From: Acidobacteria bacterium Ga0077522
Lineage (GTDB): Bacteria > Acidobacteriota > Vicinamibacteria > Vicinamibacterales > Vicinamibacteraceae
Direction: 5' to 3'
Length of the DNA: 60,179 nucleotides
NCBI GenBank assembly: GCA_001464065.1
Contig: LNDN01000036.1
Span: 1 to 60,179 of the forward strand
Shown here: positions 1 through 60,179 of the stretch, in pieces
Position numbering within the stretch: the first letter of the stretch is position 1
Layout of the letters: the number at the start of each line of letters is the position of its first letter
Made by a program: the position numbers and the translations under genes
The notes under the pieces: generated by a model
Databases searched by the model: none
Told to the model about the DNA's origin: nothing
The model's input: only the letters and a program-made list of their open reading frames with translations

Positions 1-1
1 G

Positions 2-1003
2 AAGGACTACGTCAAGACCTATTCGCGCAAGCCCGGACTCGTGCCACCCGAACATGTGCTCGTGTTCGATGAGGCGCAGCGTGCCTTCGACGCCGAGATG
101 GTCGCCGCCAAGCATCCCGGGCACGATGGGCCGGCACGGTCCGAGCCCGAGCACTTCATTGAGTTCGCAGGGCGCATACCCGATTGGTGCGTCGTGATTG
201 GCTTGATCGGCACTGGCCAGGAGATCCACGTCGGCGAGGAAGGCGGACTCGAGCAATGGAGGCAAGCCATCGAAGGTGCCCGGAAGTGCGGCGAGTGGAT
301 GGTCCATGCCCCGCTCGCGGTCGCAGGCACCTTTGAAGGCAGCCCAGTGCCGCTGCGGGTGCACCCGAGCCTCAATCTCGACACGAGCCTGCGACAGCAC
401 CAGGCCACGGATCTGCATGCGTTCGTGCGACAGATGCTCGACGCTGTTCCAGCAGTGTCTCTGCGTCAGCAGGCACAGACGCTGGAGCAGGTCGGCTTCA
501 ACTTCCGGATCACGCGCTCACTCGACGATGCGAAGTCGTACCTGCGCGAGCGCTACTCTGATAACCGGGATGCGAGATTCGGGGTGCTGGCATCATCCCG
601 CGACAAAGGGCTTGCCGCGTTCGGTGTGACGAACGACTTCCAATCCACCAAGCGAGTACGAGTCGGTCCCTGGTACGGCGACGCAGAAGATGCGTATGAC
701 AGCCGCAGTTGTCGCTTGATGCGGGAGTGCGCGACCGAGTTCGCCGCGCAGGGACTGGAACTCGACGCGGCCCTGCTCGCATGGGGCACTGACCTCACGC
801 TTGATGACGGCAAGTGGTCAAATGCAAGAGCATCCAAATACCAGCGGATCGGGATGGTGAAAGACCCGATGCAGTTGCGGCTCAATGCCTACCGCGTCCT
901 GCTCACTCGCGGGCGCGACGCCTGCGTGCTATTCGTGCCTCCTGTCGATTGCCTCGATGAGACATGGAGGTATTTCGCCGATATTGGTCTGCTTCGACTG
1001 TGA
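2..1003 (+). CDS. DUF2075 (Schlafen group 3-like) helicase-type ATPase, 5' truncated by window
   Basis: The reading frame is open to the left window edge, so only the C-terminal part is present. Near its start VLVFDEAQRAFD is a Walker B-like motif of the DUF2075 family, superfamily 1 helicase-like ATPases often found in accessory regions. The C-terminus carries YRVLLTRGRDACVLFVP, matching helicase motif VI (YRVLLTRGR) of this family. The Walker A motif must lie upstream of the window. A GTG at 41 is not the real start because in-frame coding (KDYVKTYSRKPG) precedes it. Base composition looks less GC-skewed than the following genes, which would fit an acquired island, but this was judged by eye. 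A small unknown gene follows 22 bases downstream. Substrate and role are unknown. Confidence 0.8.
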   Translation, partial: KDYVKTYSRKPGLVPPEHVLVFDEAQRAFDAEMVAAKHPGHDGPARSEPEHFIEFAGRIPDWCVVIGLIGTGQEIHVGEEGGLEQWRQAIEGARKCGEWMVHAPLAVAGTFEGSPVPLRVHPSLNLDTSLRQHQATDLHAFVRQMLDAVPAVSLRQQAQTLEQVGFNFRITRSLDDAKSYLRERYSDNRDARFGVLASSRDKGLAAFGVTNDFQSTKRVRVGPWYGDAEDAYDSRSCRLMRECATEFAAQGLELDAALLAWGTDLTLDDGKWSNARASKYQRIGMVKDPMQLRLNAYRVLLTRGRDACVLFVPPVDCLDETWRYFADIGLLRL

Positions 1004-1025
1004 ATGGACGACAGTGGAGAGTGAC

Positions 1026-1418
1026 ATGGACGAACTCATCACGCATCGAGCGCGGCCGGCATGTGGTCAGTCCCTATCAACAAGGGCCCTGGTCCATGAT
1101 TTTGGTCGCGCTGACCTCCCCGAGTTTCACTGGGTGACGCAGCCTCGGCCCGGGGGCGCTCCTGAAGACCCAGGCGGCGAGCAGGCGCGGCTGACAGGCA
1201 GGCTCCGACTCGGCCCGATGGCGTTCTATGTCGAACTGGTCGAGGTGGGCTACACCAAGGGCGGTTGTCAGGACTTCGTTCCGGAGCAAGACGCCGCGCC
1301 TGACGCGTGCGAACGCACGCTGGGGCCCGACATCCATCGCGCCATCGGCGGAGCCATCGAGACGTTTCTCTGGAACGGCCGTGAGTACGCGCTGATCGTG
1401 GCGCCATACGGTGCCTGA
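1026..1418 (+). CDS. small conserved-looking hypothetical protein
   Basis: A 130-residue protein beginning MDELITHRARP. The ATG at 1026 was chosen because GGAG at 1016-1019 sits 6 bases upstream; in-frame codons further upstream overlap the DUF2075 gene and read as shadow. There is no signal peptide, membrane segment or motif I recognise. The C-terminal half (GPDIHRAIGGAIETFLWNGREYALIVAPYG) looks like a folded single domain. It lies 22 bases after the DUF2075 gene on the same strand and could be cotranscribed with it. It is convergent with the AlkZ-like gene, whose stop is only 2 bases away. Confidence 0.6.
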   Translation: MDELITHRARPACGQSLSTRALVHDFGRADLPEFHWVTQPRPGGAPEDPGGEQARLTGRLRLGPMAFYVELVEVGYTKGGCQDFVPEQDAAPDACERTLGPDIHRAIGGAIETFLWNGREYALIVAPYGA

Positions 1419-1420
1419 CG

Positions 1421-2458
1421 TCAGATGCCGCGAATCGAGACAGGCCGTCGCAGGAATCCGGCGTAGCGCTCGACCTCGGCTTCCAGCGCCCGCTGGATGG
1501 CCGGGGCCGGCGCGTCGAGCAGATGCACCTCCACGCTGACCGGCGCGGTGGCGCGGGCTGGGATCGTGCGCCGCCAGCGGCCGCCATGGCGGCCGTCGAT
1601 CATGACCGGCTGGCTGAGCAGCGCCGACTGCGCGAGCGTGGAGGGCTCGGCGCCCGCGTGGAGCAGCGGACGGCGGTCCCGGTAGGCCACCGTGTACTCG
1701 TCGAAGTTCGACAGCAGATGGACCACCGGCGCGTTCGGGCGCGTGCGGCCGTCGCGCGCACCGTACTCGGTGCCGTCGCCCGCGCCGGACCAGTGCGGCA
1801 CACCATCGATGCGGTGCGCGATGAGCGCATCGCCCGACAGGCCAACGCCCTCCCGCACGTCACGGATCGTCAACCCCGACCACCAGGCCGCGTCGTGCGC
1901 CGTGGCTGGCCCATGGCTCGTGAAGTAGCGGGTCATCAGGGCGGCGAGCGCATCCTCGCGGCTCCGCGTCGCGGCAGGAGCCACGCGCTGGTCCACGAGG
2001 ACGTACGTGAAATGACGACCCTGCCGAGGTCCGCTGCAGATCAGGCCGCTGAGTTCGGCGTGCATCAGCAGGTGCGGCAGGCGCTGCCCCTCGGTGGCGA
2101 TGCCGGCCCGCCCGAGCTGATCGCCGAGCGCATGGCGTGTCAGATGAGGCACGTCGCCGAGCGCTCGCGCGAACACCTGCTCTGCCTTCGAGAAGGTCGC
2201 GGCATCGAGTCCCAGCTCCGTGTAGCGCGCGGCCTGACTGGCTCGCACGCGCGGCCCCGTGAGCGCCAGCAGCCAGCGCAGGTCCTCCGGCGCCACGACG
2301 TGCCACGTCGGCCGCAGCACGTGGGTGCGGATGATGTCTCCGGCGTCGAGCGCTGCCAGGACGTCGGACTCGCAAATCCGCGTCGATACGCGCCTCGCGA
2401 GGGCCCACGTCGCGCCAGGCACCTCCTGCGCCTGCACCGCCCCGAACCAGCGGACCAC
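1421..2458 (-). CDS. winged-helix DNA-binding protein, AlkZ/YcaQ-like (HTH_42)
   Basis: At least 345 residues from a GTG at 2458. VRWFGAVQAQEVPGA and the downstream block with RPTWHVVAPEDLRWLL are hallmarks of the HTH_42 family, which includes the DNA glycosylases AlkZ and YcaQ that unhook interstrand crosslinks. The QAQ motif corresponds to the family's QxQ catalytic motif, so glycosylase activity is plausible. Family-like sequence continues upstream of the GTG: in-frame codons read LLLRDRLHHQHLLGEGLPSVGAV, matching the usual family N-terminus. The true start is therefore probably near 2516-2524 at a CTG, since no in-frame ATG, GTG or TTG was found there. A degenerate GAGCCCT repeat begins at about 2530, immediately before this point, and may have eroded the original start. 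Likely role: DNA repair. Confidence 0.75.
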   Translation of the reverse strand: MVRWFGAVQAQEVPGATWALARRVSTRICESDVLAALDAGDIIRTHVLRPTWHVVAPEDLRWLLALTGPRVRASQAARYTELGLDAATFSKAEQVFARALGDVPHLTRHALGDQLGRAGIATEGQRLPHLLMHAELSGLICSGPRQGRHFTYVLVDQRVAPAATRSREDALAALMTRYFTSHGPATAHDAAWWSGLTIRDVREGVGLSGDALIAHRIDGVPHWSGAGDGTEYGARDGRTRPNAPVVHLLSNFDEYTVAYRDRRPLLHAGAEPSTLAQSALLSQPVMIDGRHGGRWRRTIPARATAPVSVEVHLLDAPAPAIQRALEAEVERYAGFLRRPVSIRGI

Positions 2459-2529
2459 CGCGCCAACCGACGGCAGACCCTCGCCGAGCAGGTGCTGGTG
2501 GTGAAGACGATCGCGCAGCAGCAGAGGGG

Positions 2530-2590
2530 GGCCTTGGGTCTTGGGCCCTGGGCCTTCGTTTTGAGCCCTGAGCCCCGAGCCCTGAGCCCC
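2530..2590. repeat. degenerate GGGCCTT/GAGCCCT heptamer repeat (family 1)
   Basis: Back-to-back imperfect units such as CTTGGGCCCTGGGCCTTCG and GAGCCCTGAGCC fill the whole gap between the AlkZ-like gene start and the M28 peptidase stop. The same unit types recur at 21790, 42893 and 45854. Confidence 0.8.
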
Positions 2591-2592
2591 GT

Positions 2593-4230
2593 CTACTGCT
2601 GGCTCGTCGCGGGCGCCGTCGCCGGGCGCTGCCCTGGCGCGGGGCGCGGCGCCGGCAGCGGCTTGCGCGGAAGCAGCGCGTCACGGTTGGCCGCCTGATA
2701 CGCGAACGAGGCCACGACAATGGCGTTCTGGATCAGGTCCTGGGGAATCGCGCGCTCGTACACGTCGAGGTTCGTGTGGTGCGTGCGGGTGCTGTACTCC
2801 AGGGGATCCTGGACGAACTGGAAGCCCGGCAGGCCGACCGCGTCGAACGACAGGTGGTCGGTGCCGCCCGTCGGGCGGATGGTCGCCGTCGTCATGCCGA
2901 AGTTCTGGAACGGCTTCATCCAGGCGTCGAACGTCGGGGCCACGGCTTCGTTGCCCTGCAGGTAGATGCCGCGGAAGGCCCCGCCGCCGTTGTCCATGTT
3001 GAGGTAGACCGACAGCTTCGCGTGCTCCGGCTTCAGCTTCATGTCGGCCGGGTCGGCGAAGTGCTCCTTGACGTAGGCGCGCGAGCCGAGCAGGCCCTGC
3101 TCTTCGCCGGTCCACAGCGCGAGGCGGATGGTGCGCCGCGGCTTCAGGCCCGTGGCCTTCAGGATGCGGAGGGCTTCCATCATCACTGCGGAGCTGACGC
3201 CGTTGTCGGTGGCGCCCGTGCCCGAATGCCACGAGTCGAAGTGCGCGCCGATCATCACCACTTCGTCGGCCTTGTCGGTGCCCGGGATCTCGGCGATGAC
3301 GTTGTAGACGTCGGTGCTCGTGTCGATGAAGCGGTTCTTCACGTTCACCGTCAGCGACACCGGGATGTTCTTCTCGAGCACCCGCTGCAGGCGGCCATAG
3401 TGCTCGGCGGCGAGGACCACCTGCGGCAGCAGGGCCTCCTCGTCCTTCGTGCGTCCGCCCTCACCCGGCGACGTGCCCTGCACGCGGATGGCGCCGTTGT
3501 CGCCGCGGTCGCCCGGGGACATCTCGAGCACCGCCAGCACGCCCTCGTCCTTGTAGAACTTCATCCGCTTCTCGCGGAACACGGCGATGCCGGCAAACTG
3601 GCCCATCTGGGCGCGGTAGCGGCGCATGCGGTCGTCGCCACCCACCTGCTCCCTGGCGAGATCGGCCAGTTCCTTGTCGGTGTAGCGCCGGAGGGGCGAC
3701 TCGAAGAACGCCTGGAAGTCGCGCGTCGGCGACTGCAGGATGAAGGTGTTCTTCAGCTTGCCCTTGTACCTGGCGAAGTCCTCTTCCTTGTCGATCACCG
3801 CGAGCACCGCGGTGCCCGTGACCTCGCCGGCCGTGCCGGGCGTCCAGGCCTTCGGGTAGCCCTGGATGACGAACGGCTGTGGCGTCGTCATCGTGATCGA
3901 CGTGTGGTCGTTGACCCAGCCGCGGCCGAACGGTCCCCACTTCTCGGTGTGGACGTTGGCCAGGCCCCACGACGTCATCTGCGTCTGCGCCCACGCGGCC
4001 GCCTGATGCATCAGCGGCGAGTTGGTGAGGCGCGGGCCGTGGACGTCGGTCAGGTAGCTCAGCGTCTCCATCACCTTGGAGTTGCTCGTGCCCTCCTGCT
4101 TGATTCGGTAGACGGCGTCGAGGTCGGCCTCGTCGCGCACCTGGGCCATTGCGGGCGCAGCCAGCGCCGCCGCCAGGGCGACGGCGGTCACGGCGCGGCG
4201 CACCCCGCCTGGAAGGGTCGAACACATCAT
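2593..4230 (-). CDS. secreted M28 family zinc metallopeptidase
   Basis: A 545-residue protein with a signal peptide (residues 1-30, ending AAPAMAQ). The M28 catalytic core is complete: H330 in GAHFD, D342 in TDNG, the E376/E377 pair in TGEEQ, D413 in NMDN and H485 in HTNLD match the five zinc and catalytic positions of the family. The region between about 130 and 260 fits the inserted PA-like domain of larger M28 enzymes. It is likely an exported aminopeptidase or carboxypeptidase acting in the periplasm or outside the cell. The start at 4230 has AAGGAG 7 bases upstream; a second ATG at 4227 is possible. Substrate is not inferable. Confidence 0.93.
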   Translation of the reverse strand: MMCSTLPGGVRRAVTAVALAAALAAPAMAQVRDEADLDAVYRIKQEGTSNSKVMETLSYLTDVHGPRLTNSPLMHQAAAWAQTQMTSWGLANVHTEKWGPFGRGWVNDHTSITMTTPQPFVIQGYPKAWTPGTAGEVTGTAVLAVIDKEEDFARYKGKLKNTFILQSPTRDFQAFFESPLRRYTDKELADLAREQVGGDDRMRRYRAQMGQFAGIAVFREKRMKFYKDEGVLAVLEMSPGDRGDNGAIRVQGTSPGEGGRTKDEEALLPQVVLAAEHYGRLQRVLEKNIPVSLTVNVKNRFIDTSTDVYNVIAEIPGTDKADEVVMIGAHFDSWHSGTGATDNGVSSAVMMEALRILKATGLKPRRTIRLALWTGEEQGLLGSRAYVKEHFADPADMKLKPEHAKLSVYLNMDNGGGAFRGIYLQGNEAVAPTFDAWMKPFQNFGMTTATIRPTGGTDHLSFDAVGLPGFQFVQDPLEYSTRTHHTNLDVYERAIPQDLIQNAIVVASFAYQAANRDALLPRKPLPAPRPAPGQRPATAPATSQQ

Positions 4231-4445
4231 CGGAACACTCCTTGGAAACTCGGATGCCCGGCGCTCCGGGCTACAGCGGAGAACGACGGGCGAACGCCTG
4301 ATGTTACCGCTCCGTCACGCCAGGGGCTGAGCCGGTCCCTGGATCGGGGCGTTGTGCCGCGACTCTAGACAGCCTCCAGCCTGGTCGTGGGTCCGATACA
4401 GCGGCGACGCGTGGCGATGCGCGACGGCTCCGCCGCCGACTGTAG

Positions 4446-4467
4446 GCGTCGACCTTCAGGTCGACGC
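4446..4467. repeat. palindrome GCGTCGACCT-tc-AGGTCGACGC following GTAGG
   Basis: Perfect 10 bp arms with a 2-base loop, preceded by GTAGG (4442-4446). With the palindrome at 4492-4512 it forms a two-hairpin block downstream of the M23 gene. The same design, with different stem sequences, occurs at 40381-40468. Confidence 0.8.
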
Positions 4468-4491
4468 GCAGCCGCGTACTTCAGATGGGAG

Positions 4492-4512
4492 GGACGCCTC
4501 GGCGAGGCGTCC
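4492..4512 (-). terminator. stem-loop just past the M23 peptidase stop
   Basis: GGACGCCTC-ggc-GAGGCGTCC: perfect 9 bp arms with a 3-base loop, 7 bases beyond the stop of the minus-strand M23 gene. There is no T-tract, so intrinsic termination is uncertain. It may be one half of a two-palindrome repeat element. Confidence 0.45.
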
Positions 4513-4519
4513 GGTGAGG

Positions 4520-5821
4520 CTAGTTGCCGGCGACGGGCCCGGGCGAGGCGGTGACCGCGCGGGCGAGTTGGCCCAGCGGGCGATCGGGCGCACCGGCGAA
4601 GCGGTAGGCCTGGCGGTCGCGGTGTTCGACGTAGGCGGCGAGCGCGGCGGAAGGAATCGGCTGCCCCGGGGGCAGCTTCCGGTGCTCGTCGAGCGGGTTC
4701 ACGTGCGTGCCGCCCTTGAGCAGCTCGTAGTGCAGGTGCGGCCCGGTGGAGAGCCCCGTGGACCCCACGTACCCGATCAGCTCACCCTGCGACACCCGCA
4801 TCCCGGCGCGCAGCCCCGACGCAATCTTCGAGAAGTGCAGGTAGCGGGTCTCGTAGCCGTTGTCGTGCTTGATGTAGACCGAGTTGCCGCCACCACCCGT
4901 CCAGCCGGCGCGCGTCACCGTGCCGCTGGCCACCGACAGCACCGGGGCCCCACTGGGGGCACCGTAGTCCACGCCGCGGTGGGCGCGGGCGGTCTTGAGC
5001 ACGGGGTGGACGCGGCGGAACGAGAACCCCGACGTCACGCGCGGCTCGAACTTGAGCGGCGACTTCAGGAAGAAGCGCCGCATCGAGCGCCCGTCCCGGT
5101 CGTAGTAGTCGGCCTTCTGCCCGGGAATGGCGTACCGGAAGGCTTCGAAGCTGCGGCCACTCGTGGTGAACCGGGCCGCGACGATGTCGCCGTAGCCGCC
5201 GAACTCGCCTTCGCGCACGACCTTCTCGAACAGGATCTCGAAGGAATCGCCGGGCTGGAGTTCGTTGCCGAAGTCCACTTCTCCTTCGAAGACCCTGGCG
5301 AACTCGAGCGCCAGGCTGATGCTCTCGCCGGCGACGTTCACCGCGGCAATCAGCGACGGCGCCTCCCGCGAGATCTCGCCCCGAATCGACATCAGCGCCT
5401 TGTGCTTCTCGTACGGCAGCACCTGGACGTCGTAGTCGGGCAGCGCATCGGCAGCCTTGTCGTCGCCGCCGACGACCTTCAGGAACTTGTCGGCGTCGAT
5501 CTGGTAGGTGAACTCGCGGATCGCCCCATCGAGGCCCACCTGGAGCCGATACGGGCGATCGGCGCGGATGCGGCGCAGGTCGAATTGCTTCTTCGCCGCC
5601 TCGACGAAATGATTGACGATGTCGTCGCTGACCTGATGGGCACGGAGCAGGCTCGCCAGCGTGGCGTTGCGGGGCACACGGGCTTCGATCAGGCGCGTGG
5701 CCTGCTCCTGCACCTGCACGGCGGCCAGGCTCGTCACCGAGGCCTGCTGCGCCGGCTGTGCCGAACAGCCCGCCAGGGCGACGACAGCTGACAGGGCGAG
5801 AGGGAGGGTTCGCATCGTCAC
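4520..5821 (-). CDS. M23 (LytM-type) peptidoglycan DD-metalloendopeptidase, lipoprotein
   Basis: A 433-residue protein with a lipobox (VALAGC, Cys19), so it is probably anchored to a membrane and acts on peptidoglycan in the periplasm. The C-terminal M23 domain has H281xxxD285 (HRGVD) and H362xH364 (PHLHYE), the zinc and catalytic set of active LytM enzymes. Residues 40-250 form a separate N-terminal module as in other two-domain M23 enzymes. The domain is complete, so the protein should be an active endopeptidase rather than an EnvC/NlpD-type activator. The start is GTG 5821 or ATG 5815. A TATCCT hexamer 10 bases before 5821 and the lack of a clear SD favour a short leader or leaderless message. 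Confidence 0.9.
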   Translation of the reverse strand: MTMRTLPLALSAVVALAGCSAQPAQQASVTSLAAVQVQEQATRLIEARVPRNATLASLLRAHQVSDDIVNHFVEAAKKQFDLRRIRADRPYRLQVGLDGAIREFTYQIDADKFLKVVGGDDKAADALPDYDVQVLPYEKHKALMSIRGEISREAPSLIAAVNVAGESISLALEFARVFEGEVDFGNELQPGDSFEILFEKVVREGEFGGYGDIVAARFTTSGRSFEAFRYAIPGQKADYYDRDGRSMRRFFLKSPLKFEPRVTSGFSFRRVHPVLKTARAHRGVDYGAPSGAPVLSVASGTVTRAGWTGGGGNSVYIKHDNGYETRYLHFSKIASGLRAGMRVSQGELIGYVGSTGLSTGPHLHYELLKGGTHVNPLDEHRKLPPGQPIPSAALAAYVEHRDRQAYRFAGAPDRPLGQLARAVTASPGPVAGN

Positions 5822-5831
5822 GTCGGAGGGC

Positions 5832-5837
5832 AGGATA
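5832..5837 (-). promoter_or_regulatory. candidate -10 box TATCCT before M23 gene
   Basis: TANNNT hexamer ending 10 bases upstream of GTG 5821, with no SD between. One of the recurrent start-proximal hexamers. Confidence 0.4.
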
Positions 5838-5967
5838 CAAACATTTGAATCGGCGAGCTACGGAAAATTGTCGTTGCTGCCGATACTGTAGCGATTCGCT
5901 GCCCCAAAAACGTCATGGGCAGAGCTGGGGGCGCGGTCTGGCGAACCCCGGTCCGGGCGACCGGCGC

Positions 5968-7122
5968 ATGCGTACGTCCCTCCTCGGCCTGCTGTTGGTC
6001 GCCCTCCCCGTGGCCGCCAACGCCCAGGTCCACCGGACGGCCGCCGCCATCGACGCCGAACTCCTCGAGGTGATGCGGCTGACCGGGGCCCGCGGCCTGG
6101 GGTTGGCCGTGGTGCGCGACGGCCAGGTGACCGACATCCGGGTGCAGGGGGCCCGCAACGCTGCGGGGGACCCGCTGGGACCGGAGACGGTCATGTACGG
6201 CGCCTCCCTGACCAAGGCCGCCTTCGCCTTCATGGTCATGCAGTTGGTCGAGGAGGGACGGCTGGACCTCGACGCCTCCATCGCGACCTACCTGCCCCGG
6301 CCGCTGCCCGACTCTCCGCCGATGGCCGGCACCGGCCCATGGGCGGACCTGAAGGGCGACGAGCGGTGGCGGCAGCTGACGCCGCGCATCCTGCTGACCC
6401 ACGCCTCCGGCTTTGCCAACTTCGCCTTCCTCGAGCCCGACGGCAAACTCCGCTTCCACTTCGACCCCGGCACCCGGTACGCCTACTCCGGCGAGGGACT
6501 GATCCTCCTGCAGTTCGTCCTGGAGCAGGGGCTGGGACTCGACGTCGGCGCCGAGATGCAGCGTCGCGTCTTCGATCGTGCCGGGATGACACGCACCAGC
6601 ATGATGTGGCGCGCCGACTTCGCCACCAACCTCGCCGACGGCTGGGACGCGCAGGGCAAGCCCGTGCCCCACGACCAACGCAGCCGCCCGCGCGCCGCCG
6701 GGTCCATGGACACGACCATGGCCGACATCGCCCGATTCGCCGCCGCCTACGTGCGCGGGGAGGGACTCTCGGCGCGTGGCCGCGCCGAACTCACCCGGCC
6801 GCAGCGCCCGATCACGACCGCGTCGCAGTTCCCGTCGCTCCAGCCGGAACTGCCGGTGGACCGTCGCCGACCGGACCTCGCCGCCGGCCTCGGCGTCGTC
6901 GTCTGCGACGGTCCGCAGGGCCCCGGCTTCTTCAAGGGCGGGCACAACGACTCGACGGCCAATACCTGGGTGTGTGTCGAACGCGGACGGGCGTGCGTCG
7001 TGATCCTCTCCAACGACGTGCGGGCCGAACCGGCGTTTCCGCGGCTGGTCGCCTTCATCCTCGGCGAGACCGGGGTGCCCTGGACCTGGGAGTACGGCGG
7101 GATGACGTTCCTCTCGCACTGA
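5968..7122 (+). CDS. secreted serine hydrolase, beta-lactamase/DD-peptidase (S12) family
   Basis: The 384-residue protein starts at ATG 5968 (MRTSLLGLL), which gives a signal peptide ending AANAQ; longer in-frame extensions overlap the divergent promoter region. The S12 catalytic motif SxxK is S80-L-T-K83. The second motif reads Y-S-G at 173-175 instead of Y-x-N, and the third is K323-G-G-H. This set fits class C-like esterases and peptidases more than true beta-lactamases. It is likely a periplasmic hydrolase on peptides or esters. It is divergent from the M23 gene and 45 bases upstream of the DUF1015 gene. Activity and substrate are not predictable from sequence. Confidence 0.85.
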   Translation: MRTSLLGLLLVALPVAANAQVHRTAAAIDAELLEVMRLTGARGLGLAVVRDGQVTDIRVQGARNAAGDPLGPETVMYGASLTKAAFAFMVMQLVEEGRLDLDASIATYLPRPLPDSPPMAGTGPWADLKGDERWRQLTPRILLTHASGFANFAFLEPDGKLRFHFDPGTRYAYSGEGLILLQFVLEQGLGLDVGAEMQRRVFDRAGMTRTSMMWRADFATNLADGWDAQGKPVPHDQRSRPRAAGSMDTTMADIARFAAAYVRGEGLSARGRAELTRPQRPITTASQFPSLQPELPVDRRRPDLAAGLGVVVCDGPQGPGFFKGGHNDSTANTWVCVERGRACVVILSNDVRAEPAFPRLVAFILGETGVPWTWEYGGMTFLSH

Positions 7123-7155
7123 GGCGATTTCCCGCCTCGCCCCGTGGGTATTCAC

Positions 7156-7161
7156 TAGAAT
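7156..7161 (+). promoter_or_regulatory. candidate -10 box TAGAAT before DUF1015 gene
   Basis: TAGAAT ends 6 bases before the GTG start at 7168 and no SD is present, so the transcript would be leaderless or nearly so. CTAGAAT is identical to the heptamer in front of polA. Confidence 0.6.
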
Positions 7162-7167
7162 TGTCCC

Positions 7168-8379
7168 GTGGCTCTCGTTCGACCGTTCCGCGCTCTCCGT
7201 CCCCGTCCCGATATCGCCGCCGAGATGGCGTCCGTGCCCTACGACGTGGTCAACGTCGAGGAGGCGCGCGCCCTGGCGCAGGGCCGTCCCAACAGCCTGC
7301 TGCACGTGTCGCGCGCCGAGATCGACCTCGCGCCGACCGTGTCGCCGTATGCCGATGAGGTCTACACCCGGGCCTGGGAGACCTTCGAGGCCTTCCGCTC
7401 GAGCGCGCTGATTCAGGACCAGGCCCCGCGCCTCTACGTCTATCGCCTGCGCATGGGCGACCACGAGCAGACCGGTCTGGCCGGTGCCTTCTCCGTGGAC
7501 GAGTACCGTCGCGGCGTCATCGTCAAGCACGAGCGGACGCGCAAGGACAAGGAAGACGATCGCACCCGCCACATCACCGAGCTCCGCGCGCAGACCGGGC
7601 CCGTGCTGCTGACCTTCCGCGACACCCCCGCGGCCGCCGCGGCGCTGACCGACGTGACCGCGGGAACCCCCCTCTACGACTTCGTGGCCGAGGATGGCAT
7701 CGGGCACACGGTGTGGGCGGCCACCCCGGCACAGGCGACCGCCTTGCAGGCCGCCATGGCCGACGTGCCCCAGCTCTACATCGCCGACGGGCACCACCGC
7801 GCCGCCAGCGCCGCACGGGCGCAGGAGGCGCTGGGCGCCGAGCCCGATGAAGAAGCGGCCTTCTTCCTCGCCGTCGCCTTCCCGGATACGCAGATGCGGA
7901 TCCTGCCGTACCACCGCGTGGTCAAGGATCTCAACGGCCACACGCCGGAGGCCCTGCTGACGGTGCTGTCGCAGCGCTTCCCGATGACGGCCGGGTCGCC
8001 GGACCCCTCGCGCAAGGGCGAGTGCGGCGTCCACATCCGCGGCAAGTGGTACACGCTGACGCTCGGCGACGACACCACCGACACCGCCGATCCCATTCGC
8101 ACCCTCGATGTCTCGCGGCTACAGGACCAGATCCTCGCGCCGATCCTGGGGGTGGCCGATCCGCGGACCGACACCCGCATCGACTTCGTCGGCGGCATCC
8201 GCGGCACCAGTGCCCTCGAAGCGCTCGTCCGGAGCCGCAAGGCCGAGATCGCGTTCTCGATGTATCCCGTCACGCTCGGCGAACTCATGGCCGTGTCCGA
8301 CGCCGGCGCCATCATGCCTCCCAAGTCCACCTGGTTCGAGCCCAAGCTCAGGGACGGCCTGCTGATCCATGAAATCTGA
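7168..8379 (+). CDS. DUF1015 family protein
   Basis: A 403-residue cytosolic protein recognised as DUF1015 by its N-terminal VRPFRALRP block, the VKHERTR motif near residue 120 and YIADGHHRAASA at 204-215. Its biochemical role is not established. In many bacteria DUF1015 genes neighbour serine-biosynthesis genes, and here the 3' end overlaps serC by 11 bases (ATG 8369), giving translational coupling. A link to serine or one-carbon metabolism is therefore reasonable inference. The GTG start at 7168 is supported by homologous sequence beginning directly (MALVRPFRALR) and by a TAGAAT hexamer 6 bases upstream. Confidence 0.92.
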   Translation: MALVRPFRALRPRPDIAAEMASVPYDVVNVEEARALAQGRPNSLLHVSRAEIDLAPTVSPYADEVYTRAWETFEAFRSSALIQDQAPRLYVYRLRMGDHEQTGLAGAFSVDEYRRGVIVKHERTRKDKEDDRTRHITELRAQTGPVLLTFRDTPAAAAALTDVTAGTPLYDFVAEDGIGHTVWAATPAQATALQAAMADVPQLYIADGHHRAASAARAQEALGAEPDEEAAFFLAVAFPDTQMRILPYHRVVKDLNGHTPEALLTVLSQRFPMTAGSPDPSRKGECGVHIRGKWYTLTLGDDTTDTADPIRTLDVSRLQDQILAPILGVADPRTDTRIDFVGGIRGTSALEALVRSRKAEIAFSMYPVTLGELMAVSDAGAIMPPKSTWFEPKLRDGLLIHEI

Positions 8380-9460
8380 TCAACGCCTGTTCAACTTCTC
8401 CTCGGGCCCGGCGACGCTGCCCGAACCCGTGCTGCGCGAGGCGCAGCGTGACCTGTTCATGCTGCCGGGCGTCGGCATGTCGGTGATGGAGATCAGCCAC
8501 CGCTCGAAGGCCTTCGACGGCATCCTCGAGGACGCCGAGGCCACCCTGCGCGACGTGGCCGGCATCCCCGACAGCCACGCCGTCCTGTTCCTCCAGGGCG
8601 GTGCCAGTCTGCAGTTCTCGATGCTGCCGATGAACCTCCTCCCCCCGGGGCAGAGCGCCGACTACGTCATCACCGGCGTCTGGGGGCAGAAGGCCATCGC
8701 CGAAGCGCAGAAGGCGGGGACCGTGCGCGTGGCCGGGACCACCGAGCCCGACGGCTTCCGTCGCGTGCCGCGCCAGGACGAGCTGCAGCTCGACCCGGCC
8801 GCCGCCTACGTGCACGTGACCACCAACAACACCATCTACGGCACCCAGTGGCCCACCATGCCGCTGACCGGCGACGTCCCGCTGGTCGTCGATGCCTCCT
8901 CCGACATCTTCAGCGCGCCGATGGACGTGGCGCGCTTCGGCGTCATCTACGCCGGCGCCCAGAAGAACCTCGGGCCCTCCGGCGTCACCCTCGTCGTCAT
9001 CCGCAAGGATCTGCTGTCGCGTTCGTCCAAGGCGCTGCCGACGATGCTGAACTATGCGGTGCAGGCCGCCAACGGCTCGCGCTACAACACGCCGAACACG
9101 TTCGGCATCTACATCCTCGGCCTGGTCGCCCGCTGGATGCAGGGCGAAGGTGGCCTCGAGGCGATTGGCCGACGCAACGTCCGCAAGGCCGGCACGCTCT
9201 ACGCCGAGATCGATCGCACGGGCTTCTATCGCGGTCATGCCGATCGCGACGCGCGATCGCTCATGAACATCACGTTCCGCCTGCGCGACGAGGCCCTGGA
9301 CGAGGCGTTCGCGACGGACGCGACCCGAGAGGGCCTCGACGGGCTCAAGGGTCACCGCTCGGCCGGCGGTTTGCGGGCCTCCATGTACAACGCGTTCCCG
9401 GAGGCCGGGGTCGAGACGCTCGTCCAGTTCATGCGCGAGTTCGAGCGCACGCACGGGTGA
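8369..9460 (+). CDS. serC: phosphoserine aminotransferase
   Basis: A 363-residue PLP enzyme converting 3-phosphohydroxypyruvate and glutamate to phosphoserine in serine biosynthesis. It is recognised by the N-terminal FNFSSGPATLP, the MEISHRS motif, the LQGGAS phosphate-binding block and K199 in GAQKNLGPSG, the Schiff-base lysine. Length is normal for the family. It overlaps the DUF1015 gene and is followed after 34 bases by a TonB-dependent receptor gene. No serA or serB lies in the window. Confidence 0.97.
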   Translation: MKSDQRLFNFSSGPATLPEPVLREAQRDLFMLPGVGMSVMEISHRSKAFDGILEDAEATLRDVAGIPDSHAVLFLQGGASLQFSMLPMNLLPPGQSADYVITGVWGQKAIAEAQKAGTVRVAGTTEPDGFRRVPRQDELQLDPAAAYVHVTTNNTIYGTQWPTMPLTGDVPLVVDASSDIFSAPMDVARFGVIYAGAQKNLGPSGVTLVVIRKDLLSRSSKALPTMLNYAVQAANGSRYNTPNTFGIYILGLVARWMQGEGGLEAIGRRNVRKAGTLYAEIDRTGFYRGHADRDARSLMNITFRLRDEALDEAFATDATREGLDGLKGHRSAGGLRASMYNAFPEAGVETLVQFMREFERTHG

Positions 9461-9494
9461 CCGTGTCTCCCGTCTTCCGTAGTCAGGAATCATC

Positions 9495-11711
9495 GTGAAC
9501 TCCCCCCGTCAGTGGTGCGTGGCGCTTCTCGCCACGCTCGTCTTCTCCTCGCTCGGCGCCGCGCAGCCTCCGGCGGCTGACCTGCGCGTGCGCGTGTCCG
9601 ACACGCTCGGTGATCCCATTGCCGGCGCCAGCGCCGTCGTCACTGCCGAGGATGGCGGTAGCGGTCGAGCGGTGATCACCGGGCCCGATGGCGTCGCCAC
9701 CGTGCCGGTCCCCGAGCGACCGGGGCCCCTGCTGTTGCGCGTGTCCGCCCCGGGATTCGCCGAGCACCTCGAGGCCCTGCAGCCTGGCTCCGCGGCCTTC
9801 GACGTCACGCTCCAGCCAGCGGCGCGGACCGAGCAGGTGACCGTCACCGCCGGGCGCCGACCGGTGCGAGGGGCCGAACTGCCGGCCGACGCCACCGTCC
9901 TGTCGCGCCGCGATCTCGAAGTGACGGCCGCCGGCACCCTCGACGACGTGCTGCGACTGACGCCGGGCTTCTCGCTGTTTCGGCGGTCGCCGTCGCGAAC
10001 GGCCAACCCGACGACCCAGGGCGTCACGCTGCGGGGGTTGTCGGCCTCTGGCGCCAGCCGCACGCTGGTGCTGGCCGACGGTGTCCCGCTGAACGACCCG
10101 TTCGGCGGGTGGGTGAGCTGGGACCGCGTGCCGCAGGTCGCCATCGACCGCGTCGAAGTCGTCCGTGGCGGCGCCAGCGATCTCTACGGCGCCGACGCGG
10201 CCGGCGGCGTGATCCAGGTGCTGTCCGTGGAGCCGTCGTCGCCAGTGGCGCGCCTGCTCGTCGAGGGCGGCAGCCAGGCGACGGGCCGGGTGTCGGCGCT
10301 GGCCGGGACCCGACGCGGGCCCTGGCTCGGCTCGGTGTCGGGGGAATGGAGCACGACCGACGGCGCCATTCCGATTGCGCCAGAGATTCGCGGCCCCATC
10401 GACGTGCCGGCGGGCGTCGAGTCCTCCGTGTTGTCGGTAAGTGCCGGTGCCGCCATCACGCGGCTCTGGCGCACGTCGCTGCGCGCGCAGGTGTACGACG
10501 AAGACCGCACCAATGGCACCCCGCTGCAGGACAACGACACCAACCAGCGCCAGGCGAGCATCGACGTCACGGGCGCCGGACCCTGGGGCGACCTGCGGGT
10601 GCGCGGCTTCGCGCTGGGACAGGGCTACGACCAGGCGTTCTCGGCGGTCAACGCCACGCGCACCGGCGAGACCCTCAGTTCACGCCAGCGGGTCAGCGCC
10701 ACGAGCGCCGGGGCGTCGGCCGAGTACGTGCGGGCAATCGGGCGCGTCGTGCTGCTGGCGGGCGGCGACATGCGTCGGGTCGAGGGCGACATGATCGAAC
10801 GGCGCCCGACGGGCGCCCCGACCATCGCCGATGGCCAGCAGGACATGCTCGGCGGCTTCGCGCAGGTCACGTGGGCGGCCGCGCCGCGTCTCGTCGTGGT
10901 GGGCGGGCTGCGCGGCGATGCCATCGATGTCGACACGACGCCCGGCGGCACGCGCGACATCAACGCGCTCTCGCCCAAGGCCTCCGTGGCCTGGTCCGCG
11001 CCGCACGCGTTCACCGTGCGGGCGAGTGGCTACCGCGCCTTCCGTGCGCCGACGCTCAACGAGCGGCTCCGCTCGTTCCGGGCCGGCAACGCCCTCACCC
11101 AGAACAACCCCGCGCTCGAGATGGAACGGGTCACCGGGGGCGACGTCAGCCTCGCGTGGGAACCGCGCCGTGTCTCGCTGCGCGCCACGCTCTTCGCCGC
11201 CCGCCTCGAGGACGCCATCACCAACGTCACCGTGACCAGCACCCCCACGCTCATCACCCGCGAACGTCGCAACGCCGGCGAGATCGGCGCCCGTGGGCTC
11301 GAGGTGGAAGGGCGCGTGCAGGTGCTGTCGTCCCTGTCGGTGGCCGGGACCCTGGCGTGGACGCGGTCCCGCTTCGACGAGTCCGGCGAACCCGGCCTCC
11401 AGGGCAACCGCGTCCCGCAGGTGCCCATCGCCCAGGGCGGTGTGGACGTCCGCTGGCAGCCGTTCGCGCCGTCGATGATCGCCGCCCAGGTCCGGTGGAC
11501 CAGCAGCCAGTTCGACGACGACCGCAATCTGTTCGAGTTGGGGACGTCGACGGTGGCCGACCTGATTGGGGAGCACCGCTTCGCCGACGCCCTGCGTGGC
11601 TTCGTCGCCGTGGAGAACCTCTTCGACGCCGACTACGACACCGGCCGCACGCCGCAGCGCACCGTCGGCCCACCCCGACGCGTCCGCGCCGGCGTCAGGG
11701 TGACGTTCTAG
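9495..11711 (+). CDS. TonB-dependent outer-membrane receptor with CarboxypepD_reg domain
   Basis: A 738-residue protein: signal peptide (1-23), a carboxypeptidase-regulatory Ig-like domain (about 27-110), a plug (about 125-240, with VLADGVPLNDPFGG and DRVEVVRGGASDLYGADAAGG) and a C-terminal beta-barrel ending in Phe (VRAGVRVTF). It should import a substrate across the outer membrane using TonB energy; the plug resembles BtuB/FepA-type receptors but the ligand is unknown. The GTG start at 9495 gives the signal peptide. The stop overlaps the pcnB stop in a shared CTAG, leaving no room for a terminator. Confidence 0.93.
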   Translation: MNSPRQWCVALLATLVFSSLGAAQPPAADLRVRVSDTLGDPIAGASAVVTAEDGGSGRAVITGPDGVATVPVPERPGPLLLRVSAPGFAEHLEALQPGSAAFDVTLQPAARTEQVTVTAGRRPVRGAELPADATVLSRRDLEVTAAGTLDDVLRLTPGFSLFRRSPSRTANPTTQGVTLRGLSASGASRTLVLADGVPLNDPFGGWVSWDRVPQVAIDRVEVVRGGASDLYGADAAGGVIQVLSVEPSSPVARLLVEGGSQATGRVSALAGTRRGPWLGSVSGEWSTTDGAIPIAPEIRGPIDVPAGVESSVLSVSAGAAITRLWRTSLRAQVYDEDRTNGTPLQDNDTNQRQASIDVTGAGPWGDLRVRGFALGQGYDQAFSAVNATRTGETLSSRQRVSATSAGASAEYVRAIGRVVLLAGGDMRRVEGDMIERRPTGAPTIADGQQDMLGGFAQVTWAAAPRLVVVGGLRGDAIDVDTTPGGTRDINALSPKASVAWSAPHAFTVRASGYRAFRAPTLNERLRSFRAGNALTQNNPALEMERVTGGDVSLAWEPRRVSLRATLFAARLEDAITNVTVTSTPTLITRERRNAGEIGARGLEVEGRVQVLSSLSVAGTLAWTRSRFDESGEPGLQGNRVPQVPIAQGGVDVRWQPFAPSMIAAQVRWTSSQFDDDRNLFELGTSTVADLIGEHRFADALRGFVAVENLFDADYDTGRTPQRTVGPPRRVRAGVRVTF

Positions 11712-13015
11712 CGCACCGGGGGCCGGCGCCGACGGGGACGTCGCCGCCGACGTACGCCGTCGTCCTCGGGCACGGGCGTCGGTGGATCTTCGCGCAGCAA
11801 CGTCTCCCAGTGCTCGACGACCTCCGGGTACTCCCCGTGGATGTCGAGCCAGGTCAGGGCATCGCGGAAGGCGCCGCGGTGCATCAGGGCGCGCTGCACG
11901 CGGGCCGGGGCGTTGGTCTCGAGCAGGCGCTTCTGCAGCGACAGCAGGTGCCGCAGCTTCTCGATGTCCTTGCGGGCCACCTGCATCTGCCCGAGCATGT
12001 GCGGCGCGTCGCGCTCCCAGTCGTCGTGGTACCGGTAGCGATGCCCCTCGTCCTTCAGCAGGCCGAGCGGCAGCAGCAGCGTGCCGGCCAGAATCGGATT
12101 GCTCAGCGTCTCCGGGGCGTCGTCGAAGCGACGGCGGTAGGCGTCGACGGCCTCGAAGGCCTCGGTGAGCGGACCATCGTCGTTGAGCAGCTCGGGGGAC
12201 ATGTGCTCGAGCAGCCCGCTGTCGGCGAGGTGGTCGAAGCACGAGCGCGCGTGCCCACTGCGCAGAATCTTGTAGTACTCCTCGAGCAGGCGCGCCGACG
12301 ACGCCTGGCCGATGAGCGGGGCCTTGCGCTCGATGGCGTCCATCACCTCGCCGTCGACGCTGAAGTCGAGACGGGCGGCCAGGACGAGCGCCCGCAGCAT
12401 GCGGACCGGGTCTTCCACGAACCGCACGTCGGGATCGCCGATGCAGCGAATCAGCCGCTGGTCGAGATCCTCGAGGCCGCCGGTGTAGTCGATGATCGAG
12501 AAGGTCCCGATGTCGTAGAACAGGGCGTTGACGGTGAAGTCCCGGCGGAAGGCATCTTCCTCGGGCGTGCCGTACTCGTTGTCGCGCTGGATCGGCCGGT
12601 CGATGATCTCGGCCGACACATCCGCACCCGGATCGGCGACGATGGGCAGGTCGCCGTCGTCCGGATGATCGGGGCGGAAGTGTTGCTCCTGCGGCTCCGG
12701 GGTGCCGGTCACCTGCTTGCGGAACGTCGCGACCTCGATCGTCTTCGTGCCGTAGCGGATGTGGGCGAGCCTGAACCGCCGTCCGATGATCCAGCAGTTG
12801 CGGAAGAGGCGCTTGACGTCGTGCGGGTGCGCGCTCGTTCCGATGTCGAAGTCCTTGGGACGACGATGGAGGAGGAGATCGCGTACGCTGCCCCCCACGA
12901 GATAGGCCTCGAAGTTGGACGCGTGCAGGCGGTAGAGGACGCGGAGGGCATCGGGGTCGATGTCCCGCCGCGAGAGGCCATGCTCGCTCCTCGCGACGAC
13001 AATTGGAGTGACCAC
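11708..13015 (-). CDS. pcnB: poly(A) polymerase / tRNA nucleotidyltransferase family protein
   Basis: A 435-residue class II nucleotidyltransferase. YLVGGSVRD (39-47) and D55-F-D57 form the catalytic NTase core. FRNCWIIGRRFRLAHIRYG followed by IEVATFRK is characteristic of PcnB-type poly(A) polymerases rather than CCA-adding enzymes. RRDFTVNALFYDI and VEDPVRMLRALVLAARLDF are the usual following motifs. The product would add 3' tails to RNA in turnover. The C-terminus is a run of arginines ([15 protein letters not shown]), a likely RNA-binding tail. The start is GTG 13015; the frame is open further upstream but homology begins here and a TATACT hexamer lies 8 bases upstream. Confidence 0.88.
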   Translation of the reverse strand: MVTPIVVARSEHGLSRRDIDPDALRVLYRLHASNFEAYLVGGSVRDLLLHRRPKDFDIGTSAHPHDVKRLFRNCWIIGRRFRLAHIRYGTKTIEVATFRKQVTGTPEPQEQHFRPDHPDDGDLPIVADPGADVSAEIIDRPIQRDNEYGTPEEDAFRRDFTVNALFYDIGTFSIIDYTGGLEDLDQRLIRCIGDPDVRFVEDPVRMLRALVLAARLDFSVDGEVMDAIERKAPLIGQASSARLLEEYYKILRSGHARSCFDHLADSGLLEHMSPELLNDDGPLTEAFEAVDAYRRRFDDAPETLSNPILAGTLLLPLGLLKDEGHRYRYHDDWERDAPHMLGQMQVARKDIEKLRHLLSLQKRLLETNAPARVQRALMHRGAFRDALTWLDIHGEYPEVVEHWETLLREDPPTPVPEDDGVRRRRRPRRRRPPVR

Positions 13016-13023
13016 GCCTCGGG

Positions 13024-13029
13024 AGTATA
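13024..13029 (-). promoter_or_regulatory. candidate -10 box TATACT before pcnB
   Basis: The hexamer differs from the sigma-70 consensus at one position and ends 8 bases before GTG 13015, with no SD. It implies a leader of only a few bases. Confidence 0.6.
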
Positions 13030-13066
13030 GCAAGTCGCCGGGGTTCGAGGTTTGGAAGTGGCTGAC

Positions 13067-13897
13067 ATGCAAGCACTTACTGTTTTCATTCACGGATGGG
13101 CCGGTCTGGCGCTCCTGATGGCGGGCAGCGCGACGGTGCTGGCGCAGCCGGCACCGGTGGACCCGCTGGCGCGCGCCAGGCAGCTCTACAACGCCGAGAA
13201 GTACGACGAGGCCATCACGGCGGCGCGCGACGCCGCGGCACGGCCGGGCTCGAAGAACGAGGCTGGGTTGCTGCTCGGGCGGGCCCTGCTGGAGCGGCAT
13301 CGCGCCAGCCGGGTGGCCGGGGACCTCGACGCCGCGCGGGCGGCGCTGCGTGGGGTCGACGCCACCAGCCTGGCCGACCGCAGCCGCCTGGATCTGGTGG
13401 TCGGGCTGGGGGAGGCGCTGTACCTCGACGGCGACTACCGCTCGGCCGCGGCGCTGCTGGAGCCCGTGCTCGAGCAGATGGGCCTGCTGGCCCCCCCGGC
13501 CCGTGAGCAGGTGGTGGACTGGTGGGCGACGGCGATGGACCGCTACGCGCAGACCCGCCCGCCGGATGAGCGGACGGCGATCTACGACGGCATCGCGGCC
13601 CGGCTCCGGCTGCATCTCGGGCGCTACCCGGATTCGGCGGCCGCGTCCTACTGGCTCCCCGCGTCGGCCCTGGCCAGCGGCGATCTCGAACTGGCCTGGG
13701 ATCTGGCGCTGGCTGGCTGGGTCCGGTCCGTGCTGGCCCCGGACAAGGGCGTGGCGCTGCGCGCCGATCTCGACCGCCTCGTGACCCAGGCGCTGATTCC
13801 CGAGCGCGTCAAGCGACTCGCCAACGAGCCGGATGCCGCGGCCGCCGCCCGCTTCACGGCCGAGTGGGACGAGGCCAAGACCCGCTGGCCGCAGTAA
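13067..13897 (+). CDS. exported protein with TPR-like repeats
   Basis: A 276-residue protein from ATG 13067, chosen over a TTG at 13052 because GGAAG lies 8 bases upstream and the signal peptide (ending TVLAQP) then has normal length. Residues 30-150 contain helical repeats with TPR-like spacing (ARQLYNAEKYDEAITAARDAA; LGEALYLDGDYRSAAALLEPV). It is probably periplasmic and scaffolding; no enzyme motif was seen. It is divergent from pcnB with a 51-base shared region, and convergent with the ceramidase-like gene 50 bases away. Confidence 0.75.
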   Translation: MQALTVFIHGWAGLALLMAGSATVLAQPAPVDPLARARQLYNAEKYDEAITAARDAAARPGSKNEAGLLLGRALLERHRASRVAGDLDAARAALRGVDATSLADRSRLDLVVGLGEALYLDGDYRSAAALLEPVLEQMGLLAPPAREQVVDWWATAMDRYAQTRPPDERTAIYDGIAARLRLHLGRYPDSAAASYWLPASALASGDLELAWDLALAGWVRSVLAPDKGVALRADLDRLVTQALIPERVKRLANEPDAAAAARFTAEWDEAKTRWPQ

Positions 13898-13947
13898 CCC
13901 GCACCGGGAGGCCGACGCGTCCGCGCCCGCTCAGGCCGGACCGCGGC

Positions 13948-15264
13948 TCACCTGCCGCGACCCCGCAGACAGGCGCTCACCACCTGGGTGAGATCGTCCT
14001 CGACGCTCTCGGTGAAGGGCGAGGTCCGTGTCTCGTATCCGCCCTCGGCGAAGGCCTTCTTCGTGGCCAGGTAGCCGAACCAGCCGTTGGTGTAGCCGAA
14101 GTAGAACGTCTGGGCGAACGGCGAACGGCTGCGAATCCCCATCGAAATCTCGCAGAAGAGCTCGACCGGGGCCGACCAGAGCGCGAGGTCGTCATTGACG
14201 ATCAGCACCCGGACCGGCAGGCGGATGAGGCCGGCCTCGCCTTCGCGTGCCTCGAGGTAGTCGCCGATGTCAGGGGTCCACCCGAATCCCTCGCGGCGCG
14301 GCGTCTCGACGATCTTCTGGAGCGGCCGCAGGCGCACCGGCGCGCCGGACGCGCGGATGGCAGTGTTGGCGGCAAGGATTCTGTCGCCCAGCAGCACGTT
14401 GAACTCGGTGATGTGCGCGGCGCGGAAATCGGGCTGGACCGAGTAGATGGGGGCGAGGTCCCCGGCGGCGCCATTGATGAAGAGGACCGGAGCGCCCACC
14501 CGCTCTTCGACGTAGGCGCTCACCGTGCCCGCCGCATCGCCGCTGATCAATGTGTTCTGCGGGCCGAGCGCGGTGGCATGCATGGAGTAGTTGGCGATCA
14601 GGGCGATCGGTGCGCCTTCGGGGCGTTCGAGACGGATGAGGCCGATCTGTCTGTCCACTGGGCCATCGGGGTTCAGGCCCAGCGAGATCACGCCCTTGGG
14701 GTCGCGGGCGCGCCGGTTGATGTTGGCCGCGGAATAGCCCGTGCCCGAGGCAAGGCGCGCCGGCGCGAGCTTCGACCGCGCGTCCTTGATGGCATCGATG
14801 AGCGCCCGCTGCACAAACGCCGTGTACTCGACATCCGGCGGGTGGCCATAGCGCTCCGGCATCATGAGCTTCGCCATCCCGTGCGGCCCGACTTCGGGGG
14901 CTGAGTGCGTGTGCGTGACGCTCCACCAGACCTGGACCGGGTCGATGCCGGTCTCCTTCTTCAACTGCGCGGCGAACTCGTCATAGACCGAGGGGGCGAT
15001 CAGGCAGAGGTCGGTCGATGCGAGAAAGAACTGCGTCCTGCCATCGTCCATGGCGACGACGCGGTGGAAGATCCGGTCGTGAACGCCACTGGACTGGCGC
15101 GGCGGATAGCCTGCCAGCCACTTGCTGGTCGAGGGCGTGATGTCCACCTTGACCGCGGAGGCGCGGAACCGGCTGGGTTGAGCCGTGGCCACGGGGCCGG
15201 CCAGCGTCAGGGCGAGCAGCGTGCCGACAGACAACGCGCGTGAAACGAATGTGCCAGTGGTCAT
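13948..15264 (-). CDS. secreted neutral/alkaline ceramidase N-terminal domain protein
   Basis: A 438-residue exported protein (signal peptide ending ATAQP). The segment VDITPS, the DLCLIAPSVYDEF block, WWSVTHTHSAPEVG (H118, H120) and FINGAAGDLAPIY match the N-terminal domain of neutral ceramidases, where the histidines bind zinc. Full neutral ceramidases are longer, so this belongs to the shorter stand-alone family common in Acidobacteriota and Planctomycetes. Its hydrolase substrate (ceramide or another amide) is unknown. ATG 15264 has GGGAG 5 bases upstream. It follows polA by 31 bases on the same strand and may be cotranscribed. Confidence 0.85.
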   Translation of the reverse strand: MTTGTFVSRALSVGTLLALTLAGPVATAQPSRFRASAVKVDITPSTSKWLAGYPPRQSSGVHDRIFHRVVAMDDGRTQFFLASTDLCLIAPSVYDEFAAQLKKETGIDPVQVWWSVTHTHSAPEVGPHGMAKLMMPERYGHPPDVEYTAFVQRALIDAIKDARSKLAPARLASGTGYSAANINRRARDPKGVISLGLNPDGPVDRQIGLIRLERPEGAPIALIANYSMHATALGPQNTLISGDAAGTVSAYVEERVGAPVLFINGAAGDLAPIYSVQPDFRAAHITEFNVLLGDRILAANTAIRASGAPVRLRPLQKIVETPRREGFGWTPDIGDYLEAREGEAGLIRLPVRVLIVNDDLALWSAPVELFCEISMGIRSRSPFAQTFYFGYTNGWFGYLATKKAFAEGGYETRTSPFTESVEDDLTQVVSACLRGRGR

Positions 15265-15295
15265 GACAACTCCCTGCGTCTTCAGCGCTGCGGCG

Positions 15296-17977
15296 TCAGG
15301 CCTTGGCGTCGTTCCATGTGCGTCCCACTCCCACGTCCACATCGAGGGGCACGTCCAGCGTCACCGCATGTTCCATGTGGTGCTTGACGAGCGCGGCAGC
15401 GTCGTCAGCAGCGGCTTCGGGCACCTCGAACACCAGTTCGTCGTGCACCGTCAGGATCATGCGCAGGCCGGGCACACGCGCCTGCGCGCGATGCAGGTCG
15501 ATCATCGCCCGCTTCAGGATGTCGGCCGCCGTGCCCTGAATCGGCAGGTTCACCGTCACGCGCTCGGCGGCGGCGCGGATCTGCCCGTTGCGGCTCGTCA
15601 GCTCCGGCACGCGTCGACGACGGCCGAACAGCGTGCTCACGACCCCGGTGTCGCGCGCCCTGGCGATCGTCTCGTCGATGAACTGCCGCACTGACGGATA
15701 GCCGGCGAAGTAGGCATCGATGAAGGCCTGGGCGGCCTGCTGGGTGACGCCGATGTCCTTGGCCAGCGTGAAGGCCGTCTTGCCGTAGAGCAGTGCGTAG
15801 TTGATGATCTTGGCCCGGCGACGCAGCTCGTGCGGGCTCAGCCCGCTGTCCTCGCCGAACACCCGCGCCGACGTCTGGTCGTGGATGTCATCGCCCCGCC
15901 GGAAGGCCTCGATGAGGCTCTGTTCCTGCGCCATGTGGGCGAGGACCCGGAGTTCGATTTGCGAGTAGTCGGCCGAGATCAGCACGTGGCCCGGCTCGGC
16001 GATGAAGGCCCCGCGGATCTCGCGCCCCAGCTCCGTGCGGATCGGGATGTTCTGCAGGTTGGGGTCGCTGCTGCTCAGGCGACCGGTCGCCGCGACGGCC
16101 TGGTTGAACGTGGTGTGGACGCGGCCGGTCTTCGGGTGCACGAGCTGCGGCAGGGCGTCGACGTACGTGCCCTTCAACTTCATCATCGCGCGCCAGTCGA
16201 GGATCTCGCGGGCGATGTCGTGCGTCAGCGCGAGCTCCTCGAGCACCTCGGCGGCTGTCGAGGCGGTCCGCTCCTTGCCGGTGCGCTTGAGCACCGGCAG
16301 CTGCATCTTCTCGAAGAGGATCTCGCCGAGCTGCTTGGGCGAGTTGATGTTGAATGTCGAGCCCGCCAGCGCGAAGATGCGCGCCGAGCGCGACTCGAGC
16401 TCGGCGTCCATCCGCGTCGAGAGCCCCGCGAGGACCGCGGTGTCGACGTGGATGCCGGCCTGCTCGATGGCGCACAGGGCGGGCAGCAGCGCCAGCTCGA
16501 ACTCCTCGTAGATGCCCGTGAGTCCGTCGGCCGCCAGCGACGGGCGCAGATCGGCCGTCAGCTGCATGGCCAGGTCGGCCCGCTCGCAGGCCCACGTGGT
16601 CATCGACTCGACCGCGACCTGCGAGACGGCGATGGCCTTGACGCCCTTGCCCCGCAGCGACTCGCTGTCCATGGCCTTGTACCCGAGGCGTTCGAGGGCC
16701 AGGGGCTCGACCGCGTGCGCCGCGCTCGAGGCATCCAGCACGTAGCTGGCCAGCATCACGTCGTCTCGGATGCCATCCAGCGTCAGGCCGTGCCTGGCCA
16801 GGATGAGCGACATCGCCTTCATGTCGTGCCCGGTCTTGCCGACGGCGGGGTCGGCCAGCAGGGGGCCGATGAACTCGCCGACCGACCGTGCCGACAGGTT
16901 GGGGCAGGCGTCGAGCGACGTGTGGGCCAGCGGCACGTAGACCGCGCGGCTGTCGCCGGTGCCGATGGCGATGCCGACGAGATTGGCCTGCATGGCGGGC
17001 AACCCGTCGGTGACGAGGTACACGGCACACTGGCCAGCCTGACGGATGTGCGCGGCGAGCTCCTGCAGGTCCTCGCTGTCGCCGCAGGTGCTGAACGTGC
17101 GCACGACGTCGGCGGCGGTCGGCGCGAAGGCCGTGACCAGCGACTTGAAGCCGAGACGGCTGAACAGCTCGTAGCAGCGCCGCTGATCGGGCCCGACGTA
17201 GCGCAGCGCGTCCATCTCGACGACGACTGGCACGTCGCAGTGCAGGCGCACCATGTCGCGGCTGAGCCGGGCCTCGGCTTCGTGTGCCAGCAGTGCCTCC
17301 CGGTAGCGCTTCTGCGGCAGCGTCGAGGCGGCGGCGAGCAGCGCATCGAGCGACCCGTGCTGCGCGATCAGTTCCCGGGCGCCCTTCTCGCCGATGCCCG
17401 GCACCCCCTTCACGTTGTCGATGGCGTCGCCCATGAGCGCGAGGACGTCGACCACCTGATCCGGCCGGACGCCGAACTTCTCCTGCACGCCCGTGCCGTC
17501 GTACCAGGTGCCCTCGTCGCGCGGGTTGTAGACGCGGACGTGGCCATCGACCATCTGGAAGAAGTCCTTGTCGCCGGTGACGATGGCCGCGTCCAGCCCG
17601 TGGGCGATGGCGCGCGTCGCCAGCGTGGCGATGACGTCGTCGGCCTCGTAGTCGCCATGGGTCAGCACGCGGACGCCCATGGCCTCGCAGGCGTCGTGCA
17701 CGAGCGCCACCTGCTCGACGAGATCGGCCGGCATGGGGGTGCGATTGGCCTTGTAGTCGGCCTGCAGGGCATCGCGGAAGGTCGGCCCGGCGAGGTCGAA
17801 CGCGGCGGCGATGTAGGCCGGCTGGTGGTCGGCGATCAGCTTGCGCAGCATCGTCACGAAGCCGTACACCGCGTTGGTGGACTTGCCGTCCGGCCCCGTC
17901 AGTCCGCGGATCGCGTGATACGCGCGGTACATCTGGTTGTTGCCGTCGATGAGGAACAGGATCGGACGTTCGGGCAC
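15296..17977 (-). CDS. polA: DNA polymerase I (proofreading site apparently lost)
   Basis: An 893-residue protein with three domains. The 5' nuclease (1-290) has LIDGNNQMYRAYHA, GDYEADDVIA, TGDKDFFQ and GVPGIGEKGA. The polymerase has motif A D670-YSQIELR, motif B RRAKIINYALLYG (K723, Y727) and motif C H845-D-E. In the central exonuclease fold the E. coli acids D355 and E357 align by eye to Tyr and Val (VYLVTDGLP before ANLVG), D424 aligns to Met (GHDMKAMSL) and Y497 to Trp, while D501 is kept. Proofreading is therefore probably absent, as in Taq and Bst enzymes. The GTG start has TAGAAT 5 bases upstream. Confidence 0.97.
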   Translation of the reverse strand: MPERPILFLIDGNNQMYRAYHAIRGLTGPDGKSTNAVYGFVTMLRKLIADHQPAYIAAAFDLAGPTFRDALQADYKANRTPMPADLVEQVALVHDACEAMGVRVLTHGDYEADDVIATLATRAIAHGLDAAIVTGDKDFFQMVDGHVRVYNPRDEGTWYDGTGVQEKFGVRPDQVVDVLALMGDAIDNVKGVPGIGEKGARELIAQHGSLDALLAAASTLPQKRYREALLAHEAEARLSRDMVRLHCDVPVVVEMDALRYVGPDQRRCYELFSRLGFKSLVTAFAPTAADVVRTFSTCGDSEDLQELAAHIRQAGQCAVYLVTDGLPAMQANLVGIAIGTGDSRAVYVPLAHTSLDACPNLSARSVGEFIGPLLADPAVGKTGHDMKAMSLILARHGLTLDGIRDDVMLASYVLDASSAAHAVEPLALERLGYKAMDSESLRGKGVKAIAVSQVAVESMTTWACERADLAMQLTADLRPSLAADGLTGIYEEFELALLPALCAIEQAGIHVDTAVLAGLSTRMDAELESRSARIFALAGSTFNINSPKQLGEILFEKMQLPVLKRTGKERTASTAAEVLEELALTHDIAREILDWRAMMKLKGTYVDALPQLVHPKTGRVHTTFNQAVAATGRLSSSDPNLQNIPIRTELGREIRGAFIAEPGHVLISADYSQIELRVLAHMAQEQSLIEAFRRGDDIHDQTSARVFGEDSGLSPHELRRRAKIINYALLYGKTAFTLAKDIGVTQQAAQAFIDAYFAGYPSVRQFIDETIARARDTGVVSTLFGRRRRVPELTSRNGQIRAAAERVTVNLPIQGTAADILKRAMIDLHRAQARVPGLRMILTVHDELVFEVPEAAADDAAALVKHHMEHAVTLDVPLDVDVGVGRTWNDAKA

Positions 17978-17982
17978 AGGTG

Positions 17983-17988
17983 ATTCTA
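17983..17988 (-). promoter_or_regulatory. candidate -10 box TAGAAT before polA
   Basis: TAGAAT ends 5 bases before GTG 17977 and no SD is present. Identical to the box before the DUF1015 gene. Confidence 0.6.
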
Positions 17989-17999
17989 GCCGCCGGAGT

Positions 18000-18075
18000 T
18001 CCCTTGTCGCTTCGTGCCTTTCCCTTGTCCCTTGCCGCCCTTGTGACTTTTCGCCTCTTCCCTTGTCCCTTGCGC
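18000..18075. repeat. degenerate CCCTTGT repeat (polA upstream)
   Basis: Units CCCTTGTCGCTTCGTGCCTTT, CCCTTGT, CCCTTGCCG and CCCTTGTGA run through the divergent polA/lipoprotein spacer. The composition (T-rich on the plus strand) resembles the right arms of the large inverted repeats at 33928-34008 and 37140-37240. Confidence 0.75.
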
Positions 18076-18090
18076 TGTGGTCCCAGGCGG

Positions 18091-18096
18091 TACACT
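18091..18096 (+). promoter_or_regulatory. candidate -10 box TACACT
   Basis: Ends 8 bases before ATG 18105; no SD in between. Confidence 0.45.
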
Positions 18097-18104
18097 AGTG
18101 CGCC

Positions 18105-18854
18105 ATGTCGTCGTATCCCCGCCGGGCACTCGCGCTGGCGGCCCTCGCCCTCGTCGTCCTCGCGTCCTGTGCCCGCCCGTTCGGTCGGCAGTACGAATAC
18201 GAAGAGGAGATCTACATCGGTCTCGATGGGTCGGCGACCGTGATCGTCAACTCGTCGCTGGCGGCCCTGGCGGCGTTGCACGGCCTGGACGTGCCGCTGG
18301 ACCCCTCGGCGCCCGTCGACCGCGATCGCGTCCGCCAGCTCTACACGGCCACCGGCATCGAGGTCACGCGCGTCAGCCGGCCGTGGCGGCGCGACGGCCG
18401 GCGCTTCGTGCAGGTGCGGCTGAACGTCTCGGACGTCCGGCGCCTGCCCGAGATGGCGCCGTTTGCCTGGGCGCGCTACACGTTCACCCGCGCCGACGAC
18501 AGCCTGCAGTACGTGCAGGAACTCGGGGCGTCACAGGGCACGGCCGTCAAAGATGTCGGCTGGGATGGTCAGGAACTGGTGGCGGTGCGGCTGCACGTGC
18601 CCAGCCGCGTGACGTTCCACAACGCGCCGAGCCGGCTCGTGGAGCGCGGCAACATCCTGTCGTGGGAACAACCGCTGAAGGCCCGCCTCGCGGGCGAGCC
18701 GCTGCGGGTCGAGGCCCGCTTCGGCGTCCAGCGCATCCTGGTGCTGACGGTGGCGCTGTTCCTGGCGGCCATGGCGGCCGCGGCCGTCACCGTGGCCGGC
18801 CTGATCTGGTGGGTGGTTCGCAAAGGCCATCAGCGAGCGGCGCGCCAGGCCTAG
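18105..18854 (+). CDS. hypothetical lipoprotein with C-terminal transmembrane helix
   Basis: A 249-residue protein with lipobox VLASC (Cys22). After an extended beta-rich domain (25-205) comes one hydrophobic helix (about 212-237, LVLTVALFLAAMAAAAVTVAGLIWW) and a basic tail. The order of lipid anchor, domain and membrane helix resembles LppM-type proteins, but I cannot assign a family. It is probably a periplasmic-facing membrane protein. It is convergent with the Spy-like gene, with a TCCCGAC repeat between the two. Confidence 0.7.
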   Translation: MSSYPRRALALAALALVVLASCARPFGRQYEYEEEIYIGLDGSATVIVNSSLAALAALHGLDVPLDPSAPVDRDRVRQLYTATGIEVTRVSRPWRRDGRRFVQVRLNVSDVRRLPEMAPFAWARYTFTRADDSLQYVQELGASQGTAVKDVGWDGQELVAVRLHVPSRVTFHNAPSRLVERGNILSWEQPLKARLAGEPLRVEARFGVQRILVLTVALFLAAMAAAAVTVAGLIWWVVRKGHQRAARQA

Positions 18855-18872
18855 CGCGCCGCCCCCTGCACT

Positions 18873-18919
18873 TCCCGACTCCCGACTCCCGACTCCCGGT
18901 TCCCGGGTCCCGGACCCGG
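18873..18919. repeat. TCCCGAC/TCCCGGT heptamer repeat (family 3)
   Basis: Three exact TCCCGAC units in tandem followed by TCCCGGT, TCCCGGG and TCCCGGA, a clear 7-base period. It fills the convergent gap up to the Spy-like stop. Related units lie at 42437-42482. Confidence 0.9.
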
Positions 18920-19519
18920 TTACTGCTGCTTTGCCGGACGCTGGGCCCGACGCTGCCCTGACTTCTGGCGGAACTGCTGCATCCGCTGCTGGCGGTCGGC
19001 CGCGATCTTGTTGGCTTCGGCCTGCTGTTCCGGTGTGAGGATCGCGAACACTTCGCCCCGCACCCGGCCCCGCAACACGGCGGCTTCGGCAATCACCGCG
19101 CCGAGGGCCTGGCCCTGCTGCGCCGCGGCGCCTTCGTCCACCGTCGCGTCGGTGGCCTGGCGCAGCGCCTCCATCGACGCCTGGGCCTTCTGCACCAGCG
19201 CCTGACCCTCGTCGCGATGGCTCTGCATGATCGTCCGCACCTGCTCGCGCTGCGCGTCGGTCAGGTTCAGCGCCGACAACGGCAGGTCGGGATGCACACC
19301 GAGCAGCGCGCCCAGCGGCCCGCCCATCATCCCGCCGCGCCCGCCCGGCCCACCGGGGCCGCGCCCGAAGCGCTCGCCGCCGGGGCCGCCGCCAGGTCCG
19401 CCACCGGGGCCGCCAGGGCCCGTGCCAGGTTGCGCCACCGCCGCGCCCGCCAGGCCCAGCGTCAGGGCCAGCACTCCCGCCATCATCTTCGCGCTCGTCG
19501 TCACCGTCATCGTTCGCAT
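18920..19519 (-). CDS. Spy/CpxP-like periplasmic LTxxQ protein
   Basis: A 199-residue exported protein: signal peptide (ending AAVAQP), a Gly/Pro-rich stretch (about 31-70), then a helical domain with two LTxxQ-type motifs (LNLTDAQREQ and LTPEQQAEA), the signature of the Spy/CpxP periplasmic chaperone family. The start is ATG 19519 with AGGGAG 7 bases upstream. It is transcribed away from an OmpR-type regulator and kinase pair, the same order as E. coli cpxP and cpxRA, which suggests it is a target and possibly a feedback sensor of that pair. Confidence 0.85.
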   Translation of the reverse strand: MRTMTVTTSAKMMAGVLALTLGLAGAAVAQPGTGPGGPGGGPGGGPGGERFGRGPGGPGGRGGMMGGPLGALLGVHPDLPLSALNLTDAQREQVRTIMQSHRDEGQALVQKAQASMEALRQATDATVDEGAAAQQGQALGAVIAEAAVLRGRVRGEVFAILTPEQQAEANKIAADRQQRMQQFRQKSGQRRAQRPAKQQ

Positions 19520-19661
19520 CGTCTGTCTCCCTGGAAGCCCGGTGGGCTCCGCTGTCCGTTCTGTCTGTAGTTGACGGGAGGCCTGTGGCCCACCCATGAC
19601 GCACGTGTGAAAAATCGGTGAGCACCAGCCGGAGGGCTGCGCAGCGCTGCCCGGCCGGGGG

Positions 19662-19667
19662 TAGCCT
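19662..19667 (+). promoter_or_regulatory. candidate -10 box TAGCCT
   Basis: Ends 7 bases before ATG 19675; no SD seen. Confidence 0.45.
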
Positions 19668-19674
19668 GTATCCA

Positions 19675-20397
19675 ATGGCGCACGTACTGGTCGTGGACGA
19701 CGAAGCACACATCGGCGAACTCGTCTCGCTGCACCTGTCGTTCGAGGGGCACACCAGCGATCGGTTCCTCGACGGCCGTGCCGCTCTCGAGGCGGCCAGG
19801 ACGCAGACCTATGACCTCTGCATTCTCGACGTGATGCTGCCCGGCCTCGATGGCGTGGCGCTCTGTCGGGCGTTGCGGCAGCAGCCGTCGACCCGCCGCG
19901 TGCCGGTGCTGCTGCTGACGGCGCGCCGTGACGAGACCGACAAGGTGCTCGGCCTCGACAGCGGCGCCGACGACTACCTCACGAAGCCGTTCGGCGTTCG
20001 CGAACTGATGGCCCGGGTGCGGGCCCTGTTGCGGCGCACGCCCGCGCCGGGCACGGCCGCCGACGGTGCCAATGGTCGCGTCCCGGACGTGGTGCGTCGC
20101 GACGGCCTCGAGATCGACGGGTCCCGGCACCAGGTCACGGTCGACGGCCGGGTGGTCGAGACGACCGCCCACGAGTTCGCCGTGCTGAAGGTGCTGGCGG
20201 CCAATCCCGGCATCGTGTTCTCGCGCGAGGCCCTCATTCGCCGCGCCTGGGGGCCCGACACGCATGTGACCGAGCGCAGCGTCGACACCATCGTCAAGCG
20301 CCTGCGGCAGAAGATCGAAACGAACCCGGCCGAGCCCGAACGCCTGCTCACCGTCTGGGGGGTCGGCTACAAGTTCCGTGACGTGAGCACGGCATGA
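19675..20397 (+). CDS. OmpR/PhoB-family response regulator
   Basis: A 240-residue protein with a receiver domain (VDDE near residue 9, phosphoacceptor D52 in LDVMLPG, the TKPFGVRELMARV loop) and a C-terminal winged helix (LIRRAWGPDTHVTERSVDTIVKRLRQKIE, VWGVGYKF) that binds DNA. ATG 19675 begins the receiver exactly; the open frame extends upstream without family sequence. The stop overlaps the kinase start (ATGA). It is likely phosphorylated by that kinase and may control the divergent Spy-like gene. Confidence 0.96.
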   Translation: MAHVLVVDDEAHIGELVSLHLSFEGHTSDRFLDGRAALEAARTQTYDLCILDVMLPGLDGVALCRALRQQPSTRRVPVLLLTARRDETDKVLGLDSGADDYLTKPFGVRELMARVRALLRRTPAPGTAADGANGRVPDVVRRDGLEIDGSRHQVTVDGRVVETTAHEFAVLKVLAANPGIVFSREALIRRAWGPDTHVTERSVDTIVKRLRQKIETNPAEPERLLTVWGVGYKFRDVSTA

Positions 20398-21794
20398 GCG
20401 GGCCGCGGGCCTGGCTGGGATCCCTCTACTGGCGCATCGCGCTGGCGTGCCTCGGCCTGCTGGCCGCGGGCCTGGTCATCCAGATGGGCGTGGTTGTCGC
20501 GACGCTCTCGCGGCCCACGGGACTGCGCGCGCGGGTCACCGCACAGCAACTGGCCCGGACCGTCGCGCGTGACCTCGCCGAGACCCTCGAGTTCGACCCC
20601 GCCGTCGACGTGCGCGAGGTGCTCGCCCTGCATCAGGGGATGACGCTGCCCGTGTTCTTCGTGACCATCGAAGGCACGGTCACTGGCCCGGAGGACGAGC
20701 CCGTGCCGCCTCCGATGGCGCGGCGCATCGCTGGCGTGGCCCGCGAGTACGCCGAGGGCCTCGAGCGCGACGCGGTCCCCGTCGGCGTCGCCGCCGTCGA
20801 GGTGCTCGGGCAGACCGAAGGGCACATCGTGGTGCTGCCGCGGCGCCCGGGCTGGGCGGTCCTGCGCGAACTCGGCCCGCTGACCCTGGGCAGCGCCGCC
20901 CTCATGGCGATAGGCATCGCGGCCCTGCTGGCGTGGCTCGCCTTCGCGCCCGCGCACCGACGGCTGCAGGCACTCGAGGCGGCAGCCACGCGCCTCGGCC
21001 GCGGCGATCTCACGGCGCGTGCGCCCGAGGACGGGGCCGACGAGATCAGCCGCGTGTCACGGGCCTTCAACCAGACCGCCGACGCCCTGGCCACGCAGAT
21101 CCGGCGCGCGGCCTCGGAGCAGGACGTGCGGCGCCAACTGCTGGCCGACGTCTCGCACGAACTGCACACGCCGCTGACGACGATCCGGGGCTACGTCGAG
21201 ACCCTGCGCATGACCGACCTGCCGATCGGCGACGCCGACCGGGCCCGGTATCTCGGGGTGGTGGACGACGAAGCGGTGCGCCTCGAACACCTGATCGGGG
21301 ACCTGCTGGACCTCGCGAAGATGGAAGCGGGCGGGCAGGGGCTGCGCAAGGAGACACAGCCGATCCTGACGGCGTGGTCGCGCCTGCGCGACCGGTTCGG
21401 CCCGGCCGCGCATCACGCCGGCGTCACGCTGACGCTCGTGGAGTCGAGCCTCGCCGTTCACGCCGACCCCGGCCGCCTCGAACAGGCCCTGTCGAACCTG
21501 GTCGGCAACGCTCTGCGCTTCACCCCCGCAGGCGGCGAGGTGCGTGTCTCGGCGCATCCGCTGCCCACGGGCGGCGTCCGCATCGATGTCACCGATACCG
21601 GTGTCGGCCTCTCCGTCGACGACCAGGCCCGCGTGTTCGATCGGTTCTACAAGCAGGACGCGTCACGCAGCCGCAGCGGCACCGGTCTCGGCCTCTCCAT
21701 CGTTCGCGCCATCGCCGAAGCCCACGGCGGCACCGCCACCGTCGTCAGCACCCCTGGCCGCGGCAGCACGTTCAGTGTCGCGCTGCCGCCCTGA
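20394..21794 (+). CDS. sensor histidine kinase (HAMP-HisKA-HATPase)
   Basis: A 466-residue inner-membrane kinase: TM1 (14-38), a periplasmic domain (40-160), TM2 (162-185), HAMP (186-235), a HisKA domain with H255 in DVSHELHTPL, and a HATPase domain (NALRFTPAGG, DTGVGLS, GTGLGLSIV). All catalytic boxes are intact. It overlaps the response-regulator stop by 4 bases. The domain order is that of CpxA/BaeS-type envelope-stress kinases; with a Spy-like gene divergent upstream, an envelope signal is plausible, but the ligand is unknown. Confidence 0.96.
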   Translation: MSGPRAWLGSLYWRIALACLGLLAAGLVIQMGVVVATLSRPTGLRARVTAQQLARTVARDLAETLEFDPAVDVREVLALHQGMTLPVFFVTIEGTVTGPEDEPVPPPMARRIAGVAREYAEGLERDAVPVGVAAVEVLGQTEGHIVVLPRRPGWAVLRELGPLTLGSAALMAIGIAALLAWLAFAPAHRRLQALEAAATRLGRGDLTARAPEDGADEISRVSRAFNQTADALATQIRRAASEQDVRRQLLADVSHELHTPLTTIRGYVETLRMTDLPIGDADRARYLGVVDDEAVRLEHLIGDLLDLAKMEAGGQGLRKETQPILTAWSRLRDRFGPAAHHAGVTLTLVESSLAVHADPGRLEQALSNLVGNALRFTPAGGEVRVSAHPLPTGGVRIDVTDTGVGLSVDDQARVFDRFYKQDASRSRSGTGLGLSIVRAIAEAHGGTATVVSTPGRGSTFSVALPP

Positions 21795-21931
21795 GCCTTG
21801 GGCCCTGAGCCCTCGGCCTTCGTCCTTGGGCCTTCGTCCTTGAGCCTTCGTCCTTGGGCCTTCGGCCTTCGGTCTTGCGCCCTGAGCCCTGAGCCTTCGG
21901 CGATGAGCCCTGAGCCCTGAGCCCTGAGCCT
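21790..21931. repeat. long GAGCCCT/GGCCTTC heptamer repeat (family 1)
   Basis: About 140 bases of imperfect 7-base units (GAGCCCT, GGCCTTC, GTCCTTG), ending in three consecutive GAGCCCT copies. It lies in the convergent gap between the histidine kinase and the BON gene, right after a strong terminator read on the minus strand. Confidence 0.9.
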
Positions 21932-21932
21932 G

Positions 21933-21971
21933 AAAAAAAGCGCCCCGACCCAGGAAGGGAGGTCGAGGCGC
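21933..21971 (-). terminator. rho-independent terminator of the BON-domain gene
   Basis: On the minus strand GCGCCTCGACC, a 10-base loop and GGTCGGGGCGC are followed directly by seven T residues. One mismatch interrupts the 11 bp stem. It lies 33 bases after the BON stop and is the clearest intrinsic terminator in the window. Confidence 0.92.
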
Positions 21972-22004
21972 AACAGGAGAGTACGAGAGGGTTGAGACGC
22001 GCGG

Positions 22005-22565
22005 TCAGTCGATCGTTTCGAGCTGAGCCTGCACCTCGGCGTCCGTCTTCAAGCCGTTCTCGACCGAGAACGCACCGAAGCCGATGGTCAGCGACTGCGC
22101 GAGCATCCGCTCGACGTTGTTGTTGACCGTGCCTTCGAGGCGGACGCGGCCCTGGTCCACCACGATGTGGATGGGCGGGTTGGCCATCGACGCGTAGTGC
22201 CAGAACGACGGGTTGCCGTAGATGGCCCGCGCGATCCGCAGCCGCAGTTCATCGTCGAAGCGCGAGACGGGCAGCACCTGGATCTGGTTGTCGACCTTGC
22301 GCACGCCCTCCACCCGCGCGACGCGGCGCGTCAGGTCCTGCACCTTGAACGGCATCGTCACCTTGCCGGTCAGTGTCACCACGCCGTCCTGGACCGACGC
22401 GTTGACGCTGTCGAAGACGGTGAAGTTGACGTACTGCTGCACCTGGCGGGCGACGCTCTGGAAGACCTGGAAATCCTTGCGCTCGACGATGTCTTCGGCA
22501 CGAGCACTGCCCGAGAGCGCGAGGACGATGAAGCCGGCAGTCAGGAAGTTCGTGAAGCGAGTCAT
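22005..22565 (-). CDS. exported BON-domain protein
   Basis: A 186-residue protein from ATG 22565 (a GTG at 22577 would add four residues) with a signal peptide ending SARAED. It carries two BON-type segments: residues about 45-100 (VQDGVVTLTGKVTMPFKVQDLTRR) and 105-170 (VDQGRVRLEGTVNNNVER). BON domains bind lipid or support envelope integrity in OsmY-like proteins. It is likely a periplasmic envelope-stress protein. It stands alone, with its own terminator. Confidence 0.88.
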   Translation of the reverse strand: MTRFTNFLTAGFIVLALSGSARAEDIVERKDFQVFQSVARQVQQYVNFTVFDSVNASVQDGVVTLTGKVTMPFKVQDLTRRVARVEGVRKVDNQIQVLPVSRFDDELRLRIARAIYGNPSFWHYASMANPPIHIVVDQGRVRLEGTVNNNVERMLAQSLTIGFGAFSVENGLKTDAEVQAQLETID

Positions 22566-22762
22566 GTCTGTGGTCACGCACGGCCCCGGGGCGCTGGCAG
22601 CTTCCCGGACGCTCGGTGCGTCCTCCGTGCCTTCCTACCAATCAAAGCCCGTGCCAGCCGGCAACGCGCCGGAACGGAGCGTTCGCGGCCGCGGGGCGCG
22701 TGGGGCTGTGCCCTGCAGGCGACTGGCGTCCTCGCGGGCTGTCGCTCGCAAGGGACAGGTGG

Positions 22763-22768
22763 CAGAAT
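22763..22768 (+). promoter_or_regulatory. weak candidate -10 box CAGAAT before MFS gene
   Basis: One mismatch from TAGAAT; ends 9 bases before ATG 22778. Confidence 0.3.
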
Positions 22769-22777
22769 GGCCGCCCG

Positions 22778-24025
22778 ATGTCCACGACGACGAGCTGGAT
22801 GGGATGGTGGTGGCAGGCGCCAGGCGATGCGAAGCGGGCGCTGTGGGCGGCGGCGCTCGGCTGGATGCTCGACGCGTTCGACGTGATGCTCTACGCGCTC
22901 GTGCTCACGGCGGTCATCGAGGATCTCGGCCTCACCAAGGCCACGGCCGGGCTGATCGGGTCGGTCACGCTGGTGGCGGCGGCGATCGGGGGCGTGGCAT
23001 TCGGCATCGTGGCGGACCGGTACGGCCGCACGCGGGCCCTGATGGGCAGCATCCTCATGTACTCGGTGTTCACTGCGATGTGCGGCTTCGCACAGACGGG
23101 GTGGCAGCTCGCGCTGTTCCGTATCGGGCTCGGTCTGGGCATGGGCGGCGAGTGGGCGAGTGGCGCCGCGCTGGTGGCCGAGACCTGGCCTGACGAGCAT
23201 CGTGGCAAGGCGCTCGGCCTGATGCAGAGCGCCTGGGCCGTCGGCTATGCCCTCGCGGCCATCGTCACCAGCGTGGTGCTGCCCGTGTGGGGATGGCGGG
23301 CGGTGTTCTTCGTCGGCGTCCTGCCGGCGCTCTTCACCGTGTGGATTCGTCGCGCGGTGCCTGAGCCGGCGGTCTGGCGCACGTCGGTTCGGCACGCGCC
23401 GCGCGCCGGTCTCGCGGCGGTCGTCGCCGACGGCCGACTCGGGCTGACCGTCGCGCTGGCGATGATGAACGCGTGCTGTCTCTTCGCGTGGTGGGGCTTC
23501 AACTCGTGGATTCCCGCCTATCTCTCGCTGGCCCCGGCGCAGGGCGGCATCGGACTCGACCCGCGCGCCATGGCGTGGCTCGTCGTCTTCATGCAGGTCG
23601 GGATGTGGTTCGGCTACGTGACCTTCGGCGCCGTGGCCGACAGCTTCGGCCGCAAGCGGACCTACGTGACGTACCTGCTGATGGCAGCGGTGCTGCTGGG
23701 CCTGTACGCCCAGGTGCGATCCCCGCTGGTGCTGTTGTGGCTCGGCCCCTTCGTCGCCTTCTTCGGCACCGGCTACTTCACCGGCTTCGGCATCGTGACG
23801 GCCGAGTCCTATCCGACGGCCATCCGCGCAACCGCGCAGGGGCTGACCTACAACACGGGGCGACTGGCGAGCGCGGCGGCCCCGTTCGTGGTGGGGTCGC
23901 TGGCCGACCAGCGCGGGTTCGCCCTGGCGTTCAGCGTGGTGGCCGCGGCGTTCGTCGTCGCCGCCTGCTGGTGGATCGTGATCCCCGAGACGCGGGGCCG
24001 GTCGGTCACAGCATCAGCAGCGTGA
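22778..24025 (+). CDS. MFS transporter (sugar/aromatic-acid:H+ symporter type)
   Basis: A 415-residue inner-membrane protein with about 12 helices. ATG 22778 was chosen because upstream in-frame sequence is non-membrane and proline/arginine-rich. LDAFDVMLYALVLT in TM1, GIVADRYGRTRAL in the first cytoplasmic loop, GEWASGAALVAE in TM4 and GAVADSFGRKRTY after TM8 are MFS signatures of the AAHS/sialate-type branch. The substrate is probably an organic acid or sugar. Its 3' end overlaps the convergent ZIP gene by 20 bases. Confidence 0.92.
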   Translation: MSTTTSWMGWWWQAPGDAKRALWAAALGWMLDAFDVMLYALVLTAVIEDLGLTKATAGLIGSVTLVAAAIGGVAFGIVADRYGRTRALMGSILMYSVFTAMCGFAQTGWQLALFRIGLGLGMGGEWASGAALVAETWPDEHRGKALGLMQSAWAVGYALAAIVTSVVLPVWGWRAVFFVGVLPALFTVWIRRAVPEPAVWRTSVRHAPRAGLAAVVADGRLGLTVALAMMNACCLFAWWGFNSWIPAYLSLAPAQGGIGLDPRAMAWLVVFMQVGMWFGYVTFGAVADSFGRKRTYVTYLLMAAVLLGLYAQVRSPLVLLWLGPFVAFFGTGYFTGFGIVTAESYPTAIRATAQGLTYNTGRLASAAAPFVVGSLADQRGFALAFSVVAAAFVVAACWWIVIPETRGRSVTASAA

Positions 24026-24746
24026 AGAGCCCGGCGCTGATGAGGAGCACCTGCGCCACCGGGTTCACTTCGACGTGGCCCTTGTGCAGGCTGGGGATCA
24101 GGTCCGACATCGCCACGTAGAGGAAGCTGCCGGCCGCGAAGGCGATGACGTACGGCAGCACGGTCGGCAACTGGTTCAGCGCCAGGTAGACGAACAACGC
24201 GCCGGCGAGGCCCCCGAGGCCCGACAACAGGTTGAGCGACAGCGCCTGCACCCGGCTGTAGCCCGCCTTCAGGAGAATCGCCGCGTCGCCGAGTTCCTGC
24301 GGGATCTCGTGGGCGGCCGCGGCGAGCGCCGTGGTCACGCCGAGCCAGGGTGAGGTCAGCGTGGCGGCCGCGATGATGGCGCCATCGACGAAGGTGTGGA
24401 AGGCGTCGCCGACGATGACGAGGCTCGCGGCGCTGCTGTGGACCTCGCACTCGTGGGTGTCGTGGCAGTGGCGCCACAGCACCAGCTTCTCGAGGATGAA
24501 GAAGGTGAGGATGCCGAGCAGGAGCGCACCGAGGGCCTTCTGCGCCGGCAGCGTCTCGAGCGCCTGCGGCACCAGGTGCAGCAGCGACAGGCCGAGCAGC
24601 GTGCCCACGGCGTAGCTGACCAGCCAGGCCACCAGCCGCTCGCGCGCCTCGTCTCCGAACAGGTAGATCGCCGACGCCACCAGCACGCCGAGGAAGCTGC
24701 CGGCGAGACTGAGGGCCATCGCGAGGACGAACGGAGACACGGTCAC
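24006..24746 (-). CDS. ZIP family divalent metal transporter
   Basis: A 246-residue membrane protein with about 8 helices. The metal path motifs are H117-x3-D121 in GDAFHTFVDG and H146-E147-x3-E151 in HEIPQELGD, the conserved TM4/TM5 ZIP site. A His/Cys-rich cytoplasmic loop (HCHDTHECEVH, 93-103) fits zinc or iron binding. It should import Zn2+, Fe2+ or a related metal. The GTG start at 24746 has no SD; a TATCAT hexamer 8 bases upstream lies in the loop of a perfect dyad, suggesting repressor control. Confidence 0.93.
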   Translation of the reverse strand: MTVSPFVLAMALSLAGSFLGVLVASAIYLFGDEARERLVAWLVSYAVGTLLGLSLLHLVPQALETLPAQKALGALLLGILTFFILEKLVLWRHCHDTHECEVHSSAASLVIVGDAFHTFVDGAIIAAATLTSPWLGVTTALAAAAHEIPQELGDAAILLKAGYSRVQALSLNLLSGLGGLAGALFVYLALNQLPTVLPYVIAFAAGSFLYVAMSDLIPSLHKGHVEVNPVAQVLLISAGLFTLLML

Positions 24747-24770
24747 GGGCAGTCATGATAACTGCCCGTG
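24744..24770 (-). promoter_or_regulatory. perfect 10+10 bp dyad overlapping -10 box and start codon of ZIP gene (putative metal-responsive operator)
   Basis: Arms CACGGGCAGT (24744-24753) and ACTGCCCGTG (24761-24770) flank a 7-base loop that contains TATCAT, read on the minus strand 8 bases before the GTG start. The start codon is itself the end of one arm. A repressor bound here would block the promoter; alternatively the transcript could fold over the start codon. It lies 45 bases past the VWA gene stop. Confidence 0.65.
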
Positions 24771-24815
24771 CCGGTCTGCCTTGCCGTGCGGAGGCGCGCC
24801 TCAGCCCCTGTCCCG

Positions 24816-25853
24816 CTACTGCGCGAGGTAGCCGCGCCGGGCCCGGACCTGGTAGCGGCCGCCGGGGACCTCGACCTCGATCTGGTGCCAGCGCCCGTCC
24901 TTGGCTCGTGGCGGCACGTAGCCGATCGAGTACTGCTGCGACAGCTCGTCGGCGATGCTGGCCGTGGCCGGATCGAGGTCGTTCGAGAAGCGGATGACCT
25001 CGGTGCGTCCGCCGCTGTCGTCGGTGATCGCCCGCAGCACGTCGACGTTGACGGCGTCGTTGGCGGCCGGCCGTCGGCTGGTGGTGCGCGGCTGACCCCA
25101 CGTGCCGCCCGTGCGCCCGCCCGGGAAGGGGAACGGGAAGGGCAGCTGGATCCGTGGCTGCCCCGACCACGTGCCTGGGCCGGAACTGCCGTAGCGGCCC
25201 GTGCCACCGACGTCGATGCCGATGGCGTAGACCAGCACTTCCGTTTCGCGGATCAGCGTCTGCAACGCGCGCGGGTCGGTCTGGCTGTCGGTGTCGTTGC
25301 CGTCCGAGATGACCACGACCGCCTTCTTCTTGTGCTGGCCCCCCTGGGCCATCGGCACCGCCTCGGCGACGGCGTCGTAGAGGGCCGTGCCGCCACGCGG
25401 CCGGATGCGGCGCAGGCCGTTGGCCAGCTGCTGGCGGTTGGTCGTCCAGTCGCTCACCAGGTCGGTCTGATCCGAGAAGCCGAGGATGAACACCTCGTCC
25501 TCGGGTGCCAGCAGGTCGTACATGAAGCGGTCGAGGGCGGACTGGGCCGCGCGGAACTTCTCGCCGGCCATGCTGCCGCTCACGTCGAGCACGATGCCCA
25601 GGCTGACCGGCACGCGCTCGCTGCTGAAGTGCGAGATCTGCTGGCGCTGCCCGTCCTCGCGGACGATGAAGTCCTCCTTGCGCAGGTTCGCTGCGAAGCG
25701 CCCGGTGCTGTCGGTCACGGTGGCCGTGACGTTGATCAGCTCGGTGGTGCTGCGAAACCGGAAACCATCCTGGGCGGCCAGCGGCGCGACGGCCACCGCG
25801 ACGAGTGCCGGCAGCAGCGAGGTGCGAAAGCGGGAGATGACGCGTGCATTCAT
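24816..25853 (-). CDS. secreted VWA-domain protein, acidobacterial TIGR03436 type
   Basis: A 345-residue exported protein (signal peptide ending APLAAQ). An N-terminal beta domain (30-80, VTATVTDSTGRFAANLRKEDFIVREDG) precedes a VWA domain with a complete metal site: D90-V-S92-G-S94 and T in GGTALYDAV, plus the ISDGND segment. This combination defines the VWFA family described from Acidobacteria. It is likely periplasmic and adhesive or complex-forming. ATG 25853 follows AGGGG. It is third in an operon after TonB and an unknown membrane protein. Confidence 0.9.
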   Translation of the reverse strand: MNARVISRFRTSLLPALVAVAVAPLAAQDGFRFRSTTELINVTATVTDSTGRFAANLRKEDFIVREDGQRQQISHFSSERVPVSLGIVLDVSGSMAGEKFRAAQSALDRFMYDLLAPEDEVFILGFSDQTDLVSDWTTNRQQLANGLRRIRPRGGTALYDAVAEAVPMAQGGQHKKKAVVVISDGNDTDSQTDPRALQTLIRETEVLVYAIGIDVGGTGRYGSSGPGTWSGQPRIQLPFPFPFPGGRTGGTWGQPRTTSRRPAANDAVNVDVLRAITDDSGGRTEVIRFSNDLDPATASIADELSQQYSIGYVPPRAKDGRWHQIEVEVPGGRYQVRARRGYLAQ

Positions 25854-25911
25854 GATCGGCCCCTGGTCACGACTGACGAACGAATCGACGCGGCGACGAG
25901 CGCGGCCACGG

Positions 25912-26787
25912 TCACGGCCGGGCCGTCCGACGGTCGGCGTGTGGCACCAGCGCGCCATCCACGCCACGGAACGTCACGCGGTAGCGGCGCACGTCCTTGT
26001 GTGAGGGCAACTCCGCGACGAAGCCGACCTCGTCACCCGGGCGCAGGCGGGTCGTCTCGAGCGGCGTCCGCGCACTGCCCAGGAAGCCTCCGGCCAGGTC
26101 GAGCAGCATCACGCTGGCCACCACGCCAGACCGGTCCGAGCCGGCCACCGGATTGCGGACGCGGCCCCGCACCACGAGCACACCGTCGCGCTGTTCGTGC
26201 GACAGCGACAGCAGCTCCAGCGGCATGCCGCCCACGGCCGCCGGCACCGTCGCCGGCGCCGTGCGTGCCTCCGTGCGGGCCTCCGTGGCCGTCGCGCCGG
26301 CCGGGGCGGGCGCTGGCGTTGGTCGGCCGAACAGGACGTAGCCCACCGCGATCAGCGCCACCAGCACGACCCCACCCAGAGCGATCGCGCCGCGCGCGTC
26401 CCCTCGGCGCGCCGCCGGCACGTCAGCGAACAACCCCGACGGTCGTGACGATGTCGCCGGCTCGTCCACGACCTCCGTGTCGGCGAGGTCGGGCTCGGTC
26501 GTCGTCTGCCACACGTGCGTCTCGGGCTCGTGCTCGCTCCGGAACGCCCGCACCTGACGCGTGTCGTCCTCGAGGTAGACGAGGGCTGGCAGCGGCGTCG
26601 GCGTCGGCGGCTTCGCCGGTGTTGGCCGCACGGGCGGATCCCAGTGGGTCGGTGTGTCGGCCTCGAGCGCGGCCGTCAGCAACTGGACGCGCGCGTCCGA
26701 GCGGCGCTGCTCGTCCTGGAGGAGCCGATAGGCGAACCAGCCGAGGCTGGCCGCCATCACGAGTGCGGCAATGGTCACAATCAACAT
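25912..26787 (-). CDS. membrane protein with two helices and C-terminal beta domain, unknown
   Basis: A 291-residue protein. TM1 spans residues 3-22 and TM2 134-153; between them is a Pro/Thr/acid-rich linker of about 110 residues. The C-terminal domain (190-291, ending in a VTFRGVDGALVP strand) has the look of a DUF3426/FxLYD Ig-like fold. No catalytic motif was seen. ATG 26787 has GAGGAA upstream. It sits 9 bases after the TonB-family gene and 58 bases before the VWA gene, so the three are likely one envelope operon. Confidence 0.7.
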   Translation of the reverse strand: MLIVTIAALVMAASLGWFAYRLLQDEQRRSDARVQLLTAALEADTPTHWDPPVRPTPAKPPTPTPLPALVYLEDDTRQVRAFRSEHEPETHVWQTTTEPDLADTEVVDEPATSSRPSGLFADVPAARRGDARGAIALGGVVLVALIAVGYVLFGRPTPAPAPAGATATEARTEARTAPATVPAAVGGMPLELLSLSHEQRDGVLVVRGRVRNPVAGSDRSGVVASVMLLDLAGGFLGSARTPLETTRLRPGDEVGFVAELPSHKDVRRYRVTFRGVDGALVPHADRRTARP

Positions 26788-26796
26788 GGCGATTCC

Positions 26797-27879
26797 TCAG
26801 CGCAGCGTGAATTCGACAGCGACTTCGACGATCACGTCGACGGGGCGCCCCTTGCGGGTCGCCGAGACGAAGGTCCAGCGGCGGACGGCCTGCACGGCCT
26901 GCTGGTCGAGCCCGGCCCCGAGGCCCTTGATGACCCGGACCTCACCCACGCGGCCATCGCGTCGGACGACGATCTCGAGCACCACTTCGCCCTCGAGCCC
27001 TCGTCGACGGGCGTCCTCGGTGTAGTCCGGCTTGACCTCGCTCACGAGTCGCGGTGGCTGGATGCCGGAGCCGGGCCGGAACGGTCCCCCGCCCTCGCCG
27101 CCGCCCTCACCCTCGCCGACTCCCGAGCCAGTCCCGGCCCCGAGCCCGGTGCCCGAGCCCGTGCCAGCGCCGCCGCCGTCACCCTGTCCACGGCTCGGCG
27201 GGGCCGCCGGCTTCTGCTCGAGCACGCCGGCCTGGGTCTCGGCGTCGTTGCTGCGCGCCACGATGGGCGCCTCCACCGGCGGCAACGGCTCGGGGGCCTT
27301 CGGCGTGGGCGGCGGTTCTTCCACCACCGGTGGCGGCTCGGCCGGCGGTGCCTGGCGGACCGGCAACGGGCTCTTCAGGGCGGACGTCCCTTCGCGCTTC
27401 GCCTGGACGGCCGGCGCCTTCATGCGCAGGCCGCCGCCGCCCCCACCGCCGCCGGGCCCCGGCAGGTTCAGGTAGACGAGCCGCATCTTCTCGGCCGGGG
27501 TGTCGATGAGGGTCGTGGCTGCAGACGATCCGAGCGGGACCAGCGTCGCGAGCAACAGTCCGCCGAGGACCACGCCGTGGACGGCAGCCGAGGCCGCGGC
27601 GGGCATGCTCGCGGAGCGCTGCGCCGCACGGGCACGACCGAACAGCGCGCCAGGCGTGGCCGTGATCGCCGCGGCGTTCGTCAGGCCGGGCAGCGGCACG
27701 CCCGATCGCAGACTCCGTGCGGCGCCGACGGCATCGTCGAACGCGACGAACTCGCCGTCGATGCTGCGAAGGGCCCCGGTGGCAATCAGATCGGCCACCG
27801 CGCGCGGATGTGCCCCCGAGGCGCGGGCGATGTCGCGGGCAGTGAAGACGTCAGGCAGCGGGCGCGGTGTCAGTGGCAT
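26797..27879 (-). CDS. TonB family protein with N-terminal helix-turn-helix-like segment
   Basis: A 360-residue protein. The C-terminal 85 residues are a TonB C-terminal domain (VKPDYTEDARRRGLEGEVVLEIVV, RRWTF), which contacts TonB boxes of outer-membrane receptors. The single membrane helix is at 97-117, followed by a Gly/Pro-rich periplasmic spanner (130-270). Unusually, about 95 residues precede the helix on the cytoplasmic side and read like an excisionase/MerR-type DNA-binding helix-turn-helix (TARDIARASGAHPRAVADLIATGAL). It is first in the operon with the 291-residue protein and the VWA protein. No exbB or exbD is present. Confidence 0.85.
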   Translation of the reverse strand: MPLTPRPLPDVFTARDIARASGAHPRAVADLIATGALRSIDGEFVAFDDAVGAARSLRSGVPLPGLTNAAAITATPGALFGRARAAQRSASMPAAASAAVHGVVLGGLLLATLVPLGSSAATTLIDTPAEKMRLVYLNLPGPGGGGGGGGLRMKAPAVQAKREGTSALKSPLPVRQAPPAEPPPVVEEPPPTPKAPEPLPPVEAPIVARSNDAETQAGVLEQKPAAPPSRGQGDGGGAGTGSGTGLGAGTGSGVGEGEGGGEGGGPFRPGSGIQPPRLVSEVKPDYTEDARRRGLEGEVVLEIVVRRDGRVGEVRVIKGLGAGLDQQAVQAVRRWTFVSATRKGRPVDVIVEVAVEFTLR

Positions 27880-27978
27880 CTCTGGACCCCAGTGGGGAAG
27901 TGGACGCCACCTCTCAGCGCAACTTGCGTGCCTGCCCTGCGTGTCCTCTCTCGGGGACGCCGCGGAGGCCTACACCGC

Positions 27979-28527
27979 TCAATCCGGGGCGGATTGGCCC
28001 TTCAGCGCTTCGACGATGGCGACGCCGTCGCGCTCGAAGAGGATGCGTGCCCCGCGGAAGCGGGTACTGGTGGCCGCGTGGACCTCGGCAGGGGACGGCG
28101 CACCGGGGACCTTGAGTCGCACGACCAGCACCACCCGGCCGCCGGGGCGGAGGATCCGACGGAGTTCAGGGAGGAGCGCGGCGAAGGGCGCGGAGGCCGC
28201 ATCGACGAGGGCGAGGTCGAAGTCGGCGTCCTCGAACGGCAGGGTGGCCAGCGGCGTCTCCACCACCTCGACCAGGACGCCGATCGCCTCGGCGGCGGCC
28301 TCGAGGCGCTGTGTCTCGTCCGGAGCGGCCGCGCACGCCACGGCACGGCCGCTCAGCCCGGTCACTCTGGCGATGGCGGCCACGAGGCCCGGGTCGCCGC
28401 TGCCCACGCTGACCATGCGGTCGCCGAGCCGCGCCCCGATCATCCGGGTCAGCAGCTCGTACCGGCCGGGGTCGCCGCGCAGCCAGCGCACGAGGATGTT
28501 GGAGGCAAGGACGTCGGAGAGGCCCAC
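27979..28527 (-). CDS. putative class I SAM-dependent methyltransferase
   Basis: About 182 residues. VSVGSGDPGLVAAIA fits motif I, an acidic strand end lies in FDLALVDAASAPFAALL, and ILRPGGRVVLVVRL is the post-II/III region of Rossmann methyltransferases. Motif I is GSGDPG rather than the common GxGxG, so cofactor binding is likely but not certain. The GTG at 28527 is preferred over GTG 28533 because a TAGTCT hexamer ends 6 bases before it. It is separated from the TonB operon by 99 bases. Confidence 0.65.
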   Translation of the reverse strand: MGLSDVLASNILVRWLRGDPGRYELLTRMIGARLGDRMVSVGSGDPGLVAAIARVTGLSGRAVACAAAPDETQRLEAAAEAIGVLVEVVETPLATLPFEDADFDLALVDAASAPFAALLPELRRILRPGGRVVLVVRLKVPGAPSPAEVHAATSTRFRGARILFERDGVAIVEALKGQSAPD

Positions 28528-28533
28528 GCCCAC

Positions 28534-28539
28534 AGACTA
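28534..28539 (-). promoter_or_regulatory. candidate -10 box TAGTCT before methyltransferase
   Basis: Abuts GTG 28533 but lies 6 bases before GTG 28527, which supports the inner start. Confidence 0.4.
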
Positions 28540-28639
28540 ATGCAGGACGCTTCCGTGCTCGTCGCCGCTCGGTGCAGAATCCATGGGGACGCGCCTGCCG
28601 GCCCGGGGCGACAACGTGGTCTTTTCCAGTGAGGTCCTG

Positions 28640-29173
28640 ATGCGTGCATCGAAGGTGCAGCCGGCGTTGCTCGGCGGAGTGGTGATCGGCACGTTGTCGG
28701 CGCTGCCGGTGATCTCGATGGGCAACTGCCTGTGCTGCCTGTGGGTGATCCTCGGCGGCGCCCTGGCGACCTATCTGCTGCAGCAGGCGCAGGCGGCGCC
28801 GGTCGAGGGCACCGACGGCGCCATCACCGGCCTGCTCGCGGGCCTGGTCGGCGCAGTCGTCGGGTCCCTGCTGGCCATCCCCATCCAGATGCTGATGGGC
28901 CCCATGAACGGGGATCTGCTCGCCCGCATCCTCGACCAGGGCGGCAACGACATGCCCCCCGAGATGCGCGACACGCTGCAGTCGTTCGCACGCGGGGGAG
29001 CCGCCGGCGCGCTGATGGTGATCGGCTTCCTCTTCAGCCTCGTCATCAATGCCGTGTTCGGGGCGCTCGGCGGCCTGCTCGGCACCGTGATGTTCAAGTC
29101 GTCCACGCCGCCGCCACCGCCTCCGGTGCCCGGGTTTGCCGACCCAACCCGTCCCTACGGTCCCGAGGCGTGA
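28640..29173 (+). CDS. small integral membrane protein, unknown
   Basis: A 177-residue protein from ATG 28640 (GAGG 5 bases upstream; the upstream ORF part reads as noise). It has three or four hydrophobic segments: residues about 8-45 containing GNCLCCLWVILGG, about 65-85, and about 125-160 rich in Gly and Ala. The tail is proline-rich (PPPPPPVPG). No family was recognised; small DUF4199-like membrane proteins of this layout exist in acidobacteria. It is divergent from the methyltransferase gene. Confidence 0.65.
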   Translation: MRASKVQPALLGGVVIGTLSALPVISMGNCLCCLWVILGGALATYLLQQAQAAPVEGTDGAITGLLAGLVGAVVGSLLAIPIQMLMGPMNGDLLARILDQGGNDMPPEMRDTLQSFARGGAAGALMVIGFLFSLVINAVFGALGGLLGTVMFKSSTPPPPPPVPGFADPTRPYGPEA

Positions 29174-29193
29174 TTTTCCTCGTCATCTAGCCT

Positions 29194-29268
29194 GCCTGAC
29201 GGCGCCGCCTACGCCGTTCAGGCTATTCCGTGCCTACAGCGGGCTCGCTACGCTTCTGCTCGTCCCGC
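29194..29268 (+). promoter_or_regulatory. two stem-loops in the leader region of the large receptor
   Basis: GCCTGA plus CGGCG (29194-29204) pairs with CGCCG-t-TCAGGC (29212-29223) with one bulge; it may end the preceding gene. GCGGG (29239-29243) can pair with CCCGC (29264-29268). Together with the hairpin at 29274-29312 the 146-base spacer is almost fully foldable. Confidence 0.5.
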
Positions 29269-29273
29269 AGCGT

Positions 29274-29312
29274 CTCCCCTGGCAGGTGACCGCCCTCCGG
29301 TCACCAGGGGAG
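29274..29312 (+). promoter_or_regulatory. hairpin that pairs the Shine-Dalgarno of the Oar-like receptor
   Basis: CTCCCCT (29274-29280) pairs with AGGGGAG (29306-29312), which is the SD, 7 bases before ATG 29320. An inner GGTGACCG/CGGTCACC stem (29285-29292/29298-29305) with a 5-base loop stacks on it. The 15 paired bases would hide the ribosome site, so translation likely needs opening by a ligand, protein or temperature. Confidence 0.65.
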
Positions 29313-29319
29313 CCACGAC

Positions 29320-32300
29320 ATGCACGCGACGCTCCGACGCTTCAGGGTTCTCACGCTCGTTCTCCTCATGCTCGCGCCGACGGCGGTGTGGGCGCAGCTC
29401 ACCGATGCCTCGCTCAAGGGGCTGGTCCGCGTCACAGGCGGGCGAGTCGTCCCGAGCAGTACGGTGACGGTGACGCACGAGGCCACCGGCCAGTCCCGCA
29501 CCACCGTCACCTCGGCCGAAGGGACGTTCCTGCTCGCCGGCCTCAGTCCGGGCACGTACGTCCTGCTGGTGGAGGCCGACGGCTACCAGCCGGTCGGCCA
29601 GAGTGACCTGCGCCTCGCCAGCGGCGCCACCGTCGACGTCACCGTCGACCTGCCGAACGTCTCGCTGTCCGAAGCGGTCGATGTCACCGCGTCGCGCGTC
29701 ACCGTCGCCGCGTCGCGGGATCCCCGGCTCTCCGAACACTTCGATCGCAAGGCGGTGCAGGACCTGCCGCTGCCGCAGCGCGACATCTTCCTGCTGCCCT
29801 CGCTGAGTGCCGGCGCGGCCCTGGTGCCGGGGGCCGCCAACTCCACCAAGCTCTCGAGCTCGCCCGTCGTCACCGTCAACGGCAATCGCTACCGCGGCAA
29901 CAACTACGTGCTCGACGGGGCGATGAACTCCAACCCGAACAACAGTGGCGAACCGGCCATCGTGCCGAGCACCGAGGCCGTAGAGGAGATTCAGGTCCAG
30001 ACCCTCAACTTCGCCGCGGAGTTCGGCCGCGGCAACGGCTCGGTGATCAACGTGCAGGTGCGCGGTGGCAGCAACACGCTGAGCGGCCGCGTGTGGGAAT
30101 TCCATCGCAACGACGCGCTCAACGCCCGCAACTACTTCGCGACCGTCAAGCCGCAGCAGACCTTCAACCAGTTCGGGGCGACGGTCGGCGGTCCGCTGCG
30201 CCGCAACCGCACGTTCTTCTTCGCGGCCTACGAGGGCACGCGCAACGACGTCGAGCGGCCCTACAGCTACCAGGTCGAGACGCCTGAACTGCGGGCCTAC
30301 GTCGAGCGGACGGCGCCGACCAGCGTCGCGGCGCGCCTGCTGCGGCAGTTTCCCGCGCCGACCCCGGTGCGCAGCGGCACCGGGTACCTGGATCAGCGCA
30401 CGCTCGTCACGCCCGAGGGCGTCATCCCCGCCATCGGCCGCGCCAACGTCACGATCGCGGACAACGTCCGGTTCGACCAGTACATCGCTCGCGTCGACCA
30501 CACGGTCAGCGCGCGCGACCGTCTGGCCGTGCGGGTCATCGCCGAGCAGCAGCGCGACGAGGGCGGCACCAGTTCGAACGCGGCCACGCTCGGCCGCGCC
30601 CTGCGTGGCAGCCGTGGGCCGTTCGAGGGCCTCTTCGGCAACCTCAACGTCGGCTACACGAGCGTGTTCGGCCGCGCCGTGCACGACACGCGCGTTGCGT
30701 ATCAGCTCACCGACGTCTCGCGTGGCAGCGCGGCCGCCGTGGTGCCGACCATCACCATCACGGGCATCACGGCGCCCTTCGGCGACGTCTTCGTCGACGC
30801 CAGCCGCCTCGGCACGCTGGAGTTCCGCGACATCCTCACGCTGGACCGCGGCCGTCACGCCCTGCGCATGGGCGTCGAGGTGCGGCGCATCACGAAGTCC
30901 CTCGCCGTCGGCCCACCCCAGGCAGGCACGTTCGCCTTCAACGCGGTCGCCGACTTCATCGCCGATCGCCCATTCAGGCAGACGCTCACGGTCGAGCCCA
31001 CGACCGGCGAGCCAGCCAACTTCCCGCGCCACTTCACCCAGTTCGAGACCGGGGCCTTCGTGCAGGACCAGTGGACCATCTCGGATCGGGTCAGTGTCAG
31101 CCTCGGGCTGCGCCACGACTACTTCGGCACGGTGACCGAGCGGGACGACCGCCTGTCCTCGGTGATCCTGGGACAGGGCAACACGTTCGAGGAGCAGTTG
31201 CGGACGGCGGCGATCGGGCGCGTCGACCGCCTGTATCGTCCCGAGCGCTTCAACGTGTCGCCGCGGATCGGGCTCGCCTGGGATCCGACGGGCGCGGGCC
31301 GGACGTCGATCCGGACCGGCTACTCGCTCGCCTACCAGCCGCATCACGGCCAGTCGATCTCGGGTGCCCGTGCCCTGCCGCCAGACGCCGTGCAGGGCGT
31401 CATCCAGCCGTCCACCGGCATCGGCACCGCCATCCGCTACGACATCCCCGTGCCGTTCAATCCCGAGTTCGGGCGCGGGCTGAACGCGCAGGGTGGCGTG
31501 CAGAGCCGTCCGGGCGAGCCCCCGATCCGGACGACCGGGTTCGTGGTCAACCCCGACATCAAGACCCAGTACACGCAGAGCTGGTTCCTGAACGGCCAGC
31601 GTCGTCTCGGGCAGGTGTGGCGGCTCGAACTGGGCTACGTCGGCACGCGCGGCGTCAACCTCGAGCGCATCGACGATGTGAACCGGTTCGCGGGGGATCT
31701 GCTCGATGGCCGCGAAGATCGCCTCAACCCGAACTTCGGCGTCCTGCTGTTCGTGACCAACGGCGTCTCGTCGTCCTACCACGCGTTCACGTCGGAGATT
31801 CGCCGCGAGTTCGTCGGCGGGCTCTCCTTGAGCGCGAACTATCGGTGGTCGAAGTGGCTCGACACCTCGTCCGACACGTCCACCGGGCAGTTCCAGGACA
31901 ACTCGGAGCCAGGCAAGGGGGCGCAGGATGCCTCCTGCCTGCGCTGCGAGAAGGCGCCATCGCTGTTCGACGTGCCGCATCGCGTGGCCGCTACCGTCGT
32001 GTGGGCGCCACAGACGTTCGCGAACGCGGGCGGCCTGGTCGGGGCGGCGCTGCGCGGTTGGCAGCTGGCGACGATCTTCGTGGCGCAGTCCGGACGGCCG
32101 TTCTCGGTCTGGAACGGGGCGGCCCTGGCCGCCGGCGGCGACTACAATGCCGATGGCGGTGGCGGCGCCGTCGGGGGCGGCTTCTACGACCGGCCCGATG
32201 CACCCGCGGCCGGCACGGTTCCGGAGACGTTCTCGCAGCAGGACTTCCTGGACGGGCTGTTTCCCGCCAGCGCGTTCCCCCGGCCGGCGCCAGGGCAGAG

Positions 32301-32541
32301 CGGCACGCTGGGCCGCAACACCTTCCGCGGCCCGCGCTATGTCTCGCTCGACCTCTCGCTGACGCGGGCGTTCTCGATCGGCGGGCGCCGACAGCTCCAG
32401 GTGCGTGCCGACGTCTTCAACGCGCTCGACACCCTCAATCTCCTCCTGCCGAACGCCGACCTGTCGTTGTCCAACTTCGGCAAGTCCACGCAGGCCTTCG
32501 ACGCGCGCACCATGCAGGTTGGCGCGCGCTTCCTCTTCTGA
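29320..32541 (+). CDS. large TonB-dependent receptor, Oar/CarboxypepD_reg type
   Basis: A 1073-residue outer-membrane protein: signal peptide (1-25, ending TAVWAQ), CarboxypepD_reg domain (about 28-110, LKGLVRVTGG and SPGTYVLLVEADGYQ), plug (about 120-240, with NGNRYRGNNYVLDGAMNS and VEEIQVQTLNFAAEFGRGNGSVINV) and a large beta-barrel to the terminal Phe. This is the acidobacterial Oar-like receptor type, usually linked to uptake of peptides or polymers. The next gene, an AhpD-like protein, follows after 14 bases. Translation is probably controlled by the hairpin over its SD. Confidence 0.95.
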   Translation: MHATLRRFRVLTLVLLMLAPTAVWAQLTDASLKGLVRVTGGRVVPSSTVTVTHEATGQSRTTVTSAEGTFLLAGLSPGTYVLLVEADGYQPVGQSDLRLASGATVDVTVDLPNVSLSEAVDVTASRVTVAASRDPRLSEHFDRKAVQDLPLPQRDIFLLPSLSAGAALVPGAANSTKLSSSPVVTVNGNRYRGNNYVLDGAMNSNPNNSGEPAIVPSTEAVEEIQVQTLNFAAEFGRGNGSVINVQVRGGSNTLSGRVWEFHRNDALNARNYFATVKPQQTFNQFGATVGGPLRRNRTFFFAAYEGTRNDVERPYSYQVETPELRAYVERTAPTSVAARLLRQFPAPTPVRSGTGYLDQRTLVTPEGVIPAIGRANVTIADNVRFDQYIARVDHTVSARDRLAVRVIAEQQRDEGGTSSNAATLGRALRGSRGPFEGLFGNLNVGYTSVFGRAVHDTRVAYQLTDVSRGSAAAVVPTITITGITAPFGDVFVDASRLGTLEFRDILTLDRGRHALRMGVEVRRITKSLAVGPPQAGTFAFNAVADFIADRPFRQTLTVEPTTGEPANFPRHFTQFETGAFVQDQWTISDRVSVSLGLRHDYFGTVTERDDRLSSVILGQGNTFEEQLRTAAIGRVDRLYRPERFNVSPRIGLAWDPTGAGRTSIRTGYSLAYQPHHGQSISGARALPPDAVQGVIQPSTGIGTAIRYDIPVPFNPEFGRGLNAQGGVQSRPGEPPIRTTGFVVNPDIKTQYTQSWFLNGQRRLGQVWRLELGYVGTRGVNLERIDDVNRFAGDLLDGREDRLNPNFGVLLFVTNGVSSSYHAFTSEIRREFVGGLSLSANYRWSKWLDTSSDTSTGQFQDNSEPGKGAQDASCLRCEKAPSLFDVPHRVAATVVWAPQTFANAGGLVGAALRGWQLATIFVAQSGRPFSVWNGAALAAGGDYNADGGGGAVGGGFYDRPDAPAAGTVPETFSQQDFLDGLFPASAFPRPAPGQSGTLGRNTFRGPRYVSLDLSLTRAFSIGGRRQLQVRADVFNALDTLNLLLPNADLSLSNFGKSTQAFDARTMQVGARFLF

Positions 32542-32555
32542 GTCGGGAGTTCCCC

Positions 32556-33839
32556 ATGTTGGCGCGCAGTCTCACCGTCGGTGTTCTTGTCTTTGGTCTC
32601 GCCCGCCTCGCCACGGCGGCTCCGGGCGACCTTCCCACCCTGCAGGCCCTCGAGAAGGAGGCCCGCGCGCGCGTCGCCGCGACGGCGCGCGTGTCGCTCG
32701 CGGCGTCGGTCGCGTGGCCGCAGGAGCCGGCGCGGCGGTTGCACGGCCCCGACGTGCCCAACGTCGTGCGGGCGATGGGCAGCGTGCCGGAGGCCGTCGG
32801 GCCGATGGCCGACATGGTGCGCGCCGTGCTCTTCGAGGGGTCGGTGGCCACGTCGACGCGGGCGGCCATGGGGCTGCGCGTGGCGCAGCTGGTCCGCAGT
32901 CCCTACGTCGCCGCGCACATGGTGCGCGTCATCGCCGCGTCGCCCGACCAGCAGGCCTGGAGGCCCTTCTTCCGCGACAACCAGGCGGCCGGCCTCACGC
33001 CGCGGCAGCGCCAGGCCATCGCCTATGCCGAATCGCTCACGCGCGACATCCACGGCGTGACCGACGAGCAGTTCGCGCAGGTGCGGGCCCACTTCACCGA
33101 CAACGAGGTGGTGGAGCTGACGATCGTCACCGCCTTCTTCAACCACCTCGTGCGCTTTGCCGAGGCGACGCGCCTTCCGGTCGAGCCGTGGGCGTTCGAG
33201 CCGCCGTCGACGCCGCTGCCCTTCGTCGTCGACATCAAGGCCGCACCGCGCGTCGGCCTCATCTCCGACGCCGAGATTGCCGCGACGACGGCGGCGGCCG
33301 CGGCGGCCACGGACGCCGCCGCGCAGAAGGGCGGCCTCGGGCTCGGCATGGCCAACTCCATGCGGGCGATGTTCCGGGCTCCGGCGCTCGCGACCCCCTG
33401 GCGCGCCCTCGGCACGGCCCTGCGCGAGCACGAGCAGGTGGGGCGCGACGTCAAGCTCCAGGTGTCGCTGGCGGTCTCGACGATGAACGGGTGCCGCTAC
33501 TGCGTGCGCCACCAGGTGCTCGGGCTGCGCCGTATCGGCGTCGATCCCGCGCGCCTCGTCGCCCTGCAGAAGGACGATGCAGCCCTGACGCCGCGCGAGC
33601 GACGCGCGGTCCTCTTCGCCCGGCAGGTCACCGAGGCCCCGACGTCGGTCACCGACGCCGACTGGACCGCCCTGACCACGGAGTTTGGCCCACGAGGGGC
33701 CATCGAGGTCCTCCTGCAGACCTGCACGTTCGCCTTCATGAACCGCTTCACGGACGGCCTCATGCTGCCGTCCGAAGACGAAGCCATCAAGGTCTATCAG
33801 GAAACGTACGGCTCGGCCAAGGGACCGTTGTCAAAGTAG
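32556..33839 (+). CDS. exported two-domain AhpD/carboxymuconolactone-decarboxylase-like protein
   Basis: A 427-residue protein with an N-terminal signal-like segment (ending LATAAPG). The C-terminal domain has C313-x2-C316-x2-H319 (GCRYCVRH), the AhpD peroxidase/thiol motif. The N-terminal half repeats the same helical pattern ([15 protein letters not shown] and [21 protein letters not shown] versus [15 protein letters not shown] and [21 protein letters not shown]) without the cysteines, so the protein looks like an internal duplication with one active site. It is probably a periplasmic thiol-dependent peroxidase-like protein. ATG 32556 has GGGAG. The stop codon lies in the left arm of a repeat. 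Confidence 0.8.
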
Positions 33840-34008
33840 AAAGCGCAAAAAGCGCAAACAGGGCAAAAAGACAGAGCCGAAGACGGAAGGGGAAAGGAAC
33901 ACGGAGGAAAAGGCCGAAGGGTGTGAGACTTTGCCCGTTCCCCTTGACCCTTCCCCCTTTCCGCCCTGCCGTTTTGCCCTTTTTGCCCTGTTCGCCCTTT
34001 TTACTTTG
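33833..34008. repeat. large degenerate inverted repeat of GGGCAAAAA / TTTTTGCCC units (family 2, copy 1)
   Basis: An A-rich left half (from CAAAGTA at 33833, with GGGCAAAAAG) and a complementary T-rich right half (GCCCTTTTTGCCCTG, ending TACTTTG at 34008). The ends CAAAGTA/TACTTTG are exact complements; inner matches are imperfect over about 70 bases each. The left end includes the stop codon of the AhpD-like gene. Confidence 0.85.
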
Positions 34009-34009
34009 A

Positions 34010-34015
34010 TAGCAT
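34010..34015 (+). promoter_or_regulatory. candidate -10 box TAGCAT before acs
   Basis: Ends 8 bases before ATG 34024, no SD. It begins 1 base after the family 2 repeat. Confidence 0.45.
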
Positions 34016-34023
34016 CTCCGCCC

Positions 34024-35984
<1,961 letters not shown>

Positions 35985-35988
<4 letters not shown>

Positions 35989-36464
35989 GCGGCGACGCCC
36001 TGCTGCCGTTCGTCGATGCCTGGAGCATCGACATCGAGGCGCCGCCCCGGGTGGTCTGGGACGCCGTGCTGGCGTTCGCGCCCGGGGCCACCCCTTCGAT
36101 CTGGCTGCGGGCGTTTGCCTGGCTCTGGCGGGCCAGGCCGGCCGCCAGCAACGGTCTGGCGTCTCATGTGCTCGGGGCCGAACGCCCCGGGTTCGCCGTG
36201 TCCATGGTGGTGCCGCCCGCCACGTACGCGCTGGCGGGCCGGCACCGATTCGCCCGGTACCAGCTCGTCTTCCGGATCGGGCAACGCGGACCGGGGCAGT
36301 CTCGTCTCACCGCCGAGACGTACGCGACCTTCCCCGGCACCGCGGGTCGCCTCTACCGCATGCTCCTGGTGGACGCCAGACTGCACGGCCTCGTGATGTG
36401 GGCCATGGTGCGCCTCGTGCGGCGACGGGCCGAAGCCGACGCGCGCCGGCAAGGCGAGACATAG
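35985..36464 (+). CDS. SRPBCC/START-like small protein
   Basis: About 159 residues from a TTG overlapping the acs stop. [20 protein letters not shown] and the beta-rich middle ([10 protein letters not shown]...[13 protein letters not shown]), then a C-terminal helix, fit the SRPBCC ligand-binding fold. AGGAGG lies only 1 base before the TTG, so the start is uncertain; translation may be coupled to acs. The ligand is unknown. The following gene begins 1 base after its stop. Confidence 0.65.
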
Positions 36465-36465
36465 C

Positions 36466-37038
36466 GTGACCGAGCCCTCCTCCCCCCACCTCTCGCGTCG
36501 GATCTGGCTGTACGCCCCGCTGGCCGTGCTGGCCCTGCTGGTCGTCCTGTGGCTCGTGTCCTCGCGCCGCGAGGCGCCGCCACCCGCGGTGGCCACCGCC
36601 CCGGACGGCCCGGCGGCTCTGCCGCCCGTGCTGGCCGAGACGGTCGGCGAGGAGGGTCACCTGGCGATCGGCATCGTGTCGCTCGACCGCGTGGCCACCG
36701 ATACCGTCGAGTTGCGGCTGGCCGTGACCAACACCAACCAGCCCGGCACGCCGGCCCTCGACATCGCCCAGCGGTTCAGTGCCGACGGCCCCGACCGGGG
36801 CACGCTGGCCGAGATCTACCTGGCCGACCTGTCGCACGAGCACAAGTTCTTCGTCCTGCGCGACAGCGCCAACGCCCCGCTCGGCAGCCGCGACGTCACC
36901 CCCCTGGCCGCCGGAGAACGCCGCATCCTCTGGGCGCGCTACCCCGCGCCGGGCGACGACGACGTCGAAGTGGTCGTGCACGTGCCCCACGCCGAACCGA
37001 TGCCGAATGTGCCCGTCGGGCAGCGGACAGCACCGTAG
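36466..37038 (+). CDS. single-pass membrane protein, unknown
   Basis: A 190-residue protein with a GTG start right after the previous stop (coupled). One N-terminal helix (about 14-33, LYAPLAVLALLVVLWLVSS) is followed by a periplasmic Ig-like beta domain (70-185, VTNTNQPGTPALDIAQRFSADG...FFVLRDSANAPL). No family was assigned. It forms a run with acs and the SRPBCC gene but a shared function is not evident. Confidence 0.65.
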   Translation: MTEPSSPHLSRRIWLYAPLAVLALLVVLWLVSSRREAPPPAVATAPDGPAALPPVLAETVGEEGHLAIGIVSLDRVATDTVELRLAVTNTNQPGTPALDIAQRFSADGPDRGTLAEIYLADLSHEHKFFVLRDSANAPLGSRDVTPLAAGERRILWARYPAPGDDDVEVVVHVPHAEPMPNVPVGQRTAP

Positions 37039-37051
37039 AGACACTCGATAA

Positions 37052-37240
37052 AGGTCAAAAGGGCAAGAAGGGCAAACAGGGCAAAACGACACAACCGAAG
37101 GCAAAACAGCCAAAGGCGCCAAGATCACAAAGGCCCCAAGGCTTCCTTCGTCTTTCCCCTTCCGCCATCCCCCCTTTCCTCTTTCCTCTTTCCGCCCTGC
37201 CTTTTTGCCCTCTTGGCCCTTTTCGCCCTTTCTTCTTTGA
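37052..37240. repeat. large degenerate inverted repeat of GGGCAAAA / TTTTGCCC units (family 2, copy 2)
   Basis: A left half (AAGGTCAAAAGGGCAAG, AACAGGGCAAAAC) and a complementary right half (TTTTTGCCCTCTTGGCCC, TTCTTTGACGG). Same construction as copy 1 at 33833-34008, with a different middle. It fills the spacer before the ABC ATPase gene. Confidence 0.8.
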
Positions 37241-37285
37241 CGGTGTCGTGGCCGCCCCGGAACTCGCGATGGCGGCCTCCCGTAC

Positions 37286-37291
37286 TAAGCT
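37286..37291 (+). promoter_or_regulatory. candidate -10 box TAAGCT before ABC ATPase
   Basis: Ends 6 bases before ATG 37298; no SD. Confidence 0.4.
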
Positions 37292-37297
37292 GATGCC

Positions 37298-38002
<705 letters not shown>

Positions 38003-38027
38003 GGTAGCAATCCGACGTGGCCAGCGC

Positions 38028-38033
38028 GAGAAT
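38028..38033 (+). promoter_or_regulatory. weak candidate -10 box GAGAAT before GDSL gene
   Basis: One mismatch from TAGAAT; ends 8 bases before ATG 38042. Confidence 0.3.
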
Positions 38034-38041
38034 AGGGGCAG

Positions 38042-39025
38042 ATGCGCCTCGTCCTCGCCACCATGGCCGCTGGCGCCGCCGTGAGCCTCGCCGCGTGCGG
38101 CGGCGGCTCGTCCGCGCCCTCCACGCCGACACAGCCCACCACGCCTGCACCGACACCCGTCGCGCTGACGCTCGGGTGCCCGCCGCCCCTCGCGGCGCGG
38201 ACGACGACCGGCCAGCCCATTCCGCTCGCATATCCGGAGCCCCAGGCCTCGGGAGGCACGGCGCCGCTGGCCGTGTCGTGCGCGCCGCCGGTGGGGACCC
38301 CGGCGCCGGTCGGCCAGACGACCGTCACCTGTACGGCGACGGATGCGCGGGCGCAGACGGCGACGTGTGCGTTCGCGGTGACCGTGGCGGTGGCACCCAC
38401 CCTGACCGTCGACCGCTTCCTGGCGCTGGGGGACAGCTTCACGTTCGGCACCACGTCGCGCGCCCTGGAGCGAGCACTGCCCGGCGACACGTACACCCAG
38501 AAGCTGGAGTTCCTGCTGCGGGAGCGCTACCCCGATCAGGCGTTCACGCTCGCCAATGCCGGCGTTCCGGGGCAGTTCATGGATCAGATCGAGGACCGCT
38601 ACCCGGCGGCGCTGCGCCAGAGCAATGCGCAGGTGCTGATCCTGCAGGGCGGCGCGAACGACCTCAACACCGAGGGGGCGCGCTCCATCGGTGACATCGT
38701 GGCGCGTCTCGAGCGCATCACGCGTGATGCCCAGGGGCGGCGCGTGTCGGTGATCCTCGCGACGCTCACGCCGCAGCGCCCGGGGTCGACGAAGGGGACG
38801 ACCGCGCCGGCCGTGGTTCGCGAGGTCAACGCGCGCATCCTCGACCTCTGCCGCCGCTATCAGACCGGCTGTGCCGACCTGTACACGGCCTTCGGCGGCG
38901 AGCAGTCGCCGCTCATCGGCAGCGACGGCCTGCACCCGACCCTGGCCGGCTACGACCTCATCGCCGAGACGTTCTTCGAGGTCATCCGCCGCCAGTTCGA
39001 GCGGACGGCCACGCCACCGTCGTAA
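38042..39025 (+). CDS. SGNH/GDSL hydrolase lipoprotein with HYR-like domain
   Basis: A 327-residue protein with lipobox SLAAC (Cys19). Residues 45-118 form a small cysteine-bearing beta domain resembling HYR repeats (VGQTTVTCTATDARAQTATCAFAV). The SGNH catalytic set follows: S132 in LALGDSFTFG, G in NAGVPG, N206 in GGAND and D295/H298 in DGLHPT. It is likely a surface or periplasmic esterase/lipase-type hydrolase of unknown substrate. Confidence 0.9.
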   Translation: MRLVLATMAAGAAVSLAACGGGSSAPSTPTQPTTPAPTPVALTLGCPPPLAARTTTGQPIPLAYPEPQASGGTAPLAVSCAPPVGTPAPVGQTTVTCTATDARAQTATCAFAVTVAVAPTLTVDRFLALGDSFTFGTTSRALERALPGDTYTQKLEFLLRERYPDQAFTLANAGVPGQFMDQIEDRYPAALRQSNAQVLILQGGANDLNTEGARSIGDIVARLERITRDAQGRRVSVILATLTPQRPGSTKGTTAPAVVREVNARILDLCRRYQTGCADLYTAFGGEQSPLIGSDGLHPTLAGYDLIAETFFEVIRRQFERTATPPS

Positions 39026-39031
39026 TACTCT
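39026..39031 (+). promoter_or_regulatory. candidate -10 box TACTCT before glutaminyl cyclase
   Basis: Ends 8 bases before ATG 39040 and lies just past the GDSL stop. Confidence 0.35.
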
Positions 39032-39039
39032 TGTCCCCC

Positions 39040-39867
39040 ATGCGCCGTTCGATCCCGGGTCGTCTTGCCCTCGTCCTGCTTGTCGGGTCCTCGCTGGCCG
39101 TCGCGTGCGGTGCCTCGTCGTCGGCCCCGCCGGCGCCGCAGGCCCAGGCGGCCGCGGTCGTGCCAGGTGTCGAGCAGTACACCTACCAGATCGTCCGCAG
39201 CCATCCCCATGACCCGGCGTCGTTCACGCAGGGGCTGACCATCGCGGACGGGCAGGTGTACGAAGGCACCGGACTCCATGGCGAGTCGTCGCTGCGGCGA
39301 GTCGACCTGCAGACCGGGGCGGCGCTGCAGCGGATCGCACTCGACAGCCGGTACTTCGGCGAGGGCATTGCCGTCGTCGGCGACCGCATCGTGCAGCTCA
39401 CCTATCAGACCGGCGTCGGCTTCGTCTACGACCGCAAGACCTTCGCGACGCTGAAGGAGTTCACGTACAAGGGCGAGGGCTGGGGCCTGACCTACGACGG
39501 GCAGCGGCTCATCATGAGCGACGGCACCGACACGCTGCGCTTCTGGCACCCCGAGACGCTCGAGGAGGTCGGCCGCCTGCGCGTGCGCGACGGCGACACG
39601 GCCATCGAGCGCATCAACGAACTCGAGTTCGTCGACGGCGCGATCTACGCCAACATCTGGCAGGAAGAGCGCATTGCGCGCATCGACCCGGCGACGGGCG
39701 TCGTGACCGCCTGGATCGACATGTCGAACCTGCTGACGGCCACCGAACGCTCCCGCGGCGTGGACGTCCTCAACGGCATCGCCCACGACCCGAAGACGGG
39801 CCACTTCCTCATCACCGGGAAGTTGTGGCCCTGGGTCTTCGAGGTCCGATTCGTCAAGAAGGGCTGA
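39040..39867 (+). CDS. glutaminyl-peptide cyclotransferase (plant/bacterial type), lipoprotein
   Basis: A 275-residue protein from ATG 39040 (a TTG 9 bases upstream is less likely) with lipobox LAVAC (Cys23). HDPASFTQGL, YEGTGLHGESSLR, GEGWGLTYDG, INELEFVDGAIYANIWQ and VLNGIAHDPKTGHFLITGK are the blocks of the five-bladed beta-propeller glutaminyl cyclases of the papaya/Xanthomonas type. It converts N-terminal Gln of exported peptides to pyroglutamate. Its end overlaps the convergent VOC gene by 14 bases. Confidence 0.93.
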   Translation: MRRSIPGRLALVLLVGSSLAVACGASSSAPPAPQAQAAAVVPGVEQYTYQIVRSHPHDPASFTQGLTIADGQVYEGTGLHGESSLRRVDLQTGAALQRIALDSRYFGEGIAVVGDRIVQLTYQTGVGFVYDRKTFATLKEFTYKGEGWGLTYDGQRLIMSDGTDTLRFWHPETLEEVGRLRVRDGDTAIERINELEFVDGAIYANIWQEERIARIDPATGVVTAWIDMSNLLTATERSRGVDVLNGIAHDPKTGHFLITGKLWPWVFEVRFVKKG

Positions 39868-40252
39868 CGGGTCGCTTCTCTTCCATCAGGCCGAGCAGGT
39901 TGCCGGAGGGATCGCGGAAGAACGCCATCCACAGCTCGTGGTCGGGCATCACCGCGACGCAGTGGGCGCCCTTCTCGAAGGTGGCGCCGCCCTGCCGCAG
40001 GGCCGCTTCCACTTCGACGATGCCTGCCACCGTGAAGTAGAGCACCGAGGCCGTCCCCGCCGGGCCGGGCCCGTCTTCCGGCAGCGTCAGCATCAGACGC
40101 ACGTCACCGGCGCGGAAGAAGGCCAGGGACGGCGGCGCCTGGAAGAGCAGCGCCAGTCCCAGCACGTCGCGATAGAACGTGACGGCGGCGTCGATGTCGT
40201 GCACCGTGAGCGCGATTTGCCCCAGCGGGGCGGCAGTCAGAGGTCCGGGCAT
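39854..40252 (-). CDS. VOC (glyoxalase/dioxygenase superfamily) protein
   Basis: A 132-residue protein with the paired beta-alpha-beta-beta-beta units of the VOC fold: QIALTVHDIDAAVTFYRDVLGLALLFQ in the first half and ELWMAFFRDPSGNLLGLMEE in the second. Candidate metal ligands are His17 in LTVHD, His105 in MPDHELW and the final Glu. The reaction is unknown. TACCTT ends 7 bases before the ATG. Confidence 0.88.
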   Translation of the reverse strand: MPGPLTAAPLGQIALTVHDIDAAVTFYRDVLGLALLFQAPPSLAFFRAGDVRLMLTLPEDGPGPAGTASVLYFTVAGIVEVEAALRQGGATFEKGAHCVAVMPDHELWMAFFRDPSGNLLGLMEEKRPVSPS

Positions 40253-40259
40253 GCGCGGG

Positions 40260-40265
40260 AAGGTA
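40260..40265 (-). promoter_or_regulatory. candidate -10 box TACCTT before VOC gene
   Basis: Ends 7 bases before ATG 40252; no SD. Confidence 0.45.
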
Positions 40266-40273
40266 ACACATCG

Positions 40274-40330
40274 GAATGCCGCGATGCCGAATGCCGAGTG
40301 CCGTCATGCGGACATGCGGGAATGACGGCA
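40274..40330. repeat. ATGCCG short repeats and 9 bp inverted repeat
   Basis: Units AATGCCG, CGATGCCG, AATGCCG and AGTGCCG run together, then TGCCGTCAT (40299-40307) and ATGACGGCA (40322-40330) form a perfect 9 bp stem with a 14-base loop. It lies between dppF and the VOC gene. Confidence 0.75.
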
Positions 40331-40380
40331 CCCCAAAGCACAGAAGGTCAGAAGGCTGGAGGCGTCGGGCGTGGACCGTG

Positions 40381-40468
40381 GGTAGGGCCGGCTCTCCGAG
40401 CCGGCCGTCATCGACAGCGCGTGATGCTCGCCGCTTGGTGGCGGCCCGTTCGGAGAACGGGCCCTACC
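40381..40468. repeat. REP-like double-palindrome element (GTAGGGCC...GGCCCTAC)
   Basis: Outer inverted ends GGTAGGGCC (40381-40389) and GGCCCTACC (40460-40468). Inside are two hairpins, GGCCGGCTC-tcc-GAGCCGGCC (40386-40406) and GGCCCGTTC-gga-GAACGGGCC (40443-40463), with complementary loops. The dppF stop codon (TAG, minus strand) is part of the right end. Confidence 0.88.
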
Positions 40469-41351
40469 CGAGTTCGCCAAGCCGCGAGAAATGGCCGGGG
40501 GCGACTTCGACGAGGGGCGCCTCGAGGTCGACGCTGGCCGGGTCGAACGTGATCCGCTGCGGCGGGACGTCCGGATCGGGCACCGGCACGGCGGAGAGGA
40601 GGGCCTGCGTGTACGGGTGGGTGGGCGTGTCGAACAGCGCGCCGACCGGCGCGAGTTCGACGATGCGGCCCCGGTACATGACGGCCACGCGGGTGCAGAT
40701 GTGGCGCACCAGCCGCAGGTCGTGCGAGATGAACAGGTAGGTCAGCGACAGTTGCTGCTGCAGGGACGCCAGCAGGTTGACGATCTGGGCCTGCACCGAC
40801 ACATCGAGCGCCGAGACGGGTTCGTCGGCGACGATGAACGAGGGTTCCAGGGCGAGGGCGCGGGCGATGCCGATGCGCTGTCGCTGTCCGCCACTGAACT
40901 CGTGCGGATAGCGTGTGAGCACGTCGCGGTCGAGCCCGACCAGTTCGAGCAGTTCCGCGGCGCGCGCGTGTCGCCAGGTCGGGGTGCCGACCTTGTGGAT
41001 GTCGAGCGGTTCCTCGAGGATCGTCGAGACGCGATGGCGGGGGTTGAGTGAGGCGTACGGGTCCTGGAAGACCATCTGCATCTGTCGTCGCCGCGCCCGC
41101 AGCGCCGTCCGGTCCAGCGCCAGCACATCGTCGCCGTTGAAGAAGACGCGTCCGGTGGTGGGTTCGATCAGCCGCAGGATGCAGCGGCCGGTCGTGGTCT
41201 TGCCCGAGCCCGATTCCCCCACCAGCCCGAAGGTCTCGCCGGCCTCGATGGAGAAGCTGACGTCGTGCACGGCATGCGTGACGCGCGGCGCCCGCCACAG
41301 GGCGCGCTGCTCGTAGCGTTTGCCGAGGTACTGCACGTCGAGGAGCGGCAT
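40464..41351 (-). CDS. oligopeptide/dipeptide ABC transporter ATPase, DppF/OppF type
   Basis: A 295-residue ATPase with Walker [27 protein letters not shown] (typical of DppF), signature [15 protein letters not shown], Walker [13 protein letters not shown], the H-loop ISHDL, and the C-terminal oligopeptide-type extension ([13 protein letters not shown]). It should energise peptide import with DppD. ATG 41351 shares one base with the dppD stop. Its last codon and stop are formed by the GTAGGGCC repeat, so the natural C-terminus may have been altered. No permease or binding-protein genes are nearby. Confidence 0.92.
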
Positions 41352-42355
41352 CAGTCCGTCGGGAGCCCGGCCGCATGGTCGGCGGCCAGTTGCTGGGCCT
41401 CGCGCACGAGCAGGCAGCGCGAGGCATGCCCCTCGGACACGGCGTACATGGCCGGCACCTCGGAGAGACAGGCGTCGTGGCGCCAGGCGCATCGCGGCGC
41501 GAAGGCGCATCCCGGCGGCATCTGCTGCAGGGACGGCACCTGCCCCTCGATGGGCTCGAGTCGACGCGCGCTGTGGGTCGACCCTGGCATCGCCCGCAGC
41601 AGGGCCTGCGTGTAGGGATGGGCCGGCGCCTTGAACAGCGCCCGCACCGGCGACTCCTCGACGATCCGGCCGGCGTACATCACCGCGACGCGATCGGCCG
41701 TGTGCGCAACGACGCCCAGGTCGTGGGTGATGAGCAGCAGGGACAGCCCGAAGTCGTGCTTGAGCTGCCGCAGCAGGTTCAGGATCTCGGCCTGGATCGT
41801 CACGTCGAGCGCGGTGGTGGGCTCGTCGGCGACGATCAGCGACGGGCGGCAGCAGAGGGCGAGCGCGATGAGTGCCCGCTGGCGGAGTCCCCCGGACAAC
41901 TGGTGGGGATACTCGGCGAAGCGCCTGGCCGGGTCGTCCATCCGAACGGTGGCCAGCAGTTCGAGGGCGGTGGCCCTCGGGTTCGCGCCGCCGAGACCGT
42001 GCACGGTCATCGCCTCGACCAGCTGACTGCCGATGGTCAGCACCGGGTTCAGCGCGCTCATGGGTTCCTGGAAGATGAGCGAGATCTTCGCCCCACGGAC
42101 CCGTTCCATCTCGGCCTCGGGGAGGTCCATCAGGTTGCGCCCCTCGAGCTGGATCTCGCCGCCGAGGATGCGCCCGGGCGGCGGCACCAGCCGCAGGAGC
42201 GAATAGGCGGTCAGCGACTTGCCGCTGCCGGACTCGCCGACCAGCGCCAGCGTCTCGCCTTTGGCGATGTCGAAACTCACGTCCTGGACGGCGGGCACCC
42301 ACCGGTTGCCCATGGGAAAGCCGGTCGAGAGATGTCGGACGGAGAGCAGGGGCAT
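41351..42355 (-). CDS. oligopeptide/dipeptide ABC transporter ATPase, DppD/OppD type
   Basis: A 334-residue ATPase with Walker [26 protein letters not shown], signature [15 protein letters not shown], Walker [13 protein letters not shown] and the C-terminal oligopeptide extension [13 protein letters not shown]. The Cys pattern [15 protein letters not shown]...ASRC is the conserved cluster found in DppD-type proteins. It starts at ATG 42355, since upstream in-frame sequence is not family-like. It is translationally coupled to dppF downstream. The transport partners are not in this window. Confidence 0.92.
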
Positions 42356-42367
42356 CGCGGCCCGGGC

Positions 42368-42373
42368 ATCGTA
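42368..42373 (-). promoter_or_regulatory. candidate -10 box TACGAT before dppD
   Basis: Ends 12 bases before ATG 42355; the longest gap of the set, so only moderately supported. Confidence 0.3.
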
Positions 42374-42436
42374 CCAGACCGCATTCCGTCCGGCCGTCGG
42401 CAGGCGGCCATCCGTCGTCGCGCCGGTCGACATCGC

Positions 42437-42482
42437 CCGGTTCCCGGTTCCCGCTTTCCGGTTCCCGCTTCCCGGTTGCCTG
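42437..42482. repeat. TTCCCGG/TTCCCGC short-period repeat (family 3)
   Basis: Units CGGTTCCCGGTTCCCGCTTT, CCGGTTCCCGCTTCCCGGTT. Its right end supplies the -35 of the promoter at 42476. Confidence 0.85.
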
Positions 42483-42504
42483 CGGCCTGTTCGGCCGATA
42501 CAAT
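42476..42504 (+). promoter_or_regulatory. sigma-70-type promoter TTGCCT-N17-TACAAT
   Basis: TTGCCT (42476-42481), 17 bases, TACAAT (42499-42504). It predicts a start near 42511 and a leader of about 75 bases for the gene at 42587. This is the best spaced -35/-10 pair seen. Confidence 0.65.
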
Positions 42505-42586
42505 CGGGCCAGATTCCGTCAACCAACCTCCAGACGCCTCCTCTAATGAACAGCGCTCCTGCCTGCGGGCCGGAAGGGAGTTCAGT

Positions 42587-42880
42587 GTGGACGACACCGT
42601 GAATCGACTGGCGAAGGAACTGGCAGAGGCCATGGCCGACGCCGTGGCCTCTGATCCACGTGTGGAAGCCTGCCGAGCGCGCGCGCGCGAGGCCGGGTAC
42701 GACCTGCGGGTGACGCTCGACGCCGAGATCGGGTTCGCGACCAGAGCCGGCAAGCGGGCACGGAAAGTGGCGCTCACACGCCCGACCCACGCCACGCGAC
42801 ACGTCGCGATGACCGACAACGACCGACGCTTCCTGAAGTCGCTGCGCATCGCCCCCGATGCCGCGACCGAAGAAGTCTAG
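42587..42880 (+). CDS. small conserved hypothetical protein
   Basis: A 97-residue protein from GTG 42587, chosen because AGGGAG lies 6 bases upstream and a good promoter precedes it. It is helical and charged (VNRLAKELAEAMADAVASDPRVEACRARAREAGYDLRVTLD), with a C-terminal TDNDRRFLKSLRIA segment. No membrane segment or known motif was seen. Similar short proteins with an E-V-E-A-C core occur in acidobacteria, from memory; the function is unknown. Confidence 0.65.
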   Translation: MDDTVNRLAKELAEAMADAVASDPRVEACRARAREAGYDLRVTLDAEIGFATRAGKRARKVALTRPTHATRHVAMTDNDRRFLKSLRIAPDAATEEV

Positions 42881-42892
42881 GGAGAACGACTC

Positions 42893-42950
42893 AAGGCTCT
42901 GGGCTCAGGGAAAGCTCTGTGAGCCCTGAGACGTGAGCCCTGAGTCTGTT
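42893..42950. repeat. family 1 repeat in inverted orientation (terminator-like)
   Basis: CTCAGGG (42904-42910) and CCCTGAG (42924-42930) pair over a 13-base loop; GGGCTC and GAGCCC add alternatives. It lies between convergent genes, so it may act as a bidirectional terminator. Confidence 0.65.
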
Positions 42951-42955
42951 CCACC

Positions 42956-44494
42956 TCAGTCGATGAGGCTCGTCCCCGTCATCTCCGCTGGCTGGGGCAA
43001 TCCCAGCAGATGCAGCAGCGTCGGCGCCACGTCGGGCAGGGCGCCGTCGCGCAGCGTCTGGCCGGCGACCGCAGGCCCGACCAGGATGAGCGGCACCAGG
43101 TTGGTCGTGTGCGCGGTGTGGGGGGCGTTGAGCTCGTAGTCCCACATCTGCTCGGCGTTGCCGTGGTCGGCGGTGACCAGCGCGGTGCCGCCGGCAGCCA
43201 GCAGCGCGTCGATGCAGCGCCCGAGGCAGCCATCGACGGCCTTGATGGCCGCAATCGCCGCCTCGAGCACGCCCGTGTGCCCGACCATGTCCGGATTGGC
43301 GAAGTTGCAGATGATGACGTCGTGCTTGTGGTGGGTGACGCTGTCGACGAAGGCGTCAGCCACGCCCGCCGCACTCATCTCCGGCTGCAGGTCGTACGTG
43401 GCCACCTTCGGCGACGGCAGCAGCACGCGGTCCTCGCCCGCAAAGGGCGTCTCGATGCCGCCATTGAAGAAGTACGTGACGTGCGGGTACTTCTCCGTCT
43501 CCGCCAGGCGCATGTTGGTGAGGCCGTGCGCCTGCAGCACTTCGCCGAAGTACTGCGTGGCCGACTGCGGCGGGAACGCGATGGGGAAGGGGTACGTCGC
43601 GTCGTACTCCGTGAACGTCGTCAGCGCCACCTTCGGCCGGTTCGGCGTCGGGAAGCCGTCGAAGTCCGGCATCAGCAGGGCGCGGATGATCTGCCGGGCG
43701 CGATCGGCGCGGAAGTTGAAGAACACCACCGCATCGCCGTCGGCCAGCGGACCGACGGGCTGCCCGGCCCCGTCGACCAGCGTGGCCGGGAGGATGAACT
43801 CGTCGGTGATGTTCTTCGAGTAGGCCTCCTCGATCACGGCCGAGGCCGAGGACCCGAACGGCGCCGTGCCGGTGACGATGGCGTCGTAGGCGAGTTTGAC
43901 GCGTTCCCAACGCTTGTCGCGGTCCATCGCGTAGTAGCGCCCCGAGACGCTGGCGATGCGACCGCCGGTCCTGGCGAGCACGGCTTCCAGATTGCGCACA
44001 TAGCCGCGGCCACCGTTGGGCGAGGTGTCGCGTCCGTCGGTGATGACGTGCACGAACACGCGTGGTGCGCCCATCTCGTGGGCGAGATGGAGCAGCGCGT
44101 GCAGGTGGGCCTCGTGGCTGTGCACGCCGCCGTCCGAGAGCAGGCCGAGGAAGTGGACGGCCGTGCCGGCGTCGATGGCGGCCTGGATGGCGGCGCGCAG
44201 CGCCGGCGTCTGCCTGAACTCGCCGTCGCTGATCGCCTTGTCGATGCGCGTGAGGTCCTGATAGACGGTGCGCCCCGCCCCGAGGTTGGTGTGGCCGACC
44301 TCGGAGTTGCCCATCTGGCCGGCCGGCAGGCCGACGGCTTCGCCGGAGGCCTGCAGGGTGGCGTGGGGATACGACGCCCAGAGTCTGGTGAAGACCGGCG
44401 GTTCGGCCAGCTTCACCGCGTTCTGGTCGGCCTCCTCGCGGAGGCCCCAGCCATCGAGGATGATGAGCGCCACGGGGGCGCGCTTGCTCGTCAT
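42956..44494 (-). CDS. gpmI: 2,3-bisphosphoglycerate-independent phosphoglycerate mutase
   Basis: A 512-residue glycolytic enzyme interconverting 3- and 2-phosphoglycerate. D14 in ILDGWG and S64 in GQMGNSEVGHTNLGAGR (phosphoserine nucleophile), then SDGGVHSH, DGRDTSP, FNFRADRARQ, DMVGHTG and VTADHGNAE provide the two Mn sites. ATG 44494 lies 4 bases after the eno stop, so the two consecutive glycolytic steps are in one operon. Confidence 0.97.
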   Translation of the reverse strand: MTSKRAPVALIILDGWGLREEADQNAVKLAEPPVFTRLWASYPHATLQASGEAVGLPAGQMGNSEVGHTNLGAGRTVYQDLTRIDKAISDGEFRQTPALRAAIQAAIDAGTAVHFLGLLSDGGVHSHEAHLHALLHLAHEMGAPRVFVHVITDGRDTSPNGGRGYVRNLEAVLARTGGRIASVSGRYYAMDRDKRWERVKLAYDAIVTGTAPFGSSASAVIEEAYSKNITDEFILPATLVDGAGQPVGPLADGDAVVFFNFRADRARQIIRALLMPDFDGFPTPNRPKVALTTFTEYDATYPFPIAFPPQSATQYFGEVLQAHGLTNMRLAETEKYPHVTYFFNGGIETPFAGEDRVLLPSPKVATYDLQPEMSAAGVADAFVDSVTHHKHDVIICNFANPDMVGHTGVLEAAIAAIKAVDGCLGRCIDALLAAGGTALVTADHGNAEQMWDYELNAPHTAHTTNLVPLILVGPAVAGQTLRDGALPDVAPTLLHLLGLPQPAEMTGTSLID

Positions 44495-44498
44495 GGGC

Positions 44499-45853
<1,355 letters not shown>

Positions 45854-45917
45854 GGGCCCTGGGCCCTGGGCCTTCGGCCTTGGTTCTTCGAGCCCTGAGC
45901 CCTGAGCCCTGAGCCTT
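45854..45917. repeat. GGGCCCT/GAGCCCT heptamer repeat (family 1)
   Basis: GGGCCCTGGGCCCTGGGCC then GAGCCCT repeated three times, filling the spacer between glgC and eno. Confidence 0.88.
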
Positions 45918-45920
45918 GTT

Positions 45921-47201
45921 TTATCCGTGCTGCCCGCGCGCGTCGGCTTCCTGCTCGCGCTGGCGTTCGGTCTCCTCCGGCGTCGCCACGAACGGCTCTT
46001 CGTCGGTGGTCACCACCACCACGCCCTTGGCGGTGACGGTGTGCCGCTTGCGATCCTCCTCGAGGTCGTAGCCGATGATGGCGCCCCGCGGGATGAACAC
46101 GTCCCGATCGATGATCGCGTTGCGGATCCGCGCGTGCCGGCCGACGCGGACGCCCGGCATCAGGATACTGCGCTCGATGTCGCAGTAACTGTGCACGCGG
46201 ACGTTCGGGCACAGGATGCTGCCCCGGACCGAACTCCCGGAGACGATGACGCCGGACGAGATGATCGAGTCGAGGGCGTGCCCTCGTCGTCCCTCGTCGT
46301 TGAAGACGAACTTGGCCGGCGGCGCCTGCGGCATCCACGTCCGGATCGGCCACTCGGGGTCGTACAGATTGAAGTCCGGGTTCACCTGCACGAGGTCCAT
46401 GTTGGCCTCGTAGTAGGCATCGAGCTCGCCGATGTCGCGCCAGTACTTGTTGGCCTTCTTGTTCTCGTCCGAGAACCGGTACGAGTAGACCGGCGCGTGC
46501 CCGATCAGCGACGGCAGGATGTCCTTGCCGAAGTCGTGCTTGCTGTCACGGCCGGCGTCGTCTTCGAGCGCCTTGATGAGGACGTCGGCCTCGAAGACGT
46601 AGATGCCCATCGAGGCCAGGGCCACGCCGGGCATGCCCGGGATCGGCTTGGGCTCGGCCGGCTTCTCCTCGAAGCCGATCAGCCGTTCCTCCTCGTCGAC
46701 CTGGATGACCCCGAAGCGGCGGGCGGCCTCCTCGACCGGCACCTCGTAGGTGGCGACCGTCGCGGCGGCGCCCTTCTCGATGTGCCAGCGCAGCATCTTC
46801 GAGTAGTCCATCTTGTAGATGTGGTCGCCCGACAGGATGACGACCCGGCTCGGCGACTCGCGAACCACCGAGTACAGGTTCTGATAGACGGCGTCGGCCG
46901 TGCCCAGATACCAGTTGTCGCTGACCCGCTTCTGGGGGGGCAGGATCTCGATGAACTCGCCGAGTTCCTCGGCCACCACGCTCCAGCCCTGCCGGATGTG
47001 GCGGTTCAACGACAGGCTCTTGTACTGCGTCACGATGAAGATGCGGCGCAGCCCGGCGTTGATGCAGTTGCTGAGGGTGAAGTCGATGATGCGGTACGGC
47101 CCGCCGAAGTACACCGCCGGCTTGGCGCGTTCCCTGGTGAGCGGAGAGAGGCGTTCGCCAACCCCCCCGGCCAGGACGATGACGAGCGAGTCATTGAGCA
47201 T
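45921..47201 (-). CDS. glgC: glucose-1-phosphate adenylyltransferase
   Basis: A 426-residue enzyme making ADP-glucose for glycogen. LAGGVGERLSPLTRERAKPAVYFGG is the nucleotide-binding start, followed by RIIDFTLSNCINAG, WYLGTADAVYQN, SGDHIYKMDY and FEEKPAEPKPIP. The C-terminus is a left-handed beta-helix (residues 310-405). In the nucleotide loop GGVGERL has Val where most GlgC have Arg. It is divergent from the exported protein gene; no glgA or glgB lies here. Confidence 0.94.
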   Translation of the reverse strand: MLNDSLVIVLAGGVGERLSPLTRERAKPAVYFGGPYRIIDFTLSNCINAGLRRIFIVTQYKSLSLNRHIRQGWSVVAEELGEFIEILPPQKRVSDNWYLGTADAVYQNLYSVVRESPSRVVILSGDHIYKMDYSKMLRWHIEKGAAATVATYEVPVEEAARRFGVIQVDEEERLIGFEEKPAEPKPIPGMPGVALASMGIYVFEADVLIKALEDDAGRDSKHDFGKDILPSLIGHAPVYSYRFSDENKKANKYWRDIGELDAYYEANMDLVQVNPDFNLYDPEWPIRTWMPQAPPAKFVFNDEGRRGHALDSIISSGVIVSGSSVRGSILCPNVRVHSYCDIERSILMPGVRVGRHARIRNAIIDRDVFIPRGAIIGYDLEEDRKRHTVTAKGVVVVTTDEEPFVATPEETERQREQEADARGQHG

Positions 47202-47402
47202 GGGCCACCCGGTCCAGTGTGCCTGGCGACCGGCCGACCTGGGCGGGCTGCCACGCGGAAAATGCGCTCCTGGCGCGAAGGGCGGGGCACGGCCGCGGCC
47301 CCGGGGTGGGACCGCCGATCGACCCCGGCGTCAGCACCCGGATCATATATCCGCCACACCGTTCCGTTTCCGGGGGGATGTGCCCTATGATCCGAAGGCT
47401 TG

Positions 47403-47420
47403 GGCATGCAGGAGCATGCC
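47403..47420 (+). promoter_or_regulatory. small hairpin upstream of exported protein gene
   Basis: GGCATGC-agga-GCATGCC: perfect 7 bp stem with a 4-base loop, 14 bases before ATG 47435. The remaining glgC divergent spacer holds an AT patch (TCATATATCC, 47343-47352) but no clear promoter. Confidence 0.4.
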
Positions 47421-47434
47421 GGGGGAATTGACGC

Positions 47435-48607
47435 ATGCGACAGATTCAGATGACGTGGCTCACGACCGGGCTCCTCGCCCTCGTCTTCGGGCTCAACCCG
47501 GTGCTCGCCCAGAAGAAGGACGACAAGGCCGCACCACCGGTGGACCCGAAGCAGGCCCTGATCAACGCCGTGGTCGGTGCGACCAACGAGGCCATGAAGG
47601 GCGCGGCCGGCACCAGCGTGTTCACGGCCGACCCGGTGGCCAGGACCGTGGTGGCCGACCCGGCCACGACCGTGGCCATGACGCTCGGCATCGACTACCT
47701 GAAGGCCTCGGACAACAAGATCTACGCGCCGTTCACGGTGACCCTCCAGCCTGACGTCATCGGCAAGGGCGGCAACCTGGGCGCGTACATCCGCCTCGCG
47801 CCCAAGGGCGCCGTGCCGCCCGAGGCGCCGCCTCCGCTGGACCCGAAGGCCCAGAAGGAGAAGGAGAAGCAGGACAAGAAGAAGAAGAAGGGCAAGGAGG
47901 CCCAGGATCTGGCCGGCCAGGCCGTCTCGGGCGTCGAGTACCCGTGGGAGGACTTCTACGAGCTGACGGCCGTGCCGCGCGGCCCCGGTGGGCCGCTGAC
48001 CTTCAGCCGGCCGTTCAGTGTCGTGGCGGGCGAGTACGATGCCTACATCGCCGTGGCGGTCAAGGACCCCGTGGCCGCCCCAGGCCCGATGAAGATCGCC
48101 GTCCACAAGGCCACGATCACGGTGCCCAACTACTGGAGCGACGAGTTCCAGATCTCGACCGTCTTCCTTGCCAACAAGGTGACGCCGCTGGCCGAAGTGC
48201 CGTCGGGGGACGCCCAGAAGCTCAAGCCGTACGTCATCGGCAACCTCGAGGTCACGCCGACCGTGGACGGCAAGTTCACCAGCGCGGACGAGCTCTCGGT
48301 GTTCTTCATCATCTATGGCGTGGCGCTCGGAGACGACAAGAAGCCCGACGTCACCATCGACTGGCAGCCCTACAAGAAGGGGCCGCTCGGCGAGGCCAAG
48401 TTCCGTGGCGTGGCGCCCCAGAAGCTGAACGCGGAGACGCTGCCGCCGGGCTTCGACGTCGCGCAGGGCCACCAGCTGGTCGGCAGCCTCAACGTGCCGG
48501 TGTCGGCCTTCGAAGCGGGGGACTACCGTTTGGCCATCAAAGTGACGGACAATAAGTCCGGCAAGTCCCTGACCCACGACGTGGCCTTCACTGTCGCCGG
48601 CTCCTAG
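47435..48607 (+). CDS. exported protein, unknown
   Basis: A 390-residue protein with a signal peptide (ending PVLAQKK). The N-terminal domain (40-130, TLGIDYLKASDNKIYAPFTVTLQP) and C-terminal domain (230-390, VSAFEAGDYRLAIKVTDNKSGKSLTHDVAFTV) are beta-rich; between them is a very basic charged linker (EKEKQDKKKKKGKEAQ, about 145-160). The C-terminal pattern recalls domains found with GWxTD proteins in acidobacteria. The function is unknown. The downstream receptor-like gene follows after a stem-loop. Confidence 0.7.
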   Translation: MRQIQMTWLTTGLLALVFGLNPVLAQKKDDKAAPPVDPKQALINAVVGATNEAMKGAAGTSVFTADPVARTVVADPATTVAMTLGIDYLKASDNKIYAPFTVTLQPDVIGKGGNLGAYIRLAPKGAVPPEAPPPLDPKAQKEKEKQDKKKKKGKEAQDLAGQAVSGVEYPWEDFYELTAVPRGPGGPLTFSRPFSVVAGEYDAYIAVAVKDPVAAPGPMKIAVHKATITVPNYWSDEFQISTVFLANKVTPLAEVPSGDAQKLKPYVIGNLEVTPTVDGKFTSADELSVFFIIYGVALGDDKKPDVTIDWQPYKKGPLGEAKFRGVAPQKLNAETLPPGFDVAQGHQLVGSLNVPVSAFEAGDYRLAIKVTDNKSGKSLTHDVAFTVAGS

Positions 48608-48623
48608 CCGGCAGCAGCTGGGC

Positions 48624-48658
48624 GGGACGCCCTGCGGGAGATCCCCGCGGTGCGTCCC
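48624..48658 (+). terminator. stem-loop between the two exported protein genes
   Basis: GGGACGC pairs with GCGTCCC; an inner CTGCGGG pairs with CCCGCGG, apart from one mismatch between the stems and one G-U pair. No T-tract follows, and ATG 48683 is 24 bases on, so attenuation is as likely as termination. Confidence 0.5.
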
Positions 48659-48682
48659 TGTGGACCTGTCACTGGAGCACCC

Positions 48683-50626
48683 ATGACCCGATCGGTGACG
48701 CTGACGGCGCTCGCACTCGGCCTGACCCTCGCCTCCACGGCGACGTCGCAGCCGCTCGTGCAGGCACGCGCGCACAGTGGCCCCGGGTCGGCCGTGCCCG
48801 GTGTCGACCTGGTCTCCGGTCGCATCGAGGGTGTGGTCACCGACGACCGCGGCGTCCCGATCTCGGGCGTGGCCGTCTCTGCCCTCGGTCCCGACGCCCT
48901 GTTCGGCGTCACCGACCAGGCCGGGCGCTTCGTCTTCTCCGCCGTCCCTGTCGGCACGTACCTGATCCGCGCCCAGCGCGCCGGCTTCCGGGCCTCCGCC
49001 CGCGAGTACGTCGATGTCGCGCCGGCGGGTAGCGCCAGGCACATCGTGCGCCTGGCTCGCCTCGGCGGCACCCCGACCGCGTCCTCGGGCGAGGCCTCGG
49101 CCGACGCCCCGCCCCCGGTCATCGCTGCCGGCTTCGGCGGCGCGACCGCCACCATCGCCCCCGCGCCCGGCGCCCGAAAGGCGGACGCCGACACCGACCA
49201 CGACCACTCCCCTCGCTTGTGGCGGTTGCGCCACATGAAGCGGTCGGTCCTCCGCGATGCGCAGGGCCAGCTGGCCCTCGACGCCATCGAGGACGACCTC
49301 GAATGGATCGAGGAGCGGCTCGGCGCCTCCTCGGTCGAGGCCTCGGCCCGCAGCACCACGTCGTTCTTCGGTGGCGACGCCTCGCTCTCGGGGCAGATTC
49401 AGTTCCTCACCGCGACCGCCTTCGACGAGGGCCTCACGGGCGAGCCCACCTCGTGGGCCCCGATGCCCGCCGGCGTGGCCTACGCCACCCTCGGCGCGCC
49501 GATCGGCAACACCGGCGAGTGGTCCGTGCGCGGCGCCATCGGCCGCGGCGACATGTCGTCATGGATCGTGGCCGGCAACTACGTGCGGCCGACCGAGTCG
49601 CGACATGCGCTCGACCTCGGCGCGTCGTTCGCGCTCCAGAGCTTCTCGGACGAAACGCCCGCGGCCCTGCTGTCGGTCCCCGAGCGTCGTCGCGTCGCGG
49701 GCACGATCCACGCCTTCGACACGTGGCGCCTGCACAAGCGGGCCGTGGTCACCTACGGCACGCGGTACGCCTACCACGACTATCTGGATCGGCCGACGCA
49801 GCTCAGCCCGAGCGTCTCGATGTCCGTGTCGCCCCTCGACAAGACGTGGGTGCGGGTCGCCGTGACCCAGCAGATGCTGGCGCCCGGGGCCGAGGAGTTC
49901 GACCCCCGCAACCTGTCGGCGTTCTCGATGCCGCCGCAGCGGACGTTCACGGCCGCCGCGGCAGGCGGTCGCCTCAGCTCGGAGCGTACCCGTCACCTCG
50001 AGGTCGGCCTCGAACGGCAGTTCGGGCAGTTCCTCGTGGGCGTGCGTCGCTTCGAACAGGCGGTCGACAACCAGCTCGTCGCGATGTTCGGCGTCGGCGC
50101 CCAGGGGCTGGCGCCGGATCTCGGTCACTACGCCGTGGCCAATGGCGGCAACGTCAACGCCGGCGGCTGGGTGTTCGGCCTCGCCCAGGACGCCGGTCCG
50201 CGCTTCCGCGGCTCGGTCGAGTACACGGTGGCGCGAGCGCAGTGGTTCGGCACCGGTGACCGCGGCGTCATCGCGGTGATGGCCCCCTCGGCCGATCGTG
50301 TCGGCAACGAGCGCATCCACGACGTGACCGCACGGGTCGTCACCGACGTGCCCGAAACCGCCACGCGCGTCGCCGCGACGTGGAAGGTCAACTCGGCGTT
50401 CTCACGCCGCAGCCCGTTGCTCGACGACGCCAGCACCGATGCCCGCTTCGACGTGCAGGTGTCCCAGCGTCTGCCCTTCCTGAGCGCGACCGGCGCCGAC
50501 TGGGAACTGGTCGTCGCGGTCCGCAACCTGTTCCGCGATGGTCAGGCCGTCGGCTCGATCTACGACGAACTGCTCGTGATTCGCCCGCCGAAGCGCGTGG
50601 TCGGCGGCGTGCTCGTCAAGTTCTGA
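48683..50626 (+). CDS. CarboxypepD_reg outer-membrane beta-barrel protein without plug
   Basis: A 647-residue protein with signal peptide (ending ATSQP) and a CarboxypepD_reg domain (about 45-120, GRIEGVVTDDRGVPISGVAVSALG). Then a short charged section (RLRHMKRSVLRDAQG) leads directly to antiparallel barrel strands ending in Lys-Phe. No TonB plug motif is visible, so it is probably an Oar-related surface barrel rather than an energised transporter. ATG 48683 has GGAG. It precedes the kinase/regulator pair by 287 bases. Confidence 0.78.
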   Translation: MTRSVTLTALALGLTLASTATSQPLVQARAHSGPGSAVPGVDLVSGRIEGVVTDDRGVPISGVAVSALGPDALFGVTDQAGRFVFSAVPVGTYLIRAQRAGFRASAREYVDVAPAGSARHIVRLARLGGTPTASSGEASADAPPPVIAAGFGGATATIAPAPGARKADADTDHDHSPRLWRLRHMKRSVLRDAQGQLALDAIEDDLEWIEERLGASSVEASARSTTSFFGGDASLSGQIQFLTATAFDEGLTGEPTSWAPMPAGVAYATLGAPIGNTGEWSVRGAIGRGDMSSWIVAGNYVRPTESRHALDLGASFALQSFSDETPAALLSVPERRRVAGTIHAFDTWRLHKRAVVTYGTRYAYHDYLDRPTQLSPSVSMSVSPLDKTWVRVAVTQQMLAPGAEEFDPRNLSAFSMPPQRTFTAAAAGGRLSSERTRHLEVGLERQFGQFLVGVRRFEQAVDNQLVAMFGVGAQGLAPDLGHYAVANGGNVNAGGWVFGLAQDAGPRFRGSVEYTVARAQWFGTGDRGVIAVMAPSADRVGNERIHDVTARVVTDVPETATRVAATWKVNSAFSRRSPLLDDASTDARFDVQVSQRLPFLSATGADWELVVAVRNLFRDGQAVGSIYDELLVIRPPKRVVGGVLVKF

Positions 50627-50913
50627 GTCGCCTGCGCGCCCCAGTGGCCAGCCCTCACGCAGGGCCACCCTCGTACGTGGGGAAGTGGCCCGACCGCACC
50701 GCGATCCAATAATCCGCCAGGCCGATCCCATTCCTTGGAGATGCATGCCGTCACGTTGGCAGTGAATCTCATTTCGTGCGCGATCACGCCAGTTTCACTT
50801 GCATGGCGCCAGCAGGATGTCGTCCGCACGTGGAACACCGTTTGCTAAATACATAGGGACACGAGGACACGGCGCCGCTCCCCCGGCCTGTCGCTTCGTC
50901 GACCGACCAACGA
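50627..50913. other. 287-base spacer before the PDZ histidine kinase
   Basis: No gene seen. The only promoter-like element is TGCTAAATA (50843-50851), an extended -10 about 62 bases before the kinase start, with no clear -35. I searched by eye for a -24/-12 GG/GC pair of the sigma-54 type and found none. Confidence 0.3.
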
Positions 50914-53826
50914 ATGACCGAGGGACTCTGGCCTTCCTCCGCTGACGGACCCCGCCACGTGCAATGGGGTCGTGCCGCTCTTGCCGTGATCGTCACGGCG
51001 GTGCTGCTGACCCTTGTCGTGGCGAACATCGTCGTCCGCTTCTCGTGGGTCGAGGTCGAGGACGGGGTGCTGTGGGAGGCCCGCGCCGAGGGCATCGTGG
51101 CGGCGACGGTCGGGACGGAGGCCGCCGGGGCGCGTGCCGGCATCCTTTCCGGCGACGTGCTGGTGGCGGTCAACGGCCGGGGCATCGACCGCGTCGAGCA
51201 GGTGCTCGATGCCCAACATGGCAGTCAGCGCGGCCAGCCCCTCTCCTACGTCATCTCGCGCGCCGGGTACGAGCGGCCGCTCCGCCTCGATCTCGAACCC
51301 CTCCCGGATGGCGCCCGGCTCCTGTACTACGCCCTGGCCGCCGTGGCGATCTTCGCGCTGCTGGTCGGCTGCTCGGTGCGCGTGCAGCGGCCGCGCGACC
51401 CGGCGACCCTGCACTTCTTCTGGCTGACCGTCGCCTTCTTCGGCGTCTGCGGCTTCTCCTACAGCGGCCGCCTCGATCGGCTCGACTGGTTCTTCTACTG
51501 GGCCGACGTGGTGGCGATGCTGGCGTTGCCGCCGCTGTTCGTCCATTTCGCGCTGGTCTTCCCGGAGCGTCAGGACGCCTGGAGCAAGACGCCCCGTGGC
51601 CGCGCGATGCTGCCGCTGCTGTACCTGCCGGCGATCGTGCTGGGCCTGGTGCGGGCGTCGGTCCTGTCGGCGGGCGCGCTGCCGGGAGACACCCTCGAGA
51701 ACTGGGTCGTGGCGCTGGACCGGGCCGAGATGCTGCAACTGGTCGCCGCGCTCGTGCTGGGCCAGGCGATCATGACGCGCGCGCTCGGCAGCCTGCGTTC
51801 GGTCACCGCGCGGCGCCAGTTGCGCTGGATCGTCTGGGGCACGCTGGCCGGCGCCCTGCCGTTCGCGCTCTTCTACGGCCTGCCCTACGCCCTCGGCTAC
51901 CAGCCCTGGGAAGCGCTCGGCCTGCTCGTCGTGCTGCTGGCGCTGGTGCCGCTGGCCTTCGCGTCCGCGGTCGTGCGCTACCGGCTGATGGACGTCGAGG
52001 TGATCATCAAGCGCACGGTCGTCTACGCGACGGTCCTGGCCGCGATCGCCACCATCTACACCATCACCCTGCGCTTCGCGAGCGACGTCTTCCTCGGCGG
52101 CTCGGAGCAGCACAACTCGGTCATCGCGATTCTGGCCACGCTGCTCGTCGTGCTGCTGGCGCCGATGGTCAAGAACGCCATCCAGACCGCGCTCGACTAC
52201 GCCCACTATCGCGATCGCTACGACTACCGCCGCGCGCTGCTCGCCTTCGCCCGTGACCTCAATGCCGACCTCGACCTCGATCGCCTGGCCGAGCGACTGG
52301 TCCAGCGCCTCGCCGACACGTTCGGCGTCGATCGCATCACGTTGTTCGTCGCCTCGTCACCCGGCGCCCACGACGGGTTCGCGGCGCACCGCGCCGTCGG
52401 GACGGCCCTCGAATCGGTGCCGGCGCTCAAGCGCTTCTCCGGCATCGGCACGCGCCTCGAGAGCGGGCAGGTCGTCAGCCTGGACGATCCGTTCACGGTG
52501 CGGCGGTTCTCGGCCGACGAGGTCCGCTTCTGGCGCGACCGCGGCCTCCACTACTTCGTGCCGTGCCTGGCCAAGGACGGCCCGATTGCCGTCATCGGCC
52601 TCGGGTCACGCCCGAGCGGCGAGCCTCTCAGCACCGAGGACCTCACGTTGCTCAACGCCGTCGCCGCCCAGGTGGCCACGGCGATCGAGAACGGCCGACT
52701 GTATCGCGCACTCCGCGAGAAGGCCGAGGAGCTGAACCGCATGCGCGAGTTCAGCGAGAACGTCGTCCAGTCGTTGCAGGATGGGCTGCTCGTGGCCGAC
52801 CTCGACGGCGTCGTGCTGCACTGGAATCCGGCGATGGAGCAGATCGCCGGCGTGCCCTCGGCCCAGGCCGTCGGACGCCGGCTCGACGAGCTGTTCGATC
52901 CGGAGTTCCTCGCCGCGGTCCGGATGGCCGAGCGCGGCGGCACCGAAGCCGCCACCATCTACCGCACCCCGCTGGTGTCGCGCCACGCCGACGGCGCGCG
53001 CAAGCGCCTGGTCAACGCCGCGATGCACCCGCTGCGCACGTCGAGTTCGACGCAGGCGGGCTCGGTGCTGATGGTCGATGACATCACCTCGCGCGTGCAG
53101 CTCGAGGAGCAGCTGCAGATCTCCGAGAAGATGGCCTCGATCGGCCTGCTGGCCGCGGGCGTGGCCCACGAGGTCAACACGCCGCTGACCGGCATCTCGA
53201 GCTTCACCCAGATGCTGCTCGAGCAGGCCGACCCCGAGGATCCCCGGACGCGCCTGCTCGAGAAGATCGAGCGCCAGACCTTCCGCGCCGCCAAGATCGT
53301 CAACAGCCTCCTGCATCTGTCGCGGCCCGTGCAGAGCGAGACCGGTCCGGTCGACCTGCACGTGGTCATCAACGACGTGCTGTCGCTGCTCGAGCACCAG
53401 TTCCGGTCGGCGAGCGTGCAGGTGCGCAAGGACATGCAGGCTGACGCGCCGATGGTGCGCGCCGTCGAGCACAAGCTGCAGCAGGTGTTCCTCAACCTCT
53501 TCCTGAACGCCCGCGATGCGATGCCGAAGGGCGGCTGGGTCACCATCGCGACGCGACGGGACGGGGATCACCTCTCCGTGGATGTCAGCGACACCGGTGC
53601 CGGCATTCCGAGCGAGCACCTCGCCCGCATCTACGACCCGTTCTTCTCGACCAAGCCGATTGGTCAGGGCACCGGGCTCGGCCTGTCCATCACCTACGGC
53701 ATCGTGCAGGAGCATGACGGCACCATCGTCTGCGACAGCCAGGTGGGTCAGGGCACGCGATTCACGCTGTCCTTCCCGCTCCTGCGGCCTTCACGCGCCG
53801 AGTCGGCGGGGACGAGCGCCGGCTGA
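50914..53826 (+). CDS. membrane histidine kinase with PDZ, multi-TM, GAF and PAS domains
   Basis: A 970-residue kinase. TM1 (about 21-43) is followed by a periplasmic PDZ domain (about 55-125, TEAAGARAGILSGDVLVAVNGRGIDRVEQVL). Then come about 7-8 helices (140-430), GAF (about 455-600), PAS (about 615-720), HisKA with H752 in GVAHEVNTPLTGI, and HATPase (NLFLNARDAMP, DTGAGIP, GTGLGLSITYG). The kinase core resembles NtrB. The next gene, 23 bases on, is a sigma-54 regulator, the natural partner. The periplasmic PDZ suggests it senses a peptide or envelope protein end. Confidence 0.93.
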   Translation: MTEGLWPSSADGPRHVQWGRAALAVIVTAVLLTLVVANIVVRFSWVEVEDGVLWEARAEGIVAATVGTEAAGARAGILSGDVLVAVNGRGIDRVEQVLDAQHGSQRGQPLSYVISRAGYERPLRLDLEPLPDGARLLYYALAAVAIFALLVGCSVRVQRPRDPATLHFFWLTVAFFGVCGFSYSGRLDRLDWFFYWADVVAMLALPPLFVHFALVFPERQDAWSKTPRGRAMLPLLYLPAIVLGLVRASVLSAGALPGDTLENWVVALDRAEMLQLVAALVLGQAIMTRALGSLRSVTARRQLRWIVWGTLAGALPFALFYGLPYALGYQPWEALGLLVVLLALVPLAFASAVVRYRLMDVEVIIKRTVVYATVLAAIATIYTITLRFASDVFLGGSEQHNSVIAILATLLVVLLAPMVKNAIQTALDYAHYRDRYDYRRALLAFARDLNADLDLDRLAERLVQRLADTFGVDRITLFVASSPGAHDGFAAHRAVGTALESVPALKRFSGIGTRLESGQVVSLDDPFTVRRFSADEVRFWRDRGLHYFVPCLAKDGPIAVIGLGSRPSGEPLSTEDLTLLNAVAAQVATAIENGRLYRALREKAEELNRMREFSENVVQSLQDGLLVADLDGVVLHWNPAMEQIAGVPSAQAVGRRLDELFDPEFLAAVRMAERGGTEAATIYRTPLVSRHADGARKRLVNAAMHPLRTSSSTQAGSVLMVDDITSRVQLEEQLQISEKMASIGLLAAGVAHEVNTPLTGISSFTQMLLEQADPEDPRTRLLEKIERQTFRAAKIVNSLLHLSRPVQSETGPVDLHVVINDVLSLLEHQFRSASVQVRKDMQADAPMVRAVEHKLQQVFLNLFLNARDAMPKGGWVTIATRRDGDHLSVDVSDTGAGIPSEHLARIYDPFFSTKPIGQGTGLGLSITYGIVQEHDGTIVCDSQVGQGTRFTLSFPLLRPSRAESAGTSAG

Positions 53827-53849
53827 GGGCGCTCCCAGGACACACTGCC

Positions 53850-55271
<1,422 letters not shown>

Positions 55272-55280
55272 CTCCGGCGT

Positions 55281-56654
55281 TCAGCGCGCTGCTGACGAAG
55301 GTGCGCGAGGCGCTGACGACCCGCCTGCCGTGAGACCGCCGATGAGGCGGTCGTACTTGCCGAGGATGACCTCCCAGCGGTAGTGCGCCTGGACGTAGTC
55401 ACGCCCGTTGCGGCCCATGGCCGTGCGGAGCCGGTCGTCGGCCATCAGCAGCGACAGCGCCTCGACGAACTCGTCGCGGTCGGCGTAGTAGAGGCCGGCG
55501 TTGCTGCGGCGGCAGTGCTCGACCAGCACCTCGGCGCGTGCGTTGCACAGCACCGGTGTGCCCATGGCCATCGCCTCGAGCGCGAGGAGCGACAGGCTCT
55601 CGAGCGGCGAGGGCACCACCACCACGTCGGCGGCATCGAGGGCCTGCAGCCGCTCGGCTTCCGGCAGCATGCCGGCGAATCGCAGCCAGGACGTCTCGGG
55701 CAGGGGCATGAGCTTGGCGCCCATCAGGGCCAGCGTCGCGTCGCCACCGGCGTCGCGATAGGTGGCGAAGTACTCGAACAGTTCCTCGCAGCCCTTGCCG
55801 GGATCGATCCGCCCGCCGTACAGCGCCACGTGGCCGAACAGACGATGGCGGCGCCGGAAGGCCTCGCCGATGCCGCGCTTGCGATCGGCCAGCGGCCGCT
55901 CGGGCCGTGGCCCTCGTCCGCGCCGTCCGCGCGGGACGCCGTCCTTCTGGGTCGGCGCCGGGGCCGGCTCCTCGTCGTCGGGGACGAGCGGACCTTCGAG
56001 CGGGGCATCGACGCCGCGCCTGGGCTTGCCCTGGCCCTCGGTGTCCAGCAGGTCGACGCCGCAGCCGACCGTCTCCTCGACGATGGTGCGGATGTCGAAG
56101 GTCCGCATCAGGAAGGCCTTCTCGCTCTCGGTGTTGAAGGCCACGGCATTGGCCGAGGCGAACAGATCGCGATAGATCCCGAGGTGGATGGCCGGTTCGT
56201 CGTGCGCAGTCGGGACGAGGATGCTCTTCTTCGGGGCGATGTGCATGCCCAGCACCGTCGGCGCGTACAGATACGTGAAGAAGATCAGGACGTCGTACTG
56301 CTGGTGCGACCGCTGCAGGTAGTCGAGCAGCGGCGGGCACCACGGGCCCTGTTCCTCGAGCCACCGCAACTCGTCCTCGCGGGTGTGCTCGTAGTTGAAG
56401 ATCCAGTCCGACAGGGTGTTGAACGCCGCCAGGTCCCGCGTGCGGGAGTTGGCGAACCGCCGCACGTTGACCCCGCGGATGCGGTCGGTGCCCTCCGGGT
56501 ACTCGTTCTTCCAGGTGGTGTACTCGCGGGCACAGGTCGTCAGCACGTCGACCTGATGCCGTGCCGCCATGCGCTCGGCGATGAGCCGGCAGTGGTACTC
56601 GGATCCACCGAGGATCTCGGTGCCGTAACGCTGGATGATGAACGCGATCTTCAC
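55281..56654 (-). CDS. GT4-type glycosyltransferase (pair A', with linker insertion)
   Basis: A 457-residue GT-B glycosyltransferase from GTG 56654 (KIAFIIQRYGTEILGGSEYH, the usual start). The donor domain has GGRIDPGKGCEEL and SPLESLSLLALEAMAMGTPVL (the E-x7-E signature). It is a paralogue of the gene at 59037. Compared with it, about 65 extra residues, rich in Arg, Pro and Gly (from GQGKPRRG to ADRKRGIG), sit between the two Rossmann domains. It is fourth and last in the operon. The likely role is exopolysaccharide or surface glycan assembly. Confidence 0.88.
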   Translation of the reverse strand: MKIAFIIQRYGTEILGGSEYHCRLIAERMAARHQVDVLTTCAREYTTWKNEYPEGTDRIRGVNVRRFANSRTRDLAAFNTLSDWIFNYEHTREDELRWLEEQGPWCPPLLDYLQRSHQQYDVLIFFTYLYAPTVLGMHIAPKKSILVPTAHDEPAIHLGIYRDLFASANAVAFNTESEKAFLMRTFDIRTIVEETVGCGVDLLDTEGQGKPRRGVDAPLEGPLVPDDEEPAPAPTQKDGVPRGRRGRGPRPERPLADRKRGIGEAFRRRHRLFGHVALYGGRIDPGKGCEELFEYFATYRDAGGDATLALMGAKLMPLPETSWLRFAGMLPEAERLQALDAADVVVVPSPLESLSLLALEAMAMGTPVLCNARAEVLVEHCRRSNAGLYYADRDEFVEALSLLMADDRLRTAMGRNGRDYVQAHYRWEVILGKYDRLIGGLTAGGSSAPRAPSSAAR

Positions 56655-56682
56655 GGGTGCATCCTGTGTGATCCCGGCCCGA

Positions 56683-57762
56683 TCAGGCGAATGGCGCGAG
56701 CAGTGCATCGAGGTGCGCCTGCAGGCGGGCCTCGCTGAACGCTTCGAGCCGCGCGTGCTGGCCGCGGATGATGTCGGCACGCAGCCGATCGTCGTACGTG
56801 AGCCGTCCGAGCAGTTCGGCGGCGTATTCCAGGTCCTTCGGCGTGAACACGACGCCGGCGCCTCCCATCGTCTCCGTCACGGCCGTCGAGCCGTAGGCCA
56901 GCACCGGCACCCCGGCGGCCATCGCCTCGAGCAGCGGCACACAGAAGCCCTCGTGCTCGCTGAGCGAGATGTACACGCTCGCGTAGCGGTAGAACGCGGC
57001 CAGGTCGGCATTGGGCACCGGGCCCGTGAACCAGAACCGATCGGCCGGCATCTGGTACTTCTCCATCAGGGCGCGCACCGTGGCGTAATAGGACGGCACG
57101 GCGTCGTGACGACCGACGAAGATGAAACGATAGTGGCTGTCGACGTACCGCTTGTAGTGCTCGGCCAGCCGGATGTGGTCCTCGATCTTCTTGTTGGGGG
57201 CGATGCGCCCGACGAACAGGAAGTTTATCAGCCCGTCGCCGAGCACCTTCTCGAGCGCGGGCCGGCGGGGGGCCGCCGTGATCCGCGCGAAGTCGACCGC
57301 GATCGGCATCACGCCCGTCGGCGCGAAGCCGAGCGCATCGAGTTCCTCGCGGTTGTACGACGAGTCGCCGAGCGCCAGATCGACGTGACCGACCAGCGTC
57401 GCGAGCTCCTGACGCCCGATCATCGCCAGGCGGTAGATCTCGGGGGCGTAGTCGGCGAAGAAGTGCGCCGGGGTGATGTTGTGGTACTGCAGCACGCGTC
57501 CGCCGGGCAGCGTGGCGAACGCCTGGGTCATCGGCGACGGCAGGGCGAAGTGGAAGATCGTCACGTCGCCGCGCCGGGCGGCCGGGTCGCTGAACGGGTG
57601 GACGTCGTGCCGCAGGTCGTCGTCGATGGTCAGCGCGAAGATCTCGGAGGCCAGCCCGCGCGCCCGCAACAGATCGCGCACACGTCGCGCCGAGTCGCCG
57701 ATGGCGTCCCCCTTGTGCGCGGCCGGCACCCATTGGTGCACGCTGAGCACGCCGCTCGGCAC
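56683..57762 (-). CDS. GT4-type glycosyltransferase (pair B')
   Basis: A 359-residue GT-B enzyme from GTG 57762, one base after the previous stop (AGGGAG upstream), so translation is coupled. Start motif VHQWVPAAHKGDAIGDSARRV, donor-domain motifs FVGRIAPNKKIEDHI and LSEHEGFCVPLLEAMAAGVPVLAYGSTAV. It matches the gene at 57764 in layout and many motifs (GDAIG, NITP, EHEGFCVPL), so the two are paralogues. It is likely a hexosyltransferase in surface glycan synthesis. Confidence 0.9.
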   Translation of the reverse strand: MPSGVLSVHQWVPAAHKGDAIGDSARRVRDLLRARGLASEIFALTIDDDLRHDVHPFSDPAARRGDVTIFHFALPSPMTQAFATLPGGRVLQYHNITPAHFFADYAPEIYRLAMIGRQELATLVGHVDLALGDSSYNREELDALGFAPTGVMPIAVDFARITAAPRRPALEKVLGDGLINFLFVGRIAPNKKIEDHIRLAEHYKRYVDSHYRFIFVGRHDAVPSYYATVRALMEKYQMPADRFWFTGPVPNADLAAFYRYASVYISLSEHEGFCVPLLEAMAAGVPVLAYGSTAVTETMGGAGVVFTPKDLEYAAELLGRLTYDDRLRADIIRGQHARLEAFSEARLQAHLDALLAPFA

Positions 57763-57763
57763 C

Positions 57764-59035
57764 CTACTCCCTCGCTCCGCGCGGTGACTCGTGCGCGGAG
57801 CGATCCGCCGTAGCCGAGGCCTCTGTACTCGCGGCATCGGCGAAGGTGGACCTCACCGGCAGTGCCCTCAGCGCCGACGGCCGGTACTGCCGCACTTCCT
57901 CGAGCTGCTCCTGCAACTCGAACTGATCCCAGAAGTCGAACGAGACCTTCGGCGCGATCCCCGGCGGGGCCGCGAGCGCCTCGTCGACGAAGCGGAGCAG
58001 CGTGCCGTCGAAGTCCTGGGCGGCCAGCCGATCCAGGGCCGCATCCTGCGACGCCAGAATCTGCTCGACGAGATCCGCATCGTCCAGGATGGCTTCCATC
58101 ACGGCGGCCACGTGGGTCGGCGACTTGGTCTCGTACAGCACGCCGCCGCCATCCATCGTCGACGGCACGGCCGTGGCGGCGTAGGCGAGCACCGGCACGC
58201 GCTTGTGGAACGCCTCCATCAGCGGCACGCAGAAGCCCTCGTGCTCGCTGGCGCAGAGGAACAGGTCGGCGACGTCGTAGAACGCCGACAGCTCCTCGTT
58301 GCTGACGTGGCCGAGGAAGAACACGTCGGGGACCTTCAGGGTCGCGACCAGTTGCTGCAGCATCGCGAAGTAGAGATCGAAACCGCCGTAGGACCCGACC
58401 AGCAGCAGCCGCGCCCGCGGATTGCACTGCGTCTTGTAGGCGTGGAAGATCCGGATCAGGTCGTCGATCTTCTTGTTCGGGATCATCCGGCCCACGAACA
58501 GGATGTTCGTCCAGCCGTCGTCGAAGCTCTCGGCGATGGTGCCGACGGCCGTGTTCGCCAGATGGCTGAAGCTGGGCACGACCGGCAGGACGCCGGTGCG
58601 CGGGAAGCCGGCCGCCACCAGTTCCTCGGTGTTGAACGCCGAGTCGCCGAGCGCCAGCACGCAGCGGTCGCGATAGGCCCCCAGCTCGCGCCGCCCCATG
58701 AAACAGAGCTGCACGAGCAGCGGGTGCACGTCGACGAAGAACTCCGGCGGCGTGATGTTGTGGTACACGAGCACCATCTTGTCGGGCAGCGCGTAGGCGA
58801 CGCGGCTGGCGCGCGACCCGATCGAGAAGTGGTGGATGAGGACGTTGTCGGGCGAGCTCACGTCGATGAGATCGCGATAGTCGCGCGTCAGGTGCTCGAG
58901 GCGCGGGTCCGCGGTCTGGACGAAGATCTCGGAGTCGTGCCCGGCCGCGCGCAGCACGCGCTGGATGCCCAGCACCTCGTGGCCGATGGCATCGCCGTAG
59001 CCGAGCGTGGCGAGGACCTGATGGACGGCCGCCAT
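57764..59035 (-). CDS. GT4-type glycosyltransferase (pair B)
   Basis: A 423-residue GT-B enzyme from ATG 59035 (MAAVHQVLATLGYGDAIGHEV), again one base after the preceding stop. Donor-domain motifs are FVGRMIPNKKIDDLI and ASEHEGFCVPLMEAFHKRVPVLAY. The last 70 residues (ending ADRSAHESPRGARE) extend beyond the fold. It is a paralogue of the downstream gene. The acceptor is not predictable. Confidence 0.9.
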   Translation of the reverse strand: MAAVHQVLATLGYGDAIGHEVLGIQRVLRAAGHDSEIFVQTADPRLEHLTRDYRDLIDVSSPDNVLIHHFSIGSRASRVAYALPDKMVLVYHNITPPEFFVDVHPLLVQLCFMGRRELGAYRDRCVLALGDSAFNTEELVAAGFPRTGVLPVVPSFSHLANTAVGTIAESFDDGWTNILFVGRMIPNKKIDDLIRIFHAYKTQCNPRARLLLVGSYGGFDLYFAMLQQLVATLKVPDVFFLGHVSNEELSAFYDVADLFLCASEHEGFCVPLMEAFHKRVPVLAYAATAVPSTMDGGGVLYETKSPTHVAAVMEAILDDADLVEQILASQDAALDRLAAQDFDGTLLRFVDEALAAPPGIAPKVSFDFWDQFELQEQLEEVRQYRPSALRALPVRSTFADAASTEASATADRSAHESPRGARE

Positions 59036-59036
59036 C

Positions 59037-60179
59037 TCAGCGCCCCTGCCTTGCCGCACCGGGGCGCCCGCCACGCCGACGACGGACGTCGCGGCGTCCG
59101 CCGCGGGGCGGCCCTTCCGGACGCGTCCGCGCGCCCGTGGCGGCGGGGCGCGGCGCCGGGCCGGCGGGAACTGCGTCGAGCACCTCGCGCGCCGGCGGCA
59201 GCGTGCCGCGGTGCCGTGCGATCCAGCCCGGCAGCGCCTCGATGGCCCCCGGCGTCGGCGTGCCGGCCCGCAACTGGTTCAGCATCGCCTCGTACTTGGC
59301 ATCGATCACCGGCCAGGCGTAGTTGTCGCGGAAGTAGGTGCGACCGTTCTCGCCGAGGGCCTCGGCCAGCGACCGGTTGGTGGTCAGGATGCGCAGCGTC
59401 TCGGCAAACTCCGCGTAGTTGGCGTAGAACAGCCCCGCGTTGCTGCGCAGGCACTGCCCCTGCAGCACGTCGCAGCGCGCGTTGGCCAGCACCGGCTTGC
59501 CCAGCGCCCAGGCCTCGATGGCCACCATCGACAGGCTTTCGTAGAACGACGGCATGATCAGCGCCTCGCAGCCGGCCAGGGCGTCGTACTTGTCCTGGTC
59601 GGAGATGAAGCCGACATGACGCACGAGCGGATGATCGGGAATGGGCAGCAGCGCCTTGCCGGCCAGCACGAGTTGCAGCGGCCGACGCTGGTTGAACAGG
59701 TACTGCTGGAAGAACTGGAACAGCTCGCGGCAGCCCTTGTTCTCGTCGATGCGTCCGACGTAGAGCACGAAGGGGCCACGGATGTCGTAGGTGCGCCTGA
59801 AGCGCTCGGCCACCGCGTTCGAGGCGATGTCGGAACCCACGCCGACCACCACGCCGGGCACCGCCTCGTTGCCCGAGACCGCCTGGATCATGGCGCGCTC
59901 TTCGTGCGAGTTGTACATGATCCCGCGGACGCCCCGGAAGATCGGCGGGAAGATGCCGAGGCCGATGGCGGGATCCCGTTCGGCCGTCGGGACGAGGATC
60001 GCCCGATCCGCCGCCGCTCGCACGCCGTGGTAGCTGTGGTGGTACCGGAAGCTGAAGAATAAGAGGAAGTCGTACGACGAGGCGTGCTGCTCGATGTGGG
60101 CCACGAGCGCCGGGCTCGTCGGCCCCTCGGCATCCAGCCACGCCAGTTCGTCGGTGATCGAATGCGCCGTCTCGAACAC
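59037..60179 (-). CDS. GT4-type glycosyltransferase (pair A), N-terminus beyond window
   Basis: 380 residues are visible; the frame is open at the window end. Alignment with the paralogue at 55281 shows about the first 100 residues are missing. The donor domain carries YVGRIDENKGCRELF and SFYESLSMVAIEAWALGKPVLANA. The C-terminus is a basic, low-complexity tail (GGRRDVRRRRGGRPG). It is first of four glycosyltransferases in the operon; further genes may lie outside the window. Confidence 0.88.
   Translation of the reverse strand: MFETAHSITDELAWLDAEGPTSPALVAHIEQHASSYDFLLFFSFRYHHSYHGVRAAADRAILVPTAERDPAIGLGIFPPIFRGVRGIMYNSHEERAMIQAVSGNEAVPGVVVGVGSDIASNAVAERFRRTYDIRGPFVLYVGRIDENKGCRELFQFFQQYLFNQRRPLQLVLAGKALLPIPDHPLVRHVGFISDQDKYDALAGCEALIMPSFYESLSMVAIEAWALGKPVLANARCDVLQGQCLRSNAGLFYANYAEFAETLRILTTNRSLAEALGENGRTYFRDNYAWPVIDAKYEAMLNQLRAGTPTPGAIEALPGWIARHRGTLPPAREVLDAVPAGPAPRPAATGARTRPEGPPRGGRRDVRRRRGGRPGAARQGR

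Follow-up and report, generated by a model that had tools for sequence, protein, structure and literature searches.

Results

The window, that is, the whole stretch of 60,179 nucleotides that was analysed, is one of the 429 contigs (number 36) that make up a genome of 5.44 Mb (G000) from a genus of the Acidobacteriota, class Vicinamibacteria. It was compared with four genomes of the same genus (G001 to G004); the nearest of these, G001, is a single contig of 7,480,314 bp whose ZIP protein is 94% identical to that of the window. The gene of interest codes for a ZIP metal transporter of 246 residues (24006..24746, minus strand; PF02535, E 2e-29). The NCBIfam model nearest to the protein is ZupT, with a score below the cut-off of that model, and a PDB sequence search with the protein returned nothing at E ≤ 0.001. 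Upstream of ZIP, in the same direction, lie a VWA-domain gene of the acidobacterial VWFA subfamily (24816..25967, minus strand; PF13519, TIGR03436 above its cut-off) and, at 25912..28533 on the same strand, the genes for a protein without Pfam match, a TonB-C protein and a methyltransferase. The spacer between VWA and ZIP measures 69 nt (24747..24815, minus strand) and is more structured than its own shuffles. At the other end of the gene, ZIP and a convergent MFS reading frame share 20 bp at their 3' ends (24006-24025).

A 27-nt dyad occupies the border between VWA and ZIP (24744..24770, minus strand). Read from 24770 to 24744, the minus strand is CACGGGCAGT-TATCATG-ACTGCCCGTG, with the 5' arm at 24761-24770, a 7-nt loop, and the 3' arm at 24744-24753, the last three letters of which are the GTG start codon of ZIP (24744..24746), conserved in 5/5 same-genus genomes. 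The arms are exact over 10 bp and 12 of the 13 positions about the centre at 24757 are paired; when mismatches are allowed, the arms extend to 18 nt with 83% of the positions paired. This is the longest perfect dyad of the window for loops of 3-9 nt, but its length alone is unremarkable, because 30 dinucleotide shuffles of the window contained on average 1.7 dyads of at least 10 bp with such loops. Since 10-bp dyads are expected by chance, position and conservation are what count.

The region 24600-25000 had no match in Rfam at E ≤ 1. Nor does the dyad form a REP-like dispersed family, being single-copy in the genome at 0-2 mismatches, with two more copies at 3. Other repeated elements were observed in these genomes. 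At 4446-4512 and 40386-40463 the window contains pairs of short perfect hairpins, with distances of 46 and 57 nt; related motifs, GGACxGCTC-n3-GAGCxGTCC and CCGTCGACC-n4-GGTCGACGG, which have several intergenic copies in the G001 sample, make up a REP-like family. Tracts of units of about 7 nt (CCTGAGC, CTTGGGC, CCTTCGT and the like) fill spacers of the window at 21769-21944, 2519-2618 and 45837-45945, and similar heptamer tracts lie upstream of ZIP in distant relatives (L022, L028, L031).

The hexamer TATCAT in the loop (24755..24760, minus strand) stands 8 nt before the GTG, its first base being 14 nt before it, and has the form TANNNT near a start codon. As given in the accessible part of Zheng et al. 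(2011, PMC3160421), leaderless bacterial genes carry TANNNT about 12 nt before the start, and leaderless genes were found in three of three Acidobacteria genomes, with an average of 13.3%. Comparison of ZIP promoters points the same way. Ninety-four ZIP loci were used, and removal of one without a match (L241) and of 12 exact duplicates gave 81 distinct promoters, a small number of which belong to second ZIP copies or to distant ones; L064-L113 (50 loci, mostly labelled gammaproteobacterial) and L039, whose match begins at a contig end, were left out of the count. TANNAT lies 4-10 nt before an in-frame start in 66 of the 81 promoters and TANNNT in 70, the best pair of hexamer and start being taken for each sequence, a choice which favours finding a box; the start codon is GTG in 65 of the 70 called ZIP starts. 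TANNAT itself is found at only 315 sites on both strands of 1.14 Mb. In eight of the 66 promoters the VWA stop codon is part of the box (spacer -3).

The five genomes of the genus agree without exception in TAT.AT and CGTG. At codon 3 of ZIP, three of the four relatives have GTC instead of GTG, which supports the GTG start named here. TATCAT is thus very probably, on the comparative evidence, the -10 box of ZIP, a gene with no leader or almost none, and the 5' end of the ZIP mRNA very probably falls at the GTG or within a few bases of it. Since this mRNA is predicted to begin at or next to the GTG, the hairpin could not form in it. In the first-pass annotation this place had been described as an exact 10-bp dyad with a presumed -10 box in its loop and the start of a ZIP transporter at its end, and all three elements of the description stand. 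The gene resembles known leaderless systems (PMC3160421; the -10-motif promoters of Deinococcus, PMC12340547) in its box, in the distance to the start and in its missing leader; it differs from them in the dyad around the box, none being described in the accessible parts of these two papers, and the string 'palindrom' does not occur in the accessible main text of PMC12340547. A literature search with Luteitalea pratensis and transcriptome brought up, in the accessible parts of what it returned, no transcript map of that species.

Perfect arms of at least 8 bp around the hexamer are confined, among the 315 TANNAT sites (1.14 Mb of this genome and of G001), to the two ZIP promoters. These still rank first and second when mismatches are tolerated (scores 10.8 and 8.8), but three other sites are close behind (8.6, 8 and 8). 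Among 27 leaderless candidates from the same 1.14 Mb, perfect arms reach 10 bp at the ZIP gene of the window and 8 bp at that of G001, and at most 4 bp in the remaining 25. The local RNA fold from -45 to +6 has a stability of -23.8 kcal/mol, which was equalled by 1 of 200 shuffles. Besides the ZIP genes, two of the 27 candidates pass p ≤ 0.05, one of them with a strong stem in G001, and the location of the -10 box in a hairpin is no general rule for leaderless genes. A leaderless candidate near 5,074,070 of G001 (L175) has its -10 box in a hairpin that reaches the GTG (-24.2 kcal/mol, p 0.003).

Between the window and G001, 6 of the 27 positions of the dyad differ, and the differences amount to two compensatory pairs, one central base and one outer break. 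As much pairing was kept in 0.8% of trials when six changes were placed at random, and in 17% when random bases were put at the same six positions. In G002 the stem is a different one, of 13 bp with one bulge. Constrained folding of the -10 dyad, compared with versions in which the left flank alone was shuffled, gave p values of 0.003 for the window, 0.007 for G001, 0.013 for G002, 0.65 for G003 and 0.375 for G004, whose stem is strong (-20.8 kcal/mol) yet not better than those of its GC-rich shuffles. Taken together and without the window, the four relatives give p 0.006, and a dyad around the box recurs in two of them, with different arms. The ZIP locus of G003 (L169:9650-9760) has no dyad and is arranged differently: the methyltransferase gene is followed by ZIP with no VWA gene in between, and its stop codon overlaps the -10 box.

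At the level of the order there is no enrichment: of the 66 promoters tested, the 15 of 81 without TANNAT having been excluded, 7 have a dyad at p ≤ 0.05, with a Fisher combined p of 0.22. Because the relatives combine to a significant value while the test on 66 promoters is negative, the dyad, as judged from sequence, belongs to some members of the genus and turns up sporadically in distant species; it is not an element of the whole order. The absence of the dyad from related ZIP promoters, a possibility raised earlier, is therefore observed in part: some same-genus promoters do possess it, but with other arms. When the promoters are stratified by the distance from VWA stop to box, a division chosen after the data had been seen, the dyad is found in 0 of 12 with less than 10 nt and in 6 of 28 with at least 10 nt; without the window the latter class retains 5 of 27 at p ≤ 0.05 (binomial p 0.010), its combined test gives p 0.079, and a rank test comparing it with the short-distance promoters p 0.26.

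The structure of the spacer as a whole was then considered. The 69-nt spacer of the window folds at -37.7 kcal/mol, with p 0.013 when the dyad is included and p 0.35 without the -10 box and what lies downstream. Of 26 spacers with at least 20 nt from VWA stop to box, 15 are more stable than their shuffles at p ≤ 0.05, or 14 of 25 when the window is left out; since their species are related, the 26 do not count as wholly independent. Control spacers, taken from G000 and G001 only with a simple gene caller (gaps of 45-180 nt, 40 shuffles against 150) and possibly containing the VWA-ZIP spacers of these two genomes themselves, are structured in 34 of 58 convergent, 43 of 193 co-directional and 4 of 55 divergent cases. 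The VWA-ZIP proportion of 14/25 departs from the co-directional one (Fisher p 0.0007) and not from the convergent one (p 1.0). In this respect VWA-ZIP spacers resemble convergent gene ends and are unlike divergent spacers.

The position of the structure varies between species. Folded alone, the part upstream of the box is structured in 11 of 26 spacers; 5 of 25 have a significant -10 dyad, L023 having no TANNAT and hence no dyad test; both conditions coincide in none. The probability of no overlap is 0.046 for n = 26, and about 0.04 without L023. For G001, folding predicts further, weaker hairpins in the stretch that separates VWA from the -10 dyad, and that stretch, taken by itself, is no more structured than its shuffles (p 0.17). 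The 24-nt flank of G002, folded alone, forms a strong local stem; in the minimum-energy fold of its full 273-nt spacer the local -10 hairpin is absent and the 3' arm is paired far upstream, with the GTG still paired.

A terminator scan of 24000-26500 detected no canonical intrinsic terminator, and the stem of the dyad has no T-run. Most hairpins at gene ends of this genus lack T-runs: in random samples of 20 from the 34 convergent and 20 from the 43 co-directional cases, an A/T-rich flank was present in two of each. U-less or I-shaped 3' stem-loops are known in GC-rich bacteria, according to the accessible parts of reports on Streptomyces clavuligerus (PMC8269248) and on hairpins without poly-U (PMC8355165). 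The dyad shares with the stem-loops described there a stable GC stem past a stop codon and the lack of a U-tract; it stands, like them, between a stop codon and the next gene, and its stability exceeds what its composition explains. It differs from those described there in that its loop holds the -10 box of the next gene and its 3' arm the start codon.

Discussion

The model we propose, to which we assign a probability of roughly 0.42, is that the palindrome forms a stem-loop without a U-tract at the 3' end of the VWA operon, and that this stem-loop coincides exactly with the leaderless promoter of ZIP. The stem-loop is proposed to be either terminator-like or of an exonuclease-stopping type. 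Transcripts of the VWA operon that reach the spacer would form the hairpin, which would set the 3' end of the VWA RNA by termination or by protection. In read-through RNA, the GTG of ZIP would be buried in the 3' arm. The ZIP transcript itself would begin inside the 3' arm and, because the 5' arm is missing from it, would escape the hairpin and be free for translation. The ZIP output would then be set by its own promoter and insulated from VWA read-through. The promoter part of this account is well supported by comparison; its 3'-end part relies on structure statistics, some of them post hoc, and the effect on translation is what we infer. Besides the spacer statistics, the model is favoured by the pairing kept in G001 and G002 under a changed stem sequence, by the absence of the dyad where the VWA stop is less than 10 nt from the box, and by the frequency of gene-end hairpins without T-runs. 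Against it count the missing T-run of the dyad itself, the weaker hairpins of G001, the whole-spacer fold of G002, the values for G003 and G004, the negative test on 66 promoters, and the combined and rank tests of the class with at least 10 nt. A terminator for the VWA operon was among the alternatives offered by the first-pass annotation, and it is the one best supported here, by the proportion of structured spacers, the likeness to convergent controls and the alternative placement of the structure, with the reservation that the stem is U-less. The other alternative, a hairpin hiding the start codon, would apply to read-through RNA and not to the own mRNA of ZIP, because that mRNA is predicted to begin inside the 3' arm.

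Taken to its full extent, the model would have a single palindrome perform three jobs: ending the VWA RNA, presenting the -10 box in its loop, and locking the start codon in read-through RNA. The combination would act as a filter on transcript origin, only own-promoter transcripts being translated because the downstream transcript begins inside the 3' arm. We regard this fuller version as rather doubtful. In a narrow text search of the literature for the overlap of a promoter and a terminator, the one match listed concerns yeast, and we make no claim of priority.

The reading preferred by the first-pass annotation was that of an operator for a metal-sensing repressor. In the broader form considered here, a homodimeric repressor, metal-sensing or not, would bind the palindrome, cover the -10 box and shut off ZIP. 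In favour of this, the dyad of both the window and G001 is centred at -11, on the -10 box, the core GGNCAGNTATNATGNCTGNCC is common to these two species and to no other of the five, and the 7-1-7 core CAGTTAT-C-ATGACTG has what we read as a Fur-like geometry. Candidate regulators are encoded in the genome, namely two genes of the Fur family (PF01475) and two of the DtxR family (PF02742), one DtxR gene being nearest to the MntR models, below their cut-offs. One of the Fur-family genes encodes a protein with a C-terminal rubrerythrin-like domain (L269:964-1950; the domain was tested for in this genome only) and the other lies near a peroxidase gene; long Fur frames, of 327-416 aa, are present in the four same-genus relatives. 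A metal regulator is on hand in the genome, yet nothing links one to the dyad. By eye, the upstream regions of the Fur and DtxR genes and of the second ZIP gene contain no copy of the ZIP dyad.

The search for further copies of the site in the genome and its relatives, suggested earlier, does not bring out a regulon, whether the arms of the window, those of G001 or a composite core are used. Other genome copies of the window dyad were not found below 3 mismatches. The composite 21-mer, searched on both strands, stays close to its reversed control (12/12 in G000, 21/15 in G001, 12/9 in G002 and 7/9 in G004), save in G003, where 18 matches against 3 would speak for an operator. The G001-arm pattern has more matches than its reversed control in all five genomes, an excess which we discount because this pattern is a GC palindrome that picks up a dispersed repeat. 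Around the site, invariance across the five species is limited to TAT.AT, CGTG and, in the left arm, C..GG. Comparison with ten consensus sites agrees with the earlier statement in that no known metal box is clearly matched: eight scores were equalled by at least 97 of 300 shuffles, and the two others, Fur (10/19, 18 of 300 shuffles as good) and PerR-like (8/14, 0 of 300), are borderline and owe their scores, in our reading, to the AT-rich -10 box itself, which they overlap. Like the Fur, Zur and DtxR/MntR operators, the dyad is a palindrome over the -10 box of a metal transporter; unlike them it has no clear consensus match, no regulon, and arms mostly unconserved in the genus. We consider an operator improbable.

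It is similarly unlikely that the dyad is a product of chance and common descent, in a spacer rich in GC, and has no role beyond that of the promoter. The number of 10-bp dyads in shuffled windows, the lack of order-wide enrichment and the 17% of trials that keep the pairing when the six changed positions are held fixed would suit such an origin. It is opposed by the combined value of the four relatives (p 0.006), by the 0.8% obtained when the six changes are placed at random, and by the singularity of the two ZIP promoters, the only ones among the 27 leaderless candidates with perfect arms longer than 4 bp.

Least probable of all is a translation lock acting only in VWA read-through RNA, with neither termination nor 3'-end protection: the GTG is fully paired in the predicted local stem of the window, G002 and G004 and partly in that of G001, and the ZIP mRNA is predicted without the 5' arm, but this reading leaves the structure upstream of the -10 box in other species unexplained, the whole-spacer fold of G002 loses the local stem though its GTG is still paired, and translation of read-through RNA might be poor anyway because no SD-like motif is seen by eye before the GTG.

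The proposed 3' stem-loop over a leaderless promoter bears on a general feature of such genes. Leaderless genes adjoin their promoters, and read-through from upstream can consequently yield leadered copies of the same message. If the model is true, the cell could separate the two transcripts by structure alone, thanks to a hairpin that covers both -10 box and start codon. For annotators it would also be a warning that a palindrome on a -10 box need not be a repressor site, and the class of the spacer together with compensatory changes can help to tell RNA hairpins from operators.
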